This document shows positions 1 through 64,000 of a DNA stretch of 64,000 bases, one piece after another. The DNA is from Brachyspira alvinipulli ATCC 51933 (GTDB lineage: Bacteria; Spirochaetota; Brachyspiria; Brachyspirales; Brachyspiraceae). A program made the position numbers and the translations under genes. The notes under the pieces are model-generated. The model made no database searches. It was not told where the DNA came from and saw only the letters and a program-made list of their open reading frames with translations. Each line of letters opens with the position of its first letter. The first letter of the stretch is position 1. The stretch covers positions 1-64,000 of the forward strand of contig NZ_KI912408.1 in assembly GCF_000518245.1 (NCBI RefSeq). Reading direction: 5' to 3'.

Positions 1-64
1 CTGACATTCGTTAGAATGGCAGGAGCTTATTAACGAACAAGTTTTTATAAATGATATAAAAACT
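1..64. repeat. Interspersed hairpin repeat, copy 1
   Basis: A CATTC-GTTA-GAATG hairpin (5-18) is followed by TAACGAA (31-37), which could instead pair with TTCGTTA (7-13). A 10-bp perfect inverted repeat follows (AGTTTTTATA 40-49, TATAAAAACT 55-64). The first part aligns with a second copy at 20221-20272 (CATTC, GAATGG and a following AGG plus TTAT are shared). The element is cut by the left edge of the window. Its function is unknown. Confidence 0.5.
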
Positions 65-93
65 ATAGTAATAAAAATAAATAAAAAATATTG

Positions 94-130
94 AAGTGCC
101 AGCATTATATATGTATGTACTTTTTTTATT
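94..130. terminator. Repeated terminator hairpin, copy 1
   Basis: AAGT...ACTT inverted repeat around a CATTATATATG core, followed by seven T. It is the most degenerate of seven related hairpins between the genes of the first 11 kb. The next copies are at 2162, 3254, 5084, 7546, 9592 and 10823. Confidence 0.6.
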
Positions 131-142
131 AATATTTTGTAA

Positions 143-171
143 TTGAAATTTTGATAATTTTAATTTATTAT
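143..171 (+). promoter_or_regulatory. Promoter of first lipoprotein gene
   Basis: TTGAAA (143-148), 17-nt spacer, TATTAT (166-171). The same promoter block occurs before the ankyrin and lipoprotein genes starting at 3369, 7646, 9702 and 10941. Confidence 0.75.
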
Positions 172-202
172 ACAAAAATAAAATACTTATGGACGGTTTA
201 AT

Positions 203-2134
203 ATGAAAAATGTTATTTCTATAATTGCATCATTTATTTTAATGATTGCTATAATTTCATGCGGCGGCGGAAACAAAGAAGCAAATCAAACATCACAAAA
301 TACCAACTCTCAAACTTCATCAGACAATCAAAGTAAACAAACAGATAATCAAAAAGAATTTTTTGATATGAAATATGTTTATAAAGGTGTTAGAGTAGAT
401 AAAGCTAAATTTGATGAAGAGCTTAAAAATTTAAGAGAAAATAATGAAAAAGCAAAAAGAAATTTTGATTTTCTTAATAGTAAATTTGCAAATGATGATG
501 AAAGAAAAAAATATTCTATAGAGTTTATATCAAATGTTAATTATGATCCATTTAGTGAAACATTCAGCACTTGGGATAAATATAATGAAGATTTGACAGA
601 TTATTATGCTGATGAACATTTATATGTAGATCAGAATTTAGCATTAAAAAAAGCAAGAGAAGAATTATTAAAATTAAATAAAAAAGATGCTGATGTTTAT
701 TTAGCTTTGTTCTTATCTCATTTTGCTTGCGATTCGCTTTATTATTTTGAAGAAGAAAAAAAGTATTTAACAGAATGGAAAAAAGCAGGCGGAACTAATA
801 TATCTATGATGATAGCAAAGTATGATGATGATAATGCTTACAGCAATAAAATGAAATTAGTTGATTATATAATAGAAGCTCCTGATTCTTTAAGAGCAGA
901 AAAATTAGTTGCTGATGCTTATAACAATGGTTTCTCTAGATATATTGCAAAAAATAATGGATATATAGATTTATTTAATGAAAATAATTATTCTTTAAGT
1001 TCAATTGAATTGGAAGGTACAGCTCATATAGCTGCAGTAAATATAGTACAGGAAATACTTAATACGAATATAATAAATAAATATTTAAAAACCTATGTTA
1101 TAAATAGACTCAGCAATGATAAATTATATTTTGATGATGCGGAGTATTTTAGAAATTATTACGGAATTGATTTGATGGAGTATTATGACGGATGGAATGG
1201 ACTTAGTTTTCTTCAGTTTAAGAAAAATACATTCTTAATTGAATCAAGAGTAAATATGCATTATTATAATCCTGAGTTTATGAATGATCATATATACGCT
1301 TCATTTGAAGAAGTAAAAACTTATAATTTCAGACTTGGAGATATAGATAAAGTAGAATCTGCTGAAATTAATTCAATTTCTACAAATGATTTGAAAGATT
1401 ATACTAAAAGCTCTAAATTTATAAGTTTCGGTAAATTTGATGGAGAAAAATATTTGGAGTATATAGATGAAACAATGGGTTGGCGTATATATTTTCCATC
1501 TTTCTTTTTATGCGACATAAATAATGACGGCAAAGAAGAATTAATGCTTTCAGGGGATTATGATTATGGCGGAGGAAGAGGCGGTACAGTGAATTTTACT
1601 TTACTTTTGAAAGAGAATTTGGAAGTAGATTTTGATTCAGAAATAGGACAGCTTATTAATAATAATGATTTTCAAAATTTAAACTGTATTCAAAAAATAT
1701 ATACTGAAGACGGTAAAAATAAAATGTTTTTATTAGATAAATCTTATAATAAAGCACTTGATATATTCATTGATAATAATGAAATAAAGAATGCAGAAGT
1801 TTTTAATTATATTACATATAGTTATCAGCCAAAATTGAAATGGAAAGGAAGTATACTTGACGGAGTACCTGAAGGAGCTTTAAAAACTGATGCCAGCTTT
1901 GATATGTCTAAAGCAGAAAATTCATCAGATAAAGCAATAGTTTCAGACAGAACTTTGAGAATGGCTGACAGACTTATAAGCGATGCATATTTTGCTAAAA
2001 AAGAAACTTTGGATAAACAAGGTCAGGAAGAATTGTTGGAGCAAAGAAGAGCAGAAATCAAAACTATTCAGGAAGCAAAAGGCGATATTAAAGCAATAGA
2101 ATCTGAAATGCTTAAGATTTTGAATATACAATAA
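203..2134 (+). CDS. Large surface lipoprotein, tandem paralog 1
   Basis: The 643-residue product has a spirochaetal lipoprotein signal peptide (basic start, hydrophobic core, IISC with lipidated C20) and a Ser/Asn/Gln-rich linker to about residue 50, so it should be anchored on a membrane facing outward. No named domain is recognised in residues 50-420. At about 438-447 lies DINNDGKEEL, which resembles an EF-hand/FG-GAP calcium-binding loop, next to a Gly-rich stretch. The last 45 residues look like a charged coiled coil. It is a close paralog of the genes starting at 7646 and 10941. A dedicated promoter lies just upstream. Function unknown; colonisation or antigen variation is only a guess. 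Confidence 0.85.
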   Translation: MKNVISIIASFILMIAIISCGGGNKEANQTSQNTNSQTSSDNQSKQTDNQKEFFDMKYVYKGVRVDKAKFDEELKNLRENNEKAKRNFDFLNSKFANDDERKKYSIEFISNVNYDPFSETFSTWDKYNEDLTDYYADEHLYVDQNLALKKAREELLKLNKKDADVYLALFLSHFACDSLYYFEEEKKYLTEWKKAGGTNISMMIAKYDDDNAYSNKMKLVDYIIEAPDSLRAEKLVADAYNNGFSRYIAKNNGYIDLFNENNYSLSSIELEGTAHIAAVNIVQEILNTNIINKYLKTYVINRLSNDKLYFDDAEYFRNYYGIDLMEYYDGWNGLSFLQFKKNTFLIESRVNMHYYNPEFMNDHIYASFEEVKTYNFRLGDIDKVESAEINSISTNDLKDYTKSSKFISFGKFDGEKYLEYIDETMGWRIYFPSFFLCDINNDGKEELMLSGDYDYGGGRGGTVNFTLLLKENLEVDFDSEIGQLINNNDFQNLNCIQKIYTEDGKNKMFLLDKSYNKALDIFIDNNEIKNAEVFNYITYSYQPKLKWKGSILDGVPEGALKTDASFDMSKAENSSDKAIVSDRTLRMADRLISDAYFAKKETLDKQGQEELLEQRRAEIKTIQEAKGDIKAIESEMLKILNIQ

Positions 2135-2161
2135 TTTTTTGTAAGAAATATATTTAATAAA

Positions 2162-2196
2162 AAGTGTATGCATTATATATGTGTACACTTTTTTAT
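2162..2196. terminator. Repeated terminator hairpin, copy 2
   Basis: AAGTGTATGC... paired with GTGTACACTT (partly G:U), followed by a run of T. It ends the preceding lipoprotein gene and belongs to the seven-copy family. Confidence 0.7.
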
Positions 2197-2223
2197 TGTA
2201 AAAAATATCAAAATTTAATGAAC

Positions 2224-2258
2224 TTTACTTTTATAATTATTTTTTGTATAATAATATT
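2224..2258 (+). promoter_or_regulatory. Promoter placing +1 at the nuclease start codon
   Basis: TTTACT (2224-2229), 17-nt spacer, TATAAT (2247-2252). Only six bases separate the -10 box from ATG 2259 and there is no ribosome-binding site, so the transcript would be leaderless or nearly so. Confidence 0.5.
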
Positions 2259-2454
2259 ATGAGAGATTTTGATAAATTAAGACAAATATTAAATGAACCT
2301 GTTACAGTTGAAAATTTAAATAGAATTAATGATTATTTTGTACGCTATTTGTTTTCGCATGCTGGCAATGAAAATATAGCTTTAAATTTTATTAATGCCG
2401 TATTTAAAGATTTAGACTTTGAAACTTTTAAGAAAATAGAAATATTGAATCCAT

Positions 2455-2475
2455 CGCCGAAGGCGGGCAGTCGCC
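2455..2475. repeat. GC-rich palindromic micro-insert, in frame
   Basis: A 21-bp block starting with the hairpin CGCC-GAA-GGCG and then GGCAGTCGCC, GC-rich in an AT-rich gene. It adds seven residues within NPSPKAGSRLN. Its removal gives the usual NPFN. It is homologous to 2791-2810. Confidence 0.6.
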
Positions 2476-2790
2476 TTAATATAGCAGAAAATTATGATGA
2501 AAAAGAATCTATAGTGGATATTAAGGCTACTACAGAAACAGGAATAACTGTTTTAATAGAAATACAATCCAGAGGCAATGAAGATTTTATAAAAAGAGCT
2601 TTATATTATTGGGCTTATAATTATAGTTCTAGTTTAAATAGAGGTTCTTTTTATGATGAGTTAAAACCTGCGGTAAGTATAAATATTACTAATTTTATAT
2701 TAACTGATGAGGATAAAGTACATACTTGTTATATTTTAAAAGAATTAACTAATAATAAAATTCTAACAGATCATTGTCAATTACATTTTG

Positions 2791-2810
2791 CACCGGAGGT
2801 GGGCTGTGCC
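2791..2810. repeat. GC-rich palindromic micro-insert, frame-breaking
   Basis: A 20-bp block with hairpin CACC-GGA-GGTG and tail GGCTGTGCC. Both sides of the stem differ from the 2455-2475 copy (CACC/GGTG against CGCC/GGCG), so pairing is preserved. Being 20 rather than 21 bp it shifts the reading frame. Confidence 0.6.
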
Positions 2811-3253
2811 TAGAGCTTCCTAAATTCAATTTAAAAAATATTTCTGAAATAGAAAGTTTAGATAATATACATAAAGAATTTATTTCTTGGGTCAAGTTTT
2901 TTAAGGGGGAAGATATGTCTATCTTAATGAAAGAAAATACTATATTTGAAGAAGTAGAAAAGAAATGCCGTACTTTTGTTAATGATAGTCCTGTAATGGA
3001 TAAGTATAAAAAACGAGAAGTAGATACATATTTCTTTAATAAAAGTATGGAGTTAGATATAAAAAAGGCTAAAGAAGAAGGTATTAAAGAAAATCAAATA
3101 TTGACAGCTAAAAATATGAAAAATAAAAATATGGATATTAAACTTATTAGTGAATTAACAGGATTAAGTATAAAAGAAATAGAAGAATTATAATAAAAAT
3201 TATGAGTGTATTTTAATTTTACTTAAAATACTATAAAAAATAATTTTTTATAA

Positions 3254-3290
3254 AAGTGCATGCATTATATATGTATGCACTTTTTTTATT
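3254..3290. terminator. Repeated terminator hairpin, copy 3
   Basis: AAGTGCATGCAT pairs with ATGTATGCACTT (11 of 12 Watson-Crick, one G:U) followed by a T run. It lies downstream of the nuclease pseudogene. Confidence 0.75.
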
Positions 3291-3307
3291 ATAGTAATAT
3301 TCCATAA

Positions 3308-3336
3308 TTGAAATTTTGATTATTCTAATTTATAAT
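3308..3336 (+). promoter_or_regulatory. Promoter of ankyrin lipoprotein gene
   Basis: TTGAAA (3308-3313), 17-nt spacer, TATAAT (3331-3336): a consensus housekeeping promoter, and the best-preserved copy of the shared block. Confidence 0.8.
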
Positions 3337-3368
3337 GCGAAAACAACAATACATACAGAGGGTTTACT

Positions 3369-5072
3369 ATGAAAAATTTTATTTCTATAATTGCATCATT
3401 TATTTTAATTACTGCTATAATTTCCTGCGGCGGAAACAAAGAAACAAATCAATCAGAACAAAATACTCAAACTAATCAAACTCAAACAAATGAACAAGTA
3501 TATATCAATCCAACAACTACAAATAATAATAATAATAATACAGATATTGATATCAATATTAATGAAAATAATGATATTAATAAAACTAAATATACTAATG
3601 AATATATTCAAGGTACAGAAATGGATCCTATACCTACAGGATATAAAAAAATAGATGAAATACTCAATGAACATAAATATAAAGCACCAATATACGAAAT
3701 ATCAGAATTATTGTCAGAGGAAGGACTAGAAGGAAAAATCACTGAATATACAAATTTTAGTGATAAATATATATTTAAAGATTCTACTCCTTTGTTTTTG
3801 GCAGTACAATTCGGATACAATGATTTAGCAAAAGAGCTTATAAAAGAAGGTGCTGATGTTAATGCCAGAGTAGATGATATGGAAACAGAAGGCGGTATTG
3901 ATATGCTTTATCATGCTGTTAGAAACAATAATGTTGAAATGAGTAAAATATTAATTGATGAAGGAGTTGATGCAGGCAGAGAATATGGTTATGAATATCC
4001 TTATTATTTAACAGATATTGCTATTAGAAACAATAATCTTGATATGCTTAAAATACTTCTACAAAGCGGAGATATTGATTTGGAATCAAGCTTAATTCCT
4101 GATGCCATAGAAGAAAATAATATAGAAATGGTTAAATATTTAATATCTATAGGACAAGATGTAAATGCTCAAATATTTGCAGATGGATTTTGGATTAACT
4201 CTCCTATGAAAGTAGCAGCTCAAAATGGCAATATAGAAATAGCTAAGCTTTTAATTGATGAAGGCGCCAATTTAAACTCAAGCGATGATTATATAGGTTC
4301 AGCTATTGATTATGGTAATTATGATATAGCTAAATTATTAATAGATAATGATGTTTTTAATCTTAATACTAATACAACTATAGAGCAAGCTATAGAATTA
4401 GCAAAGGAGAAAAAATATTATGAAATAGAAAAATTATTATCAAGCGAAGATTCAAACAATATAGCTGGATATGATGAATTAATGAATGCTGTATCAAAAG
4501 GAGATATGAAAGCATTAGAAAAACTTATAAAAGATGATACTGATTTAAATAAACAATATGATAAGATTACGCCTCTTAATTTAGCTGCTGCTAGAAATGA
4601 TAAAGAAATGGTTAAATTCCTAGTAGAAAAAGGTGCTGATATAAATTTAGAAGATGGATACGGATATACTCCTTTAATAATAGCAATTAAGTATCGTAAT
4701 ATAGGTTTAGCTAAAAATATTATTGATTTGAAGCCTGATTTAAATGCTATATGTTCAGCAACAGGAGATACTCCTTTAACATATTTGGTAAATGCCAAGA
4801 AGTACGGCGGCGTAGCGTATCTTTGTTATTATATGATAAAAAATGGTGCTGATATAAATAAAAAGAATAAGGAAGGAAATACTCCATTAATGATTGCAGC
4901 TGCAAGTTATAATTATGCTATTGTTGGAGTTCTTGTAAATATGGGTGCCGATTATAATATTAAAAACAAAGAAGGACAAACAGCCATTGATATTGCTTCA
5001 GCTAGAGATGATAGTTCAGCGCTTCATCACATGACTAATCCAAGCGATTTAGAACATTATCTTAGTTATTAA
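3369..5072 (+). CDS. Ankyrin-repeat lipoprotein
   Basis: This 567-residue protein begins with nearly the same signal peptide and IISC lipobox (C20) as the neighbouring large lipoproteins, then an Asn/Gln/Thr-rich linker with an AAT-repeat tract (to about residue 75). The rest is a solenoid of ankyrin repeats, recognisable from recurring blocks such as TPLxLAxxxG, EMVKFLVEKGADIN and NNIEMVKYLI. Ankyrin repeats bind proteins; here they would be displayed outside the cytoplasmic membrane. The shared leader with the lipoprotein family suggests a domain swap behind a common export signal. GAGGG (3357-3361) is the ribosome-binding site. The binding partner is unknown. Confidence 0.88.
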   Translation: MKNFISIIASFILITAIISCGGNKETNQSEQNTQTNQTQTNEQVYINPTTTNNNNNNTDIDININENNDINKTKYTNEYIQGTEMDPIPTGYKKIDEILNEHKYKAPIYEISELLSEEGLEGKITEYTNFSDKYIFKDSTPLFLAVQFGYNDLAKELIKEGADVNARVDDMETEGGIDMLYHAVRNNNVEMSKILIDEGVDAGREYGYEYPYYLTDIAIRNNNLDMLKILLQSGDIDLESSLIPDAIEENNIEMVKYLISIGQDVNAQIFADGFWINSPMKVAAQNGNIEIAKLLIDEGANLNSSDDYIGSAIDYGNYDIAKLLIDNDVFNLNTNTTIEQAIELAKEKKYYEIEKLLSSEDSNNIAGYDELMNAVSKGDMKALEKLIKDDTDLNKQYDKITPLNLAAARNDKEMVKFLVEKGADINLEDGYGYTPLIIAIKYRNIGLAKNIIDLKPDLNAICSATGDTPLTYLVNAKKYGGVAYLCYYMIKNGADINKKNKEGNTPLMIAAASYNYAIVGVLVNMGADYNIKNKEGQTAIDIASARDDSSALHHMTNPSDLEHYLSY

Positions 5073-5083
5073 TAAATAATAAA

Positions 5084-5117
5084 AAAGTGTATGCATTATA
5101 TATGTATGCACTTTTTA
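5084..5117. terminator. Repeated terminator hairpin, copy 4
   Basis: AAGTGTATGCAT with ATGTATGCACTT and a T run directly after the ankyrin lipoprotein gene. Unlike most other copies it is not followed by the TTGAAA promoter block. Confidence 0.75.
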
Positions 5118-5211
5118 TATAATCATTTTAACTATATACTTTACAATTTATAATTATAAGTTATAATTCATTTTCAAATATTTATAAAATACCTATAAGG
5201 GGTTATGAAAG

Positions 5212-6414
5212 ATGTCTGAAAACAAGTTAATGAATTGGAGCAGTAAAAAAATAATATATTTTATATTAGTACTTGTATTAATGCTAATTTCTTCTATTCC
5301 TGCTAATATATATGTATTATTATTTGATACTGAATATAATGCTGAAAGATTAATTTACAATATGATTTTCAATAGTTTTTATTTTCAACTTTTTTTATTT
5401 TTTTGTTATTCATTTTTATTCAGCATAAACAGCAATTTTGAAAATGTTAATAAAAGAACAATACTAATAACATTTTTGTCATTTTTACTTTTATTTTTGC
5501 TTAGCATATTTACTTCATCGCCTTTAAAAAATGAAATACCTGATATGCTTGAATTTTTTAAATCTAATATAATGATTAATAAAAGTATATTATCCTATAT
5601 AATGTTTTTTATTATAATACTTTTAGCTGATAATAATTTTAATATAAAAAACAATACATATAATAGTTTTACTAAGCTAGGAGATATAATTTTCTTTTCT
5701 ATAATAGCTGCAATTATTGCATTTATATTTTGGATATTTATTGTTTTTTTATGTGATAAATTTATTTTTAGAACTAATATAGCAGGTGATTTAGAACCTT
5801 TAATTGAAAAGCTTATTTTTATGTCTATTATATTTGTTCTTTCTATAATACCTTTTATATTTTTCTTTGTGCAAAAGAGATTTAAAACTGTTTTATCAAT
5901 ATATATTTCTCGAGGATTATTATTTTTATATTCATTTTTAATATTCGCTTTATTTTTTGCCTTACTATATGAACCTATAAGACCATTTGAAAATACGAAG
6001 TCTTTTATAATTTATAATGTATTATTAATTTTATCCATTTTTACTTTATACTTTATAAGAGCTGACTATAAAGCTGGAGTCATAACAAAAGCAATGTATA
6101 TAATATTTCCAATACTGGCATTTTTATTTAATATATTAGTGTTAAGTGCAAGCGTATATAGAGTGATTATTTCAGAAGTAAAAATAAATGAAATTTCTAT
6201 TGCAGTTCTTAATATAATAATAGCTGTTAATTTAATATATATAATAGTACAAAATATAAAGTCTATATTAAAAATATTAAAGAACAATATCAATATAAAT
6301 GAGGCAGTTATTGGAAATAATAAAATATATAGCTTCATTTATATTTATGGTATTTATTCATTTATTTTTTCTTTTATAGCTCCTATTGTAATGGTATTTT
6401 TATTAAAAAAATAA
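5212..6414 (+). CDS. Multi-pass membrane protein, function unknown
   Basis: The 400-residue product is almost wholly hydrophobic with about ten to eleven predicted membrane segments and short polar loops. Segment pattern and the YEPIRPFENTKSFIIYN region loosely recall the DUF4153 family, but I cannot assign it with confidence. AAGGGG about a dozen bases before ATG supports the start. The next gene follows after 35 bases with its own ribosome-binding site but no clear promoter, so the two are likely co-transcribed. Confidence 0.75.
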   Translation: MSENKLMNWSSKKIIYFILVLVLMLISSIPANIYVLLFDTEYNAERLIYNMIFNSFYFQLFLFFCYSFLFSINSNFENVNKRTILITFLSFLLLFLLSIFTSSPLKNEIPDMLEFFKSNIMINKSILSYIMFFIIILLADNNFNIKNNTYNSFTKLGDIIFFSIIAAIIAFIFWIFIVFLCDKFIFRTNIAGDLEPLIEKLIFMSIIFVLSIIPFIFFFVQKRFKTVLSIYISRGLLFLYSFLIFALFFALLYEPIRPFENTKSFIIYNVLLILSIFTLYFIRADYKAGVITKAMYIIFPILAFLFNILVLSASVYRVIISEVKINEISIAVLNIIIAVNLIYIIVQNIKSILKILKNNININEAVIGNNKIYSFIYIYGIYSFIFSFIAPIVMVFLLKK

Positions 6415-6449
6415 ATAAAAGTTTAATAATTTAAAGAGGTTTATGAATT

Positions 6450-7532
6450 ATGAAAAAATTAATATTTATTTTATTTTTATTTAGTCTGTACTTATACAGT
6501 CAAACTGATAATAAAATTAAAGCTTATGAAAAATTAAGAGAATATGTGAATGAAGGCAATGTTAAAGAAGCTGAGAATATTCTTAAGAAATATAATGTCA
6601 ATATAAATGATCTTGATTATGAAGATTTTACATTATTATCACATGCAGTTATGGATAATAATATAGAAATGGCTAAACTTCTTCTAAAATATAAAGCGGA
6701 TGTTAATACTGTAGTAAATGATGGCGATACTGCATTGATACTTGCAGTTGATAATAATAATATGGAAATGGTTAAACTACTTTTAAGTCATGCTGCTGAT
6801 ATTGATTATCAAGGCTTTAGAGGAAGAACAGCATTATTTTGTGCTTTAGAATATAATAGAAAAGAAAATATTGAAATGGTAAAACTCTTAATCAAAAATA
6901 AAGCAGATGTTAATATAGCTTATGATGGAGATTATGAGAATGAAGAAACACCTTTAATGTATGCTGTTATGAAAGGCTATAAAGAAACGGTAAAAATTTT
7001 GATTGCAAATAAAGCCGATATAAACAGGAGAAATAGAAATAATGCAAATGCTTTGATTTATGCTTATATGTTCGGCCATGAGGATATAGCAGATATTTTA
7101 CTTCAAAATGGTTCTGATTCTTTGGATAAAAGTTTGAAAGTTTGTGATCTTAATCAATCAACTTTGCTTAATCTTAATGTTCCATTGATAAATGCTGCAC
7201 ACTATTCTACCAATGAAGTTTTTTTACAAAAGCTAATTGATAGTGGTGCATATAAAGATTATGATTATGATACTGCATTGAGAGAAGCCGCTTCTTATAA
7301 TAATATTAATGCTGTAAAAGTGCTTATTAAAAATAATGCAGATGTTAATGTTCAAAATAGAGGCGGTATGACAGCATTGATGTCGGCTTGTCGTAACGGA
7401 AATTTAGAGATGACAAAAATGCTTTTAGATGCTGGTGCTGATAAAAGTATAAAAAGAGGTAATTATGATGCATTGTATTATGCCAGAGAATACGGAAAAA
7501 ATGAAGATATAATAAAATTACTCACAAAATAG
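6450..7532 (+). CDS. Exported ankyrin-repeat protein, paralog A
   Basis: The 360-residue product has a cleavable type signal peptide (MKKLIFILFLFSLYLYSQ) without a lipobox cysteine, then about nine ankyrin repeats (blocks like NNIEMAKLLLKYKADVN, TALILAVDNNNMEMVKLLL, TALMSACRNGNLEMTKMLLDAGAD). It should sit in the periplasm or outside. It is clearly paralogous over its whole length to the 366-residue protein starting at 9702. With the following lipoprotein gene it forms one unit of a duplicated two-gene cassette. AGAGG precedes ATG. The ligand is unknown. Confidence 0.87.
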   Translation: MKKLIFILFLFSLYLYSQTDNKIKAYEKLREYVNEGNVKEAENILKKYNVNINDLDYEDFTLLSHAVMDNNIEMAKLLLKYKADVNTVVNDGDTALILAVDNNNMEMVKLLLSHAADIDYQGFRGRTALFCALEYNRKENIEMVKLLIKNKADVNIAYDGDYENEETPLMYAVMKGYKETVKILIANKADINRRNRNNANALIYAYMFGHEDIADILLQNGSDSLDKSLKVCDLNQSTLLNLNVPLINAAHYSTNEVFLQKLIDSGAYKDYDYDTALREAASYNNINAVKVLIKNNADVNVQNRGGMTALMSACRNGNLEMTKMLLDAGADKSIKRGNYDALYYAREYGKNEDIIKLLTK

Positions 7533-7545
7533 TTATAGTATTTAT

Positions 7546-7570
7546 AAAAAGCGTATGCACTTTTTTATTG
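7546..7570. terminator. Repeated terminator hairpin, shortened copy 5
   Basis: AAAAAGCGTATGCACTTTTTT: only one copy of the ATGCAC half is left, as if the CATTATATATG core and one arm were deleted. The T run is kept. Termination strength is doubtful. Confidence 0.4.
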
Positions 7571-7585
7571 TTAAAATATTTCTAA

Positions 7586-7614
7586 TTGAAATTTAAATTA
7601 TTCTAATTTATAAT
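7586..7614 (+). promoter_or_regulatory. Promoter of second lipoprotein gene
   Basis: TTGAAA (7586-7591), 17-nt spacer, TATAAT (7609-7614), in the same relation to the start codon as before the genes at 203, 3369, 9702 and 10941. Confidence 0.8.
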
Positions 7615-7645
7615 GCAAAACAACAATACATATATTGGGTACAAT

Positions 7646-9574
7646 ATGAAAAATTTTATTTCTATAATTGCAGCATTTATTTTAATGATTGCTGTAATTT
7701 CATGCGTCAGCGGAAACAAAGAAGCAAATCAAACAGAACAAAATACTAATTCTAAAACTTCATCAGACAATCAAAAAGAATTCTTTGATATGAAATATGT
7801 TTATAAAGGTGTTAGAGTAGATAAAGCTAAATTTGATGAGAGGCTTAAAAATTTAAGGGAAAATAATGAAAAGGCAAAAAGAAATTTTGATTTTCTTAAT
7901 AGGAAATTTGCAAATGATGATGAAAGAAAAAAATATTCTATAGAGTTTATATCAAATGTTAATTATGCTACATTAAATCTAAAATTCTTAATAAGCTGGG
8001 GTAACTTGGGTATATATAGTGAAGTTGAAGATTATTATGCTGTTGGATATTTATATGTTGATCAAAATTTAGCATTAAAAAAAGCAAGAGAAGAATTATT
8101 AAAATTAAATAAAAAAGATGCTGATGTTTATTTAGCTTTGTTCTTATCACATTTTGCTTGCGATTCGCTTTATTATTTTGAAGAAGAAAAAAAATATTTA
8201 ACAGAATGGAAAAAAGCAGGCGGAACTAATATATCTATGATGATAGCAAAGTATGATGATGATAATGATTACAGCAATAAAATGAAATTAGTTAATTATA
8301 TAATAGAAGTTCCTGATTCTTTAAGAGCAGAAAAATTAGTTGCTGATGCTTATAAAGATAATTTCTATAGATACATTGTAAAAGATAATGGATATATAGA
8401 TTTATTCAATGAAAATAATTATTTTTTAACTTCAATTGAATTGGAAGGTACAGCCCGTTTATCTTCAATAAAGATAGCAGAAGAAATAGGCAATACAAAT
8501 ATAATGAACAAATATATAAAAACTTATATAAATAATAGATTAGCTAATGATGATATAGAGGACTATTTAGAATATTATCAAAATTATTACAATATTAATG
8601 CCGTTTATTGTTATGACGGTTGGAACAGCCTTAATTTACTTGAATTTAAAAAGAATACATTTTTAATTGAAAGCACTATGAAAGGATTAGTAAATATGCA
8701 TTATTATAATCCTGAGTTCATAAAAGATAATTTATATGCTTCATTTAAAGAGATAAAAAATTATAATTTCAGACTTGGAGATATAGATAAAGTAAAATCT
8801 GCTGAAATTAATTCAATTTCTACAAATGATTTGAAAGATTATACTAAAGACTCTCAATTTATAGATTCAGGCAACTTTGATATGGAACAATATTCATCTT
8901 ATATAGCTAGCAACATGTATTATCCTTTACATGAAGTATCTTTCTTCTTATATGATATCAATAATGACGGCAAAGAAGAATTAATGCTTTCAGGAGAATA
9001 TACTAGTTCTGCAGGAAGAGGCGGTATAGCACATTATACTTTACTTTTAAAAGATAATTTGGAAATAGATTTTGATTCAGAAAAAGGACAGTTTATTAAT
9101 TATCGAGATTTTCAAGATTTGGGATGTACTCAAAAAATATACACAGAAAATGGTAAAAATAAAATGTTTTTATTGGATACTCTTAATAATGAAGCATATG
9201 ATATATTCATTGATAATAATGAAATAAAGAATGCAGAAGTTTTTGATTATATTACATATAGTTATCAGCCAAAATTGGAATGGAAAGGAAGCATACTTAA
9301 TGGAGTACCTGAAGGAGCTTTAAAAACTGATGCAAGTTTTGATATGTCTAAAGCAGAGAATGCATCAGATAAGGCAATAGTATCAGACAGAACTTTGAGA
9401 ATGGCTGACAAGCTTATAAGCGATGCATATTTTGCTAAAAAAGCTGCTTTAGATAAACAAGGTCAGGAAGAATTATTAGAACAAAGAAGAGCAGAAATCA
9501 AAACTATTCAGGAAGCAAAAGGCGACATTAAAGCGATAGAAGCTGAAATGCTTAAAATTTTGAATATACAATAA
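7646..9574 (+). CDS. Large surface lipoprotein, tandem paralog 2
   Basis: About 642 residues from ATG 7646. The in-frame ATG at 7613 overlaps the -10 box (7609-7614), so it cannot be the start. Lipobox VISC with C20, polar linker, conserved EFFDMKYVYKGVRVDKAKF block, DINNDGKEEL calcium-loop-like motif and C-terminal coiled coil match the genes at 203 and 10941. Long stretches (for example the LALKKAREELLKLNKKDADVYLALFLSHFA region) are almost unchanged, while residues after YSIEFISNVNYA and the middle third vary. Export to the outer surface is likely; the role is unknown. Confidence 0.85.
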   Translation: MKNFISIIAAFILMIAVISCVSGNKEANQTEQNTNSKTSSDNQKEFFDMKYVYKGVRVDKAKFDERLKNLRENNEKAKRNFDFLNRKFANDDERKKYSIEFISNVNYATLNLKFLISWGNLGIYSEVEDYYAVGYLYVDQNLALKKAREELLKLNKKDADVYLALFLSHFACDSLYYFEEEKKYLTEWKKAGGTNISMMIAKYDDDNDYSNKMKLVNYIIEVPDSLRAEKLVADAYKDNFYRYIVKDNGYIDLFNENNYFLTSIELEGTARLSSIKIAEEIGNTNIMNKYIKTYINNRLANDDIEDYLEYYQNYYNINAVYCYDGWNSLNLLEFKKNTFLIESTMKGLVNMHYYNPEFIKDNLYASFKEIKNYNFRLGDIDKVKSAEINSISTNDLKDYTKDSQFIDSGNFDMEQYSSYIASNMYYPLHEVSFFLYDINNDGKEELMLSGEYTSSAGRGGIAHYTLLLKDNLEIDFDSEKGQFINYRDFQDLGCTQKIYTENGKNKMFLLDTLNNEAYDIFIDNNEIKNAEVFDYITYSYQPKLEWKGSILNGVPEGALKTDASFDMSKAENASDKAIVSDRTLRMADKLISDAYFAKKAALDKQGQEELLEQRRAEIKTIQEAKGDIKAIEAEMLKILNIQ

Positions 9575-9591
9575 TTTTAATAGTTTCAATA

Positions 9592-9626
9592 AAAGTGTAT
9601 GCATTATATGTATACACTTTTTTATT
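9592..9626. terminator. Repeated terminator hairpin, copy 6
   Basis: AAGTGTATGCAT pairs with ATGTATACACTT with a three-base loop, followed by TTTTTTATT. It ends the second lipoprotein gene. Confidence 0.75.
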
Positions 9627-9638
9627 AATATTTTATAA

Positions 9639-9667
9639 TTGAAATTTTAATTATTATAATTTATTAT
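9639..9667 (+). promoter_or_regulatory. Promoter of ankyrin paralog B
   Basis: TTGAAA (9639-9644), 17-nt spacer, TATTAT (9662-9667), immediately after the copy-6 terminator. Confidence 0.75.
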
Positions 9668-9701
9668 ATTTAAAAATAACAATACTTATGGATGGTACTT
9701 T

Positions 9702-10802
9702 ATGAAGAAATTGCTTATATTATTTAGTATGTTTTTATTTAGCCTATGCTTATACAGTCAAACTGCTGATGAAAGTGAAGTTTATAAACAATTAAAAGAT
9801 TATGTAAACAAAGGCAATATCAAAGAAACTGAAAATATTATAAAAAAATATAATGTTGATTTAAATCATTATTATGATGAAAATTATACATTATTAGCGT
9901 ATGCAGTTACGAATGATAATATGGCAATGGCTAAGCTCCTTTTGAAATATAAAGCAGATGTTAATGCTCCGTCATACGAAGGAATGAGTGCGTTAATACT
10001 ATCAGTTATTTATCATAAGAATATAGAAATGGTTAAACTTCTTTTAAGTTATGGTGCTGATATTAATCAAAAATGCGATTTAGAAGGTAATGCATTATTT
10101 TATGCTTTAGATTATTATACTAAAGAAAATATTGAAATGGTAAAATTTTTAATTGCAAATAAAGCTGATGTTAATATATTATATCATGGATTCGATGGAA
10201 ATGAAGAAACACCTTTAATGTATGCTGCTATGAAAGGCTATAAAGAAACGGTAAAAATTTTGATTGCAAATAAAGCTGAAGTTAATAAAAGAAATAGAAA
10301 TAATGCTAATGCTTTGCTTTATGCTTATATGTTCGGGCATAAAGATATAGTAGATATTTTACTTCAAAATGGTTCTGATTCTTTAGATAAAACTTTGGAA
10401 AGCTGCGATCTTAATCAAAGAACTTTCCTTAGTATGAATATTCCATTAGTTACTGCAATAATGCATTTAGATGATGATGCGTTTTTACAGAAGTTAATTG
10501 ACAATGGTGCAGATGTAAATTGCAGAGCTTCTGATGACAATACTGCATTAATGATGGCAGCTTCACTTAATGATGCAGGTGCTGTAAAAGTGCTTCTCAA
10601 AAATAATGCTGATGTGAATCTGCAAAATAGATATGGTCTAACTGCATTGATGAATGCTTGTATGAACGGAAATTTAGAAATAGCAAAAATGCTTTTAGAT
10701 GCTGGTGCTAATAAAAGAATAAAAAGTAATGAGAAAAAAGATGCATTATACTATGCCAAAATAAGAGGAAAAAACATAGAGCTAATAAGACTTCTTGAAT
10801 AA
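9702..10802 (+). CDS. Exported ankyrin-repeat protein, paralog B
   Basis: This 366-residue protein carries a signal peptide (MKKLLILFSMFLFSLCLYSQ) and about nine ankyrin repeats with GADINQ, KADVN and NADVNLQNRYGLTALMNA blocks. It is a full-length paralog of the protein starting at 6450, with blocks such as EETPLMYA and GYKETVKILIANKA identical. A C lies near the end of the signal peptide (LCLYSQ) but the following YSQ does not make a convincing lipobox, so cleavage by signal peptidase I is more likely. It has its own promoter and terminator. Confidence 0.87.
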   Translation: MKKLLILFSMFLFSLCLYSQTADESEVYKQLKDYVNKGNIKETENIIKKYNVDLNHYYDENYTLLAYAVTNDNMAMAKLLLKYKADVNAPSYEGMSALILSVIYHKNIEMVKLLLSYGADINQKCDLEGNALFYALDYYTKENIEMVKFLIANKADVNILYHGFDGNEETPLMYAAMKGYKETVKILIANKAEVNKRNRNNANALLYAYMFGHKDIVDILLQNGSDSLDKTLESCDLNQRTFLSMNIPLVTAIMHLDDDAFLQKLIDNGADVNCRASDDNTALMMAASLNDAGAVKVLLKNNADVNLQNRYGLTALMNACMNGNLEIAKMLLDAGANKRIKSNEKKDALYYAKIRGKNIELIRLLE

Positions 10803-10822
10803 TAGTTAGAATCTTAATTCTA

Positions 10823-10860
10823 AAAAGTGTATGCATTATATATGTATGCACTTTTTTTAT
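10823..10860. terminator. Repeated terminator hairpin, copy 7
   Basis: AAGTGTATGCAT with ATGTATGCACTT and seven T. It ends ankyrin paralog B. Confidence 0.75.
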
Positions 10861-10878
10861 TGTCAAAATATTTTATAA

Positions 10879-10907
10879 TTGAAATTTTGCTAATTTTAAT
10901 TTATGAT
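10879..10907 (+). promoter_or_regulatory. Promoter of third lipoprotein gene
   Basis: TTGAAA (10879-10884), 17-nt spacer, TATGAT (10902-10907). Confidence 0.75.
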
Positions 10908-10940
10908 ACGAAAAACGATAATACGTATATAGGGTTTAAT

Positions 10941-12893
10941 ATGAAAAATATTATTTCTATAATTACAGCATTTACTTTAATGATTACTATAATTTCATGC
11001 GGCGGCAGCAAGGAAACAAATCAAACAGAACAATCACAAAAAATTAATACTCAAACTAATATATCAACATCAGATAATCAAAAAACAGAAACTAAAAAAG
11101 AATTCTTTGATATGAAATATGTTTATAAAGGTGTTAGAGTAGATAAATCTAAATTTTATGAAGAACTTAAAAATGCAAGAGAAAATAATGAAGAGGCAAA
11201 AAGAAATTTTAATTTTCTTAATATAAAATTTGCAAATGATGATGAAAGAAAAAAATATTCTATAGAGTTTATATCAAATGTTAATTATGCTCTATTTAAT
11301 GAAACATTCAGCAGTTGGGATAGATATAATGAAGATTTGACAGATTATTATGCTGATGAACATTTGTATGTTGATCAAAATTTAGCATTAAAAAAAGCAA
11401 GAGAAGAATTATTAAAATTAAATAAAAAAGATGCTGATGTTTATTTAGCTTTGTTCTTATCACATTTTGCTACAGATTCTCTTTACTATTTTGAAGAAGA
11501 AAAAAAGTATTTAACAGAATGGAAAAAAGCAGGCGGAACTAATATAGCTATGATGATATCAAAGTATGATGATGATAATGCTTACAGCAATAAAATGAAA
11601 TTAGTTGATTATATAATAGAAGCAGATGATTCTTTAAGAGCAGAAAAATTAGTTATTGATGCTTATAATAATAATTTCTATGGATATATTGTAAAAAATA
11701 CTGGATATATAGATGTATTTAATGAAAATAATTATTCTTTAACTTCAATTGGATATGACGGTACGGCTAGTATAGCTTATTTAATATATGTACCAGAAAT
11801 AGTTAATACAAATATAATAAACAAATATATAAAAACTTATATAAAAAATAGATTAAGCGATGATAATATAAATGAGTATTTAGCGTATTATGAAAATTAT
11901 TACAATCTTGAAACTGATGATGCATATAATGGATGGAACAATCTTAATTTACTTGAGTTTAAAAAAAATACATTTTTAATTGAAAGCACTATACGCGGAC
12001 CGGTAAATATGCATTATTATAACCCTGAGTTTATAAGAGATAATTTATATGCTTCATTTGAAGAAATAAAAACTTATAATTTCAGACTTGGAGATATAGA
12101 TAAAGTAAAATATGCTGAAATTAACTTAATCTCTACAAATAATTTGAAAGATTATACCAAAGATTCTAAATTTATAAGTTTTGATAAATTTAATAAAGAG
12201 GAATATTCAGATTATGTAATGGAAGCAATAAATTCTCGTTGGCCTTTAAATTACCTGTCTTTCTTTTTATGTGATATTAATAATGACGAAAAAAAAGAAT
12301 TAATGGTTTCAAGCGAGTATCACTATGCAGGAGGAAGAGGCGGTGTAGTACATTATACTTTACTTTTGAAAGATAATTTGGAAATAGATTTTGATTCAGA
12401 AATAGGACAGCTTATTAATAATAATGATTTTCAAAATTTAAACTGTATTCAAAAAATATATACTGAAGACGGTAAAAATAAAATGTTTTTGTTAAATGAA
12501 ACTGCTAATGAAGCTTTGGATATATTCGTTGATAATAATGAAATAAAGAATGCTAAACATTTTAATTATATTACATATAGTTATCATCCTAAATTGGAGT
12601 GGAAAGGAAGTATACTTGACGGAGTACCTGAAGGAGCTTTAAAAACTGATGCAAGTTTTGATATGTATAAGGCAGAAAATGCATCAGATAAAGCAATAGT
12701 GTCAGACAGAACTTTAAGAATGGCTGATAAACTTATAAGTGATACATATTTTGCTAAAAAAGCTACTTTGGATAAACAAGGTCAGGAAGAATTATTGGAG
12801 CAAAGAAGATCAGAAATAAAAGCTATTCAGGAAGCAAAAGGCGATATTAAATCAATAGAAACAGAAATGCTTAAGATATTAAATATAAAATAA
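10941..12893 (+). CDS. Large surface lipoprotein, tandem paralog 3
   Basis: About 650 residues from ATG 10941. An in-frame ATG at 10827 lies inside the terminator and upstream of the promoter, so it is rejected; ATG 10941 is preceded by AGGG and starts the conserved signal peptide (lipobox IISC, C20). It shares the EFFDMKYVYKGVRVDK block, central variable region and C-terminal coiled coil with the paralogs at 203 and 7646. The calcium-loop-like motif has changed to DINNDEKKEL, losing the glycine, so that site may no longer bind metal. Confidence 0.85.
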   Translation: MKNIISIITAFTLMITIISCGGSKETNQTEQSQKINTQTNISTSDNQKTETKKEFFDMKYVYKGVRVDKSKFYEELKNARENNEEAKRNFNFLNIKFANDDERKKYSIEFISNVNYALFNETFSSWDRYNEDLTDYYADEHLYVDQNLALKKAREELLKLNKKDADVYLALFLSHFATDSLYYFEEEKKYLTEWKKAGGTNIAMMISKYDDDNAYSNKMKLVDYIIEADDSLRAEKLVIDAYNNNFYGYIVKNTGYIDVFNENNYSLTSIGYDGTASIAYLIYVPEIVNTNIINKYIKTYIKNRLSDDNINEYLAYYENYYNLETDDAYNGWNNLNLLEFKKNTFLIESTIRGPVNMHYYNPEFIRDNLYASFEEIKTYNFRLGDIDKVKYAEINLISTNNLKDYTKDSKFISFDKFNKEEYSDYVMEAINSRWPLNYLSFFLCDINNDEKKELMVSSEYHYAGGRGGVVHYTLLLKDNLEIDFDSEIGQLINNNDFQNLNCIQKIYTEDGKNKMFLLNETANEALDIFVDNNEIKNAKHFNYITYSYHPKLEWKGSILDGVPEGALKTDASFDMYKAENASDKAIVSDRTLRMADKLISDTYFAKKATLDKQGQEELLEQRRSEIKAIQEAKGDIKSIETEMLKILNIK

Positions 12894-12896
12894 TTA

Positions 12897-12953
12897 AAAA
12901 GTTCTTCTATAAATAAAACAATTATAAAAGAAAACAATTATAGAAGAACTTTT
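12897..12953. terminator. Bidirectional terminator
   Basis: Perfect 16-bp inverted repeat AAAAGTTCTTCTATAA (12897-12912) and its complement (12938-12953) between two convergent genes, with T-rich flanks on both strands. Confidence 0.85.
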
Positions 12954-12959
12954 CTATAA

Positions 12960-13913
12960 TTATTGCAAATTTCCTTGACAGCTGCTGCCCTCACCTGCCG
13001 TACATCCGTAGCAATAATCTTCTACTACTATATTATTATTCTTAAAATCATCAATAGTTAAATCTTTTATATATGAAGACTTACCATTTAAAGATGTTAA
13101 ATTTTTCATTTGATTAAAATCACAGTCATATACTTTACCGTCATAGCCTATATTAATAGTATTTAAACACATAACTTTATAAGCATTGGAAGCATTAAAA
13201 TTATCCTCAAGAAGCTGCATATAATTTTCATACTTATTATTTTTTTTAAGTTTTTCCTCAAATCTCCCTATAGGTATATTTGTAATAGTATATAAATTAT
13301 TAAATACTATATTATGTTCATTTTTTAAATGTTCTTTATAATCTTTTTCTAATTCCATTTGAGATGCTGGCAAATAATCATCAAGCGGATTATATACCAA
13401 ATTTATAATTAAATCTTTATCAACACCATATCCTACAGAGTTTAAATATTTAAGCATATCTATACATTTTTCATAAGTTCCGTTTCCTCTTTGCTCATCT
13501 ACATTTTCTTTTGTATAGCAAGGAAGAGAAGCAACCAACTCTACCCTATTGTTTTTAAAAATATCTATAAGCTCTTTTTTATCCTCCAAAATGGTTAAAT
13601 TAGTTCTTAATATGATTCTATTAACATTTTGTAATTTTCTAATATCTTCTATAAAATCAGATAAAAAATCACAATTTTCAGGAGCTCCTCCTGTAATATC
13701 CACATCTATTTCTTTATTGCAGTTTTTTATGAATTTAATACAATCATCAAGAACTTCTTTACTTATAGATTCATTTCTATTTTTACCCGCATCCACATGA
13801 CAATGAGAGCAATGCAAATTACAATTATATCCTGTATTAATTTGTACAGTCTCTATATCCTTCTTTTTTAATTCTATATTATATTTTTTTAAAGTTTCTG
13901 AAAAATGTGTCAT
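12960..13913 (-). CDS. arsS: ArsS-like radical SAM / Cys-rich domain enzyme
   Basis: The 317-residue protein has the radical SAM cluster motif C31-x3-C35-x2-C38 (GYNCNLHCSHCHVDAG), the glycine-rich TGGAPE strand, and the DUF3641-type C-terminus with MCLNTINIGYDGKVYDCDFNQM and a terminal Cys motif C301-x2-C304 followed by GEGSSCQG (C312). This combination identifies the radical SAM/selenodomain family (TIGR04167). A characterised member, ArsS, joins a SAM-derived deoxyadenosyl group to dimethylarsenite in arsenosugar synthesis. Some homologs carry selenocysteine; this copy has cysteines only. AAGGAG precedes ATG. It is last in a symporter-phosphoesterase-rSAM operon. The substrate here is inferred, not shown. 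Confidence 0.85.
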   Translation of the reverse strand: MTHFSETLKKYNIELKKKDIETVQINTGYNCNLHCSHCHVDAGKNRNESISKEVLDDCIKFIKNCNKEIDVDITGGAPENCDFLSDFIEDIRKLQNVNRIILRTNLTILEDKKELIDIFKNNRVELVASLPCYTKENVDEQRGNGTYEKCIDMLKYLNSVGYGVDKDLIINLVYNPLDDYLPASQMELEKDYKEHLKNEHNIVFNNLYTITNIPIGRFEEKLKKNNKYENYMQLLEDNFNASNAYKVMCLNTINIGYDGKVYDCDFNQMKNLTSLNGKSSYIKDLTIDDFKNNNIVVEDYCYGCTAGEGSSCQGNLQ

Positions 13914-13934
13914 ATTTATATACTCCTTAATTTT

Positions 13935-14849
13935 TTATAATATTTCAAAACCTTTTATTAATGCTTTTTCTATTCCATATTCAGTTCCGTTTACTATTCT
14001 ATCTCTGTATGATAAAGATGCCTCGCTTTCTAAAGGCCATACATCATCAAACCATTTTAAAAATTTATCATTATCATATATTACAGGAACAGCCTCCGCA
14101 TACAAATTATTTATCTTATCTCTATAAATAGCATTTTTATTTATAAAACTTGATATTCTTGTTATCAACCCGTAAATTTTTCCTTTAAAATTAGGCATGC
14201 CAGCTGCCCCATTATTTATTACTATACCATTTTTAAGCTTAACAGCAGCAGGAAAACAAGTATGAGTTGATGCTAAAATATTTATATTATTCTCTATAAA
14301 CCAGTTTTCAAGTTCCTCCTGTCTTTCCTCTTTCTCTAAATATTCAGCAGAACATTCCCATCCGCTTAACGATTTTTCATCTCCATGAGTTACAGCTATC
14401 CTTTGTCCCATCATTTCTAATACAATATCTTTATTTCTCTTTGATAAAATATTTTTATACTGAGGCAAATAATCCATAACCTTTTTGAGTTTTTCATGTA
14501 TAATATTGGATCTATTAACTATATCATCGGAAACATAACTCGGATATGAACATCCGCACCCCATATTTCCCTCTCTAAAAAGCTCTCTTTCAACATTTCC
14601 TAATAACTTCTGAGAATTTTCTGACATATCTTCTACCGCTTGAAAGTCTTCTGCTCTAATATCAAACCAATGCATATCCCCGTTAAATACAAGAAGAACA
14701 TCTTTTTCAGCTTTAGTCATATTATTTATTTCTTTTAAAGACTCTATGTTTCCATAAAGCCCTCCAATAATATATATTACAGGACTTTCTATAAATAATG
14801 AATTTTGAAATGAACTTTTGCTTAAATAATAATCAGACGGGCATGTCAT
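13935..14849 (-). CDS. Metallophosphoesterase-like protein
   Basis: A 304-residue protein with calcineurin-like phosphoesterase features: GGLYGN (29-34), NGDMH (56-60), THGDE (154-158), ASTHTC (193-198) and NNGAAG (212-217). The usual first motif DxH is GLYGN here, so one metal ligand may differ. There is no signal peptide, so it should be cytoplasmic. Its start overlaps the symporter stop by four bases (ATGA) and the radical SAM gene follows 21 bases later, so the three are translationally linked. In an arsenosugar-type pathway a phosphatase acting on a nucleotide or sugar phosphate intermediate is plausible, but this is inference from context. Confidence 0.75.
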   Translation of the reverse strand: MTCPSDYYLSKSSFQNSLFIESPVIYIIGGLYGNIESLKEINNMTKAEKDVLLVFNGDMHWFDIRAEDFQAVEDMSENSQKLLGNVERELFREGNMGCGCSYPSYVSDDIVNRSNIIHEKLKKVMDYLPQYKNILSKRNKDIVLEMMGQRIAVTHGDEKSLSGWECSAEYLEKEERQEELENWFIENNINILASTHTCFPAAVKLKNGIVINNGAAGMPNFKGKIYGLITRISSFINKNAIYRDKINNLYAEAVPVIYDNDKFLKWFDDVWPLESEASLSYRDRIVNGTEYGIEKALIKGFEIL

Positions 14850-16222
14850 ACTCTATCCTTTTTCACAATTATGCTCGGTATAATATAAGCCAGAAAGCAT
14901 AATATAGTTCCGTACAAATTTACGCCTAATAATAAAGCACTTTTTCCTTCTCCTATGCTAAATATTTTTGGAATTATTCCTATTGTATAAGCTATTCCTA
15001 ATAAAATACCTATCCAAAAACTTAAATGAAATCCTATTTTAGTAGGCTTAAAAACACCATGCAGTAAAAATATAGGCGAAAGCCCTATTACCATAGTACC
15101 GCTTATGGTTGTTGCAGCAAGTATATTAGTTCCAGCTATCATAGGCAAATTTCCTACAATAGCGAACAATACCATAACAATCATACCTGCAGCTCTGGCT
15201 TTATCCCCTAAATCTATACCCTTTATATTCGGCAAATCCTGAGCCGCTAATTTAGACAAACTTGAAAATGTAGAATCTAAAGTTGAACCTGCCGCAAATA
15301 TCATTAGCACTGCCATTAAAAGAAATGCAAATACGGACATGTTTTTAGCAACATCAGCAGGTACATTGCCGCTTAAAACTATATTTTCTAGTTTTGCATG
15401 TATTCCTATAAAGCTGAATATAAGTATAACAATAAAACCTAATATTCCAGATACTGCAAATGCTTTTAACATATCTTTCTCATCGGATATAAATCCCCTG
15501 TCTGTCAATACTGGATCATGAAACGGATAGCTGAATATTTGTATAAATGTTACAAGAAGCAAATCCACTCCCCCAGCTAAAGTCCAGCTTCCTGATGATA
15601 TATATTGATTCAAAGAATGCTTAGGTATTATCCAAACAGCAATAAAAATAAATATTATAACAAACAAAACAGTCTGTATAGTGTCTGTAATAATAGAACT
15701 TAATAATCCTCCTTTCATTGAGTATATTAAAGTTATTATTGTAAATATTGAAGCAGCTATTATAAAATTTGTGCTCCCGCCTGCTCCATAATAGCCACCT
15801 ATAACAGAAGAATTGCTCCAAATTTCGTTAAATAGTCTAATAAGTATTGCTGCAGAAAATGATAAAGCAGCTGCATTTCCATAATTATCTTTCAAAAAAC
15901 TGACAAGGCCTTTAGCATTATATTTTTTTCTTAATCTATATATAGCAAAACCTGATATCGGTATGCATAACCAGTATAATGCATATGCCGCACCGCCTAC
16001 AATGCCGTAAGCAGCGCCTAAATTTGCTGCATTCGTAACAGATTTTGCGAATATCCAGCTTATAAAAATACTTGACGTTAATATAAATGCAGAAGGTTTA
16101 TTGCCGTATTTATCCTCGCCGTTGAAAAAACTCTTAATAGTTAAAGCTTTCGGAGATAAAAGCGTCATTGTGACTCCGTATAAGCCTAGAAATCCCCAAA
16201 AAAATACAGATGTTAATTCCAT
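14846..16222 (-). CDS. Sodium:solute symporter family transporter
   Basis: 458 residues with about thirteen membrane segments and the layout of the SSS family (LeuT fold): an N-terminal helix, the SISW-like SIFISWIFAKSVTNAANLGAAYG region, MKGGLLSSIITDTIQT at segment five, and the PFHDPVLTDRGFIS loop. Such proteins use the sodium gradient to import sugars, amino acids, nucleosides or anions. The substrate cannot be read from sequence. As first gene of the operon with a metallophosphoesterase and the ArsS-like enzyme it may import a pathway precursor or move the product. AAAGG precedes the start. Confidence 0.85.
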   Translation of the reverse strand: MELTSVFFWGFLGLYGVTMTLLSPKALTIKSFFNGEDKYGNKPSAFILTSSIFISWIFAKSVTNAANLGAAYGIVGGAAYALYWLCIPISGFAIYRLRKKYNAKGLVSFLKDNYGNAAALSFSAAILIRLFNEIWSNSSVIGGYYGAGGSTNFIIAASIFTIITLIYSMKGGLLSSIITDTIQTVLFVIIFIFIAVWIIPKHSLNQYISSGSWTLAGGVDLLLVTFIQIFSYPFHDPVLTDRGFISDEKDMLKAFAVSGILGFIVILIFSFIGIHAKLENIVLSGNVPADVAKNMSVFAFLLMAVLMIFAAGSTLDSTFSSLSKLAAQDLPNIKGIDLGDKARAAGMIVMVLFAIVGNLPMIAGTNILAATTISGTMVIGLSPIFLLHGVFKPTKIGFHLSFWIGILLGIAYTIGIIPKIFSIGEGKSALLLGVNLYGTILCFLAYIIPSIIVKKDRV

Positions 16223-16246
16223 AAATAATTACCTTTATTAAAATCA

Positions 16247-16279
16247 GCATAAATCTATACTAAATTGATAGATTTATGC
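16247..16279 (-). promoter_or_regulatory. Leader hairpin or operator before the symporter operon
   Basis: Perfect 12-bp inverted repeat GCATAAATCTAT (16247-16258) and ATAGATTTATGC (16268-16279) with a 9-nt loop, about 25 bases before the symporter start. On the minus strand it is followed by GATTTTAAT, a weak U tract. It could be an operator for a dimeric regulator, an attenuator, or the end of the rhodanese transcript. Confidence 0.5.
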
Positions 16280-16415
16280 CAGTTTATAAATTAATTGATT
16301 TGTTATTAAAGTTATTAAAATTATAGATTCACGATCTAATTAGAATTAAATAAGAGGGATTTTATCCTTATAAAAAATTAAAAGAATGTATTTCATAATT
16401 AAATTCTGATTTTTA

Positions 16416-16844
16416 TTATTGAGCCAAAGCTTTAGAAAACTCATCATATCCTGCATTATTAAGGTTATTTATATTAGTAAAACCCAAATCAGCCATTATT
16501 TGAGAAGCCTGTCCTGAACGGTTGCCTGATCTGCAGAATATTATATATTCTCTGCTTTTATCTAATGAAGATACATTTTCTTTGAAGTCGGGTGCTTTAA
16601 AATCTATATTGGTAGCGCCTTCTATAGCACCTGTTTCTTTAATCTCATCTGGAGTTCTAACATCTATTAATATGATGTCAGGATTTGATTTCCATAAAGT
16701 TACTACTTCATCCACGGTTAAATTCTTATAGCTTGCAGCACTTTCTTTAGTTTCTGTCTGCTGCTGAGACGATGAAGATGAATTACTGCAGCTTATTATT
16801 AGTGAAAGCAAAACTATAAAAGAAATTATAATATTTTTTTTCAT
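16416..16844 (-). CDS. Rhodanese-domain lipoprotein
   Basis: 142 residues from ATG 16844, chosen because AGGAG lies just upstream and the signal peptide begins there; a longer frame to 16901 lacks these. Lipobox LIISC (C19), a Ser/Gln linker, then one rhodanese domain (about 39-142) with IDVRTPDEI and the active-site loop C104-RSGNRSG. Rhodanese folds carry persulfide sulfur, or bind oxyanions, on this cysteine. The protein would be anchored outside the cytoplasmic membrane. It sits between the two blocks of the radical SAM cluster, and a second membrane-bound rhodanese lies at 42474. The role in the cluster is inferred. Confidence 0.85.
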   Translation of the reverse strand: MKKNIIISFIVLLSLIISCSNSSSSSQQQTETKESAASYKNLTVDEVVTLWKSNPDIILIDVRTPDEIKETGAIEGATNIDFKAPDFKENVSSLDKSREYIIFCRSGNRSGQASQIMADLGFTNINNLNNAGYDEFSKALAQ

Positions 16845-16887
16845 AATAAAAAATTCTCCTTTTTTAATAAAATAAAAATTTTCATCT

Positions 16888-16915
16888 ATAATAACATACA
16901 AAGAATTATAGTCAA
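16888..16915 (-). promoter_or_regulatory. Rhodanese lipoprotein promoter
   Basis: On the minus strand TTGACT (16915-16910), 16-nt spacer, TATTAT (16893-16888), giving a leader of about 35-40 bases. Confidence 0.6.
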
Positions 16916-17037
16916 TAAAAAATTATTTCAAATAATGACAGCAAAATACTTTTAAATTAGTATTTTTCAATTTTTATAAATAAAAGTATTAAATGTAAAA
17001 ATTCATACTATAAAAGAAATATATTTTTCATACAATA

Positions 17038-17098
17038 CTTGATATTTTTATTTTTTTTGTTAATGTTCTTGATATTTTTATTTTTTATTGTTAATATT
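17038..17098. repeat. Tandem 30-bp duplication
   Basis: CTTGATATTTTTATTTTTTT followed by GTTAATGTT (17038-17067) is repeated with small changes at 17068-17098. The first unit has eight T where the second has TTTTTTATT. Confidence 0.65.
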
Positions 17099-17264
17099 AC
17101 GGTATTAACTTATTATTGGACCGCATATGTTAAAAATATATTCCAAAATAAAATTTAATACTTTCTTTAACAAACATAAATTCCCTCTCAAATAATTTAT
17201 TATAGTCCGTGAGACTTATATTTACAAATTCAATAAAAATTATAAAACCTAAATAAAATTTTTT

Positions 17265-17282
17265 ATAAACTCAGGAGTTTAT
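17265..17282 (+). promoter_or_regulatory. Palindrome enclosing the TVP38 ribosome-binding site
   Basis: ATAAACTC-AG-GAGTTTAT is a perfect 8-bp inverted repeat whose centre contains AGGAG, three bases before ATG 17285. As RNA it could form a small hairpin presenting or masking the site; as DNA it could be an operator. Confidence 0.4.
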
Positions 17283-17284
17283 TT

Positions 17285-18046
17285 ATGAAGCAATTCATAG
17301 TTGAAAATAAAAAATCGATAATAAAAAAAGTTGTTTTATTATTAATAATTGCATTATGTATATTATCATACTTTTTTATACCAGCAGTAAACAGGCAGCT
17401 TAATACAATATTCAAAATGTTTGCTACAGGCGATTTTAATGTTGTAAAAGAATTCGTGGCATCTTACGGGCATTATGCAATGGCTGTTTCATTTATACTT
17501 ATGGTTCTTCAATCTGTAGTAGCTCCATTACCTGCATTTTTACTTACATTTGCAAATGCTAATTTATTCGGCTGGAAAGCTGGGGCATTATTATCTTGGT
17601 CCAGTGCTATGGCCGGCGCTGCGGTATGTTTTTATATAGCTAGAATACTTGGAAGGGATTTTGTTGAAAAACTTACAAGCAAAACAGGGTTAAAACAAAT
17701 AGATGAATTCTTTGCAAAATACGGAAAACAAAGCGTTCTTATAGCAAGACTTCTTCCTTTCATCTCTTTTGATATAGTAAGCTATGCTGCAGGATTAACT
17801 TCTATGAATTTTTTAAGTTTTTTTATAGCAACTGGCATAGGACAGCTTCCTGCTACAATAGTTTATTCATATGTAGGAGGGATGCTCACAGGCGGAGCTA
17901 AACTATTTGTTACAGCTCTTTTAATATTATTTGCTTTATCTGCATTGATAATTCTATTAAGACAAATATATAAAAGCAGAAAAGATAAAGCTAATCTTGC
18001 AAATAATTTAGAAAAAAATATAGACAGCAATGAAATTGAAAACTAA
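17285..18046 (+). CDS. TVP38/TMEM64 (VTT-domain) membrane protein 1
   Basis: 253 residues with about six membrane segments and the SNARE-associated/VTT domain: PAFLLTFANANLFGWKAGALLSW, AVCFYIARILGRDFVEKL and RLLPFISFDIVSYAAGL are the conserved re-entrant and G-R-rich stretches of this family (relatives: DedA, YdjX/YdjZ). Members are thought to act as membrane transporters or lipid scramblases. AGGAG is just upstream. The next gene is a paralog and overlaps it by 17 bases. TVP38 genes are common beside radical SAM/selenodomain genes, which fits this neighbourhood. Confidence 0.88.
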   Translation: MKQFIVENKKSIIKKVVLLLIIALCILSYFFIPAVNRQLNTIFKMFATGDFNVVKEFVASYGHYAMAVSFILMVLQSVVAPLPAFLLTFANANLFGWKAGALLSWSSAMAGAAVCFYIARILGRDFVEKLTSKTGLKQIDEFFAKYGKQSVLIARLLPFISFDIVSYAAGLTSMNFLSFFIATGIGQLPATIVYSYVGGMLTGGAKLFVTALLILFALSALIILLRQIYKSRKDKANLANNLEKNIDSNEIEN

Positions 18047-18707
18047 ATACATTAAATTAATAATATTTATAATAGCTATTATTGCTATTGTTATAGTTAA
18101 TCATCATTATAAATTACATGATAAAATTCATAATTTTGATGATTTTAGATATATGATAGGCGATAATATTGTTAAAGCATCTATAGTATATATTGTCATA
18201 ACTGCTATTGGAAGTTCTGTATTAGCATTGCCTGGCATTACTTTTGCATTATTTTCTGGTATATTATTCGGTCCTATACTTGGGATTATATTATGCTCAA
18301 TATCCTCTACATTAGCTGCTATAATATCTTTTTTAATCTCAAGATTTTTCCTAAAAGATACAATAAAACCTCTTGTAGAAAAGAATAAATATTTAAATAA
18401 ACTTTTATTTGAGGACGGAAATAAAAATGCAATGCTGCTTTTAATGATTACAAGATTAGTTCCATTATTTCCGTATAATATACAAAATTTTGCTTACGGT
18501 ATAACGGATGTCAGTTTTATGCAGTATTCTATATACACATTTTTATTTATGCTCCCTGGAATATCTTTATTTACTATAGCATCTGTTGGAATAGTCTCTG
18601 AAAATAATAAATATTTATATTTTTCAATTGCCGCAATAATATTGGTGCTGGTATTGATTATATCATATTTTTTAAAAAGAAAATATGTGAATAATAAATC
18701 TATTTAG
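18030..18707 (+). CDS. TVP38/TMEM64 (VTT-domain) membrane protein 2
   Basis: 225 residues with the same VTT core: LALPGITFALFSGILFGPILGIILC, ISFLISRFFLKDTI and RLVPLFPYNIQNFAYGITDVSF. The start overlaps the previous gene by 17 bases, so translation is probably coupled. Having two VTT proteins in tandem recalls the YdjX-YdjZ pair of enterobacteria, where YdjY is also adjacent, and here a YdjY-type gene follows 27 bases later. This gene order is evidence for a shared function, though that function is not established. Confidence 0.88.
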   Translation: MKLKTKYIKLIIFIIAIIAIVIVNHHYKLHDKIHNFDDFRYMIGDNIVKASIVYIVITAIGSSVLALPGITFALFSGILFGPILGIILCSISSTLAAIISFLISRFFLKDTIKPLVEKNKYLNKLLFEDGNKNAMLLLMITRLVPLFPYNIQNFAYGITDVSFMQYSIYTFLFMLPGISLFTIASVGIVSENNKYLYFSIAAIILVLVLIISYFLKRKYVNNKSI

Positions 18708-18734
18708 TATATTAACATATTATGGAGTTATATT

Positions 18735-19454
18735 ATGAATAACAAAATTATTTTATTTCTATTATCTATACTTATGCTAATATCATGTAATAAACAATCA
18801 GCAGAGGAAAGTAAATACAATAACGGAAAATTAACTAATTCTATGGGAAGTGTAATATTAAGAGATGAAGGGGCTGTTCCTGCTGTTATAAATAATGATA
18901 AAAAAGAAGTAACAATAGAAGCTTTAGTTAATGGAAAATATTTTAATACCCCATCAAGACATCATGGAATAGTATTTAAAGGCGGCAAATATGGGGACAG
19001 AGGCTTATTGATAGGACTTACAGATGAAAGAGAATTTTATCAGGCATTAAAAGATATAGGATGTGTTGAAGGAAACAATTTAACTATAGAAGATATGAAG
19101 TTATCCAAAGCGGTTAAAGGCGAACCATTTAATGTATTTGTTACTTGGGAAGGATTAGGTAAAGAAATACCTTTTGAGGATATAATAAAATCTTCTGAAA
19201 ATAGAATGATGATAGTAAGATTCGGAGGAAATTTTGAGGCTGCTAAAGCAAGCAGAACTGGATGTATATTATGTCTTGACAGCTGTCCTATTGCTATAAC
19301 AAGTGACTCTTCATTTACTACAGCTGAACTTGAAAATAAAAAGATCGATAAATATTTGAGGGAAGATATAATGCCTGCTGACGGCAGTAAAGTATATGTT
19401 ATATTTAGGATGAAGCAATTAGACTGCTGTTCAGTAGCAATAAATAATGATTAA
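18735..19454 (+). CDS. YdjY-domain lipoprotein, copy 1
   Basis: 239 residues. Lipobox LMLISC (C18) and a short polar linker precede a YdjY-type domain with LTNSMGSVILRDEGA, RHHGIVFKGG, FVTWEGLGKEIPF and the cysteine cluster TGCILCLDSC. It differs from copy 3 by an extra pair of cysteines near the end (LDCC). YdjY proteins are annotated as ferredoxin-like, but the cysteines may equally bind a thiophilic metal. It follows the two TVP38 genes in the same direction with GGAG before ATG. Confidence 0.8.
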   Translation: MNNKIILFLLSILMLISCNKQSAEESKYNNGKLTNSMGSVILRDEGAVPAVINNDKKEVTIEALVNGKYFNTPSRHHGIVFKGGKYGDRGLLIGLTDEREFYQALKDIGCVEGNNLTIEDMKLSKAVKGEPFNVFVTWEGLGKEIPFEDIIKSSENRMMIVRFGGNFEAAKASRTGCILCLDSCPIAITSDSSFTTAELENKKIDKYLREDIMPADGSKVYVIFRMKQLDCCSVAINND

Positions 19455-19487
19455 AATATATTTATTTTATTTAAATGGAGTAAACAT

Positions 19488-20180
19488 ATGAATAAAAAAC
19501 TTATTTTAACTTTATTATTTATATCCATATTGGCATCATGTAATAAACAATCTTCTTCCTCACAATCAGAAAACACTGCAGTTAATGAAATCAAAGAAGA
19601 ATTAACCAATTCTATGGGAAGCATAATATTAAGAGATGAAGGTGCTGAGCCTGTTGTAATAGATATAGAAAAGAAAGAAATTATAGTTCCTGCAGAAGTT
19701 AATGGACAATATTTTAACTCTCCTACAAGACATGGGTTTGCATTTTATAAAGGACTTGTGGGCAATAAAGCTGTTTTAAGAGTTTTTCAGATGAAAGAGA
19801 ATTTTATCAGGCATTAATAGATATAGGAGCAGTACCCGGCAACAATTTAACTATGGAAGACATGAAATTAGAAAAAACAGTTGATGGTCAAAAATTAGAT
19901 GTATTTATTACTTGGGATGGTTTGGGAAAAGAAATACCTTTCTCTGATATAATAAGATCAGATGATGAAAAGACCTATGGAGATAAGATTCGGAGGTAAT
20001 TTTGAAGCTGCCAAAGCTAAAAGGACAGGCGGAATATTATGCCTTGATAGCTGCGCTATGGCTATAACAAGCGATGTTGCTTATGAGGCTGGGGTGCTGT
20101 TAATAGGAAGATACGGCAGAGAGGACGTACTTCCTGCAGACGGTACTAGAGTTTCTGTTATATTCAGAATAGCTGAATAA
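19488..20180 (+). pseudogene. YdjY-domain lipoprotein, copy 2, decayed
   Basis: The reading frame matches copies 1 and 3 from the signal peptide (lipobox ILASC) to RHGFAFYKGL. A one-base loss near 19783 (after AAGAG) shifts the frame and it stops at 19817. A one-base gain in an A run near 19970 shifts again, giving the in-frame tail MMKRPMEIRFGGNFEAAKAKR to 20180. A third lesion lies near 20095, where GAVEIKKIGRYG of copy 3 has become GVLLIGRYG, and the first cluster cysteine is glycine (TGGILCLDSC). Several independent lesions argue for real decay rather than a read error. Confidence 0.85.
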
Positions 20181-20220
20181 AAATTATATAGTTAGAATTT
20201 AAATTAATATTTTAAAATAA

Positions 20221-20272
20221 AAATTACGAGCACCATTCTTTAGAATGGTAGGTATTTATAAGCGGGTAATTT
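20221..20272. repeat. Interspersed hairpin repeat, copy 2
   Basis: An inner stem ACCATTC (20232-20238) and GAATGGT (20243-20249) is nested in an outer stem AAATTAC (20221-20227) and GTAATTT (20266-20272). It aligns with the element at the left window edge. It lies between the decayed and intact YdjY genes. Confidence 0.55.
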
Positions 20273-20298
20273 TTATGAATATATAAAGGAGCAAAAGT

Positions 20299-21000
20299 AT
20301 GAACAAAAAACTTATTTCAATTTTATCAGCATGCTTATTATTCATATTTATGTTAATATCATGCAGTAATCAATCATCATCAAACACTTCTTCTGCCAAT
20401 ACAGAATTAACTAACTCTATGGGAAGTGTAATATTAAGAGATGAAGGAGCTGAACCTATTGTAATAGATATAGAGAAAAAAGAGGTTATAGTTCCAGCAG
20501 AAGTAAATGGTAAATATTTTAATTCACCAACAAGACATGGTGTTGTATTTGATAGAGGTTCTAACGGCGACAAATCTGTTTTAAGAGGATTAGCTGATGA
20601 AAGAGAATTCTATCAAGCATTAATTGATATAGGAGCAGTGCCAGGCAACAATTTAACTATGGAAGATATGAAATTAGAAAAAACTGTTGATGGTCAAAAA
20701 CTTGATGTATTTGTTACTTGGGATGGTTTAGGTAAAGAAATTCCTTTCGCTAATATAATAAGATCTGATGATGAAAGACCTATGGATATTAGATTCGGCG
20801 GAAATTTAGAGAATGCTAAGGATAAAAGAACAGGATGTATACTATGTCTTGATAGCTGTGCAGTTGGTATAACTAGCGATGCTGCTTATGAAACTGGTGC
20901 TGTTGAAATCAAAAAAATAGGCAGATACGGAAGAGAAGATGTATTGCCTGCAGATGGTACTAGAGTTTCTGTTATATTCAGAATAGCTACAAATAATTAA
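20299..21000 (+). CDS. YdjY-domain lipoprotein, copy 3
   Basis: 233 residues with lipobox LISC (cysteine near residue 22), a Ser/Asn linker, then the YdjY-type domain: LTNSMGSVILRDEGA, NSPTRHGVVFDRG, EREFYQALIDIGA, FVTWDGLGKEIPF, DIRFGGN and cysteine cluster TGCILCLDSC. It is nearer to the decayed copy 2 than to copy 1. AAAGGAG precedes ATG. It is the first gene of a dense run (gaps of 20, 2 and 1 bases, then a few bases) that includes both glycosyltransferases of the radical SAM pathway. Confidence 0.82.
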   Translation: MNKKLISILSACLLFIFMLISCSNQSSSNTSSANTELTNSMGSVILRDEGAEPIVIDIEKKEVIVPAEVNGKYFNSPTRHGVVFDRGSNGDKSVLRGLADEREFYQALIDIGAVPGNNLTMEDMKLEKTVDGQKLDVFVTWDGLGKEIPFANIIRSDDERPMDIRFGGNLENAKDKRTGCILCLDSCAVGITSDAAYETGAVEIKKIGRYGREDVLPADGTRVSVIFRIATNN

Positions 21001-21020
21001 TAAAATAAAAGGATTGATAA

Positions 21021-21422
21021 GTGAAATATTTTGTTGCGTTATATAATACTTTTTTATGGGCTATGCTTATTGCTTTTATTATGTTTAAAAATGTATGGCT
21101 TGAAATGCGTGTTAATATAGGATTATGTTTTTTTGTAATATGGGCTTTATTATTTATAATATTTTCTTTTATTAATAATAAAAAACATATTTTTAAAAAA
21201 TATTTAATATTTTCACTTATCAATCTAGTTTTATGTTTCATATTAACTTTAATAATATTATCTCCATCAGCCATAGCATATACTCCATCTTCAATTGTAA
21301 GAGATGGTTTATTCATTTTTAGATCATTAAGGCTAAATTTAATAAATATTATATTGTCTATATTTATAATAGCAGGTATATTAATTATATCTGTTTCATC
21401 ATTAATAAAGAAAAGATCATAG
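21021..21422 (+). CDS. Small four-helix membrane protein
   Basis: 133 residues from GTG 21021, supported by AAGGA about eight bases upstream. Four hydrophobic segments and a basic C-terminus; no family recognised. It lies 20 bases after the YdjY gene and two bases before the glycosyltransferase gene, so it is almost certainly part of the same operon and may be a membrane partner of one of them. Confidence 0.7.
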   Translation: MKYFVALYNTFLWAMLIAFIMFKNVWLEMRVNIGLCFFVIWALLFIIFSFINNKKHIFKKYLIFSLINLVLCFILTLIILSPSAIAYTPSSIVRDGLFIFRSLRLNLINIILSIFIIAGILIISVSSLIKKRS

Positions 21423-21424
21423 CA

Positions 21425-22087
21425 ATGAAATCCAATGCTTTAATAATATTTACAAGAATACCAATCGCAGGTAAAACCAAAACTAGACTGCAAACAAAAT
21501 TACTGCCGGAAGAATGTGCTGATATACACAAATGTTTTCTAAAAGATATATATAAAAAAATGAAAGAACTAAAACATAATGACATTGATATTATTATATC
21601 TTATAATCCGGATGGAGATTTAAATATATTAAAAGAAATATTTTATGATGAAAAAATGTATATAAAACAGGCAGTAAATACTCCTAATGAAAATGATAAA
21701 ATTTATAATTCTATGAAAGAAATATTTTCTTTAGGTTATAAAAAATCTATATTAATAGGAACTGATATACCGGAAATAAGCAAAGAAAATATAATTGATT
21801 CTTTCAATTTATTGGATAATAATGATTTTGTATTCGGTCCTAGCTATGACGGAGGATACTATTTAGTTGGAATGAAAGAATACAATGATGTAATAGTTAA
21901 AACTAATAGCGGTACGCTTAATAATATTTTGAATGCTATAGAAAATATTAACTTGAAATATTCAATAATAGAAAAAAGATATGATATTGATGAATATAAT
22001 GATTTAATTGAATTGAATAATAGAATAAATAATAATAAAATAGAGTTAGAAAATACAAAGAACTTTTTTAAAAACATAGGATTGTAG
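21425..22087 (+). CDS. TIGR04282-type glycosyltransferase (rSAM/selenodomain transferase 1)
   Basis: 220 residues with a nucleotide-sugar transferase fold of the DUF2064 group. Signature stretches are the N-terminal IIFTRIPIAGKTKTRL (nucleotide binding), GTDIPEIS and FGPSYDGGYYLVGMK. The family is named after its constant association with ArsS-type radical SAM genes and is annotated as an arsenosugar-pathway transferase. The protein is cytoplasmic. It starts two bases after the small membrane protein and ends one base before the second transferase, so co-translation is likely. Confidence 0.88.
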   Translation: MKSNALIIFTRIPIAGKTKTRLQTKLLPEECADIHKCFLKDIYKKMKELKHNDIDIIISYNPDGDLNILKEIFYDEKMYIKQAVNTPNENDKIYNSMKEIFSLGYKKSILIGTDIPEISKENIIDSFNLLDNNDFVFGPSYDGGYYLVGMKEYNDVIVKTNSGTLNNILNAIENINLKYSIIEKRYDIDEYNDLIELNNRINNNKIELENTKNFFKNIGL

Positions 22088-22088
22088 G

Positions 22089-22769
22089 GTGTCTGTTTCT
22101 ATAATTATACCTATATTAAATGAAGAAAATATAATAGAGAGATTAATTAAAAATTTGAATGATTTAGAAGGAGAATTTGAGGTAATATTTTCTGACGGCG
22201 GAAGCAGAGATAAAACAGTTAATATAATAAAAAATATTAGTAATTATAAAATAGTTAATTCTAATAAAGGCAGAGCTAAACAATTAAATGCAGGGGCTAA
22301 AGAAAGTAAATACGATATACTTTTGTTTCTGCATGCTGATAGTATTATAGAAAAAGATATACTAACAAAGATAGAAAATTTCATTAAAAATAATAACAAA
22401 GCAGGATGTTTAAAAATCAAATTTGACAGCAATAAAATATTAATGCGTATATGCGGATTTTTATCTAATCTAAGAGTAAGGTTAAGACATATAGCATTCG
22501 GGGATCAGGGAATATTTATAGAAAGAAAATTATTTTTTGATATAGGAATGTTTGATGATATACCTCTTATGGAAGATTATAAATTATCAATAAAATTAAA
22601 GAAAATATCCCCTATTATAAATATTAATTCATATATAATTTCATCTTCAAGGCGTTTTGAAAAAAATGGAATTATAAAAACTATGATATATATGCAGAAA
22701 CTTCAGTATATGTTTAGAAATGGTGAAGATATAGAAAAAATAGCTAATATATATAATAATATGAAATGA
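22089..22769 (+). CDS. TIGR04283-type GT2 glycosyltransferase (rSAM/selenodomain transferase 2)
   Basis: 226 residues from GTG 22089, one base after the preceding stop, with AGGG as a possible binding site. It is a GT-A family-2 transferase: SIIIPILNEENII, FSDGGSRDKT, GRAKQLNAGA, the metal-binding LFLHADS and the family-specific FGDQGIFIER and PLMEDYKLS. This is the TIGR04283 pattern, normally paired with TIGR04282 and the ArsS-type enzyme. The paired transferases are expected to work on one sugar-containing product; the actual product in this organism is unknown. Confidence 0.88.
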   Translation: MSVSIIIPILNEENIIERLIKNLNDLEGEFEVIFSDGGSRDKTVNIIKNISNYKIVNSNKGRAKQLNAGAKESKYDILLFLHADSIIEKDILTKIENFIKNNNKAGCLKIKFDSNKILMRICGFLSNLRVRLRHIAFGDQGIFIERKLFFDIGMFDDIPLMEDYKLSIKLKKISPIININSYIISSSRRFEKNGIIKTMIYMQKLQYMFRNGEDIEKIANIYNNMK

Positions 22770-22777
22770 GGATTTTT

Positions 22778-23779
22778 ATGGAAATGCCTGATAATGTCAA
22801 AGACTGTATTCATTGTAATAGATGCGTAAAAAACTGCAGTTTTCTAACTAAATATAATATGGATTTAGAAGAGTATTCTAAGAGAGATGATTTAGCTTAC
22901 AATTGTTTTTTATGTAATGATTGTAAAATTGTTTGTCCTAAAGATATAGACGGGCATAAAATATCCTTATCATTAAGAAGCAGTAAGGCTGATAAAGATA
23001 TAGAAAAAAGAAAAGAAATTGAGCAAAAATATAAATTCTTATTGCTTGAAAAAAAAGACTATATTTTTAAAAACTATAATAATATAATCGGCAAATCTGT
23101 AATATTTCCAGGATGCAATTTTTCATCGTTTTATCCTGATGCATTAAAAAATATACTATATAAATTTAAGAAAGAATATAATATTGGTGTTATATTTGAC
23201 TGCTGCGGTAAGCCTATAGCTGAATTGGGTATAACAAATTATGAAAATGATATAATAAACAAATTAGAAAAAAACATGGCATTAAATGGAATAAAAGAAA
23301 TAATAACATTATGCCCTAATTGTTATTATTTTTTAAAACCTAGAATTAATATAAAAATTATAACCATATATGAAAAATTATATGAATTAGGATTAAAATT
23401 TAAGTTAAATAATAATGATGAACAAATAAATCTTTTTATACCTTGCCCTGATAAAGAATCAAAATATATAAAAAATTCTATATTAAATATTATTGATTTA
23501 GATAAAAATAAAATTAAAGATATAAATGATATTAATTGCTGCGGACTTGGAGGTTGCGCTATCGTTAATGAAAAAGAATTAGCGCAAGGATTTATAGAAA
23601 AATTGAAAAACAAAAATTTAGAAAATATATATGTTTACTGTGCCACATGTGCTGGTAATTTTAACAGGAATAATATAAAAAATATTCATCATATTTTGCT
23701 TGATATATTTAGTATGGATAATTATAATATAAAAAATAAAACTTCTTTATTAAGCAGAGCTATGTTTAAATTTTTTTAA
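22778..23779 (+). CDS. Fe-S / CCG-domain oxidoreductase (HdrD-like)
   Basis: 333 residues from ATG 22778, chosen because GAGGA lies five bases upstream; ATG 22766, overlapping the previous stop, is the alternative. Two [4Fe-4S] motifs (CIHCNRCVKNC and CFLCNDCKIVCP) are followed by two cysteine-rich CCG-type domains (CCGKPIAE, then CCGLGGC and CATCAG). This is the layout of heterodisulfide reductase D and related glycolate or lactate oxidase Fe-S subunits, which transfer electrons through special iron-sulfur clusters. It ends the dense operon with the two glycosyltransferases, so it likely supplies or takes electrons in that pathway. Confidence 0.85.
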   Translation: MEMPDNVKDCIHCNRCVKNCSFLTKYNMDLEEYSKRDDLAYNCFLCNDCKIVCPKDIDGHKISLSLRSSKADKDIEKRKEIEQKYKFLLLEKKDYIFKNYNNIIGKSVIFPGCNFSSFYPDALKNILYKFKKEYNIGVIFDCCGKPIAELGITNYENDIINKLEKNMALNGIKEIITLCPNCYYFLKPRINIKIITIYEKLYELGLKFKLNNNDEQINLFIPCPDKESKYIKNSILNIIDLDKNKIKDINDINCCGLGGCAIVNEKELAQGFIEKLKNKNLENIYVYCATCAGNFNRNNIKNIHHILLDIFSMDNYNIKNKTSLLSRAMFKFF

Positions 23780-23780
23780 A

Positions 23781-24104
23781 TTATAGTAGGAAATCTTTAG
23801 GATCATCAAAATACTTGATTAAGCTAAATATCATAAGACTTTTTAAGATAGGAGTAACAGATTCATGTAAATTAATCATAAATAGTTTTACTTTTAATGA
23901 TTGCAGATTTTTATACAGTTTAAGTATTTTAGCAATACCAGCACTATTTATTTCTCTTACATTTTTCATATCAAGAACAACTACAGGCATTCTAATATTA
24001 CATGCTTCATTGGAATCTTCAACAAATTTTTCTATTTCTTCAGAGGAGCTTAAATTAGCTTCCATAACTATGGATATGTATTCATTATAAAATTCTATAG
24101 CCAA
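23781..24104 (-). CDS. STAS-domain protein (anti-sigma-factor-antagonist type)
   Basis: 107 residues from TTG 24104 with AAGGA upstream. It is a single STAS domain: VVVLDMKNVREINSAGIAKILKLYKNL carries the conserved Ser where SpoIIAA-type antagonists are phosphorylated, followed by LFMINL and a C-terminal helix. No partner kinase or phosphatase lies nearby, so its regulatory target is unknown. It is convergent with the Fe-S gene, with one base between the stop codons and no terminator hairpin. Confidence 0.82.
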   Translation of the reverse strand: MAIEFYNEYISIVMEANLSSSEEIEKFVEDSNEACNIRMPVVVLDMKNVREINSAGIAKILKLYKNLQSLKVKLFMINLHESVTPILKSLMIFSLIKYFDDPKDFLL

Positions 24105-24145
24105 AATACAATCCTTTATTAAAAAGTATTGCGTAAAAAAGAATG

Positions 24146-24228
24146 TGGGCAGGGAGGGATTCGCACCCCCGTAGACTCACGTCGGCAGATTTACAGTCTG
24201 CTGCCATTGACTGCTCGGCCACCTACCC
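24146..24228 (-). tRNA. tRNA-Tyr (GTA)
   Basis: Reading the minus strand, the acceptor stem GGGTAGG pairs with CCTGCCC, the anticodon arm is GCAGA-CTGTAAA-TCTGC (anticodon GTA), there is a long variable arm as expected for tyrosine, and a T arm GGGGG-TGCGAAT-CCCTC. The CCA end is not encoded. Confidence 0.95.
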
Positions 24229-24252
24229 ATATTAATTTGAAAACGTAAAAGC

Positions 24253-24281
24253 ATAATAACATATTATAAATAAAATGTCAA
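24253..24281 (-). promoter_or_regulatory. tRNA-Tyr promoter
   Basis: Minus strand TTGACA (24281-24276), 17-nt spacer, TATTAT (24258-24253), about 25 bases before the tRNA. Confidence 0.75.
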
Positions 24282-24377
24282 TACATAACTTAAATTTTTT
24301 AAAACTTATTTTATATCTTTTTATTTAATAATGATGTATAATAATAAGATAAGTTTATAATTTTTAGGTGATAAAAA

Positions 24378-26042
24378 ATGAAAAAAAATATAGTTATTGT
24401 ATTTGTATTTGCTATCTTAATTCTATCATGCAAAGGCGGAAAATATAAGCTGGAAAATAAATCAGCAAAAAATAATACTTTTGAAACTGCACAGTATATA
24501 AATAAAGATGGTATAATAGGACAAACAGAAGGTACTAATATAGATTATTACTACTTTACTGTTGATGATAACACGCAGATAATAGATTTTTATATTTCTA
24601 ATTCAACATACACCCCTCTTACAATGACTTTATATGATTCTCAAACTAATATAATAAAAGTTATAAATGAACCGGAAATTATTGCTGATACTAATAGTAC
24701 ACCAGATTATACAAATGAAACAGAGGAAAAAATAAACCCTGATGATGTTAACGATATAAGTGATTTAACTAAAGATGACAATGAAAATATAAATGCTATA
24801 CATTCTACCCAAATAATGAAAGGCATATACTTTGAAAATACTAATAATAGTGAAAATAAATACTATATTTCAATATCTATAAAAGAAAATGTTAAAGAAA
24901 ATATCGATTATATACTGATACTTCAAAAAAGAGATTATAAAGAAAGTGATGAAAAAGAACCTAATGATAAAATATCATCTTCTCAAATTATAGATGTTAA
25001 TAGCGAAAACAGATTGTATACTATAGATGGATATTATAGTCAAACATATAACCCTTCAATAAAAAGCGGTGATTTAAAAAATATAGAAATAGATTCATAT
25101 AAAATAACAAACAGTTCTTTTAATACGTATTCTATATCCATAGAACTTTCCGGAGTGCCGTCAGTAGATGCAAGTATAAGACTATATGATCAAAAAGGAA
25201 ATTGGATAACTATAAAAGACATTAATAATACAGGAGATGGAGAAACTGTAGATAAGCTTATACTATATCCTTATATGTCATATTATTTCATATTAACTTC
25301 AAGCAATGCTGTTGTTAATATACCATATAGAGTAAGCATCATAGCAAAACCTTATGATAAATACACAGAACATGAACCTAATAATAAGCCATCTGAAGCA
25401 CAAACTATAGAATTTAATCAGACATATAAAGGTGCAATAGATTATTCTTATGATAAGGATTATTATAATTTTAATATACCTATAAGATCAAGTGTTAAAT
25501 TATCATATTTTTTAATAGATTCTCAGGCTATTAACATAAGTATATCAAATGAAATGTTAGGAAAGATTATAACTATGCCTCAAACGGATGATGAACAGAT
25601 TGTAAGTTTAGATCAGGGAAGATATTATCTTATATTTGAAAGAGATTTAACTAAGGAAAAATGGCAGAAAGGAATATCTAAGGCTAGAAATTATGAATTT
25701 AATATGAGTATATCAAATGAAATAAGCGGCGATTATAATTATGGATATTATAATGATTCTAATACTTATGAAATGGATTATTATAATTACAGTAATAATT
25801 ATTTGAATACGGAAGATAATAATACTCAGGAAGAAGAATTTGAAGAAAATCTTGAAAGCAACTTCAATAATACCAATAATGTTATTATAATAAGACCGGA
25901 AGATTATAATTCCGAATACTACTATTATAATAATGATAATGAAGAGAATTACAGCAATAATCAGGAAAATATATACAGATTTGATGAAAATAATGGAAAT
26001 AATGGAGAAAATAACAATGAATATTATTATTATAATGAATAA
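24378..26042 (+). CDS. Lipoprotein with pre-peptidase-like (PPC) repeats
   Basis: 554 residues. Lipobox LILSC (C18) is followed by three segments of the PPC type (bacterial pre-peptidase C-terminal-like): NTFETAQYI...DYYYFTV near residue 35, DEKEPNDKISSSQII near 200 and EHEPNNKPSEAQTIEF...DKDYYNF near 340. Such beta-sandwich domains occur in secreted proteins and bind carbohydrate or protein. The last 100 residues are a low-complexity Asn/Tyr/Glu-rich tail. It should be displayed outside the inner membrane. It is followed 67 bases later by the AsmA-like gene. Function unknown. Confidence 0.8.
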   Translation: MKKNIVIVFVFAILILSCKGGKYKLENKSAKNNTFETAQYINKDGIIGQTEGTNIDYYYFTVDDNTQIIDFYISNSTYTPLTMTLYDSQTNIIKVINEPEIIADTNSTPDYTNETEEKINPDDVNDISDLTKDDNENINAIHSTQIMKGIYFENTNNSENKYYISISIKENVKENIDYILILQKRDYKESDEKEPNDKISSSQIIDVNSENRLYTIDGYYSQTYNPSIKSGDLKNIEIDSYKITNSSFNTYSISIELSGVPSVDASIRLYDQKGNWITIKDINNTGDGETVDKLILYPYMSYYFILTSSNAVVNIPYRVSIIAKPYDKYTEHEPNNKPSEAQTIEFNQTYKGAIDYSYDKDYYNFNIPIRSSVKLSYFLIDSQAINISISNEMLGKIITMPQTDDEQIVSLDQGRYYLIFERDLTKEKWQKGISKARNYEFNMSISNEISGDYNYGYYNDSNTYEMDYYNYSNNYLNTEDNNTQEEEFEENLESNFNNTNNVIIIRPEDYNSEYYYYNNDNEENYSNNQENIYRFDENNGNNGENNNEYYYYNE

Positions 26043-26109
26043 AACTATTGATAAAGAAAATATTCTATAATATACTACTTTATGTAAATATATTTGGTTT
26101 TATATAGTT

Positions 26110-29100
26110 ATGAAGAAGTTTTTTAACAAATTGTTTAATAAAAAAGAAAAAAATATTCCTGAGTCTATATCAGATAATACTCAAAACAGTAAAGAAGAAA
26201 AGAAAAAAAGAAAATTTAAAAAAAGATATATACCCTTAATAATTCTTTTTGTTTTAATTGTAGGTGTTATAGGGGCAAGAATATATTTTAACAATGAAAG
26301 AGTAAAAAATCTTATTCAAGATATAGTATACTCTTCTATGAATAGGAAATTAGAAATTGAAGATTTTAGTTACGGCTTACTATTTCCTAAAGTAGAAATG
26401 AGTAATGTAATACTTTATAATTCTTCAAATTTCAACAATGAAGAGAATATAAAAATAGATAATTTCAGATTAAGATTTTCATTATTTTCTCTATTCTTTT
26501 TAAAATTGCATGTACAAGAACTGTCAATTGATAATCTATATGTATATATGTTTACAGATGAAAGCGGTAATTGGAATCTTCCAGACTTGCCTCCATCGGA
26601 ACCAAAAATAGAAGATACAAATAAAAAACCATTTGATATAAAAAAGCTAGATTTTCTTAAAATAAAAGCAGATATAGAAAATATAAGAATAAATAATTTA
26701 GCATTCAAAGCTGACAGCAAATCATTTTTAACTAATGTTCCTAATAATGGACTCATAGCAAGTTTGAGTAATTATAATCTTCATTTGGATTTGCACAGTA
26801 AAAGATTTTCTCTTTCAAAAGTAATGGGAGTAAGAGCTCCTGAAGTTTTGAAAGATATTTATTTGAAAAGTTTTATAAGCAATAGTTTGGCTTACAATGA
26901 CAGAAGTATTTTATTCAATGATAATCCATTATTCAATTTAGATGTATCATATCCTAAAAAAGAGGAAGGATACGATAAAGATGAAATAATTGTAACATTT
27001 GATTTTGAAATAGATGATCCTTATTTCAGCTATAATGAAAAAAAGAGAGACGATATACAAGTAGCAGCACATCTGCTTGCAAGATATAATGTAAAAACTC
27101 AAAGCTTATCTATAGAAAATATGTCTTCAGAACTTTTAAATGATGAAATTTTAAAAGTTATTGCATCTGCCAATAATATATTCAGTGAGAATATAGGTAT
27201 TAATTTAGATACTTTATATGCAAGACTTGATTTAAATAAAATAAATACTTTAATACCTATGTTTGTACCTACTTTAGGGTTAAATGTAAGCGGTATGGTA
27301 AATGTTGATGCAGATAAAACAAGCGGCAACATTAACAATTTAACTAATACTATTAATATTGCTTTAGATAAAATAAATGTATCTATGGGAAATATTGTAG
27401 CTGTAAATAATTTAAACTCAAAAACTAAAGTTGGATTTGCTTTTAATCCTAATAATATGTCCAGAGAAGATATAAAACTAGATCATAAAACTACCATTGA
27501 CAGAATAACTGCTTTAAAGAAATACAGATTCACTAATACAGATGTATCCTTTAGAGCTTTATCATCTTTAAATGGTGCTTTGGCAGTGGCTCCAGCTATA
27601 ACTGATCCTAATAAAAAAAGTGATACAGTACTTTATATAGATAATGTATCAACAAAATATATTAATTCTGATATAATTGTTAATGGTGCTGTAAAATTTG
27701 ATGATCCTACAGATGTGAACATAAAAGTAAAATCTTTACCTATTGCTAATTTCTCAGGAGGATTGGCAAGAGGTTCGCTTAATTTGGATGTTAATGTCTT
27801 CGGAGAAATGATAAATGATATAAAGACAACAGTTAATGGTGTTATAAATAATTTTTCTTACAATTTATCCGGAGAGGTATCATCAACAGCTACAGCAAAA
27901 CTAAATGTACTTGCTAATGCTAATTTACTATCTCAGGAAATAGATATTTCAGAACTAAATTTAGATTTAAACAACTTCTTAAATTTCAGATCTAATCTTG
28001 ATTTGGAAGGAATGGGATTAAAAGGCGGTTTTGTTAATATATCTACTTTAAGAATAGCTCCTTATGCTATGAAGAATTGGCTTTCTCCAAAATTTGCTGA
28101 GGCTTTGGAAAGTTTGCCTTTTGAAGATGATGTAAAAATAACAAGTGCTTTAGGATACACTTTAGATTTAGGCAATACATTTGCAACTGTAACTAATTTC
28201 AGTACATTTTACGTAACAGAAAAGCAATACAAACTTCAAGATGTTACTATGAAAGTTGATGCGGATGTTAATTTCGGAGAAAATCTTTATGCTAATATAA
28301 GAGAATTTAATTTACAAAGCCCTGCTAATAAATTAAAAGTATATGTTGATGGATATTTCACTCCTGAAATAAAAAACGCTGATTTAAACTACGATGTAGG
28401 CTTGGATACAGAGAATTTATATCTTCCATTTGGTATAGAAATAGGAGGATTATTCAATGTAAACGGAAATCTAAAAAACAATATAGCTGACGGAATATTC
28501 AAAACGGATGATTTTTTTGCTAATATGGATTCACCTGACAAAATGTCCATAGTATTAAAAGGACTTACTTCTAATATAGATTACCGTTTTGATTTAACAC
28601 CTACAAAAAATGAAACAGTTACAACAGCTGCAAGATATACACCTCTTATAAGTCAAGTTCCAAATATGTATTTCAAACAGCTTAGAGTGTACTTAAAAAT
28701 ACCTCCATTTGTTGATGACAGCATAAGAATAATGGATTTCTATTCTTCTGTAAAAATACAGGGACATGGACTTACCATACAAGATTTAAAATCATCCCTC
28801 TATATAGGCGGAGAAAAGTTTGATGATAATTTATTCCTAGCATCTATATCAAACAATACAGCTCCTAGAAGAGGTGCTATACATTTACCTTGGGTTAATG
28901 TTGATTTAGGAAGTTTTAATACAAGTACTATAAAATATGATATGAGAGTTTTGGCTAGTGATATTAACTTTAAATATCTATTAAGCCCAGAAAATAGAGA
29001 AAAGATTAATGATGAAAAATTGTTAGTTAATCTTACTGCTGATATTGCAGGTGTCGGAGTTAGTCCTTTAAACAATATAAGACCTACTACTTTCTTTGTT

Positions 29101-29388
29101 GGTATAAGCAAAATGTCTACAGAATTTTCTAAATTCTTAATAGAGATGATAAGACCTATTAACCCTGGAATATCAACTGTAGAAAATATAGTTCAATTTG
29201 GATATGATCCTAACTCTGTGGAATTTAGTATATCTGCTAATAAAGTATACACTACTTTCTACTTTAGAGATCAAAATTTAGATAAACCAAGCCAGCAGAA
29301 ACAGCAGTTAATAGCATTTGAAGGTGATAAATTCGGACTTGAACCTATGCCTTTTTCTGATGTAATATCATATTTGGAAGGTAATTGA
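26110..29388 (+). CDS. AsmA-like protein (bridge-type lipid transport candidate)
   Basis: 1092 residues. A basic cytoplasmic start of about 40 residues, one membrane helix (about 41-60), and the AsmA-type start of the periplasmic part (KNLIQDIVYSSMNRKLEIEDFSYGLLFPKVEMSNV). The long remainder consists of alternating beta strands as in AsmA/TamB/YdbH proteins, which form hydrophobic grooves spanning the periplasm to move phospholipids to the outer membrane. The next gene is a small DUF1318-like lipoprotein, recalling the YdbH-YnbE-YdbL group. No signal peptidase site is seen, so it stays anchored at the inner membrane. Confidence 0.82.
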   Translation: MKKFFNKLFNKKEKNIPESISDNTQNSKEEKKKRKFKKRYIPLIILFVLIVGVIGARIYFNNERVKNLIQDIVYSSMNRKLEIEDFSYGLLFPKVEMSNVILYNSSNFNNEENIKIDNFRLRFSLFSLFFLKLHVQELSIDNLYVYMFTDESGNWNLPDLPPSEPKIEDTNKKPFDIKKLDFLKIKADIENIRINNLAFKADSKSFLTNVPNNGLIASLSNYNLHLDLHSKRFSLSKVMGVRAPEVLKDIYLKSFISNSLAYNDRSILFNDNPLFNLDVSYPKKEEGYDKDEIIVTFDFEIDDPYFSYNEKKRDDIQVAAHLLARYNVKTQSLSIENMSSELLNDEILKVIASANNIFSENIGINLDTLYARLDLNKINTLIPMFVPTLGLNVSGMVNVDADKTSGNINNLTNTINIALDKINVSMGNIVAVNNLNSKTKVGFAFNPNNMSREDIKLDHKTTIDRITALKKYRFTNTDVSFRALSSLNGALAVAPAITDPNKKSDTVLYIDNVSTKYINSDIIVNGAVKFDDPTDVNIKVKSLPIANFSGGLARGSLNLDVNVFGEMINDIKTTVNGVINNFSYNLSGEVSSTATAKLNVLANANLLSQEIDISELNLDLNNFLNFRSNLDLEGMGLKGGFVNISTLRIAPYAMKNWLSPKFAEALESLPFEDDVKITSALGYTLDLGNTFATVTNFSTFYVTEKQYKLQDVTMKVDADVNFGENLYANIREFNLQSPANKLKVYVDGYFTPEIKNADLNYDVGLDTENLYLPFGIEIGGLFNVNGNLKNNIADGIFKTDDFFANMDSPDKMSIVLKGLTSNIDYRFDLTPTKNETVTTAARYTPLISQVPNMYFKQLRVYLKIPPFVDDSIRIMDFYSSVKIQGHGLTIQDLKSSLYIGGEKFDDNLFLASISNNTAPRRGAIHLPWVNVDLGSFNTSTIKYDMRVLASDINFKYLLSPENREKINDEKLLVNLTADIAGVGVSPLNNIRPTTFFVGISKMSTEFSKFLIEMIRPINPGISTVENIVQFGYDPNSVEFSISANKVYTTFYFRDQNLDKPSQQKQQLIAFEGDKFGLEPMPFSDVISYLEGN

Positions 29389-29417
29389 TAATATATAATA
29401 TTAGGAGAATAACATAA

Positions 29418-30029
29418 ATGAAATTTTATAATATAATATTTATTTCTATTTTTGTGATATTATTTACAAGCTGTTCTAAACTTATACTTGTGCAGGAACC
29501 AGAAATGCGTGTTTTGGGAGGAAAAACATTAATAGAAGCACAAGTTCTTGGAAGATACAGACAGATAGATGAAAGTGCTTATCAAATTTCAACATTGTCA
29601 AGCGAACAGGATTTAAATCTTATTATGGTTAGTACAAATGTGTCAGATGAATTAGCACAAGAGTATAGAGAAGCATTAATAAGAAGTATGTTTAATCAGG
29701 ATGAAATAAATTTATATAAAACTAATTATTATATAGGTGAAAATAATAGCGGTTATTTATCATATATAGCCTTTGATGTATCAAAACCTAAAACACAATA
29801 CAGCGATGAAAGAGTAAAATATATAAAAGGTATAATGGAAAAAGAAAATACTGATAGAAGAACCATAGCAGAATATCTTATACTTTCAGATCCTAAACTT
29901 ACTATGGCAAATATTAAAGAAGTAGAAAGTGCTTTGTATAGAAGAAATGTTCAAAGATTAGTTGAAAATAGTTATTATCAATTACCAGATAATAGTTGGT
30001 TAGTTTACACTAATAGTACTAATAACTAA
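29418..30029 (+). CDS. DUF1318-like lipoprotein downstream of the AsmA-like gene
   Basis: 203 residues with lipobox LFTSC (C19) and a region VLGGKTLIEAQVLGRYRQIDESAYQIST that resembles the start of DUF1318 lipoproteins (TGEKTALENQILGDY-type) known from spirochaetes. In enterobacteria the DUF1318 protein YdbL is encoded with YdbH (AsmA-like) and the lipoprotein YnbE. It lies 29 bases downstream of the AsmA-like gene with AGGAG before ATG, so it is likely a partner. The DUF1318 match is by eye and covers only the N-terminal third. Confidence 0.65.
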   Translation: MKFYNIIFISIFVILFTSCSKLILVQEPEMRVLGGKTLIEAQVLGRYRQIDESAYQISTLSSEQDLNLIMVSTNVSDELAQEYREALIRSMFNQDEINLYKTNYYIGENNSGYLSYIAFDVSKPKTQYSDERVKYIKGIMEKENTDRRTIAEYLILSDPKLTMANIKEVESALYRRNVQRLVENSYYQLPDNSWLVYTNSTNN

Positions 30030-30040
30030 TAATAAATAAA

Positions 30041-30075
30041 AAAGAAAATATAAAATTATTTTTTATATTTTCTTT
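30041..30075. terminator. Bidirectional terminator
   Basis: Perfect 15-bp inverted repeat AAAGAAAATATAAAA (30041-30055) and its complement (30061-30075) with a five-base loop between convergent genes. Confidence 0.8.
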
Positions 30076-30094
30076 ATTCATTTATAAAGTATTT

Positions 30095-31684
30095 TTATTT
30101 TTCAATATTATTTGAAATATTTGCAAGTATTGTTTTTATATTTTTATAAAGCTTAGCATCATCTTGATATTTTAAGAACTCTATTCTCTTTTGCTCTATT
30201 TCTTTCACATTTACCATATAGTTATTAAAATATTCATCTATAAACTTATTATATTTAGATATTACATTCTCTTCTTCATAAGCCTTTATAACTTTTTTAG
30301 ATAAAGTCTTCTTCCAATTACCTGAAAATGACATAAATCCAGAAAGTATAAAAACTATACTAGGTAGAAAATATAAAGATGCTCCTATGATATTTACCTG
30401 TTTTATTCCGCTTGACTTTAACAAATCAAATGAAGGCACAATACCAATTGTAGCTGATGCTAAACATATTTTATTAGCATTTTTTGAAAGTGCAGATTTG
30501 TTTGTCTCTTTATTAGAAAAATCATCTTCTACTATAGCTAAAGTATTATATAATTTAGTATCTAATTCCAAATTAATACTATTGCATAATACTTTTATAT
30601 CATCTTTCTTTCTATATACATTATGTTCATCAATAGCTTTAATAATATTATCTATATTCAAAGTATTTTTATATATATCATTGAATATTTCTTTAGCACT
30701 ATTTTTTAATTTTTGTATATTAGTTTCTATTTTGTCATTATCTTGGAATTCATTTTTATCATTTATAATTTCAATATAGAAATTAATATTAGTTAATAAT
30801 CTATGATAGTATGTATATTTAAGACTCTCTACAAATTTACTTTTTATCTCTTTCACAAAATTCGTATTATTAATAGAAAATGGGAAAAATCTAGTTCTTA
30901 AATATTCATAATCTATCTTGTTTATATTTTCACTTGAAGATATAAAGTTTTTAAGTATTTCAAATTTTTTATTTATAACACCATCAAGTTCATCTTCATC
31001 AAAAATATTTGCTTTTGAGAATATTACAAATATATTTGAAAAATCGTCTACAAAATTAATAAGTCCATTTATATTTGTAACATCTTCTTGTGAAAAAGCA
31101 TTTATATCACAAAGATAAATAAACATATTTTTATTACTATACTTCTTTGTATCAAGAACATTATCTTTATACTCAACAATTCTAAATTGCTTAGAATCAT
31201 CTTGAAGATAATATTCTTCGCTATCCGTATCTTCAGAATATGGATTAGTATCTATATTCTTATCAAAAATAGCATTTATAAAAGATGTTTTTCCAGAACT
31301 ATATCTTCCATAAACTATTATATCAAGTGTATCATTTACTTGACTATAAATATCAGACATAAGCTCATTAATCTTATCGCTATTTTTCTTATCTACGGAA
31401 TTAATCTCTTCTGATATTTTATCTAGTATTTTTTGTACATCGATAAAATTATCATACAAATCCAAACTTTCATTCTCAAATGAATTTTTTCTATATTTAG
31501 TTAATTCATCAATACTAAGCCCTGTATTTTCCGCAAGTTTATCAAGCAAATCAAGGGTTATATTATTAGCATTTCTTTCAAGTCTGGAAATATAATCCTG
31601 ACGCACGCCCAACATTTTGGCAAACTGACTTTGAGTCAATTTTAATATTTTTTCTCTAATATCTTTTAAATTAAAATCAATCAT
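30095..31684 (-). CDS. XRE helix-turn-helix fused to dynamin-like GTPase
   Basis: 529 residues. An XRE/Cro helix-turn-helix fills residues 6-61 (LTQSQFAKMLGVRQDYISRLERN). A P-loop GRYSSGKTS (126-134) follows a coiled stretch and begins a dynamin-like GTPase domain with IVEYKDN at the expected switch and SKAN (223-226) in place of the usual NKxD. Charged helices follow, then two hydrophobic segments (about 405-460) and a further helical tail, a dynamin/mitofusin-like layout. DNA-binding plus membrane-active GTPase in one chain is unusual. It has a consensus promoter. Possible roles are stress response, membrane repair or phage defence; none is shown. Confidence 0.8.
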   Translation of the reverse strand: MIDFNLKDIREKILKLTQSQFAKMLGVRQDYISRLERNANNITLDLLDKLAENTGLSIDELTKYRKNSFENESLDLYDNFIDVQKILDKISEEINSVDKKNSDKINELMSDIYSQVNDTLDIIVYGRYSSGKTSFINAIFDKNIDTNPYSEDTDSEEYYLQDDSKQFRIVEYKDNVLDTKKYSNKNMFIYLCDINAFSQEDVTNINGLINFVDDFSNIFVIFSKANIFDEDELDGVINKKFEILKNFISSSENINKIDYEYLRTRFFPFSINNTNFVKEIKSKFVESLKYTYYHRLLTNINFYIEIINDKNEFQDNDKIETNIQKLKNSAKEIFNDIYKNTLNIDNIIKAIDEHNVYRKKDDIKVLCNSINLELDTKLYNTLAIVEDDFSNKETNKSALSKNANKICLASATIGIVPSFDLLKSSGIKQVNIIGASLYFLPSIVFILSGFMSFSGNWKKTLSKKVIKAYEEENVISKYNKFIDEYFNNYMVNVKEIEQKRIEFLKYQDDAKLYKNIKTILANISNNIEK

Positions 31685-31722
31685 ATTTCTTTTTGTTCAT
31701 AATTTTTTTTGTTTTCCTATAT

Positions 31723-31751
31723 ATTATATAATAATAGAAAAATTTTTTCAA
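31723..31751 (-). promoter_or_regulatory. Promoter of the HTH-GTPase gene
   Basis: Minus strand TTGAAA (31751-31746), 17-nt spacer, TATAAT (31728-31723): full consensus, about 38 bases before the start codon. Confidence 0.75.
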
Positions 31752-32051
31752 GATTTTTTATGTAACATATGTAGTATTATATATTTATTATTTATCTTTA
31801 AAATGAATATAGCATTTTTAATTAAATTTTTAAGTTTAAATATTATAAAATATATAATTCTTTAAATTGATATTATTTACTTGTGTACAGAATTAATTTA
31901 TTATCATATTATACATATAAACATTTTTACATACATAATAATCCCTTATTTTTTTTATTATTAATAACAATACATGATAAGTAAGACAATAATGTTTTAT
32001 ATAATAAAATTTTGTTTATTTATAATCATAATAATTTTAATATAATATTGA

Positions 32052-32079
32052 TTGATTTATACTGATATTTTTGTATAAT
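32052..32079 (+). promoter_or_regulatory. Promoter of first HPr-like gene
   Basis: TTGATT (32052-32057), 16-nt spacer, TATAAT (32074-32079), then ATG 32109. Confidence 0.6.
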
Positions 32080-32108
32080 ATTCCTTATTTTTTTAAGGAA
32101 ATTAATTA

Positions 32109-33245
32109 ATGATAGATAATGATTTTTTATCAAAAGAATTTATATACAAAAAGAATCCTTCTGTTATAAACTCTATAGTAGATTTTATAAAAAATAATAT
32201 AGAAGATAAAATTGAAATTGGAGATAGTACTTCAGACAAAAGAGCAAATGCCAAATCTCTTTTAAAAGTTATGGCTTTACTATCTAAAAATAATGGTAAT
32301 ATTACTATATATTGTTATGGAGATAAAAAAGAATATAATTTAAACATAATAGAAAATTTTTTATATGAAAATGAATTTTGTTCTTTAGATGAAGAAATTA
32401 TAAAACATAAAAAAATATATGATTATGACAAAGAACTTGAAAAAGAAATATTATCTTTAACACCAAATACTAAAAAAGAAAATATACAAAATAAAATAAC
32501 ACTATTAAAAAGAAAAAGGGAAACTAAACATACAGAATATACAGATAGTAAAAATATACTTTATATAAAAAATAATAATAAAACAGAGATATTTAATTTT
32601 ATTGATAGTGATATTTTACAAATGATAAAAAATATAGCTTTATTTTATGAAATAACTATTGATAATAATTATGTAGAAAATATTAAAAACTACATAATAA
32701 ACACTTTAAAATTAGAAGATATTAAGTATTTTTATAAAGATATATTCTTTAATAGTATACAAAAATACTTTATTAATAATTTTGATAAAGCCTATATAAA
32801 AAAGATAATGGATGAGGAATATATAAAAGATACTGAATATGATGTTGAATGCATCAATAAAATTATAAAAGATTCAATTAAAACATTTGAATACATATTA
32901 AAAAACAAAAGAGAAATATCATTTAATATTCCTGATATATATTTAAAAAATTTGAACTATTCAAATATAAAAAGCAATATAATAAGCATAGTTACTAATT
33001 TGTTTATAATATATGAAATAGAATACAAACTAATCAATGAAGACTTAATATCATTTGCCTCAAAAATAACTCAATTTATAGGAGAGAATCTTTTATCCGG
33101 AATGGGAAGCAGCAGTAATATACTAATAGAAAATATAGTAAATTATTTCCAAAAACAATTTGAATACGCTTATATATCTTCTATAATAGGAGAAGATTCT
33201 TCGGTTATAGAGTATGATTTTAATTATATAAAAAGATTTATATAA
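32109..33245 (+). CDS. HPr-like domain protein, paralog 1
   Basis: 378 residues. Residues about 5-90 read as an HPr (PTS phosphocarrier) fold: KIEIGDSTSDKRANAKSLLKVMALLSKNNGNITIYCYGDKKEYNLNIIENFL matches the HPr pattern around the regulatory serine (here S50). The phosphorylated histidine of the GLHARP loop is absent (YKKNPSVI instead), so it cannot act as a normal phosphocarrier. The rest is a Lys/Glu/Asn-rich helical region with no recognised domain. It is paralogous along its length to the next gene and divergent from the HTH-GTPase. Confidence 0.7.
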   Translation: MIDNDFLSKEFIYKKNPSVINSIVDFIKNNIEDKIEIGDSTSDKRANAKSLLKVMALLSKNNGNITIYCYGDKKEYNLNIIENFLYENEFCSLDEEIIKHKKIYDYDKELEKEILSLTPNTKKENIQNKITLLKRKRETKHTEYTDSKNILYIKNNNKTEIFNFIDSDILQMIKNIALFYEITIDNNYVENIKNYIINTLKLEDIKYFYKDIFFNSIQKYFINNFDKAYIKKIMDEEYIKDTEYDVECINKIIKDSIKTFEYILKNKREISFNIPDIYLKNLNYSNIKSNIISIVTNLFIIYEIEYKLINEDLISFASKITQFIGENLLSGMGSSSNILIENIVNYFQKQFEYAYISSIIGEDSSVIEYDFNYIKRFI

Positions 33246-33279
33246 TTAAAAAAATAAATATGTTTATACACATAAAATA

Positions 33280-33308
33280 TTGATTTAATGCAATATATAT
33301 ATTATATT
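33280..33308 (+). promoter_or_regulatory. Promoter of second HPr-like gene
   Basis: TTGATT (33280-33285), 17-nt spacer, TATATT (33303-33308). Confidence 0.55.
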
Positions 33309-33365
33309 TATAATAAGAATATTTTGTAAAATAAACAGTTTATTAATAAAAAATAAGGGTAATTT

Positions 33366-34538
33366 ATGGAAGAGTTTATATCTAAAGAATTTGAATGCAG
33401 AAACCGTTTAGCTTCTGATAATAAAATAATTAATTCTATCGTTGATTTTCTAAGAACTATAGAAGATAAAATAGAAATAGAAAATAAAAATGGAAAAAGA
33501 GTTAATGCTAAATCTTTTGTAAAAATGATGGGACTTGATATAGAATACGGATATAAATTTACATTGTATATCTACGGAAACGATAGAGAAAATAATTTAA
33601 AAAGAATAGAAGAAGTATTAGAAAAAAAAGAATTTTACAGTTTAGAAAAAATTGAAAAATTAGAAAAAGAAGAAGAATCAGAGGGAAATAAATTATTAGA
33701 AGAAGAAATACTGCACTTTACTTCAGAAGATAAAAAAGAAATCATAAAAAATGATATAGAAAATAAAATAAAATTATTAAAAGAAAAAAGAGACACTATT
33801 CATTTAGAACCTTTGAATTTAGATAATAATATTATTTATATAAAAAATAATGATAAAACAGCAATTATAGATGTTGTTAATGATAATATATACAATTCAA
33901 TAAAAAAACTTTCTTCACATTATGAAATTCCTATAAATGAAACAGAATTAAAAAAATTTATATCCAAATTAATCAATATAATAGAAGAAAAAGAAATGAA
34001 ATACTTTTATATTTATTTATTTTCAAGCAATGTAAAAAAATATTTTTATAATCAATTCGATACTATTTTTATAAAAAAACTTGCAGAAGTGGAATGTCTA
34101 CCTCAAACAGATTACAATATTGAAATTAATAATAATTTTGTAGAGGAATCTATAAAAAGTTTAGACTATGTTCTTGAAGATAAAAGAAAGTCAGCAGACT
34201 ATTCTATAGATATTTACATGATTGCTAATACTTCTAATATTACTATGGATCTATTTAGAATTATAAATATCGTTCAGAATATAGGAAAAATTTATGAAAT
34301 CAAATCGAGCATTACTGACAATATTATTGACAGAATAAGATTAAGCTATGAAGATAAAAAGAAAACAAATATTGATGATCCTTTTCATAATGAAGAATAT
34401 TTAGATAATATAAAAGAGTTTAAAGATTATTTCCAAAAAGAGTTTGAAGAACTTTATGTATCTAATATACTTGAGAATAACGATAAAAAATTAAATATTG
34501 ATTACAAGTATGTAAACAAACTTATAAGGAGGTTTTAA
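33366..34538 (+). CDS. HPr-like domain protein, paralog 2
   Basis: 390 residues. The HPr-like N-terminus is clearer than in paralog 1: DKIEIENKNGKRVNAKSFVKMMGLDIEYGYKFTLYIYGNDRENNLKRIEEVL, with the serine at position 50 again, and CRNRLASDNKI where the active-site His loop should be. A charged coiled stretch and a helical C-terminal domain follow. GGG precedes ATG. The downstream phosphatase gene starts on the base after this stop and its AAGGAGG lies inside this gene, so the two are coupled; the phosphatase may act on this protein. Confidence 0.72.
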   Translation: MEEFISKEFECRNRLASDNKIINSIVDFLRTIEDKIEIENKNGKRVNAKSFVKMMGLDIEYGYKFTLYIYGNDRENNLKRIEEVLEKKEFYSLEKIEKLEKEEESEGNKLLEEEILHFTSEDKKEIIKNDIENKIKLLKEKRDTIHLEPLNLDNNIIYIKNNDKTAIIDVVNDNIYNSIKKLSSHYEIPINETELKKFISKLINIIEEKEMKYFYIYLFSSNVKKYFYNQFDTIFIKKLAEVECLPQTDYNIEINNNFVEESIKSLDYVLEDKRKSADYSIDIYMIANTSNITMDLFRIINIVQNIGKIYEIKSSITDNIIDRIRLSYEDKKKTNIDDPFHNEEYLDNIKEFKDYFQKEFEELYVSNILENNDKKLNIDYKYVNKLIRRF

Positions 34539-35234
34539 ATGAAAATTGCCATTATAGGTGATTTACATGGAAAAAACTGCTGGAAAAAATTGCTTGAAGG
34601 TAAATTTGATAGTTTTGATAAGATTGTATTTATGGGTGATTACAGCGATGACAGCTGGGTTACTTTCAGTGATGATGAAATAATAGACAATTTAAATGAA
34701 GTAATAGAATTCAAAAAAAATCATACTGATAATGTTGAGCTATTAGTAGGAAATCATGACTTTCAATATATAGTAGGCTACCCTACTGCAAGCAGATACA
34801 GAAAAAGTTATGCCAAAGAGATGCATAAGATATTTAATGATAATACAGATATATTTAAAATTATACATATAGAAAATGATCATATATTTACACATGCAGG
34901 CATCACAAACGGATGGATTAATTATATAAAAAATAAGTATGAAATAAAAGATATAAATATTAATAATGTTTATGATGTTGTAAATATAGTTTATAAAAAT
35001 GATAAAGACGACTGCAATATTGCTTCATTCAGACGAGGCGGTATAAACGAATTTGCAGGCATATTATGGTCAGATACTCAAGATTTGCTTGATGATGCTT
35101 GGATTGGTTATAATCAGGTTGTAGGACATAATAGAATAAAACCAGGAAGCGTAATAAAAAAAGATAATTATATTATTTATATGAGCGACCATTTTGATAC
35201 GGATCAAAACAAATTATTAGTTTTAGATATATAA
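34539..35234 (+). CDS. Calcineurin-like (PPP-type) phosphatase
   Basis: 231 residues with the full metallophosphoesterase motif set: GDLHG (7-11), GDYSDD, VGNHDF, FTHAGI and VGHNRI. It resembles the bacterial PPP serine/threonine phosphatases (PrpA/PrpB, lambda phosphatase type) and diadenosine tetraphosphate hydrolases; sequence alone does not decide. Cytoplasmic. It begins directly after the HPr-like gene, with the ribosome-binding site AAGGAGG (34527-34533) in that gene's last codons. A protein phosphatase beside serine-bearing HPr-like proteins suggests, but does not prove, dephosphorylation of that serine. Confidence 0.85.
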   Translation: MKIAIIGDLHGKNCWKKLLEGKFDSFDKIVFMGDYSDDSWVTFSDDEIIDNLNEVIEFKKNHTDNVELLVGNHDFQYIVGYPTASRYRKSYAKEMHKIFNDNTDIFKIIHIENDHIFTHAGITNGWINYIKNKYEIKDININNVYDVVNIVYKNDKDDCNIASFRRGGINEFAGILWSDTQDLLDDAWIGYNQVVGHNRIKPGSVIKKDNYIIYMSDHFDTDQNKLLVLDI

Positions 35235-35250
35235 TTTTTAAGGAGTTTGT

Positions 35251-35532
35251 ATGTTTCCAGATAAAGCACCTTTTCACTATAAATGCCAAAACTGCGGATA
35301 TTTTTTTACTTCTGATAAAAAATTAAATGCTCCTTCAGGTCTTTCATCCGTTTCATTAGATTTTGACAATAAAATTGAAACAGATGAAAATGGTAATGAA
35401 ATATATAAAATTGAATCAAATAATAAAAAAGAATCATTTTTTGATAAAATATTTAAAAAATTATCATACCCTAAATGTCCGAAATGCAATGAACATGCTG
35501 TTGTAAGCGTTGACTATATGGTTCATAAATAA
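35251..35532 (+). CDS. Small zinc-ribbon protein
   Basis: 93 residues with two CxxC knuckles: YKCQNCGYF (C12, C15) and YPKCPKCNEH near residue 78, which together can hold one zinc ion. The middle is a polar linker. It lies 16 bases after the phosphatase gene with AAGGAG upstream, so it belongs to the same transcript. No specific family is recognised. Confidence 0.72.
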   Translation: MFPDKAPFHYKCQNCGYFFTSDKKLNAPSGLSSVSLDFDNKIETDENGNEIYKIESNNKKESFFDKIFKKLSYPKCPKCNEHAVVSVDYMVHK

Positions 35533-35590
35533 TTGACTTTTATTATTATTTGTAATATCATTAAACATCTTTATTAAGAATGATTTTTTT

Positions 35591-36499
35591 ATGAAAAATA
35601 TATTTATTTTTATACTTTCTATTATTATAATTGCAGTATTCTCATTTACTTTTATTAAAGTTAAAAATAATTATAATATTAGTTTTGAATATACTGACAA
35701 TAAAAATACTTCAAGCAACAATATAAATATAACCAAAAAACAGCTCGCAGAAAACGATATATTTCACTTGGCAGATGTCAATTCCCCTAATATAGTAGAA
35801 CCTGTATTAAATAATATAAATAAATCAATAGAAATGAGCAACTGGATTAGTATTATAATAGATGATAGCGGTAATACATTGGATTATATTGATAGATTTT
35901 TTTATTTGGCTAATGAATATGATATAACATTCGCGGTTTTGCCAGATTCATCTCATAGTATAGATTTTTCACATTATGCATATAGCAACAATGTTAATGT
36001 AATACTTCATATACCTATGGAAGGAAGCGACTATTTTGGAGAGCAAACATTAATAAGAGTAAATATGAATAAAGATGAAATATTCAGATTACTTGACCAT
36101 TCATATTCAAGAGTGCCTTATGCAAATGGAATGAATAATCATACAGGTTCTGTTGCAAGCAAGGACCGAGATGTAGTTTCATATATGCTTGAATATGCTA
36201 TGGCTAATAATAAATATTTTGTCGATTCTTACACAGTTGCTGGAAGTCTTATATATGATATGGCTGTTGAATATGGGGTAAAAACTGCAAAAAGATCCGT
36301 ATTTCTTGATAATGAAAGAGATTATGATTCTATAGTTAAACAATGGAGAGAATTAATAAGATTATCAAAAGAACATGGCGGAGCAATTGGTATAGGACAT
36401 TATCAAAGTATAGAGACATTAAATATGCTTGAGAACAACTTGCCTATGCTTGAAGAAGAAGGTATAGTAAGCATAAATATAAATGAAATATTAAATTAA
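35591..36499 (+). CDS. Divergent polysaccharide deacetylase family protein
   Basis: 302 residues. An N-terminal membrane anchor (about 3-22), a polar spacer, then a NodB-fold domain of the divergent polysaccharide deacetylase type (DUF610/YibQ): WISIIIDDSGNTLDYID, ITFAVLPDS, VILHIPMEG, NGMNNHTGSVAS and the terminal GGAIGIGHY. The two aspartates in IIDDSG and the His in NNHTG are metal or catalytic positions of the fold. It faces the periplasm. Substrate unknown; envelope glycans are likely. It is followed 18 bases later by lysA. Confidence 0.85.
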   Translation: MKNIFIFILSIIIIAVFSFTFIKVKNNYNISFEYTDNKNTSSNNINITKKQLAENDIFHLADVNSPNIVEPVLNNINKSIEMSNWISIIIDDSGNTLDYIDRFFYLANEYDITFAVLPDSSHSIDFSHYAYSNNVNVILHIPMEGSDYFGEQTLIRVNMNKDEIFRLLDHSYSRVPYANGMNNHTGSVASKDRDVVSYMLEYAMANNKYFVDSYTVAGSLIYDMAVEYGVKTAKRSVFLDNERDYDSIVKQWRELIRLSKEHGGAIGIGHYQSIETLNMLENNLPMLEEEGIVSININEILN

Positions 36500-36517
36500 A
36501 ATTTAGAGGGATTATTT

Positions 36518-37756
36518 ATGATTGATTACAAAGACAATATCCTTATGTGCGAGGATATAAAATTAACTGATATTACTAATAAATACAAAACACCTTTTTA
36601 CATTTATTCAAAAAATAATATTCTTGAGAAAATAAAAACTTTTAAAGAAGTTTTTTCTGATATAGATGATTTATTAATAGCTTATGCCGTTAAAGCAGAA
36701 AATAATTTATCAATACTTAAATTAATGGCTCAGGAAGGCATAGGAGCGGATGTAGTATCTATAGGAGAGATTTTAAAATATGTAAAAGCTGGAGGAAATG
36801 CTAAAAATGTAGTATTTTCAGGTGTTGGAAAAACAGAAGAAGAAATAAAAAAAGCAATAGAATTAGAAATAAGACGCTTTAATATAGAATCAATACCGGA
36901 AGCTGTAAGAATAAATACTATAGCCAAAGAACTTAAAAAAACAGTTAAATGTTCTATAAGAATTAATCCTAATGTTGATGCTCATACACATGAAAAGATT
37001 ACAACAGGTGTTCATGGAAATAAATTTGGAATAAGTATAAAAACAATAAAAGAGAATGCAGATTTTTTAAAAGGATTAAATAATATAGAAATAGATTCTC
37101 TTTCAATGCATATAGGCTCTCAAATACTAGATCCTGCCCCATTAAATAAAGCTATAACAGTAATGAAAGGACTTATAGAAGAAGTTAAAAATATTGGTTT
37201 TAATATAAAAGCTGTTGATATAGGCGGAGGATATGGAGTAAGATATGATAAAAGCTCCAATGGATTTGATTTTGAAAAGTTTAAAAAAGAAAGCATAAAT
37301 TTATTAAAAGACATGAAATTAAGTATTACAACAGAACCCGGACGATATTTTATTGCAGAGGCTGGTGCTTTGATAATGAAAGTTGAATATGTTAAAGAAG
37401 AATGGGGTAAAAAATATATAATATTAAATGGCGGCATGAATGATTATATAAGAGCTGCTATGTATGATGCTTATAATGAAATACTGCCTCTTATAAAAAG
37501 AGATGGTAAGGAAAAATATCAATTTGTAGGTCCTATATGCGAAAGTTCTGATGTTTTTGCAAATGACAGAGAATGCACTACTATAGAAGCTGGAGATTAT
37601 GTTGCTTTGATTGATTCAGGTGCTTATGGATTTAGTATGGCAAGCAATTATAATTCAAGAACTTTAATATCTCAGGTAATGATAGATAAAGATAATCATT
37701 ATTTAATAAGAAAAGCACAGACATTTGAAGAAATGATATCTCATGAAATTATTTAA
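36518..37756 (+). CDS. lysA: Diaminopimelate decarboxylase
   Basis: 412 residues, the usual length. It converts meso-diaminopimelate to lysine using pyridoxal phosphate. The cofactor lysine is K59 in IAYAVKAENN. GGGYGVRYD binds the phosphate, TEPGRYFIAEAGALI lines the site, and GPICESSDVFA carries the conserved cysteine contributed across the dimer. It is a fold-III (alanine racemase-like) enzyme of the cytoplasm. AGAGGG lies upstream of ATG. No other lysine genes are nearby, and it is probably co-transcribed with the deacetylase gene. Confidence 0.95.
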   Translation: MIDYKDNILMCEDIKLTDITNKYKTPFYIYSKNNILEKIKTFKEVFSDIDDLLIAYAVKAENNLSILKLMAQEGIGADVVSIGEILKYVKAGGNAKNVVFSGVGKTEEEIKKAIELEIRRFNIESIPEAVRINTIAKELKKTVKCSIRINPNVDAHTHEKITTGVHGNKFGISIKTIKENADFLKGLNNIEIDSLSMHIGSQILDPAPLNKAITVMKGLIEEVKNIGFNIKAVDIGGGYGVRYDKSSNGFDFEKFKKESINLLKDMKLSITTEPGRYFIAEAGALIMKVEYVKEEWGKKYIILNGGMNDYIRAAMYDAYNEILPLIKRDGKEKYQFVGPICESSDVFANDRECTTIEAGDYVALIDSGAYGFSMASNYNSRTLISQVMIDKDNHYLIRKAQTFEEMISHEII

Positions 37757-37769
37757 TATTTGATAATAA

Positions 37770-37805
37770 AACTAAATAGAATTTTAATATAAATTCTATT
37801 TAGTT
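37770..37805. terminator. Bidirectional terminator
   Basis: Perfect 15-bp inverted repeat AACTAAATAGAATTT (37770-37784) and its complement (37791-37805), six-base loop, T run on the plus strand. It overlaps the last codons of the convergent regulator gene. Confidence 0.85.
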
Positions 37806-38228
37806 TTTTGCTTCTTTTTCTCTGTTAAAAATATTTTCTTTTTTACAGTAACCGCATAAGAATTCTTTAAATTTATGTACGGTATCTTTACTCATAGCAT
37901 GTTCTATTAAACAAGCTTCCTCATCTGCCACTTTCTCATCCACATTTAATACTTTTGTTAAGAAATAATAGAATATCGCATGCCTTTCAGCTATATCTTT
38001 CCCTATTGCTCTGCCTGATTCTGTAAGTTCTATATCTCCATAATGCTCATGTTTTATATGTCCTAATTTTGAAAGGCTCTTAATTGCTGTATTAACACTA
38101 GCTTTAGAACGTCCCACTAAATCGGCAATATCTGTTATTCTTATAGCTTCTTTAAAATTCTTTTCTACTTCTAAATTGTAGATAGTTTCTAAATAATTTT
38201 CTAATATAGGTGTTATTTCTTGTTTCAT
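37800..38228 (-). CDS. DtxR/MntR-family metal-dependent regulator
   Basis: 142 residues: an N-terminal winged helix (ENYLETIYNLE, ITDIADLVGRSKASVNTAIKSLSKLGHIKHEHYGDIELTESGRAIG) and the metal-binding/dimer domain (ERHAIFYYFLTKVLNVDEKVADEEACLIEHAMS). The H-x-E and C-x2-E/H residues fit manganese- or iron-sensing members. There is no C-terminal SH3 domain, so it is closer to MntR than to DtxR. These repressors shut off metal uptake when the metal is plentiful. No uptake operon is adjacent, so targets lie elsewhere. Confidence 0.88.
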   Translation of the reverse strand: MKQEITPILENYLETIYNLEVEKNFKEAIRITDIADLVGRSKASVNTAIKSLSKLGHIKHEHYGDIELTESGRAIGKDIAERHAIFYYFLTKVLNVDEKVADEEACLIEHAMSKDTVHKFKEFLCGYCKKENIFNREKEAKN

Positions 38229-38331
38229 AGTAGTGATTTTAATATAAAAATATTATAAGTCAATATTTAAATTAAATATTTTTACTTAATTTGAATTAAA
38301 TTAGTTAATAAAATATTATTGATATTATATT

Positions 38332-38359
38332 TTGACAAAATATTAATTTTTATTATATT
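38332..38359 (+). promoter_or_regulatory. Two-component operon promoter
   Basis: TTGACA (38332-38337), 16-nt spacer, TATATT (38354-38359), about 80 bases before the response regulator start. Confidence 0.6.
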
Positions 38360-38439
38360 TATGATAAATAGTTGTATATTCGTAAAAAAAATATATAATT
38401 TGTATCAATAAAAATATATTATCCTTGGTGGTTTTGATT

Positions 38440-39123
38440 ATGGAAAAAGAACTTATTTACTCTGTAGAAGATGATGATAATATAAGAGATCTCATCAAAT
38501 ACACAGTTGAAGAAGCAGGATATACTATAGAATGTTTCTCAAATGGTAATGATATGCTTACTGCATTAAAAACAGCCACTCCAAATTTAGTATTACTTGA
38601 TATTATGCTTCCTGATATAGAAGGAACAGAAATATTAAAAGTAATAAGAACAGATTACGCTCATCTTCCTATTAAAGTTATAATGCTTACAGCAAAGGCT
38701 AGTGAAATTAATATAGTTACAGGTCTTAATTTAGGTGCTGATGATTATATTCCTAAACCTTTCTCTGTATTAGAACTTCTTGCCAGAATAAAAGCAAATT
38801 TAAGAAAAAAAGATGTAAGACTTGATGCTGAAGAATTGAATTTTGGAGAAATAAAATTAATAGTAAAGAAAAGAAGTGTATTTGTTGGAGAAAGACAAGT
38901 TATATTAACTCAAAAAGAATTTGACCTTTTAAAGCTTTTAATGGAAAATGCCAATAATGTAGTTGATAGAGATACCATGCTTGAAGAAGTATGGGGTGTA
39001 GACCATTCTATGGAAACTAGAACTATTGATATGCATATAAAATCTATTAGACAGAAGTTGGATTTACAAAAAGAAAATATCATAACTGTCAGAGGCATGG
39101 GCTATAAATTAACAGAAATATAA
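38440..39123 (+). CDS. OmpR/PhoB-family response regulator
   Basis: 227 residues from ATG 38440, preceded by GGTGG; a TTG eleven bases earlier in the same frame is less likely. The receiver domain has the acidic pocket (E10, D11, D12), phosphoacceptor D54 in LVLLDIMLPD and K106 in PKPFSV. The C-terminal OmpR-type winged helix has LTQKEFDLLKLLMENANNVVDRDTMLEEVWG and a final TVRGMGYKL. It is paired with the PAS histidine kinase 16 bases downstream. The pair looks like PhoB-PhoR, but no phosphate genes are nearby and the signal is unknown. Confidence 0.92.
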   Translation: MEKELIYSVEDDDNIRDLIKYTVEEAGYTIECFSNGNDMLTALKTATPNLVLLDIMLPDIEGTEILKVIRTDYAHLPIKVIMLTAKASEINIVTGLNLGADDYIPKPFSVLELLARIKANLRKKDVRLDAEELNFGEIKLIVKKRSVFVGERQVILTQKEFDLLKLLMENANNVVDRDTMLEEVWGVDHSMETRTIDMHIKSIRQKLDLQKENIITVRGMGYKLTEI

Positions 39124-39139
39124 TAATATTTAAGAAACT

Positions 39140-40930
39140 ATGATTAAGAATATATTTTATAAATCATTATTGATACTTATATTATCAAGTGCTTTAATGT
39201 TTATAGGTATATTATTTACTGTACAATATAATAATATCATGTACAGCCAAGTAATGATAGTTAATATTATGGAAATGCTTGAAAAAGAAATAGATTTATA
39301 TGATATACAAACAGAAGATGCCTTCAGAAAGTTTGTACTTCAATCTGACAAGGAAGAATTAAGAATAAGTGTTATCTCTACCAATGGCGTAGTAGTTGCA
39401 GATACACTTGCGGATACTTCAAAAAACCTTATGGGAAATCATACAAATAGAAGCGATGTTATAGAGGCATTGCATAGTGTAGAAAATGCTCCCGTCTTCT
39501 CTATAACTACTTCTATTAGTCAAAAAACTCCATACATATATGCTTCAAAAAAAATAAAAGCCGATGACAGCAGAGATTATATATTAAGAGTATCAATACC
39601 TATAGATTCTGTTAATAAATATTTAATAAGTTTCTTATTTACAGCTGTTATGGTTATAGGTGTTGTTATTATAATTATGGCTTTAGTTCTCCCTTTAATG
39701 AGCAGAAATATAATGATTCCTTTCTATATTATAAAAGAAACTTTAGATAATATTTATAATAACAAATCAACCAAACCTAAAAATCTCACAGGGTATAATG
39801 ACATTAATACAATACTCTATGATATTAATGAACTTGCTGTAAGTCTAAACGAAAATATAATAGGATATCAAACAGAAAAAGAAAAACTTAATTATGTATT
39901 AGAAAATATTGCTCAAGGTATTATTGCCGTAAATAAGAATAAGGATATATTTTTTATAAATCAATATACTATGGATCTATTAGAAATATCTGATTCTAAT
40001 GTAAAAAACCTAAGTGAAGTTATCAAAGATAATGAAGTTATGGAAAGAATTAATAATGCAATAGAATTAAAAAGATTTTCTAAATTTGATATAAAAGAGC
40101 ATACAATAGATATAGAAATAAGCATCATACCTATACTTGATAATGAAAATATATCTGCCTTAATAAAGTTTGAAGACGTTACTGATATAAGAAAAGTAGA
40201 AATAGAAAAACAGGATTTTTTCATAAATGCATCTCATGAATTAAAAACACCTCTTACATCAATACTAGGATACTCTGAACTTTTAATGGCTACAGGAGGC
40301 GGTAAAAATTTAGCTGATTTTATAAAAAGAATAAATAATGAAGCTTTAAGAATGAAAGATCTTGTCATAGATATGCTCACATTAAGCCGAATAGAAGCTA
40401 ATTGGAAGGAAACTGTTGATGAGAAACTTGATATAAAAGAAATTATACTAAGCGTATTTGAAAGCAACAGAATAAAAGCTGAACAGAGAAATATGAGTAT
40501 AGATTTAGATATAGAATCTGCTATTATAATGGCTAATAAAGAAAAAATTACAGAAGTGGTTAATAATTTAGTTGACAATGCAATTAAATATACAGATGAC
40601 GGAGGAATTGTAAAAATATCTCTTAAAAAGAAAGATTCTAAAGCTATATTTACAGTAAAAGATACAGGATGCGGTATTGCTCCTCAATATTTAAATAGAA
40701 TATTTGAAAGATTTTTTAGGGTAAAGAATAATAAATATTTAAAAGTTCAAGGTACAGGATTAGGATTAACAATAGTAAAGAATATTTGTAATTATTATAA
40801 TGCTGACATACACATAACAAGTGAAGAAAATGTAGGAACTGAAATGACAGTTGTTTTTAATTTATATAAAGATATTGAAAAATTAGAAAATAAAGAAAAA
40901 ACAGAAAATATAGAAACTAAAGAAAAATAA
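39140..40930 (+). CDS. PAS-containing sensor histidine kinase (PhoR-like)
   Basis: 596 residues. Two membrane helices (about 9-28 and 163-187) enclose an extracytoplasmic sensor of about 130 residues (dCACHE-like: ISVISTNGVVVADTLADTSKNLMGNH). Then a HAMP-like linker, a PAS domain (about 250-350), HisKA with H366 in NASHELKTPLTS, and an ATPase domain with the N box (EVVNNLVDNAIKYT), DTGCGIAPQ and GTGLGLTIVKN. It phosphorylates the neighbouring regulator. The start lies 16 bases after the regulator stop, with AAGA as a weak binding site. Confidence 0.92.
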   Translation: MIKNIFYKSLLILILSSALMFIGILFTVQYNNIMYSQVMIVNIMEMLEKEIDLYDIQTEDAFRKFVLQSDKEELRISVISTNGVVVADTLADTSKNLMGNHTNRSDVIEALHSVENAPVFSITTSISQKTPYIYASKKIKADDSRDYILRVSIPIDSVNKYLISFLFTAVMVIGVVIIIMALVLPLMSRNIMIPFYIIKETLDNIYNNKSTKPKNLTGYNDINTILYDINELAVSLNENIIGYQTEKEKLNYVLENIAQGIIAVNKNKDIFFINQYTMDLLEISDSNVKNLSEVIKDNEVMERINNAIELKRFSKFDIKEHTIDIEISIIPILDNENISALIKFEDVTDIRKVEIEKQDFFINASHELKTPLTSILGYSELLMATGGGKNLADFIKRINNEALRMKDLVIDMLTLSRIEANWKETVDEKLDIKEIILSVFESNRIKAEQRNMSIDLDIESAIIMANKEKITEVVNNLVDNAIKYTDDGGIVKISLKKKDSKAIFTVKDTGCGIAPQYLNRIFERFFRVKNNKYLKVQGTGLGLTIVKNICNYYNADIHITSEENVGTEMTVVFNLYKDIEKLENKEKTENIETKEK

Positions 40931-40947
40931 AAAATCATTTTATATTA

Positions 40948-40976
40948 TTGAAAAATACCCCAATATGCTATATAAT
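40948..40976 (+). promoter_or_regulatory. Copper chaperone promoter
   Basis: TTGAAA (40948-40953), 17-nt spacer containing ATACCCC, TATAAT (40971-40976). Full consensus. Confidence 0.75.
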
Positions 40977-41007
40977 TGTTAGATAATTATAACAAAGGAG
41001 TATTAAA

Positions 41008-41217
41008 ATGAAAAACGTAACTATAAAAATAAATGGAATGGGTTGTCAGAATTGCGTAAAAGCGGTTACTGAAGAATTAAGTTCTATAGAAGGAATAAGC
41101 AAAGTTAATGTAAGTTTAGAAAATGCATGTGCTGAAGTTGAATACGATGAATCAAAGGTTAATACTGATAAAATGATTTCTGCTATAAAAGAATTAGAAT
41201 ATGAGGCTAGTTTATAA
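41008..41217 (+). CDS. Heavy-metal-associated (CopZ-like) domain protein
   Basis: 69 residues forming one HMA domain: GMGCQNCVKAVTEEL with the metal-binding C13-x2-C16 pair (GMGCQNC, where copper chaperones usually have GMTC or GMSC), then VSLENACAEVEYDES. Such proteins deliver Cu(I) or another soft metal to P-type ATPases. No copper ATPase is adjacent. AAAGGAG precedes ATG, and the gene has its own consensus promoter. ruvA starts three bases after its stop, so both share a transcript. Confidence 0.88.
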   Translation: MKNVTIKINGMGCQNCVKAVTEELSSIEGISKVNVSLENACAEVEYDESKVNTDKMISAIKELEYEASL

Positions 41218-41220
41218 TAT

Positions 41221-41805
41221 ATGTTTGCTTTTATAGAAGGTAAAGTACAAATAATATCAGAAGGTATCATAGCTCTTCTTTGTAATGGTGTTGGTTATGA
41301 AATTATAGTATCTAGAAAACTAAATGTTCAAAATGATGATAATATAAGACTATATACTCAGCTTATACATAAAGAAGATGCCATGATACTTTATGGTTTC
41401 AGCAGCAGAGAAGAGAAAAAAATGTTTTCTACATTAATGTCTACATCAGGGGTTGGTCCTAAACTTACTATGGAAATACTTTCTACATACTCAATAGATG
41501 AAATAATGCATATACTATTTAACAAAGATATTAATATGCTTAAAAAAGTTCAAGGAATGGGATTAAAAAAGGCTGAAAAACTTTTATTTGAACTTAGAGA
41601 TAAAATAGAAAAAATAGATATAAATATTTCATCCTCTTCTATTAAAAACTATAATGATAATGAAAGCGATGTAATAAAAGCTTTAATATCATTAGGTTTT
41701 TCTAATAATGAGGCTATTAAATCACTTGCTTCAATAGAAAATAAAGAAAATATGAGTACAGAAGATTTAATAAGTCATGCTTTAAGAAATTTAAGCTCTA
41801 TATAG
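41221..41805 (+). CDS. ruvA: Holliday junction branch migration protein RuvA
   Basis: 194 residues, normal length. An OB-fold N-terminus (MFAFIEGKVQIISEGIIALLCNGVGYEI), the conserved LYGFSSREEKKMFSTLMSTSGVGPK helix-hairpin-helix region, a second hairpin (KKVQGMGLKKAEKLLFEL) and a C-terminal three-helix domain (DVIKALISLGFSNNEA) that contacts RuvB. RuvA binds four-way junctions during recombination repair. ruvB is not next to it. It lies three bases after the copper chaperone gene with only GAGG as a binding site. Confidence 0.95.
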   Translation: MFAFIEGKVQIISEGIIALLCNGVGYEIIVSRKLNVQNDDNIRLYTQLIHKEDAMILYGFSSREEKKMFSTLMSTSGVGPKLTMEILSTYSIDEIMHILFNKDINMLKKVQGMGLKKAEKLLFELRDKIEKIDINISSSSIKNYNDNESDVIKALISLGFSNNEAIKSLASIENKENMSTEDLISHALRNLSSI

Positions 41806-41828
41806 ATATTCATTTTTTATAAAAATTC

Positions 41829-41857
41829 TTGAAAATAAGCAATTATTGATATATAAT
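41829..41857 (+). promoter_or_regulatory. GNAT gene promoter
   Basis: TTGAAA (41829-41834), 17-nt spacer, TATAAT (41852-41857). Confidence 0.75.
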
Positions 41858-41867
41858 TTTATCATTT

Positions 41868-41886
41868 AATAATCATTATCATTATT
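41868..41886 (+). promoter_or_regulatory. Possible Fur-type operator
   Basis: AATAATCATTATCATTATT: its reverse complement agrees with the Fur box consensus at 16 of 19 positions by eye, and it lies just downstream of the -10 box. Such AT-rich strings arise easily here, so this is tentative. Confidence 0.3.
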
Positions 41887-41900
41887 GAGGTATAATAAAA

Positions 41901-42404
41901 ATGGATATAGTTATAAAAAAAGCAGAAATTAAAGATGTATTTGATATTAGTAAATTGCATGCTATATGCTGGAAAGATGCCTATAAAAATATTATACCTG
42001 ATTCATATTTAAAGAAAATATATTTAGATGATTGGTGCGAAGAGTTTGAAGAAGGAATAAATAATAAAACCAGAGAAGCACATATTGCATATATAGATGA
42101 TAAACCAATAGCTGTTATTTCACATGGCCAAAGCAGATGCAATATGGAAAATTACGGAGAAATAATATCATTATATGTTCATCCTATATATCAGGGTTCT
42201 GGAATAGGCAGTATGCTGCTTAAACATGCTGTAGAATATATAAAAGAATCTGGATATAATAATATATGCCTTTGTGTTTTTGATAAAAATGAAAAAGCAA
42301 AAAAGTTTTATGAAAAAAACGGATTTAAAAATTCTGGTAAAAAAAATACTCTAAAAATAAATGATGAAGATATAGAAGAAACAGTTTATATTTACAGTAT
42401 ATAA
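41901..42404 (+). CDS. GNAT-family N-acetyltransferase
   Basis: 167 residues with the GNAT fold: an N-terminal strand and helices (VIKKAEIKDVFDISKLHAICWKDAYKNIIPDSYL), the acetyl-CoA loop in SLYVHPIYQGSGIGSMLLKHA and the C-terminal FYEKNGFKNSGK. The family transfers an acetyl group from acetyl-CoA to an amine; the acceptor cannot be told. GAGG lies upstream of ATG. It has its own promoter and a possible iron-type operator. Confidence 0.88.
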   Translation: MDIVIKKAEIKDVFDISKLHAICWKDAYKNIIPDSYLKKIYLDDWCEEFEEGINNKTREAHIAYIDDKPIAVISHGQSRCNMENYGEIISLYVHPIYQGSGIGSMLLKHAVEYIKESGYNNICLCVFDKNEKAKKFYEKNGFKNSGKKNTLKINDEDIEETVYIYSI

Positions 42405-42421
42405 AATTAAAATACCAATTA

Positions 42422-42450
42422 TTGAAATTTCTATCTTTGCATGATATGAT
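42422..42450 (+). promoter_or_regulatory. Membrane rhodanese promoter
   Basis: TTGAAA (42422-42427), 17-nt spacer, TATGAT (42445-42450). Confidence 0.7.
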
Positions 42451-42473
42451 ATACACATAGAGGGTATATTTAT

Positions 42474-42884
42474 ATGAATAATACAATGACTTTAATAATA
42501 GGCTTAATACTTACTTTTATAATATTAAGCAGTGTAAGAAGAATAATTTTCAATATAAAAAGCAGAGGAAAATTCAAAAATATAAATGTAAATGAAGCTG
42601 TTTCATTATATAAAAATAATAAAAATATTGTTTTGATAGATGTAAGAAGTTATATGGAAGTTCAGCAAAGCGAATATATAGTAAATAGTATAAATATTGC
42701 TTTGGATGATTCTAAATTTGAAGAAAAAATGTCAAAATTAGATAAAAATAAAGAGTATATAGTTTACTGTGCAAGCGGAAATCGTTCTGGTGCTGCATGT
42801 TTTCGTATGCACAAAATGGGATTTACTAACATTAATAACCTTACACGTGCTGGTTATTTTCAGCTTTCATCTGCTTTAAATTAA
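42474..42884 (+). CDS. Membrane-anchored rhodanese-domain protein
   Basis: 136 residues. One N-terminal membrane helix (about 5-23), then a single rhodanese domain with VLIDVRSYMEV and the active loop C99-ASGNRSG. It is similar to the rhodanese lipoprotein at 16416 (both have a VSLYK/VTLWK start and NINNL...AGY end) but is held by a helix rather than lipid. It has GAGGG before ATG. The sulfur donor and acceptor are unknown. Confidence 0.85.
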   Translation: MNNTMTLIIGLILTFIILSSVRRIIFNIKSRGKFKNINVNEAVSLYKNNKNIVLIDVRSYMEVQQSEYIVNSINIALDDSKFEEKMSKLDKNKEYIVYCASGNRSGAACFRMHKMGFTNINNLTRAGYFQLSSALN

Positions 42885-42980
42885 TTTATTTATACAGCTA
42901 ATTCTACTTGCATATAAATTGTTTTAATGATATTGTATATTTAAGGTTTTATATATAACAATAACAAGGATAAGGCTTTA

Positions 42981-43934
42981 ATGAAAAAAACAATATTTTT
43001 TATATTATCTATATTTTTAATTCAATATAATCTTTTATTTAATGATGTTGTTAATAGTATTGTAGGTATAGTCGGTTCTATGCCTATAACTTATGAAGAC
43101 TTTATAAGCAGAAAGACTTTTTTAACACTACAGGCTAGGTCTATAGGACAAAAAGTAAATGATGACATGGTTTATAAAGATTTAGTAGAAGAGAGAATAA
43201 TGTATTTAAAACTCAAAGAATACAATTATGTTATAGAAGATACAGATGTAAGCAGAAGATTGGAAAATATTGCCAAACAATACAATATGACATTGGACCA
43301 ATTTGCTAAACAGCTTAGAGCAGAAGGTATATCTTATGAAGAATATAGAAATTCTATAAAAAAGCAAATAGCTATGGAAAATTTATATGGTCTTGTAATC
43401 AATAATAATGAAATAACAGATGCTGAAGCAGATGAGTTTTATAATAATGCTAAAGATAAATCAGTATTTGAAGTAGATACATTAGTTAAGCTTTCATGGA
43501 TATTTTTCAAAGCAACTACATTTACAGAAAAGGGAGAAAAACAGGAATTAGCAGGAAAAGTTAGAGGAATGGCTGCCAGAGGTCAGGATTTTGCCGAACT
43601 TGCTGCAAAATACAGCGATGATGAAGCTACCAAAAATAATGGAGGAGATTTAGGATATAATCTTTTATATGATGCTGGAAAAAGATCTTTACCAGCACAA
43701 GTAAATGCCGGATTAACTTTAGCTAAAAGAGGATATAAAGTAGGTACTGTAAGCAGTGTACGTGAATTAGTTGGAAAAGGTTTTTATATTGTTAAAATAG
43801 TTGGAATTGAAAAAGATATGGAAAGTATAAGAACTAGAGTTAAAAATTATCTAGGCGAATCACGTATGAGAGAATCATTTATTAAATGGCTTGATGAAGA
43901 AACTAAAAGAGTATCAGTACAATTATATAAATAA
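42981..43934 (+). CDS. Parvulin-type peptidyl-prolyl isomerase (SurA/PrsA-like)
   Basis: 317 residues. A signal peptide (about 1-22) precedes a SurA-like N-terminal helical domain (VNSIVGIVGSMPITYEDFISRK to about 140) and a parvulin domain (about 160-275: LSWIFFKATTFTEKGEK, FAELAAKYSDDEATKNNGGDLGY, VRELVGKGFYIVKIVG). It should help outer-membrane or exported proteins fold in the periplasm. The large number of exported lipoproteins in this window gives it obvious clients, but no direct link is shown. AAGGATAAGG precedes ATG. Confidence 0.87.
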   Translation: MKKTIFFILSIFLIQYNLLFNDVVNSIVGIVGSMPITYEDFISRKTFLTLQARSIGQKVNDDMVYKDLVEERIMYLKLKEYNYVIEDTDVSRRLENIAKQYNMTLDQFAKQLRAEGISYEEYRNSIKKQIAMENLYGLVINNNEITDAEADEFYNNAKDKSVFEVDTLVKLSWIFFKATTFTEKGEKQELAGKVRGMAARGQDFAELAAKYSDDEATKNNGGDLGYNLLYDAGKRSLPAQVNAGLTLAKRGYKVGTVSSVRELVGKGFYIVKIVGIEKDMESIRTRVKNYLGESRMRESFIKWLDEETKRVSVQLYK

Positions 43935-43948
43935 ATTATAATAGTATA

Positions 43949-43988
43949 AAAAACGGGCTTATTCCTTATAAAGAGTAAGTCCGTTTTT
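43949..43988. terminator. Bidirectional terminator
   Basis: AAAAACGGGCTTATTC (43949-43964) pairs with GAGTAAGTCCGTTTTT (43973-43988) with two G:U pairs, between the isomerase and convergent beta-galactosidase genes. Confidence 0.85.
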
Positions 43989-43999
43989 ATTATCAAAAA

Positions 44000-46228
44000 T
44001 TATTTTACTTTTATTTCTATAGTTTTTGTTTCAACTCTTTTATTTTGTACTGTAACTTTTATAGTTCCTTTTCTAATTCCAGATTTAACCCAAAAAGAAT
44101 AATAACCGCCTTCTAATACAGGATTATCATTTCCTATAAGCTCCCCTACACCTTCAACAGTTATTTTTACAGACTCATTAATATAAGGAAGCCTGTTACC
44201 TATGGCATCTACTGCCTTTATAGTAACTCTAGTACAATCCCAAGCAGAACCATTATTTATAGAATTTATTTCATTATCATCAGATTTTACTTCCAATTCT
44301 TTAAAAGTAGGATTTTTTAGATAATTTTTTTCTATAACAGCTTTTCCATCTATATACCCTATTACTTTGGCATCTTCCCAATTCATAGAACTTACACCCG
44401 GAACATTTCTTTCCATTTGTATTATAACAGGGGGATGTTCTAAACCTTGATATTTTCCGGAAGCAGGATACTCTTTAGCTAAAAGCTCACCTTTATAATA
44501 AAACTCTACATAATCGCAGTTAGTAGAAACTATTAAAGGTGCAACACCTCCTATAGACCTCTCCCCTCTTGCATATATGGTTATAGGTTCTAATACTATT
44601 TCACATTCTTTATCCATTTGAGATGAATAAACGCTGGCTGCCAATTTAGGATTTCTAAACATATCATAAACACCATGATAACATATTCTATCCCCAGAAC
44701 CAAAATCATAATGTGTATGATAATCAAATGCACACCATCCTGTTGAACCTGCTATATTTTTATCTATAGCAACAGCATTAATTACATCATAATGCCTTTT
44801 AGTATGCTCTATTAATCTCTCTTCACAGTCCTGCATTTTAGTTGGGAACATGTGTCCGTTATATTCTGTTATCATATAAGGAACATTCTTATCTAATTTA
44901 GTAACAAACTTTTGTGCTCTTATAGGATCAGCAATTCCATCACAATTAAAATCATTCATAGTGTAAACATCTTCTAAAAGCTCGCTTCCCATTATATATC
45001 TTACGCCGCCTGTTGCTCTAGTTTTATCAAGTTTATGAGCTGTTTTATTGGTTTCTTTATAAAAACTATGATTATCCTGACTTTCATTTATTCTTACCCC
45101 CCATATAATTATAGAAGGATGATGAAAATCTCTTTCTATCATATCTTTTACATTTTCTATTGAAACTTTCTGCCAATTCTTATCGCCTATATGCTGCCAT
45201 CCAGGTATCTCTTCAAAAACCATTAATCCTATTTCATCGCATCTGTCTAAAAAATGTCTTGAAGCAGGGTAATGAGAAGAACGCACTATATTTAATCCCA
45301 TATCAAATTTTAATATATCAGCATCTTTTTTCTGTATTCTTTCAGGCATAGCATAACCAACATAAGGGAAACTTTGATGTCTGTTTAATCCTCTTAATTT
45401 GATTTTCTCTCCATTCAAGAAAAAACCATTGTCTTTGAACTCTGCATCTCTGAATCCTATCTTTATAGAAACTATATCATCATTAGAAAGTGAAGCATCT
45501 AATTTATAAAGTCTTGGATTATCTATACTCCAAACTTCTATTCTATCAGAATTTATGTGCTCATTAATTTCAATATCAGTAAATAATTCATCTTTTTTTA
45601 ATGATACTTCTTTTTTTATCTCGCATATATGATATTCTCTATTATAGAGATTAATACTAATAGTTTCTTTTACAGCCTCTTTTTTAGTATTTCTTATTCT
45701 AATCTTTCCAGTTAAAGTTTGATTTGCAAGTCCTGTAAGCATTACATTTTCTATAGAAATATCATCAACTATTATTATTTGAACCTCTCTGTATATTCCG
45801 CCGTAACATAAATAATCTATTTCATTACCAAAAGGAGGTATATCTTCACGTTCTACACTGTCAAGTTTTACAGATATAATATTATCTCCGTCTTTCAGAT
45901 GATCTGTTATATCATATACAAAAGGCAAATATCCGCCTTTATGTTCACCAAAACTTTCACCATTAACAAATACTTCGCATGCCGCCATAGCACCTTCAAA
46001 ATTAATCAATACTCTTTTATTTAATAAATTCTGTTTATTATATTTAAAAACATTCTGATATCCTGAAATTAACCAAGTATCTGATTCATCAAAATAATGA
46101 AGAGGTATTTCATGTACTGTATGAGGCAATGTTACTTTTTCACCGTTCACATTAATATCTGTTTTAATATTATTATCCCATTCTTTAAAAAACTTCCAAT
46201 TAGTATTGAAATTGATTATTTCTCTCAT
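44000..46228 (-). CDS. Glycoside hydrolase family 2 (beta-galactosidase-like)
   Basis: 742 residues. The GH2 layout is complete: an N-terminal jelly-roll sugar-binding domain (about 1-155), an Ig-like domain (to about 265), a TIM barrel with LRGLNRHQSFPYVGYAM, acid/base E382 in GVRINES and nucleophile E455 in MITEYNGH, and a C-terminal Ig-like domain. There is no signal peptide, so it acts on imported sugars in the cytoplasm. The family includes beta-galactosidase, beta-glucuronidase and beta-mannosidase; the NHMFP surroundings do not decide which. No transporter gene is adjacent. Confidence 0.88.
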   Translation of the reverse strand: MREIINFNTNWKFFKEWDNNIKTDINVNGEKVTLPHTVHEIPLHYFDESDTWLISGYQNVFKYNKQNLLNKRVLINFEGAMAACEVFVNGESFGEHKGGYLPFVYDITDHLKDGDNIISVKLDSVEREDIPPFGNEIDYLCYGGIYREVQIIIVDDISIENVMLTGLANQTLTGKIRIRNTKKEAVKETISINLYNREYHICEIKKEVSLKKDELFTDIEINEHINSDRIEVWSIDNPRLYKLDASLSNDDIVSIKIGFRDAEFKDNGFFLNGEKIKLRGLNRHQSFPYVGYAMPERIQKKDADILKFDMGLNIVRSSHYPASRHFLDRCDEIGLMVFEEIPGWQHIGDKNWQKVSIENVKDMIERDFHHPSIIIWGVRINESQDNHSFYKETNKTAHKLDKTRATGGVRYIMGSELLEDVYTMNDFNCDGIADPIRAQKFVTKLDKNVPYMITEYNGHMFPTKMQDCEERLIEHTKRHYDVINAVAIDKNIAGSTGWCAFDYHTHYDFGSGDRICYHGVYDMFRNPKLAASVYSSQMDKECEIVLEPITIYARGERSIGGVAPLIVSTNCDYVEFYYKGELLAKEYPASGKYQGLEHPPVIIQMERNVPGVSSMNWEDAKVIGYIDGKAVIEKNYLKNPTFKELEVKSDDNEINSINNGSAWDCTRVTIKAVDAIGNRLPYINESVKITVEGVGELIGNDNPVLEGGYYSFWVKSGIRKGTIKVTVQNKRVETKTIEIKVK

Positions 46229-46695
46229 TTTTTATACATACTCCATAGTTTTATTATGAAATATTTTATATTTAAAATAATAAAAATCAATTAAACTTTT
46301 ATAATAATTTTTAATTGAATATTACTATATAAAATGTGAAATAACTTGCAAATAAACACCACAATAAATAAGGCACAAACAATACATATGATAATTTATA
46401 ATCATTATGTAAAAAAATAATGATTTATATTAAAACGAATAATAGATATTTTAACCCAAAGAAAATATAACACCGCAAAGATTTTAATATTAATTGTATA
46501 ATAAAAATTATAACAGCTTTTTATCTAAAGTTTTTGATTGAAACTGATACAGTAAAATTTAACGTAGATTTATTCCCTTCAAACCTATTAGCAAACATAC
46601 TGCTATTTAAATTATTAATATAATTATATTTACAACACATTAAAATTTTATAATAAATATTATATAGTTTGAAATTTAACTAATAAAAAAGATTT
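46229..46695. other. Gene-free AT-rich region
   Basis: 467 bases between the beta-galactosidase start and the end of the small HExxH gene. No gene, strong hairpin or convincing promoter was seen; the galactosidase promoter must lie in the part nearest 46229. Confidence 0.5.
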
Positions 46696-47124
46696 TTAAG
46701 CGTAAGTATCTACATTATTGCCTTTATTTGAGGAACTTGCTATAGCTGCTCTAGTAACTCCACCTGAAACATAAACTCTCTTACATTCCGGACATATATT
46801 AGTTTTTAAAGTTACATTTTGAAATATAACCTCTCCTCCGCTTCTTTCTGCTGATCTTTCATTATTAGCAACATGTTCCTGTTCATGTGAAGCCACAAGA
46901 GAAGGTGCACTTGAAGGATCTATACGAGTAGGACTTTTAAATGATACACCTATATCATTAGAACCATCCTGATATGTTCTTGAGGCACAAGTTTTACATA
47001 CTCCTACTTCGCTTATAGGTGTTTTTTCTCTAGCTTCCTGAATAATATTAGCTATATTATTGCTGCTGTTTCTATTTCCTATACTATTGCTGTAAGGAGC
47101 ATTATTACGAATAGCTATTTCCAT
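46696..47124 (-). CDS. Small HExxH putative metalloprotein (SprA-related)
   Basis: 142 residues. VASHEQEHV has the zinc-protease HExxH form (H80, E81, H84), flanked by two CxxC pairs: VCKTCASRTYQDGSND (C43, C46) and ICPECKRVYVSGGVTR (C111, C114). This resembles short members of the SprA-related putative metallopeptidase family found in Clostridia and other anaerobes. The N-terminus is Asn/Ser-rich and there is no signal peptide. GAGG lies upstream of ATG. Substrate and role are unknown. It is not linked to other genes. Confidence 0.7.
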   Translation of the reverse strand: MEIAIRNNAPYSNSIGNRNSSNNIANIIQEAREKTPISEVGVCKTCASRTYQDGSNDIGVSFKSPTRIDPSSAPSLVASHEQEHVANNERSAERSGGEVIFQNVTLKTNICPECKRVYVSGGVTRAAIASSSNKGNNVDTYA

Positions 47125-47170
47125 AATTTTATACCTCTTAAATTATATTTAATTCTACCCCTATATCAAA

Positions 47171-47198
47171 ATTATAAACCTATAAAAATAAATATCAA
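47171..47198 (-). promoter_or_regulatory. Promoter of the HExxH gene
   Basis: Minus strand TTGATA (47198-47193), 16-nt spacer, TATAAT (47176-47171). Confidence 0.65.
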
Positions 47199-47336
47199 CT
47201 TATTTTATGTTTATATATGTTGTTATGTTTACTAATTAGTAAAATTTATTGATTATTTTGCAAATTTTTTTATTTTATAATCATAGTTTTATTATTTCCG
47301 ACAATAGAAACGGTATTTTATAATTTGGATTTTATA

Positions 47337-48416
47337 ATGAAAAATATAATTATTTTCTTATGTATTATAATATTTAATATGTCCTTTTTATTTGCTCAAA
47401 ACGATGAGTTAATGGAAAGCATAAAGAATAATGATATAGATAAAGTAAAAACATTATTAAGAGACGGTGTTAATTTAGATATATACAATATTCAATACGG
47501 AATGACTCCTTTAATGTATGCTACGGAACTTGGAAATATTGATATAGTAAATGAATTATTAGATTTCGGAGCTAAAGATTTTGATTTTGCTTTTTATGTT
47601 GCATGTTCTGAAGGGAATTGGGATATAGCAGAAAGTATAATGAAGGCAGGAGCAAGTAATTATAATGTTGCTTTATCCTATGCAGCAATAGGCGGACAAT
47701 TAGATATAGTTCAAAAACTTATAGATTTAGGGGCAAAAGATATTAATCCGGCATTAGTATCAGCATGTGAGGGCAATAGTTTAGAGGTTGTTCAATATTT
47801 AATAGAAGCAGGGGCCAATGTAAATACTAGAGCATATATAGAATCCTACAGAAATTATAAAGGTGCCGAGAGAAAATCCCCTTTAACTGCAGCTACAAAT
47901 ATTGATATAATAAGAGAATTAGTAAATGCTGGTGCAAGCAACTTGAATGAAGCTATTATATATAATGCAGAAACTATATCTACAAATTTTGATAGTACAT
48001 ATACAACAGAAATATTAAATGAATATATAAATCTAGGTGCTGATGTAAATGCATCAAGCATGAATGATGGAAAAACATTATTAATGTATTTAATAGAAAA
48101 AAGACAATTAGATTTTGAATTAATAAAAAAAGTTATAGAATTAGGCGCTGATGTAAATGCAAGAGATAGAAACGGTAATACTGTTTTAATACGTGCTGTA
48201 ATGTATGAATATGAAGCTCCTGTAGAGGACACTAATTTAAATAAAAAAGTATATAGAACTATTGGAACACCTATAAATATAATTAATGAACTTTTAAAAG
48301 CAGGTGCTAATCCTACAGATAGAAACAGCTATGGAAATACAGCATACAGAATAGCTGCTAAAAAGAAAAGAGATGATATAATTAGACTTTTTGATGAAAA
48401 TAAAAAATTACCATAA
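47337..48416 (+). CDS. Exported ankyrin-repeat protein
   Basis: 359 residues from ATG 47337, where the signal peptide (MKNIIIFLCIIIFNMSFLFAQ) begins; an in-frame TTG four codons earlier is less likely. About nine ankyrin repeats follow (TPLMYATELGNIDIVNELLDFGA, NSLEVVQYLIEAGANVN, GADVNARDRNGNTVLIRA). It is more distant from the cluster at 3-11 kb than those are from each other, with unusual repeats ending in GAKDF or GASNY. The protein should be periplasmic or surface exposed. No ribosome-binding site is obvious. Confidence 0.85.
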   Translation: MKNIIIFLCIIIFNMSFLFAQNDELMESIKNNDIDKVKTLLRDGVNLDIYNIQYGMTPLMYATELGNIDIVNELLDFGAKDFDFAFYVACSEGNWDIAESIMKAGASNYNVALSYAAIGGQLDIVQKLIDLGAKDINPALVSACEGNSLEVVQYLIEAGANVNTRAYIESYRNYKGAERKSPLTAATNIDIIRELVNAGASNLNEAIIYNAETISTNFDSTYTTEILNEYINLGADVNASSMNDGKTLLMYLIEKRQLDFELIKKVIELGADVNARDRNGNTVLIRAVMYEYEAPVEDTNLNKKVYRTIGTPINIINELLKAGANPTDRNSYGNTAYRIAAKKKRDDIIRLFDENKKLP

Positions 48417-48446
48417 TAAAAATAACAATATTTTCTATTATGGTAA
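48408..48446. terminator. Hairpin between convergent genes
   Basis: TTACCATAATA (48408-48418) and TATTATGGTAA (48436-48446) form a perfect 11-bp inverted repeat that includes the ankyrin stop codon. There is no strong T run. Confidence 0.55.
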
Positions 48447-48454
48447 TATATAGA

Positions 48455-49435
48455 TTATTTTTCAAAAGGATATTTTATTTTCCAGCTTCTGCGTAATGTA
48501 TCCATTATATTCATTACTCTTAAAATATCTTCATGAGGCATTTCTTTACATTCTAATTTTCCAGCGTTGATAGCCTCTACACAAGAAAGTATTTGATATT
48601 CATAACCGCTTATCTGTTTTGGAACTTTTATTGTTTTTACAACTTTTCTGTCTAATGAATAAACAGTTATACTCTCAGGATTATTAATATTTTTTACTAC
48701 AATATAGCCCTTATCTCCATTTATGACACCCTCTCTATTAGTTAAAGCGGACATCGTACTATTTAATACAGCCATTTTTCCATCATCAAATGTTAATGTT
48801 ATTGAGTTTTGTTCATCTACACCTTTGCTAGTTTTTACGCATGATGAATCTATCTTCTTTATTTTATTTCCAAAAACCATTAATGCAAAATTGATAGTAT
48901 AAACTCCAACATCAAGCAAAGCTCCTCCTGCTAATTCAGGTTCTATCAATCTAGGAACTTTATTAATTACATATCCCAAATTGGCAGTAAGAGAAGTTAC
49001 CTTACCTATTATTCCACTTTTTACAGTATCATTAATAATTTGTCTACTTGGCATATATCTAGTCCAAATTGCTTCTGCAAGAAGAAGTTTTTTCTTTTTA
49101 GCTAGTACCAATACTTCTCTTGCCTGTTTAGTATTAACTGTAAAAGCCTTTTCACATATAACATGCTTATTGTTATTTAAACATAATTTTATATGTTCAT
49201 AATGGTGAGAATGAGGAGTTGCTATATAAACTAAGTCAACTTTTTCATCTTTAAGCATTTCTTCATAAGAACCGTAAAATTTTTTAAATCCATATTTTTT
49301 AGCAAATGATTTACTTCTTTTTAAATCTCTGGCACTTACAGCATAAGATTCTACTTCTTTAATTTTAGAAATAGTTTGAGCCATTTTTTCTGCAATATGT
49401 CCTGCTCCTATAAACCCTATATTTATTTTGTTCAT
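48455..49435 (-). CDS. Gfo/Idh/MocA-family oxidoreductase
   Basis: 326 residues with an N-terminal Rossmann fold (IGFIGAGHIAEKMAQTI), DLVYIATPHSHHYEHIKLCL and CEKAFTVNTKQA, where the family lysine of the EKP motif sits, then the alpha/beta C-terminal domain with GGGALLDVGVYTINFA-like ELAGGALLDVGVYTI. These enzymes use NAD(P) to oxidise or reduce sugars and their derivatives. The substrate is not determined. AAGGGG precedes ATG. It is divergent from scpA with its own promoter. Confidence 0.9.
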   Translation of the reverse strand: MNKINIGFIGAGHIAEKMAQTISKIKEVESYAVSARDLKRSKSFAKKYGFKKFYGSYEEMLKDEKVDLVYIATPHSHHYEHIKLCLNNNKHVICEKAFTVNTKQAREVLVLAKKKKLLLAEAIWTRYMPSRQIINDTVKSGIIGKVTSLTANLGYVINKVPRLIEPELAGGALLDVGVYTINFALMVFGNKIKKIDSSCVKTSKGVDEQNSITLTFDDGKMAVLNSTMSALTNREGVINGDKGYIVVKNINNPESITVYSLDRKVVKTIKVPKQISGYEYQILSCVEAINAGKLECKEMPHEDILRVMNIMDTLRRSWKIKYPFEK

Positions 49436-49470
49436 TTATTACCCCTTATAAAATAAATTTTATACACTAG

Positions 49471-49498
49471 ATAATATTAAAATTTACTTTATTGTCAA
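49471..49498 (-). promoter_or_regulatory. Promoter of the Gfo/Idh/MocA gene
   Basis: Minus strand TTGACA (49498-49493), 16-nt spacer, TATTAT (49476-49471). Confidence 0.7.
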
Positions 49499-49518
49499 TA
49501 TTATTAAAAACTATATAC

Positions 49519-49547
49519 TTGAATTTTTATGTTTTTAATAATATATT
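49519..49547 (+). promoter_or_regulatory. scpA promoter
   Basis: TTGAAT (49519-49524), 17-nt spacer, TATATT (49542-49547). Ten bases separate it from ATG 49558, so the leader would be only a few bases and no ribosome-binding site fits. Confidence 0.45.
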
Positions 49548-49557
49548 ATATTCCATT

Positions 49558-50547
49558 ATGGAAGAAAATATAAACGAAACGCAACAAGAAAATAATAATG
49601 CAGATTCCCTAAATGCAGATAATTCAAAAAAAGAAGAAATTTCAGATAATAAACCTGATTATAGGGAATTTACTGTTTCATTATCCAGTATAGATTACGA
49701 GGGCCCTCTTTCTATACTTTTTGATATGCTTAAAAGAAGCGAAAAAAACATATACGAAGTTTCTATATTAGAAATTATAGATCAATTTGTAGAGTATTTA
49801 AAAGCACAGGCTGCATTAAATTTAGATTCTACAGGAGATTTTTTAGTAGTAGCTTCTGAGTTTCATTTATATAAATCTAAAATGCTTCTTCCTCATGATA
49901 TGGATGATGATAAATTTACAGACAGGCTTAAATTTGAAATAGTAGAACAGATGCTTGAATTCCAAAGATACAAAATGGTTTCAGAAGAGCTTGACAGACT
50001 TCAGGATGTATCAGATTCTATATTTGAACGTAAAGATACAGAAAGGGTTAAATTCTTTCAAAATATAGAATCTATTGAAGACAATGAGGTTGCTTGGAAA
50101 GATATTACCCTTTATGATTTAGTTTATGCTTTTACAAAAGTGCAGTTTGTTCCGGAAACAGATTTAGCGGTACTTTCAGGTATGTCAAATTTCCATATAG
50201 ATAATGCAATCGATATGATACGTATAAAACTTTCGGAAAGTGCATTTTTTCCTTTTATTGTGTTATTTAAAGACGGTGTTACTAAAAGACAGCTTGTTAC
50301 ATTCTTTTTGGCTATGTTAGAGCTAGTTAAAGAAAAAGAAATTCTGCTTAAACAAGAGATGAGATTCAAAGAAATATATGTATTTAAAAGAGATGAAACT
50401 CTTATGCCTAAATCAGAAGAAACAACAAAAGAAGAAAATAATAATAATGAGACAAATAATGCTCAATCAGAAAATAATGAAGAAAATAATAATAGTATAG
50501 AAACTAACAAAAATATTGAAAATAATAATTCAGATAATCAAAATTAA
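49558..50547 (+). CDS. scpA: Segregation and condensation protein A
   Basis: 329 residues from ATG 49558; a longer frame from 49492 overlaps the promoter and has no family similarity. The core (about 40-285) is ScpA, the kleisin that links SMC and ScpB in the condensin complex: FTVSLSSIDYEGPLSILFDMLKRSEKNIYEVSILEIIDQFVEYLKA, then VVASEFHLYKSKMLLP. A C-terminal winged-helix segment (VTKRQLVTFFLAMLELVKEKEI) binds the SMC head. Both ends carry Asn/Glu-rich tails that are not part of the usual family. scpB is not visible nearby. Confidence 0.92.
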   Translation: MEENINETQQENNNADSLNADNSKKEEISDNKPDYREFTVSLSSIDYEGPLSILFDMLKRSEKNIYEVSILEIIDQFVEYLKAQAALNLDSTGDFLVVASEFHLYKSKMLLPHDMDDDKFTDRLKFEIVEQMLEFQRYKMVSEELDRLQDVSDSIFERKDTERVKFFQNIESIEDNEVAWKDITLYDLVYAFTKVQFVPETDLAVLSGMSNFHIDNAIDMIRIKLSESAFFPFIVLFKDGVTKRQLVTFFLAMLELVKEKEILLKQEMRFKEIYVFKRDETLMPKSEETTKEENNNNETNNAQSENNEENNNSIETNKNIENNNSDNQN

Positions 50548-50569
50548 TAATTTTTTTAATATTTAAATT

Positions 50570-52936
50570 ATGTACAAATATAAACCCAAAGATAAAGAAG
50601 AATTAAAAGCATTAATAGCAGATAATAATATATATTTAGGAGATATTGATACTTCATTAATAACAGACATGTCGCATTTATTTTCAAAAACTAATAGAAA
50701 AGATTATTCAGGAATAGAAAATTGGAATACAGAAAATGTTATTAATATGGAATCTACCTTTAGTATATTTAATAACGATTTTGACATCAATATAAATAAT
50801 TGGAATGTTTCTAAAGTTGAAAATATGAAAAGAATGTTTTCAGGCTGCACTAGATTCAATCAGCCTTTAGACAAGTGGGATACTTCAAAAGTAAATAACA
50901 TGGAAGGAATGTTTTTTACTTGTATTAAATTTAATCAGGATATTAATAATTGGAATGTATCTAATGTTAAAAATATGAGTAATATGTTTTATCAATGTAA
51001 AAATTTTAATCAGCCTTTAAATAAATGGAATGTTTCTAAAGTTGAAAATATGACAGTTATGTTTGCAGGTGCTTATAATTTTAATAAGTCTTTAAATGAT
51101 TGGGATATTTCTAACGTAAAATATATGGGTTCCATGTTTTATAATGCAAAAAGTTTTAACAATCCTTTAGATAAATGGAATACTATAAAATTAGAAAATA
51201 TTTCTAGTATGTTTTATAAGGCATTGATGTTTAATCAAGATTTATCTTCTTGGAATTTATCTAATGTATTGAATGCAGATTCAGTATTTGAAAAATCTTT
51301 ATTAGAAAAAAATAATAAAATCCCTATACAATTTATAGTTGCTGAATATGTAACAGCAAAGAAAAAATCATCAAAGATTGAACAGCTTGAAATAATAAAA
51401 AATAATGTAAAAGAAGCATATAAAAGCATCATTAATTATAATAATAAAATATACACTGATTTTAAAATAATGCTTGAAAATGAATTTTATACAGAATTAG
51501 CAGAATTAAAAACTAATAATGATGATGCAGTAACGTTTAATAACATAGAGGATATAGAAAATTTTGTAAATAATCACTATGATAAAAAGAATAATACAAA
51601 ATTAAAATTTATTGGTGATATAATCAAAGAAAAAGAAATAAAAGTTTTTGATAAAGATAAATCAAAAATTATAAGTGGTAAAATAATAAAGTATATTTAT
51701 TTACAATATTTTAATTTGAAAAAATATATTTATAAAATACAAACACTTGATAATATTATTAATTTTCTTGATGAAACAAGTTTTAAAAATTGTATAAGAG
51801 AAATATATATTAATTTAAAAAAAGATGTTTCTATTATAGTTGCTGGTGTATATGCTGATGATAATATATTAATTGAAATGTATAATAGAGAAAATAGTTC
51901 ATTATTATTTATGAAGATTTTAGCATTGCATACTGATAGTAAATTTGCTTTAAGTTTATTATATAATGTTTTTGCTAGAAATAAAAAATCTTCAATTAAA
52001 AAAGAGTCTATCAGCTTATTAAATTCTATTGCCGAAAAAATGAATTTAGAATTATATGAATTAGGTTTCAAGGTAGTATATGATTTTGGATTTAATAAAA
52101 GAGGAGAAAAAATCATAGAGGTAAATGATAATAAATATAAAATCTCTCTTAAGAACAATAACACTGTAGAATTATTTGATATTAATAATAAAAAACAATT
52201 AAAATCCACTCCCAAATACTTTCCAGAAAATGTAAAAGAAGAGATAAAACATATTAGAAAGGAGATTCCTAATATATTAAAAAGTCAGAATTATAATTTA
52301 ATAAAAATTTTAATAAGCGGTAAAAAATATAATTATAAATTCTGGAAAGAAATTTTTATTGATAATCCTATAATGAATAAATATGCCTATAGTTTAATTT
52401 GGAATCTGTATGACGAAAATTTAATCTTCAAAACTTCTTTCAGATATTTAGGAGACAGCAGTTATACTGATTGTGATGATAATAATGTTGTAATAGATGA
52501 AAATTGTTATATTAATTTATCCAGTGTATTTGACTTAAGCAAAGAAGATATTACAAAATGGAAAATGCATTTAAATGATTATGAGATATCACAGCCTATA
52601 AATCAATTTCCAATCATTAATATTGAAAATTTAGACAAGTCAATAAAAAAACTTCAAAATATGGAAATAGTTTATTCAAGTTTAAAAGCATTTACAAACA
52701 GATATTCTATGAATGCTATTTATGAATTTTCAGAGAGTATATTTTATTTTGAAGATTTTAAAAAAGATAAATTTACTATTAAAATAGAGTTTGATGAATA
52801 TATTAGTAATGGAGATATTGTTAAAATTGATATATCATTTACTAATAGTGAAAATAAAATGGTTGAAAATAGATTTATATACTATTGGCTTGTTTTGATG
52901 ATAATTGATTTCAAAAAAGAAGAACTTTTTTATTAA
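50570..52936 (+). CDS. BspA-type (DUF285) repeat protein with DUF4132-like C-terminus
   Basis: 788 residues. Residues about 30-245 hold some eight BspA-family repeats of 24-25 residues with the core FNQPLDKWDTSKVNNMEGMF. There is no signal peptide, unlike most BspA surface proteins. A helical middle follows. The C-terminal 300 residues (IPNILKSQNYNLIKILISGKKYNYKFWKEIFIDNPIMNKYAYSLIWN, WKMHLNDYEISQPINQFP) match the DUF4132/MolR-type domain also present in the broken gene at the right end. It starts 22 bases after scpA, and a shorter copy of its N-terminus follows. Function unknown. Confidence 0.8.
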   Translation: MYKYKPKDKEELKALIADNNIYLGDIDTSLITDMSHLFSKTNRKDYSGIENWNTENVINMESTFSIFNNDFDININNWNVSKVENMKRMFSGCTRFNQPLDKWDTSKVNNMEGMFFTCIKFNQDINNWNVSNVKNMSNMFYQCKNFNQPLNKWNVSKVENMTVMFAGAYNFNKSLNDWDISNVKYMGSMFYNAKSFNNPLDKWNTIKLENISSMFYKALMFNQDLSSWNLSNVLNADSVFEKSLLEKNNKIPIQFIVAEYVTAKKKSSKIEQLEIIKNNVKEAYKSIINYNNKIYTDFKIMLENEFYTELAELKTNNDDAVTFNNIEDIENFVNNHYDKKNNTKLKFIGDIIKEKEIKVFDKDKSKIISGKIIKYIYLQYFNLKKYIYKIQTLDNIINFLDETSFKNCIREIYINLKKDVSIIVAGVYADDNILIEMYNRENSSLLFMKILALHTDSKFALSLLYNVFARNKKSSIKKESISLLNSIAEKMNLELYELGFKVVYDFGFNKRGEKIIEVNDNKYKISLKNNNTVELFDINNKKQLKSTPKYFPENVKEEIKHIRKEIPNILKSQNYNLIKILISGKKYNYKFWKEIFIDNPIMNKYAYSLIWNLYDENLIFKTSFRYLGDSSYTDCDDNNVVIDENCYINLSSVFDLSKEDITKWKMHLNDYEISQPINQFPIINIENLDKSIKKLQNMEIVYSSLKAFTNRYSMNAIYEFSESIFYFEDFKKDKFTIKIEFDEYISNGDIVKIDISFTNSENKMVENRFIYYWLVLMIIDFKKEELFY

Positions 52937-52957
52937 TCAAATATTAGGATTTTAATT

Positions 52958-53458
52958 GTGTATACACCAAAAAATAAAATAGAATTAAGAAGTTTAATAG
53001 AAAATAATAATATTTATCTAGGAGATATTGATACTTCATTAATAACCGACATGTCTATGCTTTTTGATAAGCCTAATTTTGCATGTTTTGAAGGTTCTTA
53101 CAATGAATATGAGAATTACAATGTAAGAATATATTTTTCAGGAATAGAGAAATGGGATACCTCTAATGTTATCACAATGAAATCAATGTTTCATAATATA
53201 AAAAATTTCAATATAAATATTAATGACTGGGATGTTTCAAATGTAATGGATATGAGCTATATGTTTTACGGAGCTGGGAGTTTTAATCAGCCTTTAGATA
53301 AATGGAATGTAAGCAGTGTAAAATCTATGCTTTGTATGTTTAAAAACGCTGTAAATTTCAATCAGGATTTAAATGTTTGGAAAATAAATAATGATACAGA
53401 TATTAAAGATATGTTTATAAATACTTCTATTGAAAAATATCCATTATGGTATAGTTAA
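52958..53458 (+). CDS. Short BspA-type (DUF285) repeat protein
   Basis: 166 residues from GTG 52958 with AGGAT upstream. It repeats the start of the preceding gene almost exactly (ENNNIYLGDIDTSLITDMS) and has about four BspA repeats (GIEKWDTSNVITMKSMF, INDWDVSNVMDMSYMF, FNQPLDKWNVSSVKSMLCMF), then ends without the DUF4132-like part. A recent partial duplication is the simplest explanation. No signal peptide. It may be functional by itself or a remnant. Confidence 0.78.
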   Translation: MYTPKNKIELRSLIENNNIYLGDIDTSLITDMSMLFDKPNFACFEGSYNEYENYNVRIYFSGIEKWDTSNVITMKSMFHNIKNFNININDWDVSNVMDMSYMFYGAGSFNQPLDKWNVSSVKSMLCMFKNAVNFNQDLNVWKINNDTDIKDMFINTSIEKYPLWYS

Positions 53459-53465
53459 TATAAAT

Positions 53466-53493
53466 TTGTCAAATAAATATAAAGGATTATAAT
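53466..53493 (+). promoter_or_regulatory. HAD phosphatase promoter
   Basis: TTGTCA (53466-53471), 16-nt spacer, TATAAT (53488-53493). Confidence 0.6.
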
Positions 53494-53553
53494 TTTATAT
53501 TTTACAATATTCAGTATTCAAAAATTATAATTTTTATGATATGATTATATATT

Positions 53554-54357
53554 ATGGATACTTTAAAAAACAAAATCAAATTAATAGCTACAGATTTAGA
53601 CGGAACATTGCTAAATAATAATAAAGAAATCAGCGAGTATAATAAAAAAATATTATTAGAGCTTATTAATAATCATAATGTAGAGCTTATATTATCAAGC
53701 GGAAGGCCATTTGAAGGATTAAAAAATTATAATAAACTTCTTCAAAATAATAATTATTCAATAATATTTAATGGTGCCTCTATAGCTGATAATGAAGGGA
53801 ATATCATATACAGAAAAACACTTGAAGAAAATGTTTCAAAAACAGTTATAGAATTATCAAAAAATTATAATGTATGTATTCATGTATATGACAATGGAAA
53901 ATACATCATTTCAAAAGAAGATTTTTATATAAAATCCTATGTTCAAATAGAAAAAACTGTTAATGTAGTATACGGATTAGAAAATATAAATGATTATAAC
54001 TTTGATAAAATGCTCATTTTAGGTGAAAGAAATATTTTGGATAAACTTAAAAAAGAAATAGATTCTAATATTAATGTTAATTCTTGCTTTTCTGGAGATA
54101 AATTCTTAGAAATAATATCTAAAGAAGCTAATAAAGGAAATGCTTTAAAATGGCTTTGTGAAAAAAAAGGAATATCTATAAAAAATGCTGCTGCTTTTGG
54201 AGATAATTTTAACGATATAGAAATGATAGAGTATGCAGGAACTGGTGTTGCTATGGGTAATGCCGAAGAAAGAGTTAAACAAAAAGCTGATTATATAGCA
54301 CTTTCAAATAATGAAGATGGTGTAGGAATATTTTTAAAAGAAGCATTTGAATTATAA
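53554..54357 (+). CDS. Cof-type HAD-superfamily phosphatase
   Basis: 267 residues of the HAD IIB (Cof) type. Motif I is LIATDLDGTLLN with the nucleophile aspartate, motif II is LSSGRP, the lysine lies near SKEANKGNALKWL, and motif IV is FGDNFNDIEMIEYAGTGVAMGNA. These cytoplasmic enzymes remove phosphate from sugar phosphates or nucleotides such as FMN or PLP; substrate not predictable. The last six bases overlap the end of the convergent gene. Confidence 0.9.
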   Translation: MDTLKNKIKLIATDLDGTLLNNNKEISEYNKKILLELINNHNVELILSSGRPFEGLKNYNKLLQNNNYSIIFNGASIADNEGNIIYRKTLEENVSKTVIELSKNYNVCIHVYDNGKYIISKEDFYIKSYVQIEKTVNVVYGLENINDYNFDKMLILGERNILDKLKKEIDSNINVNSCFSGDKFLEIISKEANKGNALKWLCEKKGISIKNAAAFGDNFNDIEMIEYAGTGVAMGNAEERVKQKADYIALSNNEDGVGIFLKEAFEL

Positions 54358-55365
54358 TAAATAATCATTAATATTTATCTCTTTTATAATATTATTTTCA
54401 TGATAATATACTATTCCAAAATTATCATTAAAAAAACAATTATTGTTATATAATGTTGATATATTTTTTAATGCCCCATTTTCAATATTATAGCAATTAA
54501 TATTCATACAATTATCCTGAAAATCTAAAGCTATTAAATTATTTTTATAGCAATATAATTTTCCATGTACTTCATTATTTTTATCTACACTAAATAAATT
54601 TGCCTCTATACTTTCATAGCTTTCTAAATATTTATATTCATTATCATCATCTGTTTTTATATCATCTATATTATAAAACATTAATTTATAATAAATGAAA
54701 TTTTCATCATCAAAATTTGTATTATCACAAGCCAAAACAAATTTTTTATTATCTATAAAAGTTAAAGGTCTGTCCCAATTATAACCGCTTATATATTCAT
54801 TAACAACATCTACTTTGCATTTTTCATACTTTTTCAAAAACTCATCAACATTAAAACAACTAATAGCATCTATAGGATTCCATACCCAGCCGTTAGATAA
54901 AAAATGTTTATAATCTTTTGATACTAATAAATTACTGTGAAAATAATCTATACCAAATTGTTTTTCATCTCTGTTTATATTTGTTATCATCTCTTTAGTT
55001 TTTAAATACATTATATTAATCATATTCCATTTTGTTTGGGTAATAAGATGTATTTCATTATTAATAATACAAAATTCATTTGAATAGCTTGACACCTCAG
55101 AATGATAATCTTCTCTTGTTAGATAAATAGTATCTAATGTTTCTATATTTACAACTGCAGAATTTAATCCTTTCTCCTCAGTTAGACATATATAGGGATA
55201 CATTAATTTTAAAACTATAGTTTCTTTATTGGCATTTATATTTTTTATTTTTATTAATTGCTTATATTCATTAGCTTTTTTATTATAAACAATTAAAAAA
55301 GAATCATTTGTAAATAAAAAATATTCATCTGCATTATTATCATTTAATATAATAGATTCAATCAA
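54352..55365 (-). CDS. Uncharacterised protein, possible beta-propeller
   Basis: 337 residues from TTG 55365 with GGGG about seven bases upstream. I recognise no family. It is rich in short beta-strand-like stretches with aromatic and Asp/Asn residues (FLFTNDSFLIVYNKK, KHFLSNGWVWNPIDAISCF, KLYCYKNNLIALDFQDNCMNINCYN), a texture seen in WD40-like propeller proteins. No signal peptide, so cytoplasmic. It is convergent with the HAD gene and divergent from the M20 gene. Confidence 0.65.
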   Translation of the reverse strand: MIESIILNDNNADEYFLFTNDSFLIVYNKKANEYKQLIKIKNINANKETIVLKLMYPYICLTEEKGLNSAVVNIETLDTIYLTREDYHSEVSSYSNEFCIINNEIHLITQTKWNMINIMYLKTKEMITNINRDEKQFGIDYFHSNLLVSKDYKHFLSNGWVWNPIDAISCFNVDEFLKKYEKCKVDVVNEYISGYNWDRPLTFIDNKKFVLACDNTNFDDENFIYYKLMFYNIDDIKTDDDNEYKYLESYESIEANLFSVDKNNEVHGKLYCYKNNLIALDFQDNCMNINCYNIENGALKNISTLYNNNCFFNDNFGIVYYHENNIIKEININDYLL

Positions 55366-55408
55366 GATTTACCCCATTTAATTAAATACTATAAATCTAT
55401 AGTATATA

Positions 55409-55436
55409 TTGAAGTTAATATTTAACAATATATAAT
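55409..55436 (+). promoter_or_regulatory. M20 amidohydrolase promoter (leaderless start)
   Basis: TTGAAG (55409-55414), 16-nt spacer, TATAAT (55431-55436). ATG 55444 begins seven bases after the -10 box, where transcription itself should start, so the message is probably leaderless. Confidence 0.6.
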
Positions 55437-55443
55437 AAATTTC

Positions 55444-56658
55444 ATGGAAGAATTAAATTTAATAAAAAGTAAAATAAAAGATATAAAACAAGAACTTATA
55501 AATATACGAAGAGATATACATTCAAATCCAGAATTATCATCTGAAGAATTTAGAACAATGGATATAATATCTAAGTATTTGAATTATCACAATATAAAAC
55601 ATAAAACAAATATTGCAGGCACAGGAATAATAGCAGACATATATGGAAAAGATAAAAGTTTTACAGTAGGCTTTAGATCTGATATGGATGCGTTACCTAT
55701 AAATGATTTAAAGCATTGCGATTACGCTTCAAAAAATAAAGGTGTATGTCATGCATGCGGACATGATGTTCATACTGCAATTAATATGGGAATAGCTAAT
55801 ATATTTTCAAATAATAATGATAAAATAATTCCGCCATGTAATATTAGACTGATATTTCAGCCGGCAGAAGAAACTGTAGGCGGAGCCTTGCAGATGATAA
55901 AAGAAAATGCATTAGAAAATGTAAATGTTATATATTCCCTTCATGTCTCTTCAAATATAGATACAGGATATATTCAAATAAATGATAGTATTGTAAATGC
56001 GGAATGTTTAGATTTCAAAATAAAAGTTTATGGTAAAAGTTCTCATGGAGCCAATCCTGCAGGCGGTGTTGATGCTATTATAATATCATCAAAAATAATA
56101 AATGATTTACAAACTATAATAAGCAGAAATATTCAAGCAGAAGACAGCGCTGTTATTACTATAGGAACAATAAATGGAGGCAATGCTTCTAATATAATAT
56201 GCGATTATGTAGAGATGACTGGAACTATAAGAGCATTAAAAGAAACAACCATGCAAAGAATAAAAAATAGAATAAAAAAGGTAATAAAATGCATATCAAA
56301 TTCTTTTGACGGCGATGCTGAATTTATAGAACTTGTTTATTATCCAAGCCTTATTAATTGGAAAGATGCTTCTAATATTATAAAAGAAAATGCAGTAAAA
56401 TTACTTGGTGATAATAAAGTATTGGAATTAAAACCCTCATTAGGTTCTGAAGATTTCTCTTATTTTATACAAAATAAGCCCGGAGCATTTTTCAATATAG
56501 GTTCAAGAAATGAAAAAAAAGGTATAACACATAAAGCCCATCATGGATTATTTGATGTTGATGAAGATTGTATAGAAATAGGACTTACTTTGCAAATAAT
56601 GAATCTTTACAGCAGTTATTTAAATAAAGACTTATTTTGGATAGGAAAAGAAAGGTAA
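55444..56658 (+). CDS. M20-family amidohydrolase (hippurate/N-acyl amino acid hydrolase type)
   Basis: 404 residues. Zinc-ligand motifs of the M20D group are present: GFRSDMDALPI, VCHACGHDVHTA (with the C, H and H ligands) and IFQPAEETVGGA, then the dimerisation domain (SSHGANPAGGVDAI) and a final SLGSEDFSYF. These enzymes remove acyl groups from amino acids such as N-acetyl-amino acids, hippurate or N-acetyl-diaminopimelate. No ribosome-binding site precedes ATG. No neighbouring gene points to the substrate. Confidence 0.9.
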   Translation: MEELNLIKSKIKDIKQELINIRRDIHSNPELSSEEFRTMDIISKYLNYHNIKHKTNIAGTGIIADIYGKDKSFTVGFRSDMDALPINDLKHCDYASKNKGVCHACGHDVHTAINMGIANIFSNNNDKIIPPCNIRLIFQPAEETVGGALQMIKENALENVNVIYSLHVSSNIDTGYIQINDSIVNAECLDFKIKVYGKSSHGANPAGGVDAIIISSKIINDLQTIISRNIQAEDSAVITIGTINGGNASNIICDYVEMTGTIRALKETTMQRIKNRIKKVIKCISNSFDGDAEFIELVYYPSLINWKDASNIIKENAVKLLGDNKVLELKPSLGSEDFSYFIQNKPGAFFNIGSRNEKKGITHKAHHGLFDVDEDCIEIGLTLQIMNLYSSYLNKDLFWIGKER

Positions 56659-56665
56659 TATTAAA

Positions 56666-56693
56666 GCCCAATGAAATAGTTATTCCATTGGGC
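56666..56693. terminator. Bidirectional terminator
   Basis: GCCCAATG (56666-56673) and CATTGGGC (56686-56693), a GC-rich stem in AT-rich surroundings between two convergent genes. Confidence 0.75.
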
Positions 56694-56704
56694 ATAAAAA
56701 TTAT

Positions 56705-57681
56705 TTATTTTATAATTTCTTTTTTTAACCAAGAATCTAAATCATATAAGAAATCTTCTTTATATTTAAAGTCATTCATACCAAATCCATGACCTCCCTC
56801 CGGATATATATGTAAAGCTGTTTTAACATTATTTTTAAGAAGGGAATTAAAATACCATATACTATGTTCTAATGGTACAACTTTATCATCAAATGCTGCT
56901 ACTATAAAAGTAGGAGGAGTATTAGAAGATACATGTTTTTCAAGACTATATTGTATTTCTAAAGGATGTCCATTCTCTAAATCACCTATTAAATTTTTTC
57001 TTGATGATATAACATTTGCAATTTGCATATCAAAAGAAATTGCAGGATATAATAGTATAGCAAAAGCAGGTACTCCTTCATTCTTAGAATATATAGAATA
57101 ACTTGCTGCTAAATGTCCTCCAGCTGAACTTCCAAATACACCTACTTTGGAAATATCAAGTCCGTATTCACCAGCTAATTCTTTTATAATACATAACTGC
57201 GTTCTACATCTTCAAGAGGAATTTGATGAACTTTGTTAGGCATTCTATATTTAAGTACAAAAGCACTAACTCCTCTATCATTAAACCATTTTGCTACATC
57301 AAATCCTTCTCTTTGCATAGCAACACCATAATATCCTCCGCCAGGTAATATTATAACACCATATCCATTTGGTGAAGAAGCTTTAAATGCATACAAAATA
57401 GGTTTAGTTACATCTCTTACTAAACCCTCTTTTTCATCATAAATCTCTTCATGTTCAATACCGCTTGTATATTCAGGCTGCACATCCTTATACAATTCTA
57501 TAATTGTAGGATACTGTTCATTAGAATATGCTGTATCGAAATCTTTAGTATAAGTTATAGTCTGATGAGTACTTTCTGCTGCTGTATTACTAGATGTATC
57601 AGCAGTATTAGAACTGCATGATGCTATTAATATGCATGACAAAACAGCTATAACAAATTTAGAAAACATCGAAAACCTCAT
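56705..57681 (-). pseudogene. Alpha/beta-hydrolase (esterase) lipoprotein, frameshifted
   Basis: The N-terminal part (57681-57184) has a lipobox LIASC (C22) and the oxyanion region ILPGGGYYGVAMQREG. The rest continues in another frame from about 57178 to 56705 and contains KELAGEYGLDISKVGVFGSSAGG (nucleophile serine), FDDKVVP (aspartate) and GGHGFG (histidine). All catalytic residues survive; only one base change in TATTATAAAAG near 57180-57190 breaks the frame. The family resembles acetyl-xylan esterase or BD-FAE-type lipolytic enzymes. It may be a recent mutation, a switchable gene or a read error. Confidence 0.85.
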
Positions 57682-57793
57682 AATTAAATCTCCTAATTAA
57701 AATTGTCTATATTATAATTAATTAAATTTTACTGTCAATGCTGAAAAATAAATATATATTATTATTTATGTAATATTATAAATTTATTTATAG

Positions 57794-57821
57794 TTGACAA
57801 TACTAAATTATGAAATATAAT
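57794..57821 (+). promoter_or_regulatory. Peptide-binding lipoprotein promoter
   Basis: TTGACA (57794-57799), 16-nt spacer, TATAAT (57816-57821): full consensus. Confidence 0.75.
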
Positions 57822-57857
57822 TCTAACTAAAAAACTACTATACTAAGGCTAGGTAAA

Positions 57858-59459
57858 ATGAAAAAGTTTTATTTAATTTTAATAGTTTTTGTTATTGTTA
57901 TTTCATGTTCTAATAATAAGTCTATTGATGATAATACGGTATATGTAAATCTTGGTGCAGAGCCAAAGACAATAGATCCAGCATTAAATATAACATTGCA
58001 GGGTTCTACTTATGTAACACATTTGTTTGAATGTTTAACCACAAAATATAAAGATATAGAAATTCAGCCAGGGGCTGCTGAAAGCTGGGATATATCCGAA
58101 GATGGGCTTACGTATATATTTCATTTAAGAACCAATGGAAAATGGTCTGACGGAAAACCTTTAACTGCTCATGATTTTGAATATTCATGGAAACGTGTTG
58201 TTGATCCGGATACAGCCAGTGAGCCTAGCTATTTGTTTGAACCTATACTAAATTTTTCTAATGTTAATGGCGGATATATGCCTGTTGATGAATTTGGTAT
58301 AAAAGCTATAGATGATTATACTTTAGAAGTGAAATTGGAATATCCTACAGCTTATTTTTTGGAGCTTGTTAACTTACCTGTATTTTCACCTGTTAGAAAA
58401 GATATGGTAGAGCAAGACCCGGATAACTGGACTAGAAATCCTAAAACTTGCGTTGGTAATGGAGCTTTTGTACTAAAAGAAAGAAAGCCTGATGAAAGTA
58501 TTACAGTTGTAAAAAATACTAATTATTGGGGTGCTGATACTATAGTTGCTGAAAAAATTAAATTTGTTCTTATGGATAATCCTAATTCTGCTGTTGCAGG
58601 TGTTAAAGAAGGTTCATTACATTTTTCTGATCAATTTCCATATCAAGATATAGATACTCTTAAAGAGGAAGGATTAATCGATATTGCCACTAGAATAGGT
58701 ACTCAATACTATGCTTTAAATACAACTAATGCAACTTTAAAAGATAAAAGAGTTAGAAAAGCATTATCATTGGCAATAGACAGAAATTATATAGTAGATA
58801 ATGTACTTAAATCTGGAAAGCCTGCTGGTGCATTAGTTCCTTGGGGAGTTACTGATGTTGAAGGATATTTCAGAGATAATGCTGGTGAATATATAAGCAC
58901 CAATAAAGAGGATTATCAAAAAAATGTAGAAGAAGCTAAAAGATTAATGGCTGAGGCTGGTTATCCTAATGGAGAGGGCTTCCCTGTACTAGAGTTTTTC
59001 CTTACTTTCAGCAATGATATACCTATGTTTGAAGCTGTTCAGAATATGTGGAAAGTTAATCTCGGAATAGATGTAAAACTTACTCAGATGGAATTTGCTC
59101 CGTTTATTCATGCATTTAGAACAGAAAGAAATTATACTATGGCTGGTGCAAGCTGGACTGGAAGTTATAATGATCCTACTACATTTTTAGGGATGTTTGT
59201 AAGCTATTCATATAAAAATCACTCATTATTTACAAATGCAGCATTTGATGAGGCTATAAGTATTGCATCCAAAACTATAGATCAGAATATAAGAATGAAA
59301 GAATTACACAAAGCAGAAAAAATACTTATAGAAGATGAGGCTGTTATAATACCTATAGCATATTTTGAACCTGCTGTATTAAAAAGTCCAAATTTGAAAG
59401 ATGTATTTTATATACCTTTTGCTCAATATAAATTCTCATATTCATATTTGGAAAAATAA
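57858..59459 (+). CDS. Oligopeptide ABC transporter substrate-binding lipoprotein (OppA-like)
   Basis: 533 residues with lipobox VISC (C17) and the family-5 solute-binding fold: NLGAEPKTIDPALN, PGAAESWDISEDGLTYIFHLRTNGKWSDGKPLTAHDFEYSWKRVVDP, GNGAFVLKERKPDESI and DKRVRKALSLAIDRNYI. This is the OppA/MppA type that captures peptides for import. The membrane and ATPase subunits are not adjacent, so it is an orphan receptor that must use a transporter encoded elsewhere. AAGG lies 14 bases upstream of ATG. Confidence 0.92.
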   Translation: MKKFYLILIVFVIVISCSNNKSIDDNTVYVNLGAEPKTIDPALNITLQGSTYVTHLFECLTTKYKDIEIQPGAAESWDISEDGLTYIFHLRTNGKWSDGKPLTAHDFEYSWKRVVDPDTASEPSYLFEPILNFSNVNGGYMPVDEFGIKAIDDYTLEVKLEYPTAYFLELVNLPVFSPVRKDMVEQDPDNWTRNPKTCVGNGAFVLKERKPDESITVVKNTNYWGADTIVAEKIKFVLMDNPNSAVAGVKEGSLHFSDQFPYQDIDTLKEEGLIDIATRIGTQYYALNTTNATLKDKRVRKALSLAIDRNYIVDNVLKSGKPAGALVPWGVTDVEGYFRDNAGEYISTNKEDYQKNVEEAKRLMAEAGYPNGEGFPVLEFFLTFSNDIPMFEAVQNMWKVNLGIDVKLTQMEFAPFIHAFRTERNYTMAGASWTGSYNDPTTFLGMFVSYSYKNHSLFTNAAFDEAISIASKTIDQNIRMKELHKAEKILIEDEAVIIPIAYFEPAVLKSPNLKDVFYIPFAQYKFSYSYLEK

Positions 59460-59489
59460 AATTTAATGCATTATAAAATGGTATACTGC

Positions 59490-59517
59490 TTGTTTTTTAT
59501 ATAAAATTTCATATAAT
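59490..59517 (+). promoter_or_regulatory. MarR gene promoter
   Basis: TTGTTT (59490-59495), 16-nt spacer, TATAAT (59512-59517). Confidence 0.5.
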
Positions 59518-59542
59518 ATAATATGAGGATAATGTCAACTTT

Positions 59543-59983
59543 ATGGAAGATATTTTTATAGGTAAATTAATAAAAGAATTACATACAGCTTTAGATAATA
59601 GGTTCAATAGATTTTTAGAGAAACATAAATTAACTGCGTCTCAAATGGATATAATTATGTTTCTATATCATAATGAAAATAAAATAGTTAACCAGAGAGA
59701 TATAGAAGGTTTTTTAGGACTGAGCAATCCTACCATAGCGGGTACTTTGTATAGATTAGAAAAGAAGGGTTTTATAAAAAGAAAAGTAAGCAGTGAAGAT
59801 AAAAGATATAAAGAAATATATCTCACAACAAAAAGTAAAAAACTAAAAGAAATTGTATTCGAAGATATTAGAAAGAATAATGAATTAATGTTTTCTAATA
59901 TGTCAGCTAAAGAAAAGGAAACTTTGGTATTCATTATAGAAAAGCTGCTTAACAATATACAAAATAAAGATAATCCTTTTTAA
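59543..59983 (+). CDS. MarR-family transcriptional regulator
   Basis: 146 residues. A winged helix in the MarR layout: LTASQMDIIMFLYHNENKIVNQRDIEGFLGLSNPTIAGTLYRLEKKGFIKRKVSSEDKRYKEIYLTTKSKKL, with the D-K-R wing tip, flanked by dimerisation helices. These dimers repress genes for efflux or stress response until a small ligand binds. A self-regulated target is possible. No efflux pump lies beside it; the nearest gene is the peptide-binding lipoprotein 83 bases upstream. Confidence 0.9.
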   Translation: MEDIFIGKLIKELHTALDNRFNRFLEKHKLTASQMDIIMFLYHNENKIVNQRDIEGFLGLSNPTIAGTLYRLEKKGFIKRKVSSEDKRYKEIYLTTKSKKLKEIVFEDIRKNNELMFSNMSAKEKETLVFIIEKLLNNIQNKDNPF

Positions 59984-60158
59984 TATAACTTTAATTTTTT
60001 ATATACAAGTTATATTTCTATTTGTATAAATAAAACTTTTACTCTAATTATCACTCTTTAAGTTTTATTATTTTATTTTTATATTTAATATTATTTTCAT
60101 TAAATGATTAAATAAAAAACAAGCCCATCAAAAATTTAAATTTAGCGTTCATTTTATC

Positions 60159-60586
60159 CGCACGGTAAATAGATTTTTTATATAATAAAAATTGTATTAT
60201 TAATTTATTTATAAACTTCATTTAATTTAACGTGCGTTGTATGGTATGCATTCCAAATTTTAAAAAAATCTTGGGCGGGCAGCTAAAATTACAGTAGAAG
60301 TAAAAAAGAAAAATAATATAGAAATGAGAGAAAAGATTGAAAGTTTAAAGGGTGGGCAAATGTAATTAAATTTTAAAACTTTTATTACAAACCCGCCCAT
60401 TATTCTTTATTAATTTCATTTGCAATTTTAATTTTTTCTTTCTTATTTGCTTAAACAGAATTTTAAAGCCCCACCCTAGCATTATTTAAATTTTTCGCGA
60501 ATAAACCGCACGATAAATAAAAAACTAGTTAATAATTAAGCTTTGAATTATTAACTAGTTTATTTTTTTAATCTATTTACCGTGCG
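60159..60586. repeat. 428-bp block bounded by 17-bp perfect inverted repeats
   Basis: Left end CGCACGGTAAATAGATT (60159-60175), right end its exact reverse complement (60570-60586). Internal pairs are TGGGCGGG/CCCGCCCA (60272-60279, 60392-60399) and AGGGTGGG/CCCACCCT (60349-60356, 60470-60477). A direct partial copy of the end motif, CCGCACGATAAATA, lies at about 60506. Possibly a MITE-like or structured RNA element. Confidence 0.5.
60523..60560 (-). terminator. Terminator of the DUF4132 gene
   Basis: Perfect 15-bp inverted repeat AACTAGTTAATAATT (60523-60537) and its complement (60546-60560), just beyond the minus-strand stop codon. Confidence 0.75.
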
Positions 60587-60609
60587 TATTTGCTATTAAT
60601 AAATAAAAA

Positions 60610-63600
60610 TTAATCTCCGAAAACACTTTTTACTATACTATAAATAGAAGAAGCAAATCTCTTATTAACTTTTAAAGGATTAATCAAAGTTTCAATGCCG
60701 TCAGTAATTTCACAAAACTCAATATCACCGAAATTAATATCTTCATTAGCGTCCATTCCAAAATACATATAGTCGAATGAAATGTGAACTGATATGTTGA
60801 GGTAAGTATCTTTTAATATGTACTCGCAGAAAGTTCCTCCATCCATAGCCTCGCCTCTAGCCATATCATACTTGCTTGCTAATGACATTAACACTCCTGC
60901 TTTTATTGTTTTGGAGTTTAGAGAATTAATTTTGTCTTCATTAATGTCTTTCTCTGTAATCTCTTCATATTTGAAATCAAGCTGCTCTATTGGCTGAACT
61001 ATCTCATAATCGGATAACTGAGTTTTCCATTTTGCTATAGTGTTAGAATCCAATTCTGAAGGGTGAACCAGAGTTATTAAACTATTTTCTTTTAGACTGT
61101 ATTCTTCTTCGTCAACTGTGTTAAATGTGCCGTCTTCCATATATCTAAAACTTTCTATTAAATTATTGTTCTCATCATAAGCACCCCAAATGAGTTTTAA
61201 AGCAAATATGTTCATTATTGGGTTTTCTACAAATACGGTTTTGAAATTGTTGTAAGTCCATTTTCTTCCGTTTAATAACACTCTTTGAAGTCTTATTTTC
61301 TGATTCTGTATTAAAGTTTTTATCTCTTTTTTGAGAGTGGTGCATTCTTTTTTGGCACTGTCAGCTTCTGCTTTATCATCTTTGCTGTTTGGTGCAGGGA
61401 GTGATTTTATTATCTTTCCTTTTTCATTATCTGTAATTGTAAGTTCAAGGTCATTGTTTATCGATAATGTAAAAGTTCTTTTTGCCTCTCCGCCGTAGTT
61501 TAGAACTTTTTCGCCTTTTTGACTAAATCCAAAATTAGGTATTATTCTATCCGAAAGCTCATCGGCGGTCATATCAAGCATATAAGCAGCATTCTCCATT
61601 GTTTCTATTGCTACTTCTTTTATCTTTGCAGTAGGTGCTTTTCTTGTGAGTCCGTCTACCAATATTAAGGCATAATTTTTTCCGTTTAATGCCATACATC
61701 TTATAATAAATGCCGCCATAACAGTACGTGAACTTTTTGCAAACTCTTTTACAAGAGGATAAACTTTATCTACTTTCAAATCATCAGAATATATTAAATA
61801 AGGTATTAAAATATTTTTCTTTGTTGCTTCGTAGTTAGAATCTCTCCAATGAATATATAATATTTCCAAAGCATCGGTAAATGAAGCAGTATCAAGAATA
61901 CCCGCAATCATATCGCAGTCTTTTAATTTTGCAGGCTCTACTAAATTCATATATTCCATAATAATATATTTAAATATTCTCTCATCAGCCTCTTTGCCGT
62001 TCATGTATAAAACTTTTGTAAGCTTAATATCATCCAAAAACTTTATATTTTTCTCATAATTTGTATTGTAGTAAGTGTCAATAAACTCTAATCTTCGTCA
62101 ATACTCTTAAAATTATCGCCGTATTTTTTTAAGTTCCAATTCTTAATAATATTTTTTAAAGCCCCTTTAAGTTCTGATGATCTTGCTTTCTCTGACATCT
62201 TCTCAACATATTCTCTTGTAATAGATTCATTGTCAGAAATAACTTTAATACAATGCCTTTTTACTTCTACTCTCTTTGTATTTTCAAGAACTGTATAAAT
62301 TAAATGATAATCATTATAATTATATTTATTATATAAAGTCTTTAATATATCTAAGGCTGTATTTTTATTGCCTGCTATATTATCCTTTATAAACTTATCA
62401 TCATTTAATATATTTAGCACTTCATCAAAATAGCTTTTAAATAATTCATCTTTCACACTATTTATAATAACATTATTATTTTCATCTAAGCATCTAAGCT
62501 CTCTATATAATGTAGGAAGAGATTCGTCGCCATATTCATAATCCCAATTTGAAATATCTCCTACATAATCAAAATAGTATGATAATAAAATTTCTTTTAA
62601 TGTAACATTCAATTCTTTATTATTTAATAAGCTATCAATAACTTCTTTTAAAGTTTTACTTCCTACAGATGCCTGCACTTCTATATATTTTCTTATTCCA
62701 ATCTGAATTGGTAAATATTTAAGAATATCGAGAGCAAACTTTTTATAGTTTTTCATTTCAGGAATGTCATAATTAAATAAAGAGAATAAATAATAAAGAT
62801 CTGTATTAAGACTATATCCAGGGAGAGTATTTCCCCATCTGTATGTACTGTATAGATCGTATGTATTTTTTTTGTCTGTATAATAATCTATAAGCGTATC
62901 AAAGAGTTTATTTTTATCTTTATCAAATATTTCTTCAATATTTTCTGTAGAAGTGAGAGTAGGTCTTGGATTATATATATCAGAGGTGTCTTTTGTAAAT
63001 TCATTAACTATAGTTTATAATACAGCTGCAGATTTTTTTAAATTATTTGTATCTATTTTATTATCATTATGCTCTAATAAAACACTGCTAAGTATTATGA
63101 ATATTCTTTTGTTTCTATCATTATTTCTATCACTATTTAAACTGTTTTCTACAAAATTATAAATTTTATAAAAATCTTCTTTATGATTTAAATATAAATC
63201 TCTTGCTCCATAAATGAACTCATAATGATAATAGTTATCAAAATGCTGTGCTATAAATGTGAAATCATTTGGATAATTTATAGCTTTAAAGAATTTCTCT
63301 CTAGCTTTATAAGGATTTTTATAGTCTAATAATCTTAAATGGTATCCAAGTATAATATTAATATCAATTATATATTCTTCATTTTTATTAAGCACTTCTA
63401 TAAATTTATTTTTTATAGCCTCATTTTTATCTAAAATAGCAGCAATTACATTTAAAGTGTCATAAAGATTAGGAAGAACATCGAATGATTTTACAGCTGC
63501 ATTAATATATTTTTCATCACATTCTTTATTATTTTTTATCACAGAACATATTGCAATCAATGGTATTACAGCATCTCTGTCCATTTTTTTTAATATTTTT

Positions 63601-64000
63601 TTATTATCATTGTTATTAATAATATCAACATATTTATCTGTATATTCTTGAAACTCTTTACTGAAGTATTTATTAAAATTTTCAAAAACTTTATATATTG
63701 AACCTTGACCATATAGAGTTCTTACATTCTCTTTATATTTTTTCTCATATCCATAAAGAAGATATCTGAGTGATTTTTCAAAATCTTTATTGACTATATA
63801 ATCAAAAATAACATATTTAGTTCCGCCTTCTCCTCCCTTATCTCTTCCATAAATAATTATCTTCATTAAATGTTCATATCTTTTCTTTAATTTATCATCT
63901 TCTATAGAAAAATAATCTTTCAAAAAATCATCTTGTTGTCCACGAAAATAATCATAAGTACTCCTATTTATTTTGCTTAAATCATTTGTAGATTCGCATT
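60610..64000 (-). pseudogene. DUF4132 (MolR-type) protein gene, two lesions, cut by window edge
   Basis: Three open stretches form one gene. The frame is open from the window edge to TAA 63017-63015 (after LKKSAAVL), continues in the same frame without a break from the next codon (TIVNEFTKDTSDIYNPRPT...) through 62756 to TAG 62090-62088, then moves to another frame (RLEFIDTYYNTNYEKNIKF...) running to 60610. So there is one nonsense codon and one frameshift near 62091-62097. The C-terminal 475 residues carry the DUF4132 pattern (WKTQLSDYEIVQPIEQLDFKYEE) shared with the 50570 gene. The family has uncertain function (once linked to molybdate, MolR). The start lies beyond 64000. Confidence 0.8.

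Follow-up and report, generated by a model that had tools for sequence, protein, structure and literature searches.

Two divergent operons at the arsS locus

The locus occupies positions 12960–23779 of the window (the whole 64,000-nt stretch that we analysed, from contig NZ_KI912408.1 of Brachyspira alvinipulli ATCC 51933) and consists of two divergent operons. On the minus strand, arsS (12960..13913) encodes a radical SAM/DUF3641 protein that matched TIGR04167 with 396 bits in an NCBI profile search (cut-off 300; model positions 2–303 of 303). Alignment placed the radical-SAM CxxxCxxC cysteines at C31, C35 and C38 and revealed the C-terminal motif YCYGCTAGEGSSCQG; these three cysteines, as well as C301, C304 and C312, were invariant across the ArsS alignment. 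The ArsS-like enzyme with a terminal Cys motif reported in the initial annotation was thereby confirmed. No selenocysteine was seen in this protein: the motif contains Cys and the gene ends in an ordinary stop codon. The aligned residues of Brachyspira ArsS are the same as in ArsM-bearing species and in the ArsS–ArsM fusion proteins of three spirochaetes, which tie ArsS to arsenic methylation.

Next to arsS lies the gene of a phosphoesterase-like protein (MPE; 13935..14849, minus strand), which had no Pfam or NCBIfam match of its own. Its assignment to the calcineurin-like phosphoesterase fold rests on homologues that match PF12850 and on a moderate structural model (pLDDT 64, pTM 0.73; best Foldseek match SapH, 4e-7). 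Three of the seven canonical metal ligands (GDxH, GD, GN, H, GHxH set) are missing: in 39 of 39 homologues GDxH is changed to GGxY and the last His is absent, with the other four ligands retained and a Cys-Gly-Cys motif invariant. MPE is predicted to keep only one metal site. The metallophosphoesterase described earlier is supported as a fold but not as a normal enzyme. The adjacent gene (14846..16222, minus strand; 4-nt overlap with MPE) encodes a sodium:solute symporter-family (SSF) transporter. It scored 22.2 bits against PF00474, just below the gathering threshold of 22.8, and matched TIGR00813 weakly, but it falls in a sharply delimited family of its own, and it is 43–45% identical to flavobacterial ArsS-linked symporters. 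A PDB sequence search with the phosphoesterase and the symporter gave no convincing match. The last minus-strand gene encodes a rhodanese-domain lipoprotein (PF00581; 16416..16844, with the ATG start inferred inside a 16416–16901 ORF), with weak matches to several (seleno)protein rhodaneses.

The plus-strand operon is preceded by a conserved 22-codon leader ORF, MLKIYSKIKFNTFFNKHKFPLK (17127..17195); this leader, with the ending FFN-(K/N)-(H/Y)-KFPL-(K/Q), is common to eight of nine such operons in Brachyspira. Downstream of it is a conserved hairpin-like element, ATAGTCCGTGAGACTTAT (17202..17219, plus strand), with the consensus TAGTCCGTG(A/C)G(A/G)CTT in eight operons. Its exact core did not occur in 1.19 Mb of the remaining genome, nor did the element match Rfam, the scan of which returned tRNA only; signals in a promoter/terminator scan were at shuffle level.

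The operon itself, all on the plus strand, starts with two VTT (DedA/TVP38) membrane proteins (17285..18046 and 18030..18707; PF09335, 94 and 66 bits). Of the three YdjY lipoproteins listed initially, two are intact (18735..19454 and 20299..21000; NF040466, 117 and 148 bits), whereas the one between them, at about 19488..20180, is a pseudogene with at least two frameshifts and one motif Cys lost. Between YdjY and the glycosyltransferases, we found a gene for a 133-aa membrane protein without a family match (21021..21422), which was missing from the earlier gene list and is kept in all nine Brachyspira operons. The signature pair follows: a TIGR04282 CofC-like glycosyl-/nucleotidyltransferase (21425..22087; 137.5 bits, cut-off 134), which also matches TIGR03552 CofC (2.7e-10), and a TIGR04283 glycosyltransferase (22089..22769; 259.7 bits, cut-off 182). 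The last gene (22766..23779) encodes a dicluster ferredoxin with a CCG domain (HdrB/GlpC-like; PF02754), resembling positions 306–644 of NF045663 (diclust_near_Sec), a family named for selenoprotein neighbourhoods. Profile matches thus bore out the two VTT proteins, both glycosyltransferases (above the NCBI cut-offs), the rhodanese lipoprotein and the CCG-domain Fe–S ([4Fe–4S]) protein as annotated.

Distribution of the cluster and its partners

Among 26 Brachyspira genomes, nine carry the VTT–glycosyltransferase–CCG operon; seven of these have ArsS, which the remaining 17 genomes all lack. The rhodanese gene adjoins ArsS, or MPE and SSF, in all seven ArsS-bearing genomes, two of which have the symporter and phosphoesterase. 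YdjY was found in 10 of 326 spirochaete genomes, namely the nine operon-bearing Brachyspira and one other ArsS genome; eight of the ten are ArsS-positive (hypergeometric p = 1e-6, kinship not corrected). The block is not a fixed unit: in three Brachyspira genomes ArsS and rhodanese lie apart from the VTT–CCG operon, and in one near-closed genome the operon occurs but ArsS does not. In five of the seven ArsS-bearing Brachyspira, mtnA-mtnK (methylthioribose isomerase and kinase) lies directly 3′ of ArsS, with MtnA and MtnK over the cut-off in these five sister genomes and no aldolase at the locus. The pair is not beside the window ArsS and was not found in 1.26 Mb of that genome, window included.

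Outside Brachyspira, MPE adjoins ArsS in three Flavobacteriaceae and one betaproteobacterial MAG, as it does in the two Brachyspira. The symporter family occurred in 34 of 259 Flavobacteriaceae, as a single copy each; 33 of these 34 have ArsS, compared with 11 of 20 SSF-negative controls (Fisher p = 2.5e-4; one genome, G344, was entered from its ArsS locus L126). SSF adjoins MPE in 36 of the 37 genomes with the symporter family, ArsS lies inside the fetched 17–21 kb around SSF in 35 of them, and in the flavobacterial loci SSF is usually preceded by a SusC/SusD pair. In a second, separate set of ArsS genomes, SSF was found in 4 of 42, every time at the ArsS locus. The gene order SSF–MPE–ArsS of the window is identical in loci L132 and L146, where the MPE reading frame runs through a TIGR04169 gene; in L126 this gene lies between MPE and ArsS. 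Several SSF clusters include ArsM, so the symporter–phosphoesterase pair is not tied to a lack of ArsM, and we rejected the symporter as a substitute for it. A purine nucleoside phosphorylase (PNP) is linked to the flavobacterial ArsS clusters in place of mtnA-mtnK. TIGR04282 and TIGR04283 lie beside ArsS in many phyla, and VTT and rhodanese neighbours recur at ArsS loci of several; no YdjY or CCG homologues were near ArsS outside Brachyspira in the ArsS loci surveyed. In the ArsS tree, the Brachyspira sequences grouped as one clade on a long branch, outside that of the Flavobacteriaceae. A recent transfer of the block from the sampled flavobacteria is therefore not supported, with the long Brachyspira branch and skewed composition as caveats.

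ArsM, which normally starts the pathway, is absent not just from the window, as noted earlier, but genome-wide at the thresholds applied, and indeed from all 26 Brachyspira (NF008823 at 1e-25, NF038099 at 1e-6). The TIGR04169 peroxidase-like partner was likewise absent from the 26 genomes at 1e-6, as it is from many other ArsS loci, and SusC/D was absent from the Brachyspira set. No evident source of arsenic is left, and without ArsM we do not claim that the locus belongs to a complete arsenosugar pathway. The earlier reading of the missing ArsM as a sign of a non-arsenosugar product is not supported, since 24 of 41 ArsS-bearing spirochaetes lack it too. A literature search on Brachyspira and arsanilic acid returned nothing on arsenic, and another found no text in the library searched that links arsenosugar to Flavobacteria clusters or SusD.

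Proposed pathway and alternative explanations

Judged from sequence, the Brachyspira locus is a variant ArsS gene cluster with a putative substrate. The initial annotation had assigned the whole block to one pathway. This stands in so far as the symporter and phosphoesterase occur together with ArsS, and at its locus, in a further phylum as well, and YdjY tracks the ArsS/glycosyltransferase operon across spirochaetes. By its own terms the annotation would have been refuted by homologues of these added genes that never co-occur with the radical SAM gene in related genomes, and it passed this test. The symporter and phosphoesterase are very probably partners in an ArsS-family pathway, and the chances that its product is an arsenosugar appear about even. 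Our preferred explanation, to which we assign a probability of roughly 60%, is an ArsS-pathway cluster in two divergent operons that would work as follows, although any individual later step is doubtful. In the ArsS reaction, a trivalent main-group substrate would receive the 5′-deoxyadenosyl moiety of SAM, giving 5′-deoxy-5′-X-adenosine. The likeliest substrate would be dimethylarsenic(III), taken from outside because the cell lacks ArsM, and the symporter could import it or a related organo-element compound. Adenine would be removed and 5-X-ribose converted to its 1-phosphate, by MtnK in the sister species and by the linked PNP in flavobacteria; both linkages are compatible with conversion of the ArsS product into a 5-substituted ribose-1-phosphate. 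MPE, with one predicted metal site and two gained cysteines, probably has a phosphorylated thiophilic intermediate as its substrate or ligand. Activation of the sugar may fall to the CofC-like TIGR04282 protein and its transfer onto an acceptor to TIGR04283, and the VTT, YdjY, rhodanese and CCG proteins would contribute membrane and thiol/redox functions. Several findings speak against this explanation: ArsM, TIGR04169 and SusC/D are missing from the Brachyspira set, the symporter–phosphoesterase pair occurs in two of the seven ArsS-bearing Brachyspira genomes, mtnA-mtnK does not adjoin ArsS in the window, one genome has the operon but no ArsS, and no YdjY or CCG homologues lay near ArsS in the loci surveyed outside Brachyspira.

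The separate ArsS–rhodanese loci and the operon without ArsS (genome G022) could suggest that the two operons are unrelated chance neighbours. We consider this very improbable given the strict co-occurrence in Brachyspira and TIGR04282/TIGR04283 beside ArsS in many phyla, and the symporter–phosphoesterase–ArsS linkage conserved in Flavobacteriaceae led us to reject it. An unlikely but more serious alternative is that ArsS acts on another element (selenium, sulfur or antimony) to give a non-arsenical 5-substituted riboside. The lack of ArsM across Brachyspira and in most ArsS-bearing spirochaetes would fit, as would the NF045663-like CCG protein, the weak (seleno)protein matches of the rhodanese and the surroundings of YdjY in E. 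coli, with a pair of DedA proteins, a rhodanese and an AhpD-like protein. Conversely, the ArsS residues are those of ArsM-bearing species and fusions, and spirochaetes with ArsS have ArsM more often than those without (17 of 41 versus 39 of 285, p = 7e-5).

The cluster could also serve salvage, with organo-arsenic sugars or nucleosides imported (by SusC/D plus symporter in flavobacteria, by the symporter in Brachyspira) and degraded via a DHAP-shunt-like path of MtnK, MtnA and aldolase, turning a dimethylarsinoyl sugar into dimethylarsinoylethanol. The published ArsS chemistry forms a C–As bond, and the glycosyltransferases indicate synthesis; nor is there an aldolase at the locus or mtnA-mtnK beside ArsS in the window genome. 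The SusC/SusD–SSF–MPE gene order in flavobacteria, mtnA-mtnK 3′ of ArsS and the missing ArsM favour salvage, as do two published observations: the DHAP shunt converts 5′-deoxynucleosides to DHAP and an aldehyde, in kinase and phosphorylase variants (PMC10986504), and thio-dimethylarsenoethanol has been reported in urine as a metabolite of arsenosugars (PMC6656958). On balance, we regard salvage as improbable, on a par with the other-element reading.

A more speculative reading, for which the odds are low, is an uptake-and-conversion branch of organo-arsenic metabolism. Here a dedicated sodium symporter, accompanied in marine Bacteroidota by SusC/SusD, and the one-metal CGC phosphoesterase relative would supply ArsS with methylated arsenic or arsenosugar from outside, and methionine-salvage-type enzymes would handle the 5-arsino-ribose as its 1-phosphate. 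If true, gut spirochaetes without ArsM would have a route to arsenosugar or dimethylarsinoylethanol, through a branch previously undescribed. The symporter–phosphoesterase–ArsS cassette in two phyla provides candidate transport genes, and the ArsS–mtnA-mtnK and ArsS–PNP linkages are candidates for the nucleoside-to-sugar-phosphate step, suggesting that animal gut anaerobes may process organo-arsenic from food.

Comparison with known systems

The DHAP shunt (mtnK-mtnA-ald2) shares MtnK and MtnA with the ArsS loci of five Brachyspira, but there is no aldolase at these loci, and mtnK-mtnA is not in the window. In E. coli ydjXYZ-ynjABCDE, DedA/VTT proteins also flank YdjY, with a rhodanese in the same gene run, but ArsS and the glycosyltransferases are absent and an ABC transporter takes the place of the symporter. 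Compared with the NCBIfam ArsS/TIGR04167 arsenosugar clusters, Brachyspira lacks ArsM and TIGR04169, has the additional YdjY, CCG and 133-aa membrane proteins and, in the sister species, mtnA-mtnK; ArsS and both glycosyltransferases over the cut-off, and the rhodanese and VTT neighbours, are common to both. The Flavobacteriaceae supercluster (AhpD-ArsS-GT-SusC-SusD-SSF-MPE-rhodanese-GT-PNP-(ArsM)-DUF547-GT; loci L199–L226) has SusC/SusD, PNP, ArsM, DUF547 and AhpD, which the Brachyspira locus does not, and a distant ArsS clade, yet the two share the symporter (43–45% identity), the odd metal site of MPE, the rhodanese and the glycosyltransferases.

Gene content of the block across Brachyspira

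On the minus strand of the window, the transcription order is rhodanese lipoprotein, symporter, phosphoesterase-like protein and the radical SAM protein ArsS (TIGR04167), with a 4-nt overlap between the symporter and phosphoesterase genes. The plus-strand operon runs VTT, VTT, YdjY, YdjY pseudogene (at least two frameshifts, one motif cysteine gone), YdjY, a 133-aa membrane protein, the glycosyltransferases (GTs) TIGR04282 and TIGR04283, and a dicluster/CCG protein; ArsS and both GTs passed curated cut-offs. A further rhodanese-like ORF lies at 42531–42944 (42% identity to the cluster rhodanese, E 4e-26).

ArsS was present in 7 of 26 Brachyspira genomes and the VTT-YdjY-GT-CCG operon in nine, namely the seven ArsS-positive ones plus G022 and G083. 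The nearly closed genome G022 keeps the operon (locus L075, 8301–13182) with neither ArsS nor the leader ORF described below; the G083 contig stops right past the rhodanese gene, limiting its ArsS call. The ArsS-rhodanese pair is separate from the operon in G078, G088 and G113. YdjY was detected in 10 of 326 spirochaetes: the nine operon-bearing Brachyspira and the ArsS-positive G020, where it adjoins a VTT gene. Among Brachyspira, symporter and phosphoesterase occurred only in the window genome and G103, placed between rhodanese and ArsS, and the phosphoesterase was not found in the other 324 spirochaetes.

Upstream of the first VTT gene, eight of the nine operons keep a 22–23-codon ORF ending FFN-(K/N)-(H/Y)-KFPL-(K/Q), followed by TAGTCCGTG(A/C)G(A/G)CTT, which is able to form a small hairpin. 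In the window, this ORF (22 codons, ending KFPLK) and the hairpin-like TAGTCCGTGAGACTTA element occupy 17127–17219. The exact core of the element was not found in 1.19 Mb of remaining genome, and no Rfam family corresponded to it. The leader probably acts in cis.

The symporter–phosphoesterase linkage

In a set of 80 ArsS loci taken from other genomes, symporter and phosphoesterase were close to ArsS in four, all from Flavobacteriaceae; in three of these they lay upstream of ArsS and on its strand, which is the arrangement of the window. A betaproteobacterial MAG carried a strong homologue of the phosphoesterase (35% identity), flanked by ArsS on one side and VTT/GT genes on the other. The symporter family is sharply delimited (34 of 259 Flavobacteriaceae, single copy per genome). 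ArsS was found in all symporter-positive Flavobacteriaceae except G606, versus 11 of 20 symporter-negative genomes tested (Fisher p = 2.5e-4; here and below, p values of co-occurrence counts ignore kinship). G606 holds the lowest-scoring family member and also lacks the phosphoesterase; by eye, this diverged symporter (L240, 13244–14620), with no ArsS or phosphoesterase, apparently sits amid aromatic/phenylacetate-type genes. Of 37 symporter loci, 36 had the phosphoesterase next to the symporter, 35 had ArsS within the sequence fetched, 34 had SusC and 33 had SusD. The fuller flavobacterial cluster reads AhpD(TIGR04169)-ArsS-GT-SusC-SusD-symporter-phosphoesterase-rhodanese-GT-PNP-(ArsM)-fatty-acid-hydroxylase-like-DUF547-GT, its rhodanese being NF045521 ('rhoda_near_glyco') and its purine nucleoside phosphorylase (PNP) passing NF006054. 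A large ArsS supercluster that includes SusC/SusD, symporter, phosphoesterase, PNP and DUF547 is conserved across Flavobacteriaceae (loci L196–L227).

The seven Brachyspira ArsS proteins formed one fully supported clade outside the Flavobacteriaceae clade, in a tree with skewed composition and a long Brachyspira branch (1.2 changes per site). The shared linkage is therefore ancient or has evolved repeatedly, and either origin favours a function.

All 39 phosphoesterase homologues carry GGxY where the first metal motif, GDxH, would stand, and all lack the final histidine, whereas D58, N85, H155, H196 and C98-G99-C100 (window numbering) are invariant. Relative to standard enzymes, only one of the two metal sites is predicted to remain. 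AlphaFold gave a model of moderate confidence (pLDDT 64, pTM 0.73), which Foldseek placed among phosphoesterases such as SapH and VPS29. The protein belongs to an altered but conserved subfamily and is not a decaying gene.

Arsenic methylation and known pathways

The initial annotation had read the lack of the arsenite methyltransferase ArsM in the window as a hint of another product. ArsM was not found in any Brachyspira (NF008823 at 1e-25, NF038099 at 1e-6). In spirochaetes, ArsM is enriched with ArsS (17/41 vs 39/285, p = 7e-5), and three encode natural ArsS-ArsM fusions of ∼680–706 aa (L051, 6612–8729; L052, 10003–12039; L061, 8587–10662), tying ArsS to arsenic methylation in general. Neither model matched in 24 of the 41 ArsS-bearing spirochaetes, so genomes without ArsM are commonplace and its absence has no diagnostic value. 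The block is genuine and coherent in function, a variant ArsS gene cluster that lacks ArsM, and the proposal that all 11 kb serve one pathway is strengthened.

In five sister Brachyspira (G078, G088, G103, G113 and G151), mtnA and mtnK directly follow arsS on the same strand (TIGR00512, 431 bits; TIGR01767, 501 bits; L037, 2791–5151; L039, 2909–5269; also L035, L036 and L038). The pair is absent from the ArsS locus of the window genome and was not found in the 1.26 Mb read (∼37% of that genome). MtnK in Brachyspira and PNP in flavobacteria may each turn the ArsS product into a 5-substituted ribose-1-phosphate. This difference parallels the DHAP shunt, which exists in nucleosidase-plus-MtnK and phosphorylase forms (PMC10986504). 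The E. coli run ydjX-ydjY-ydjZ-ynjA-ynjBCD-ynjE (L302, 4402–11775) combines DedA, YdjY, AhpD-like and rhodanese proteins, the same mix as in ArsS clusters.
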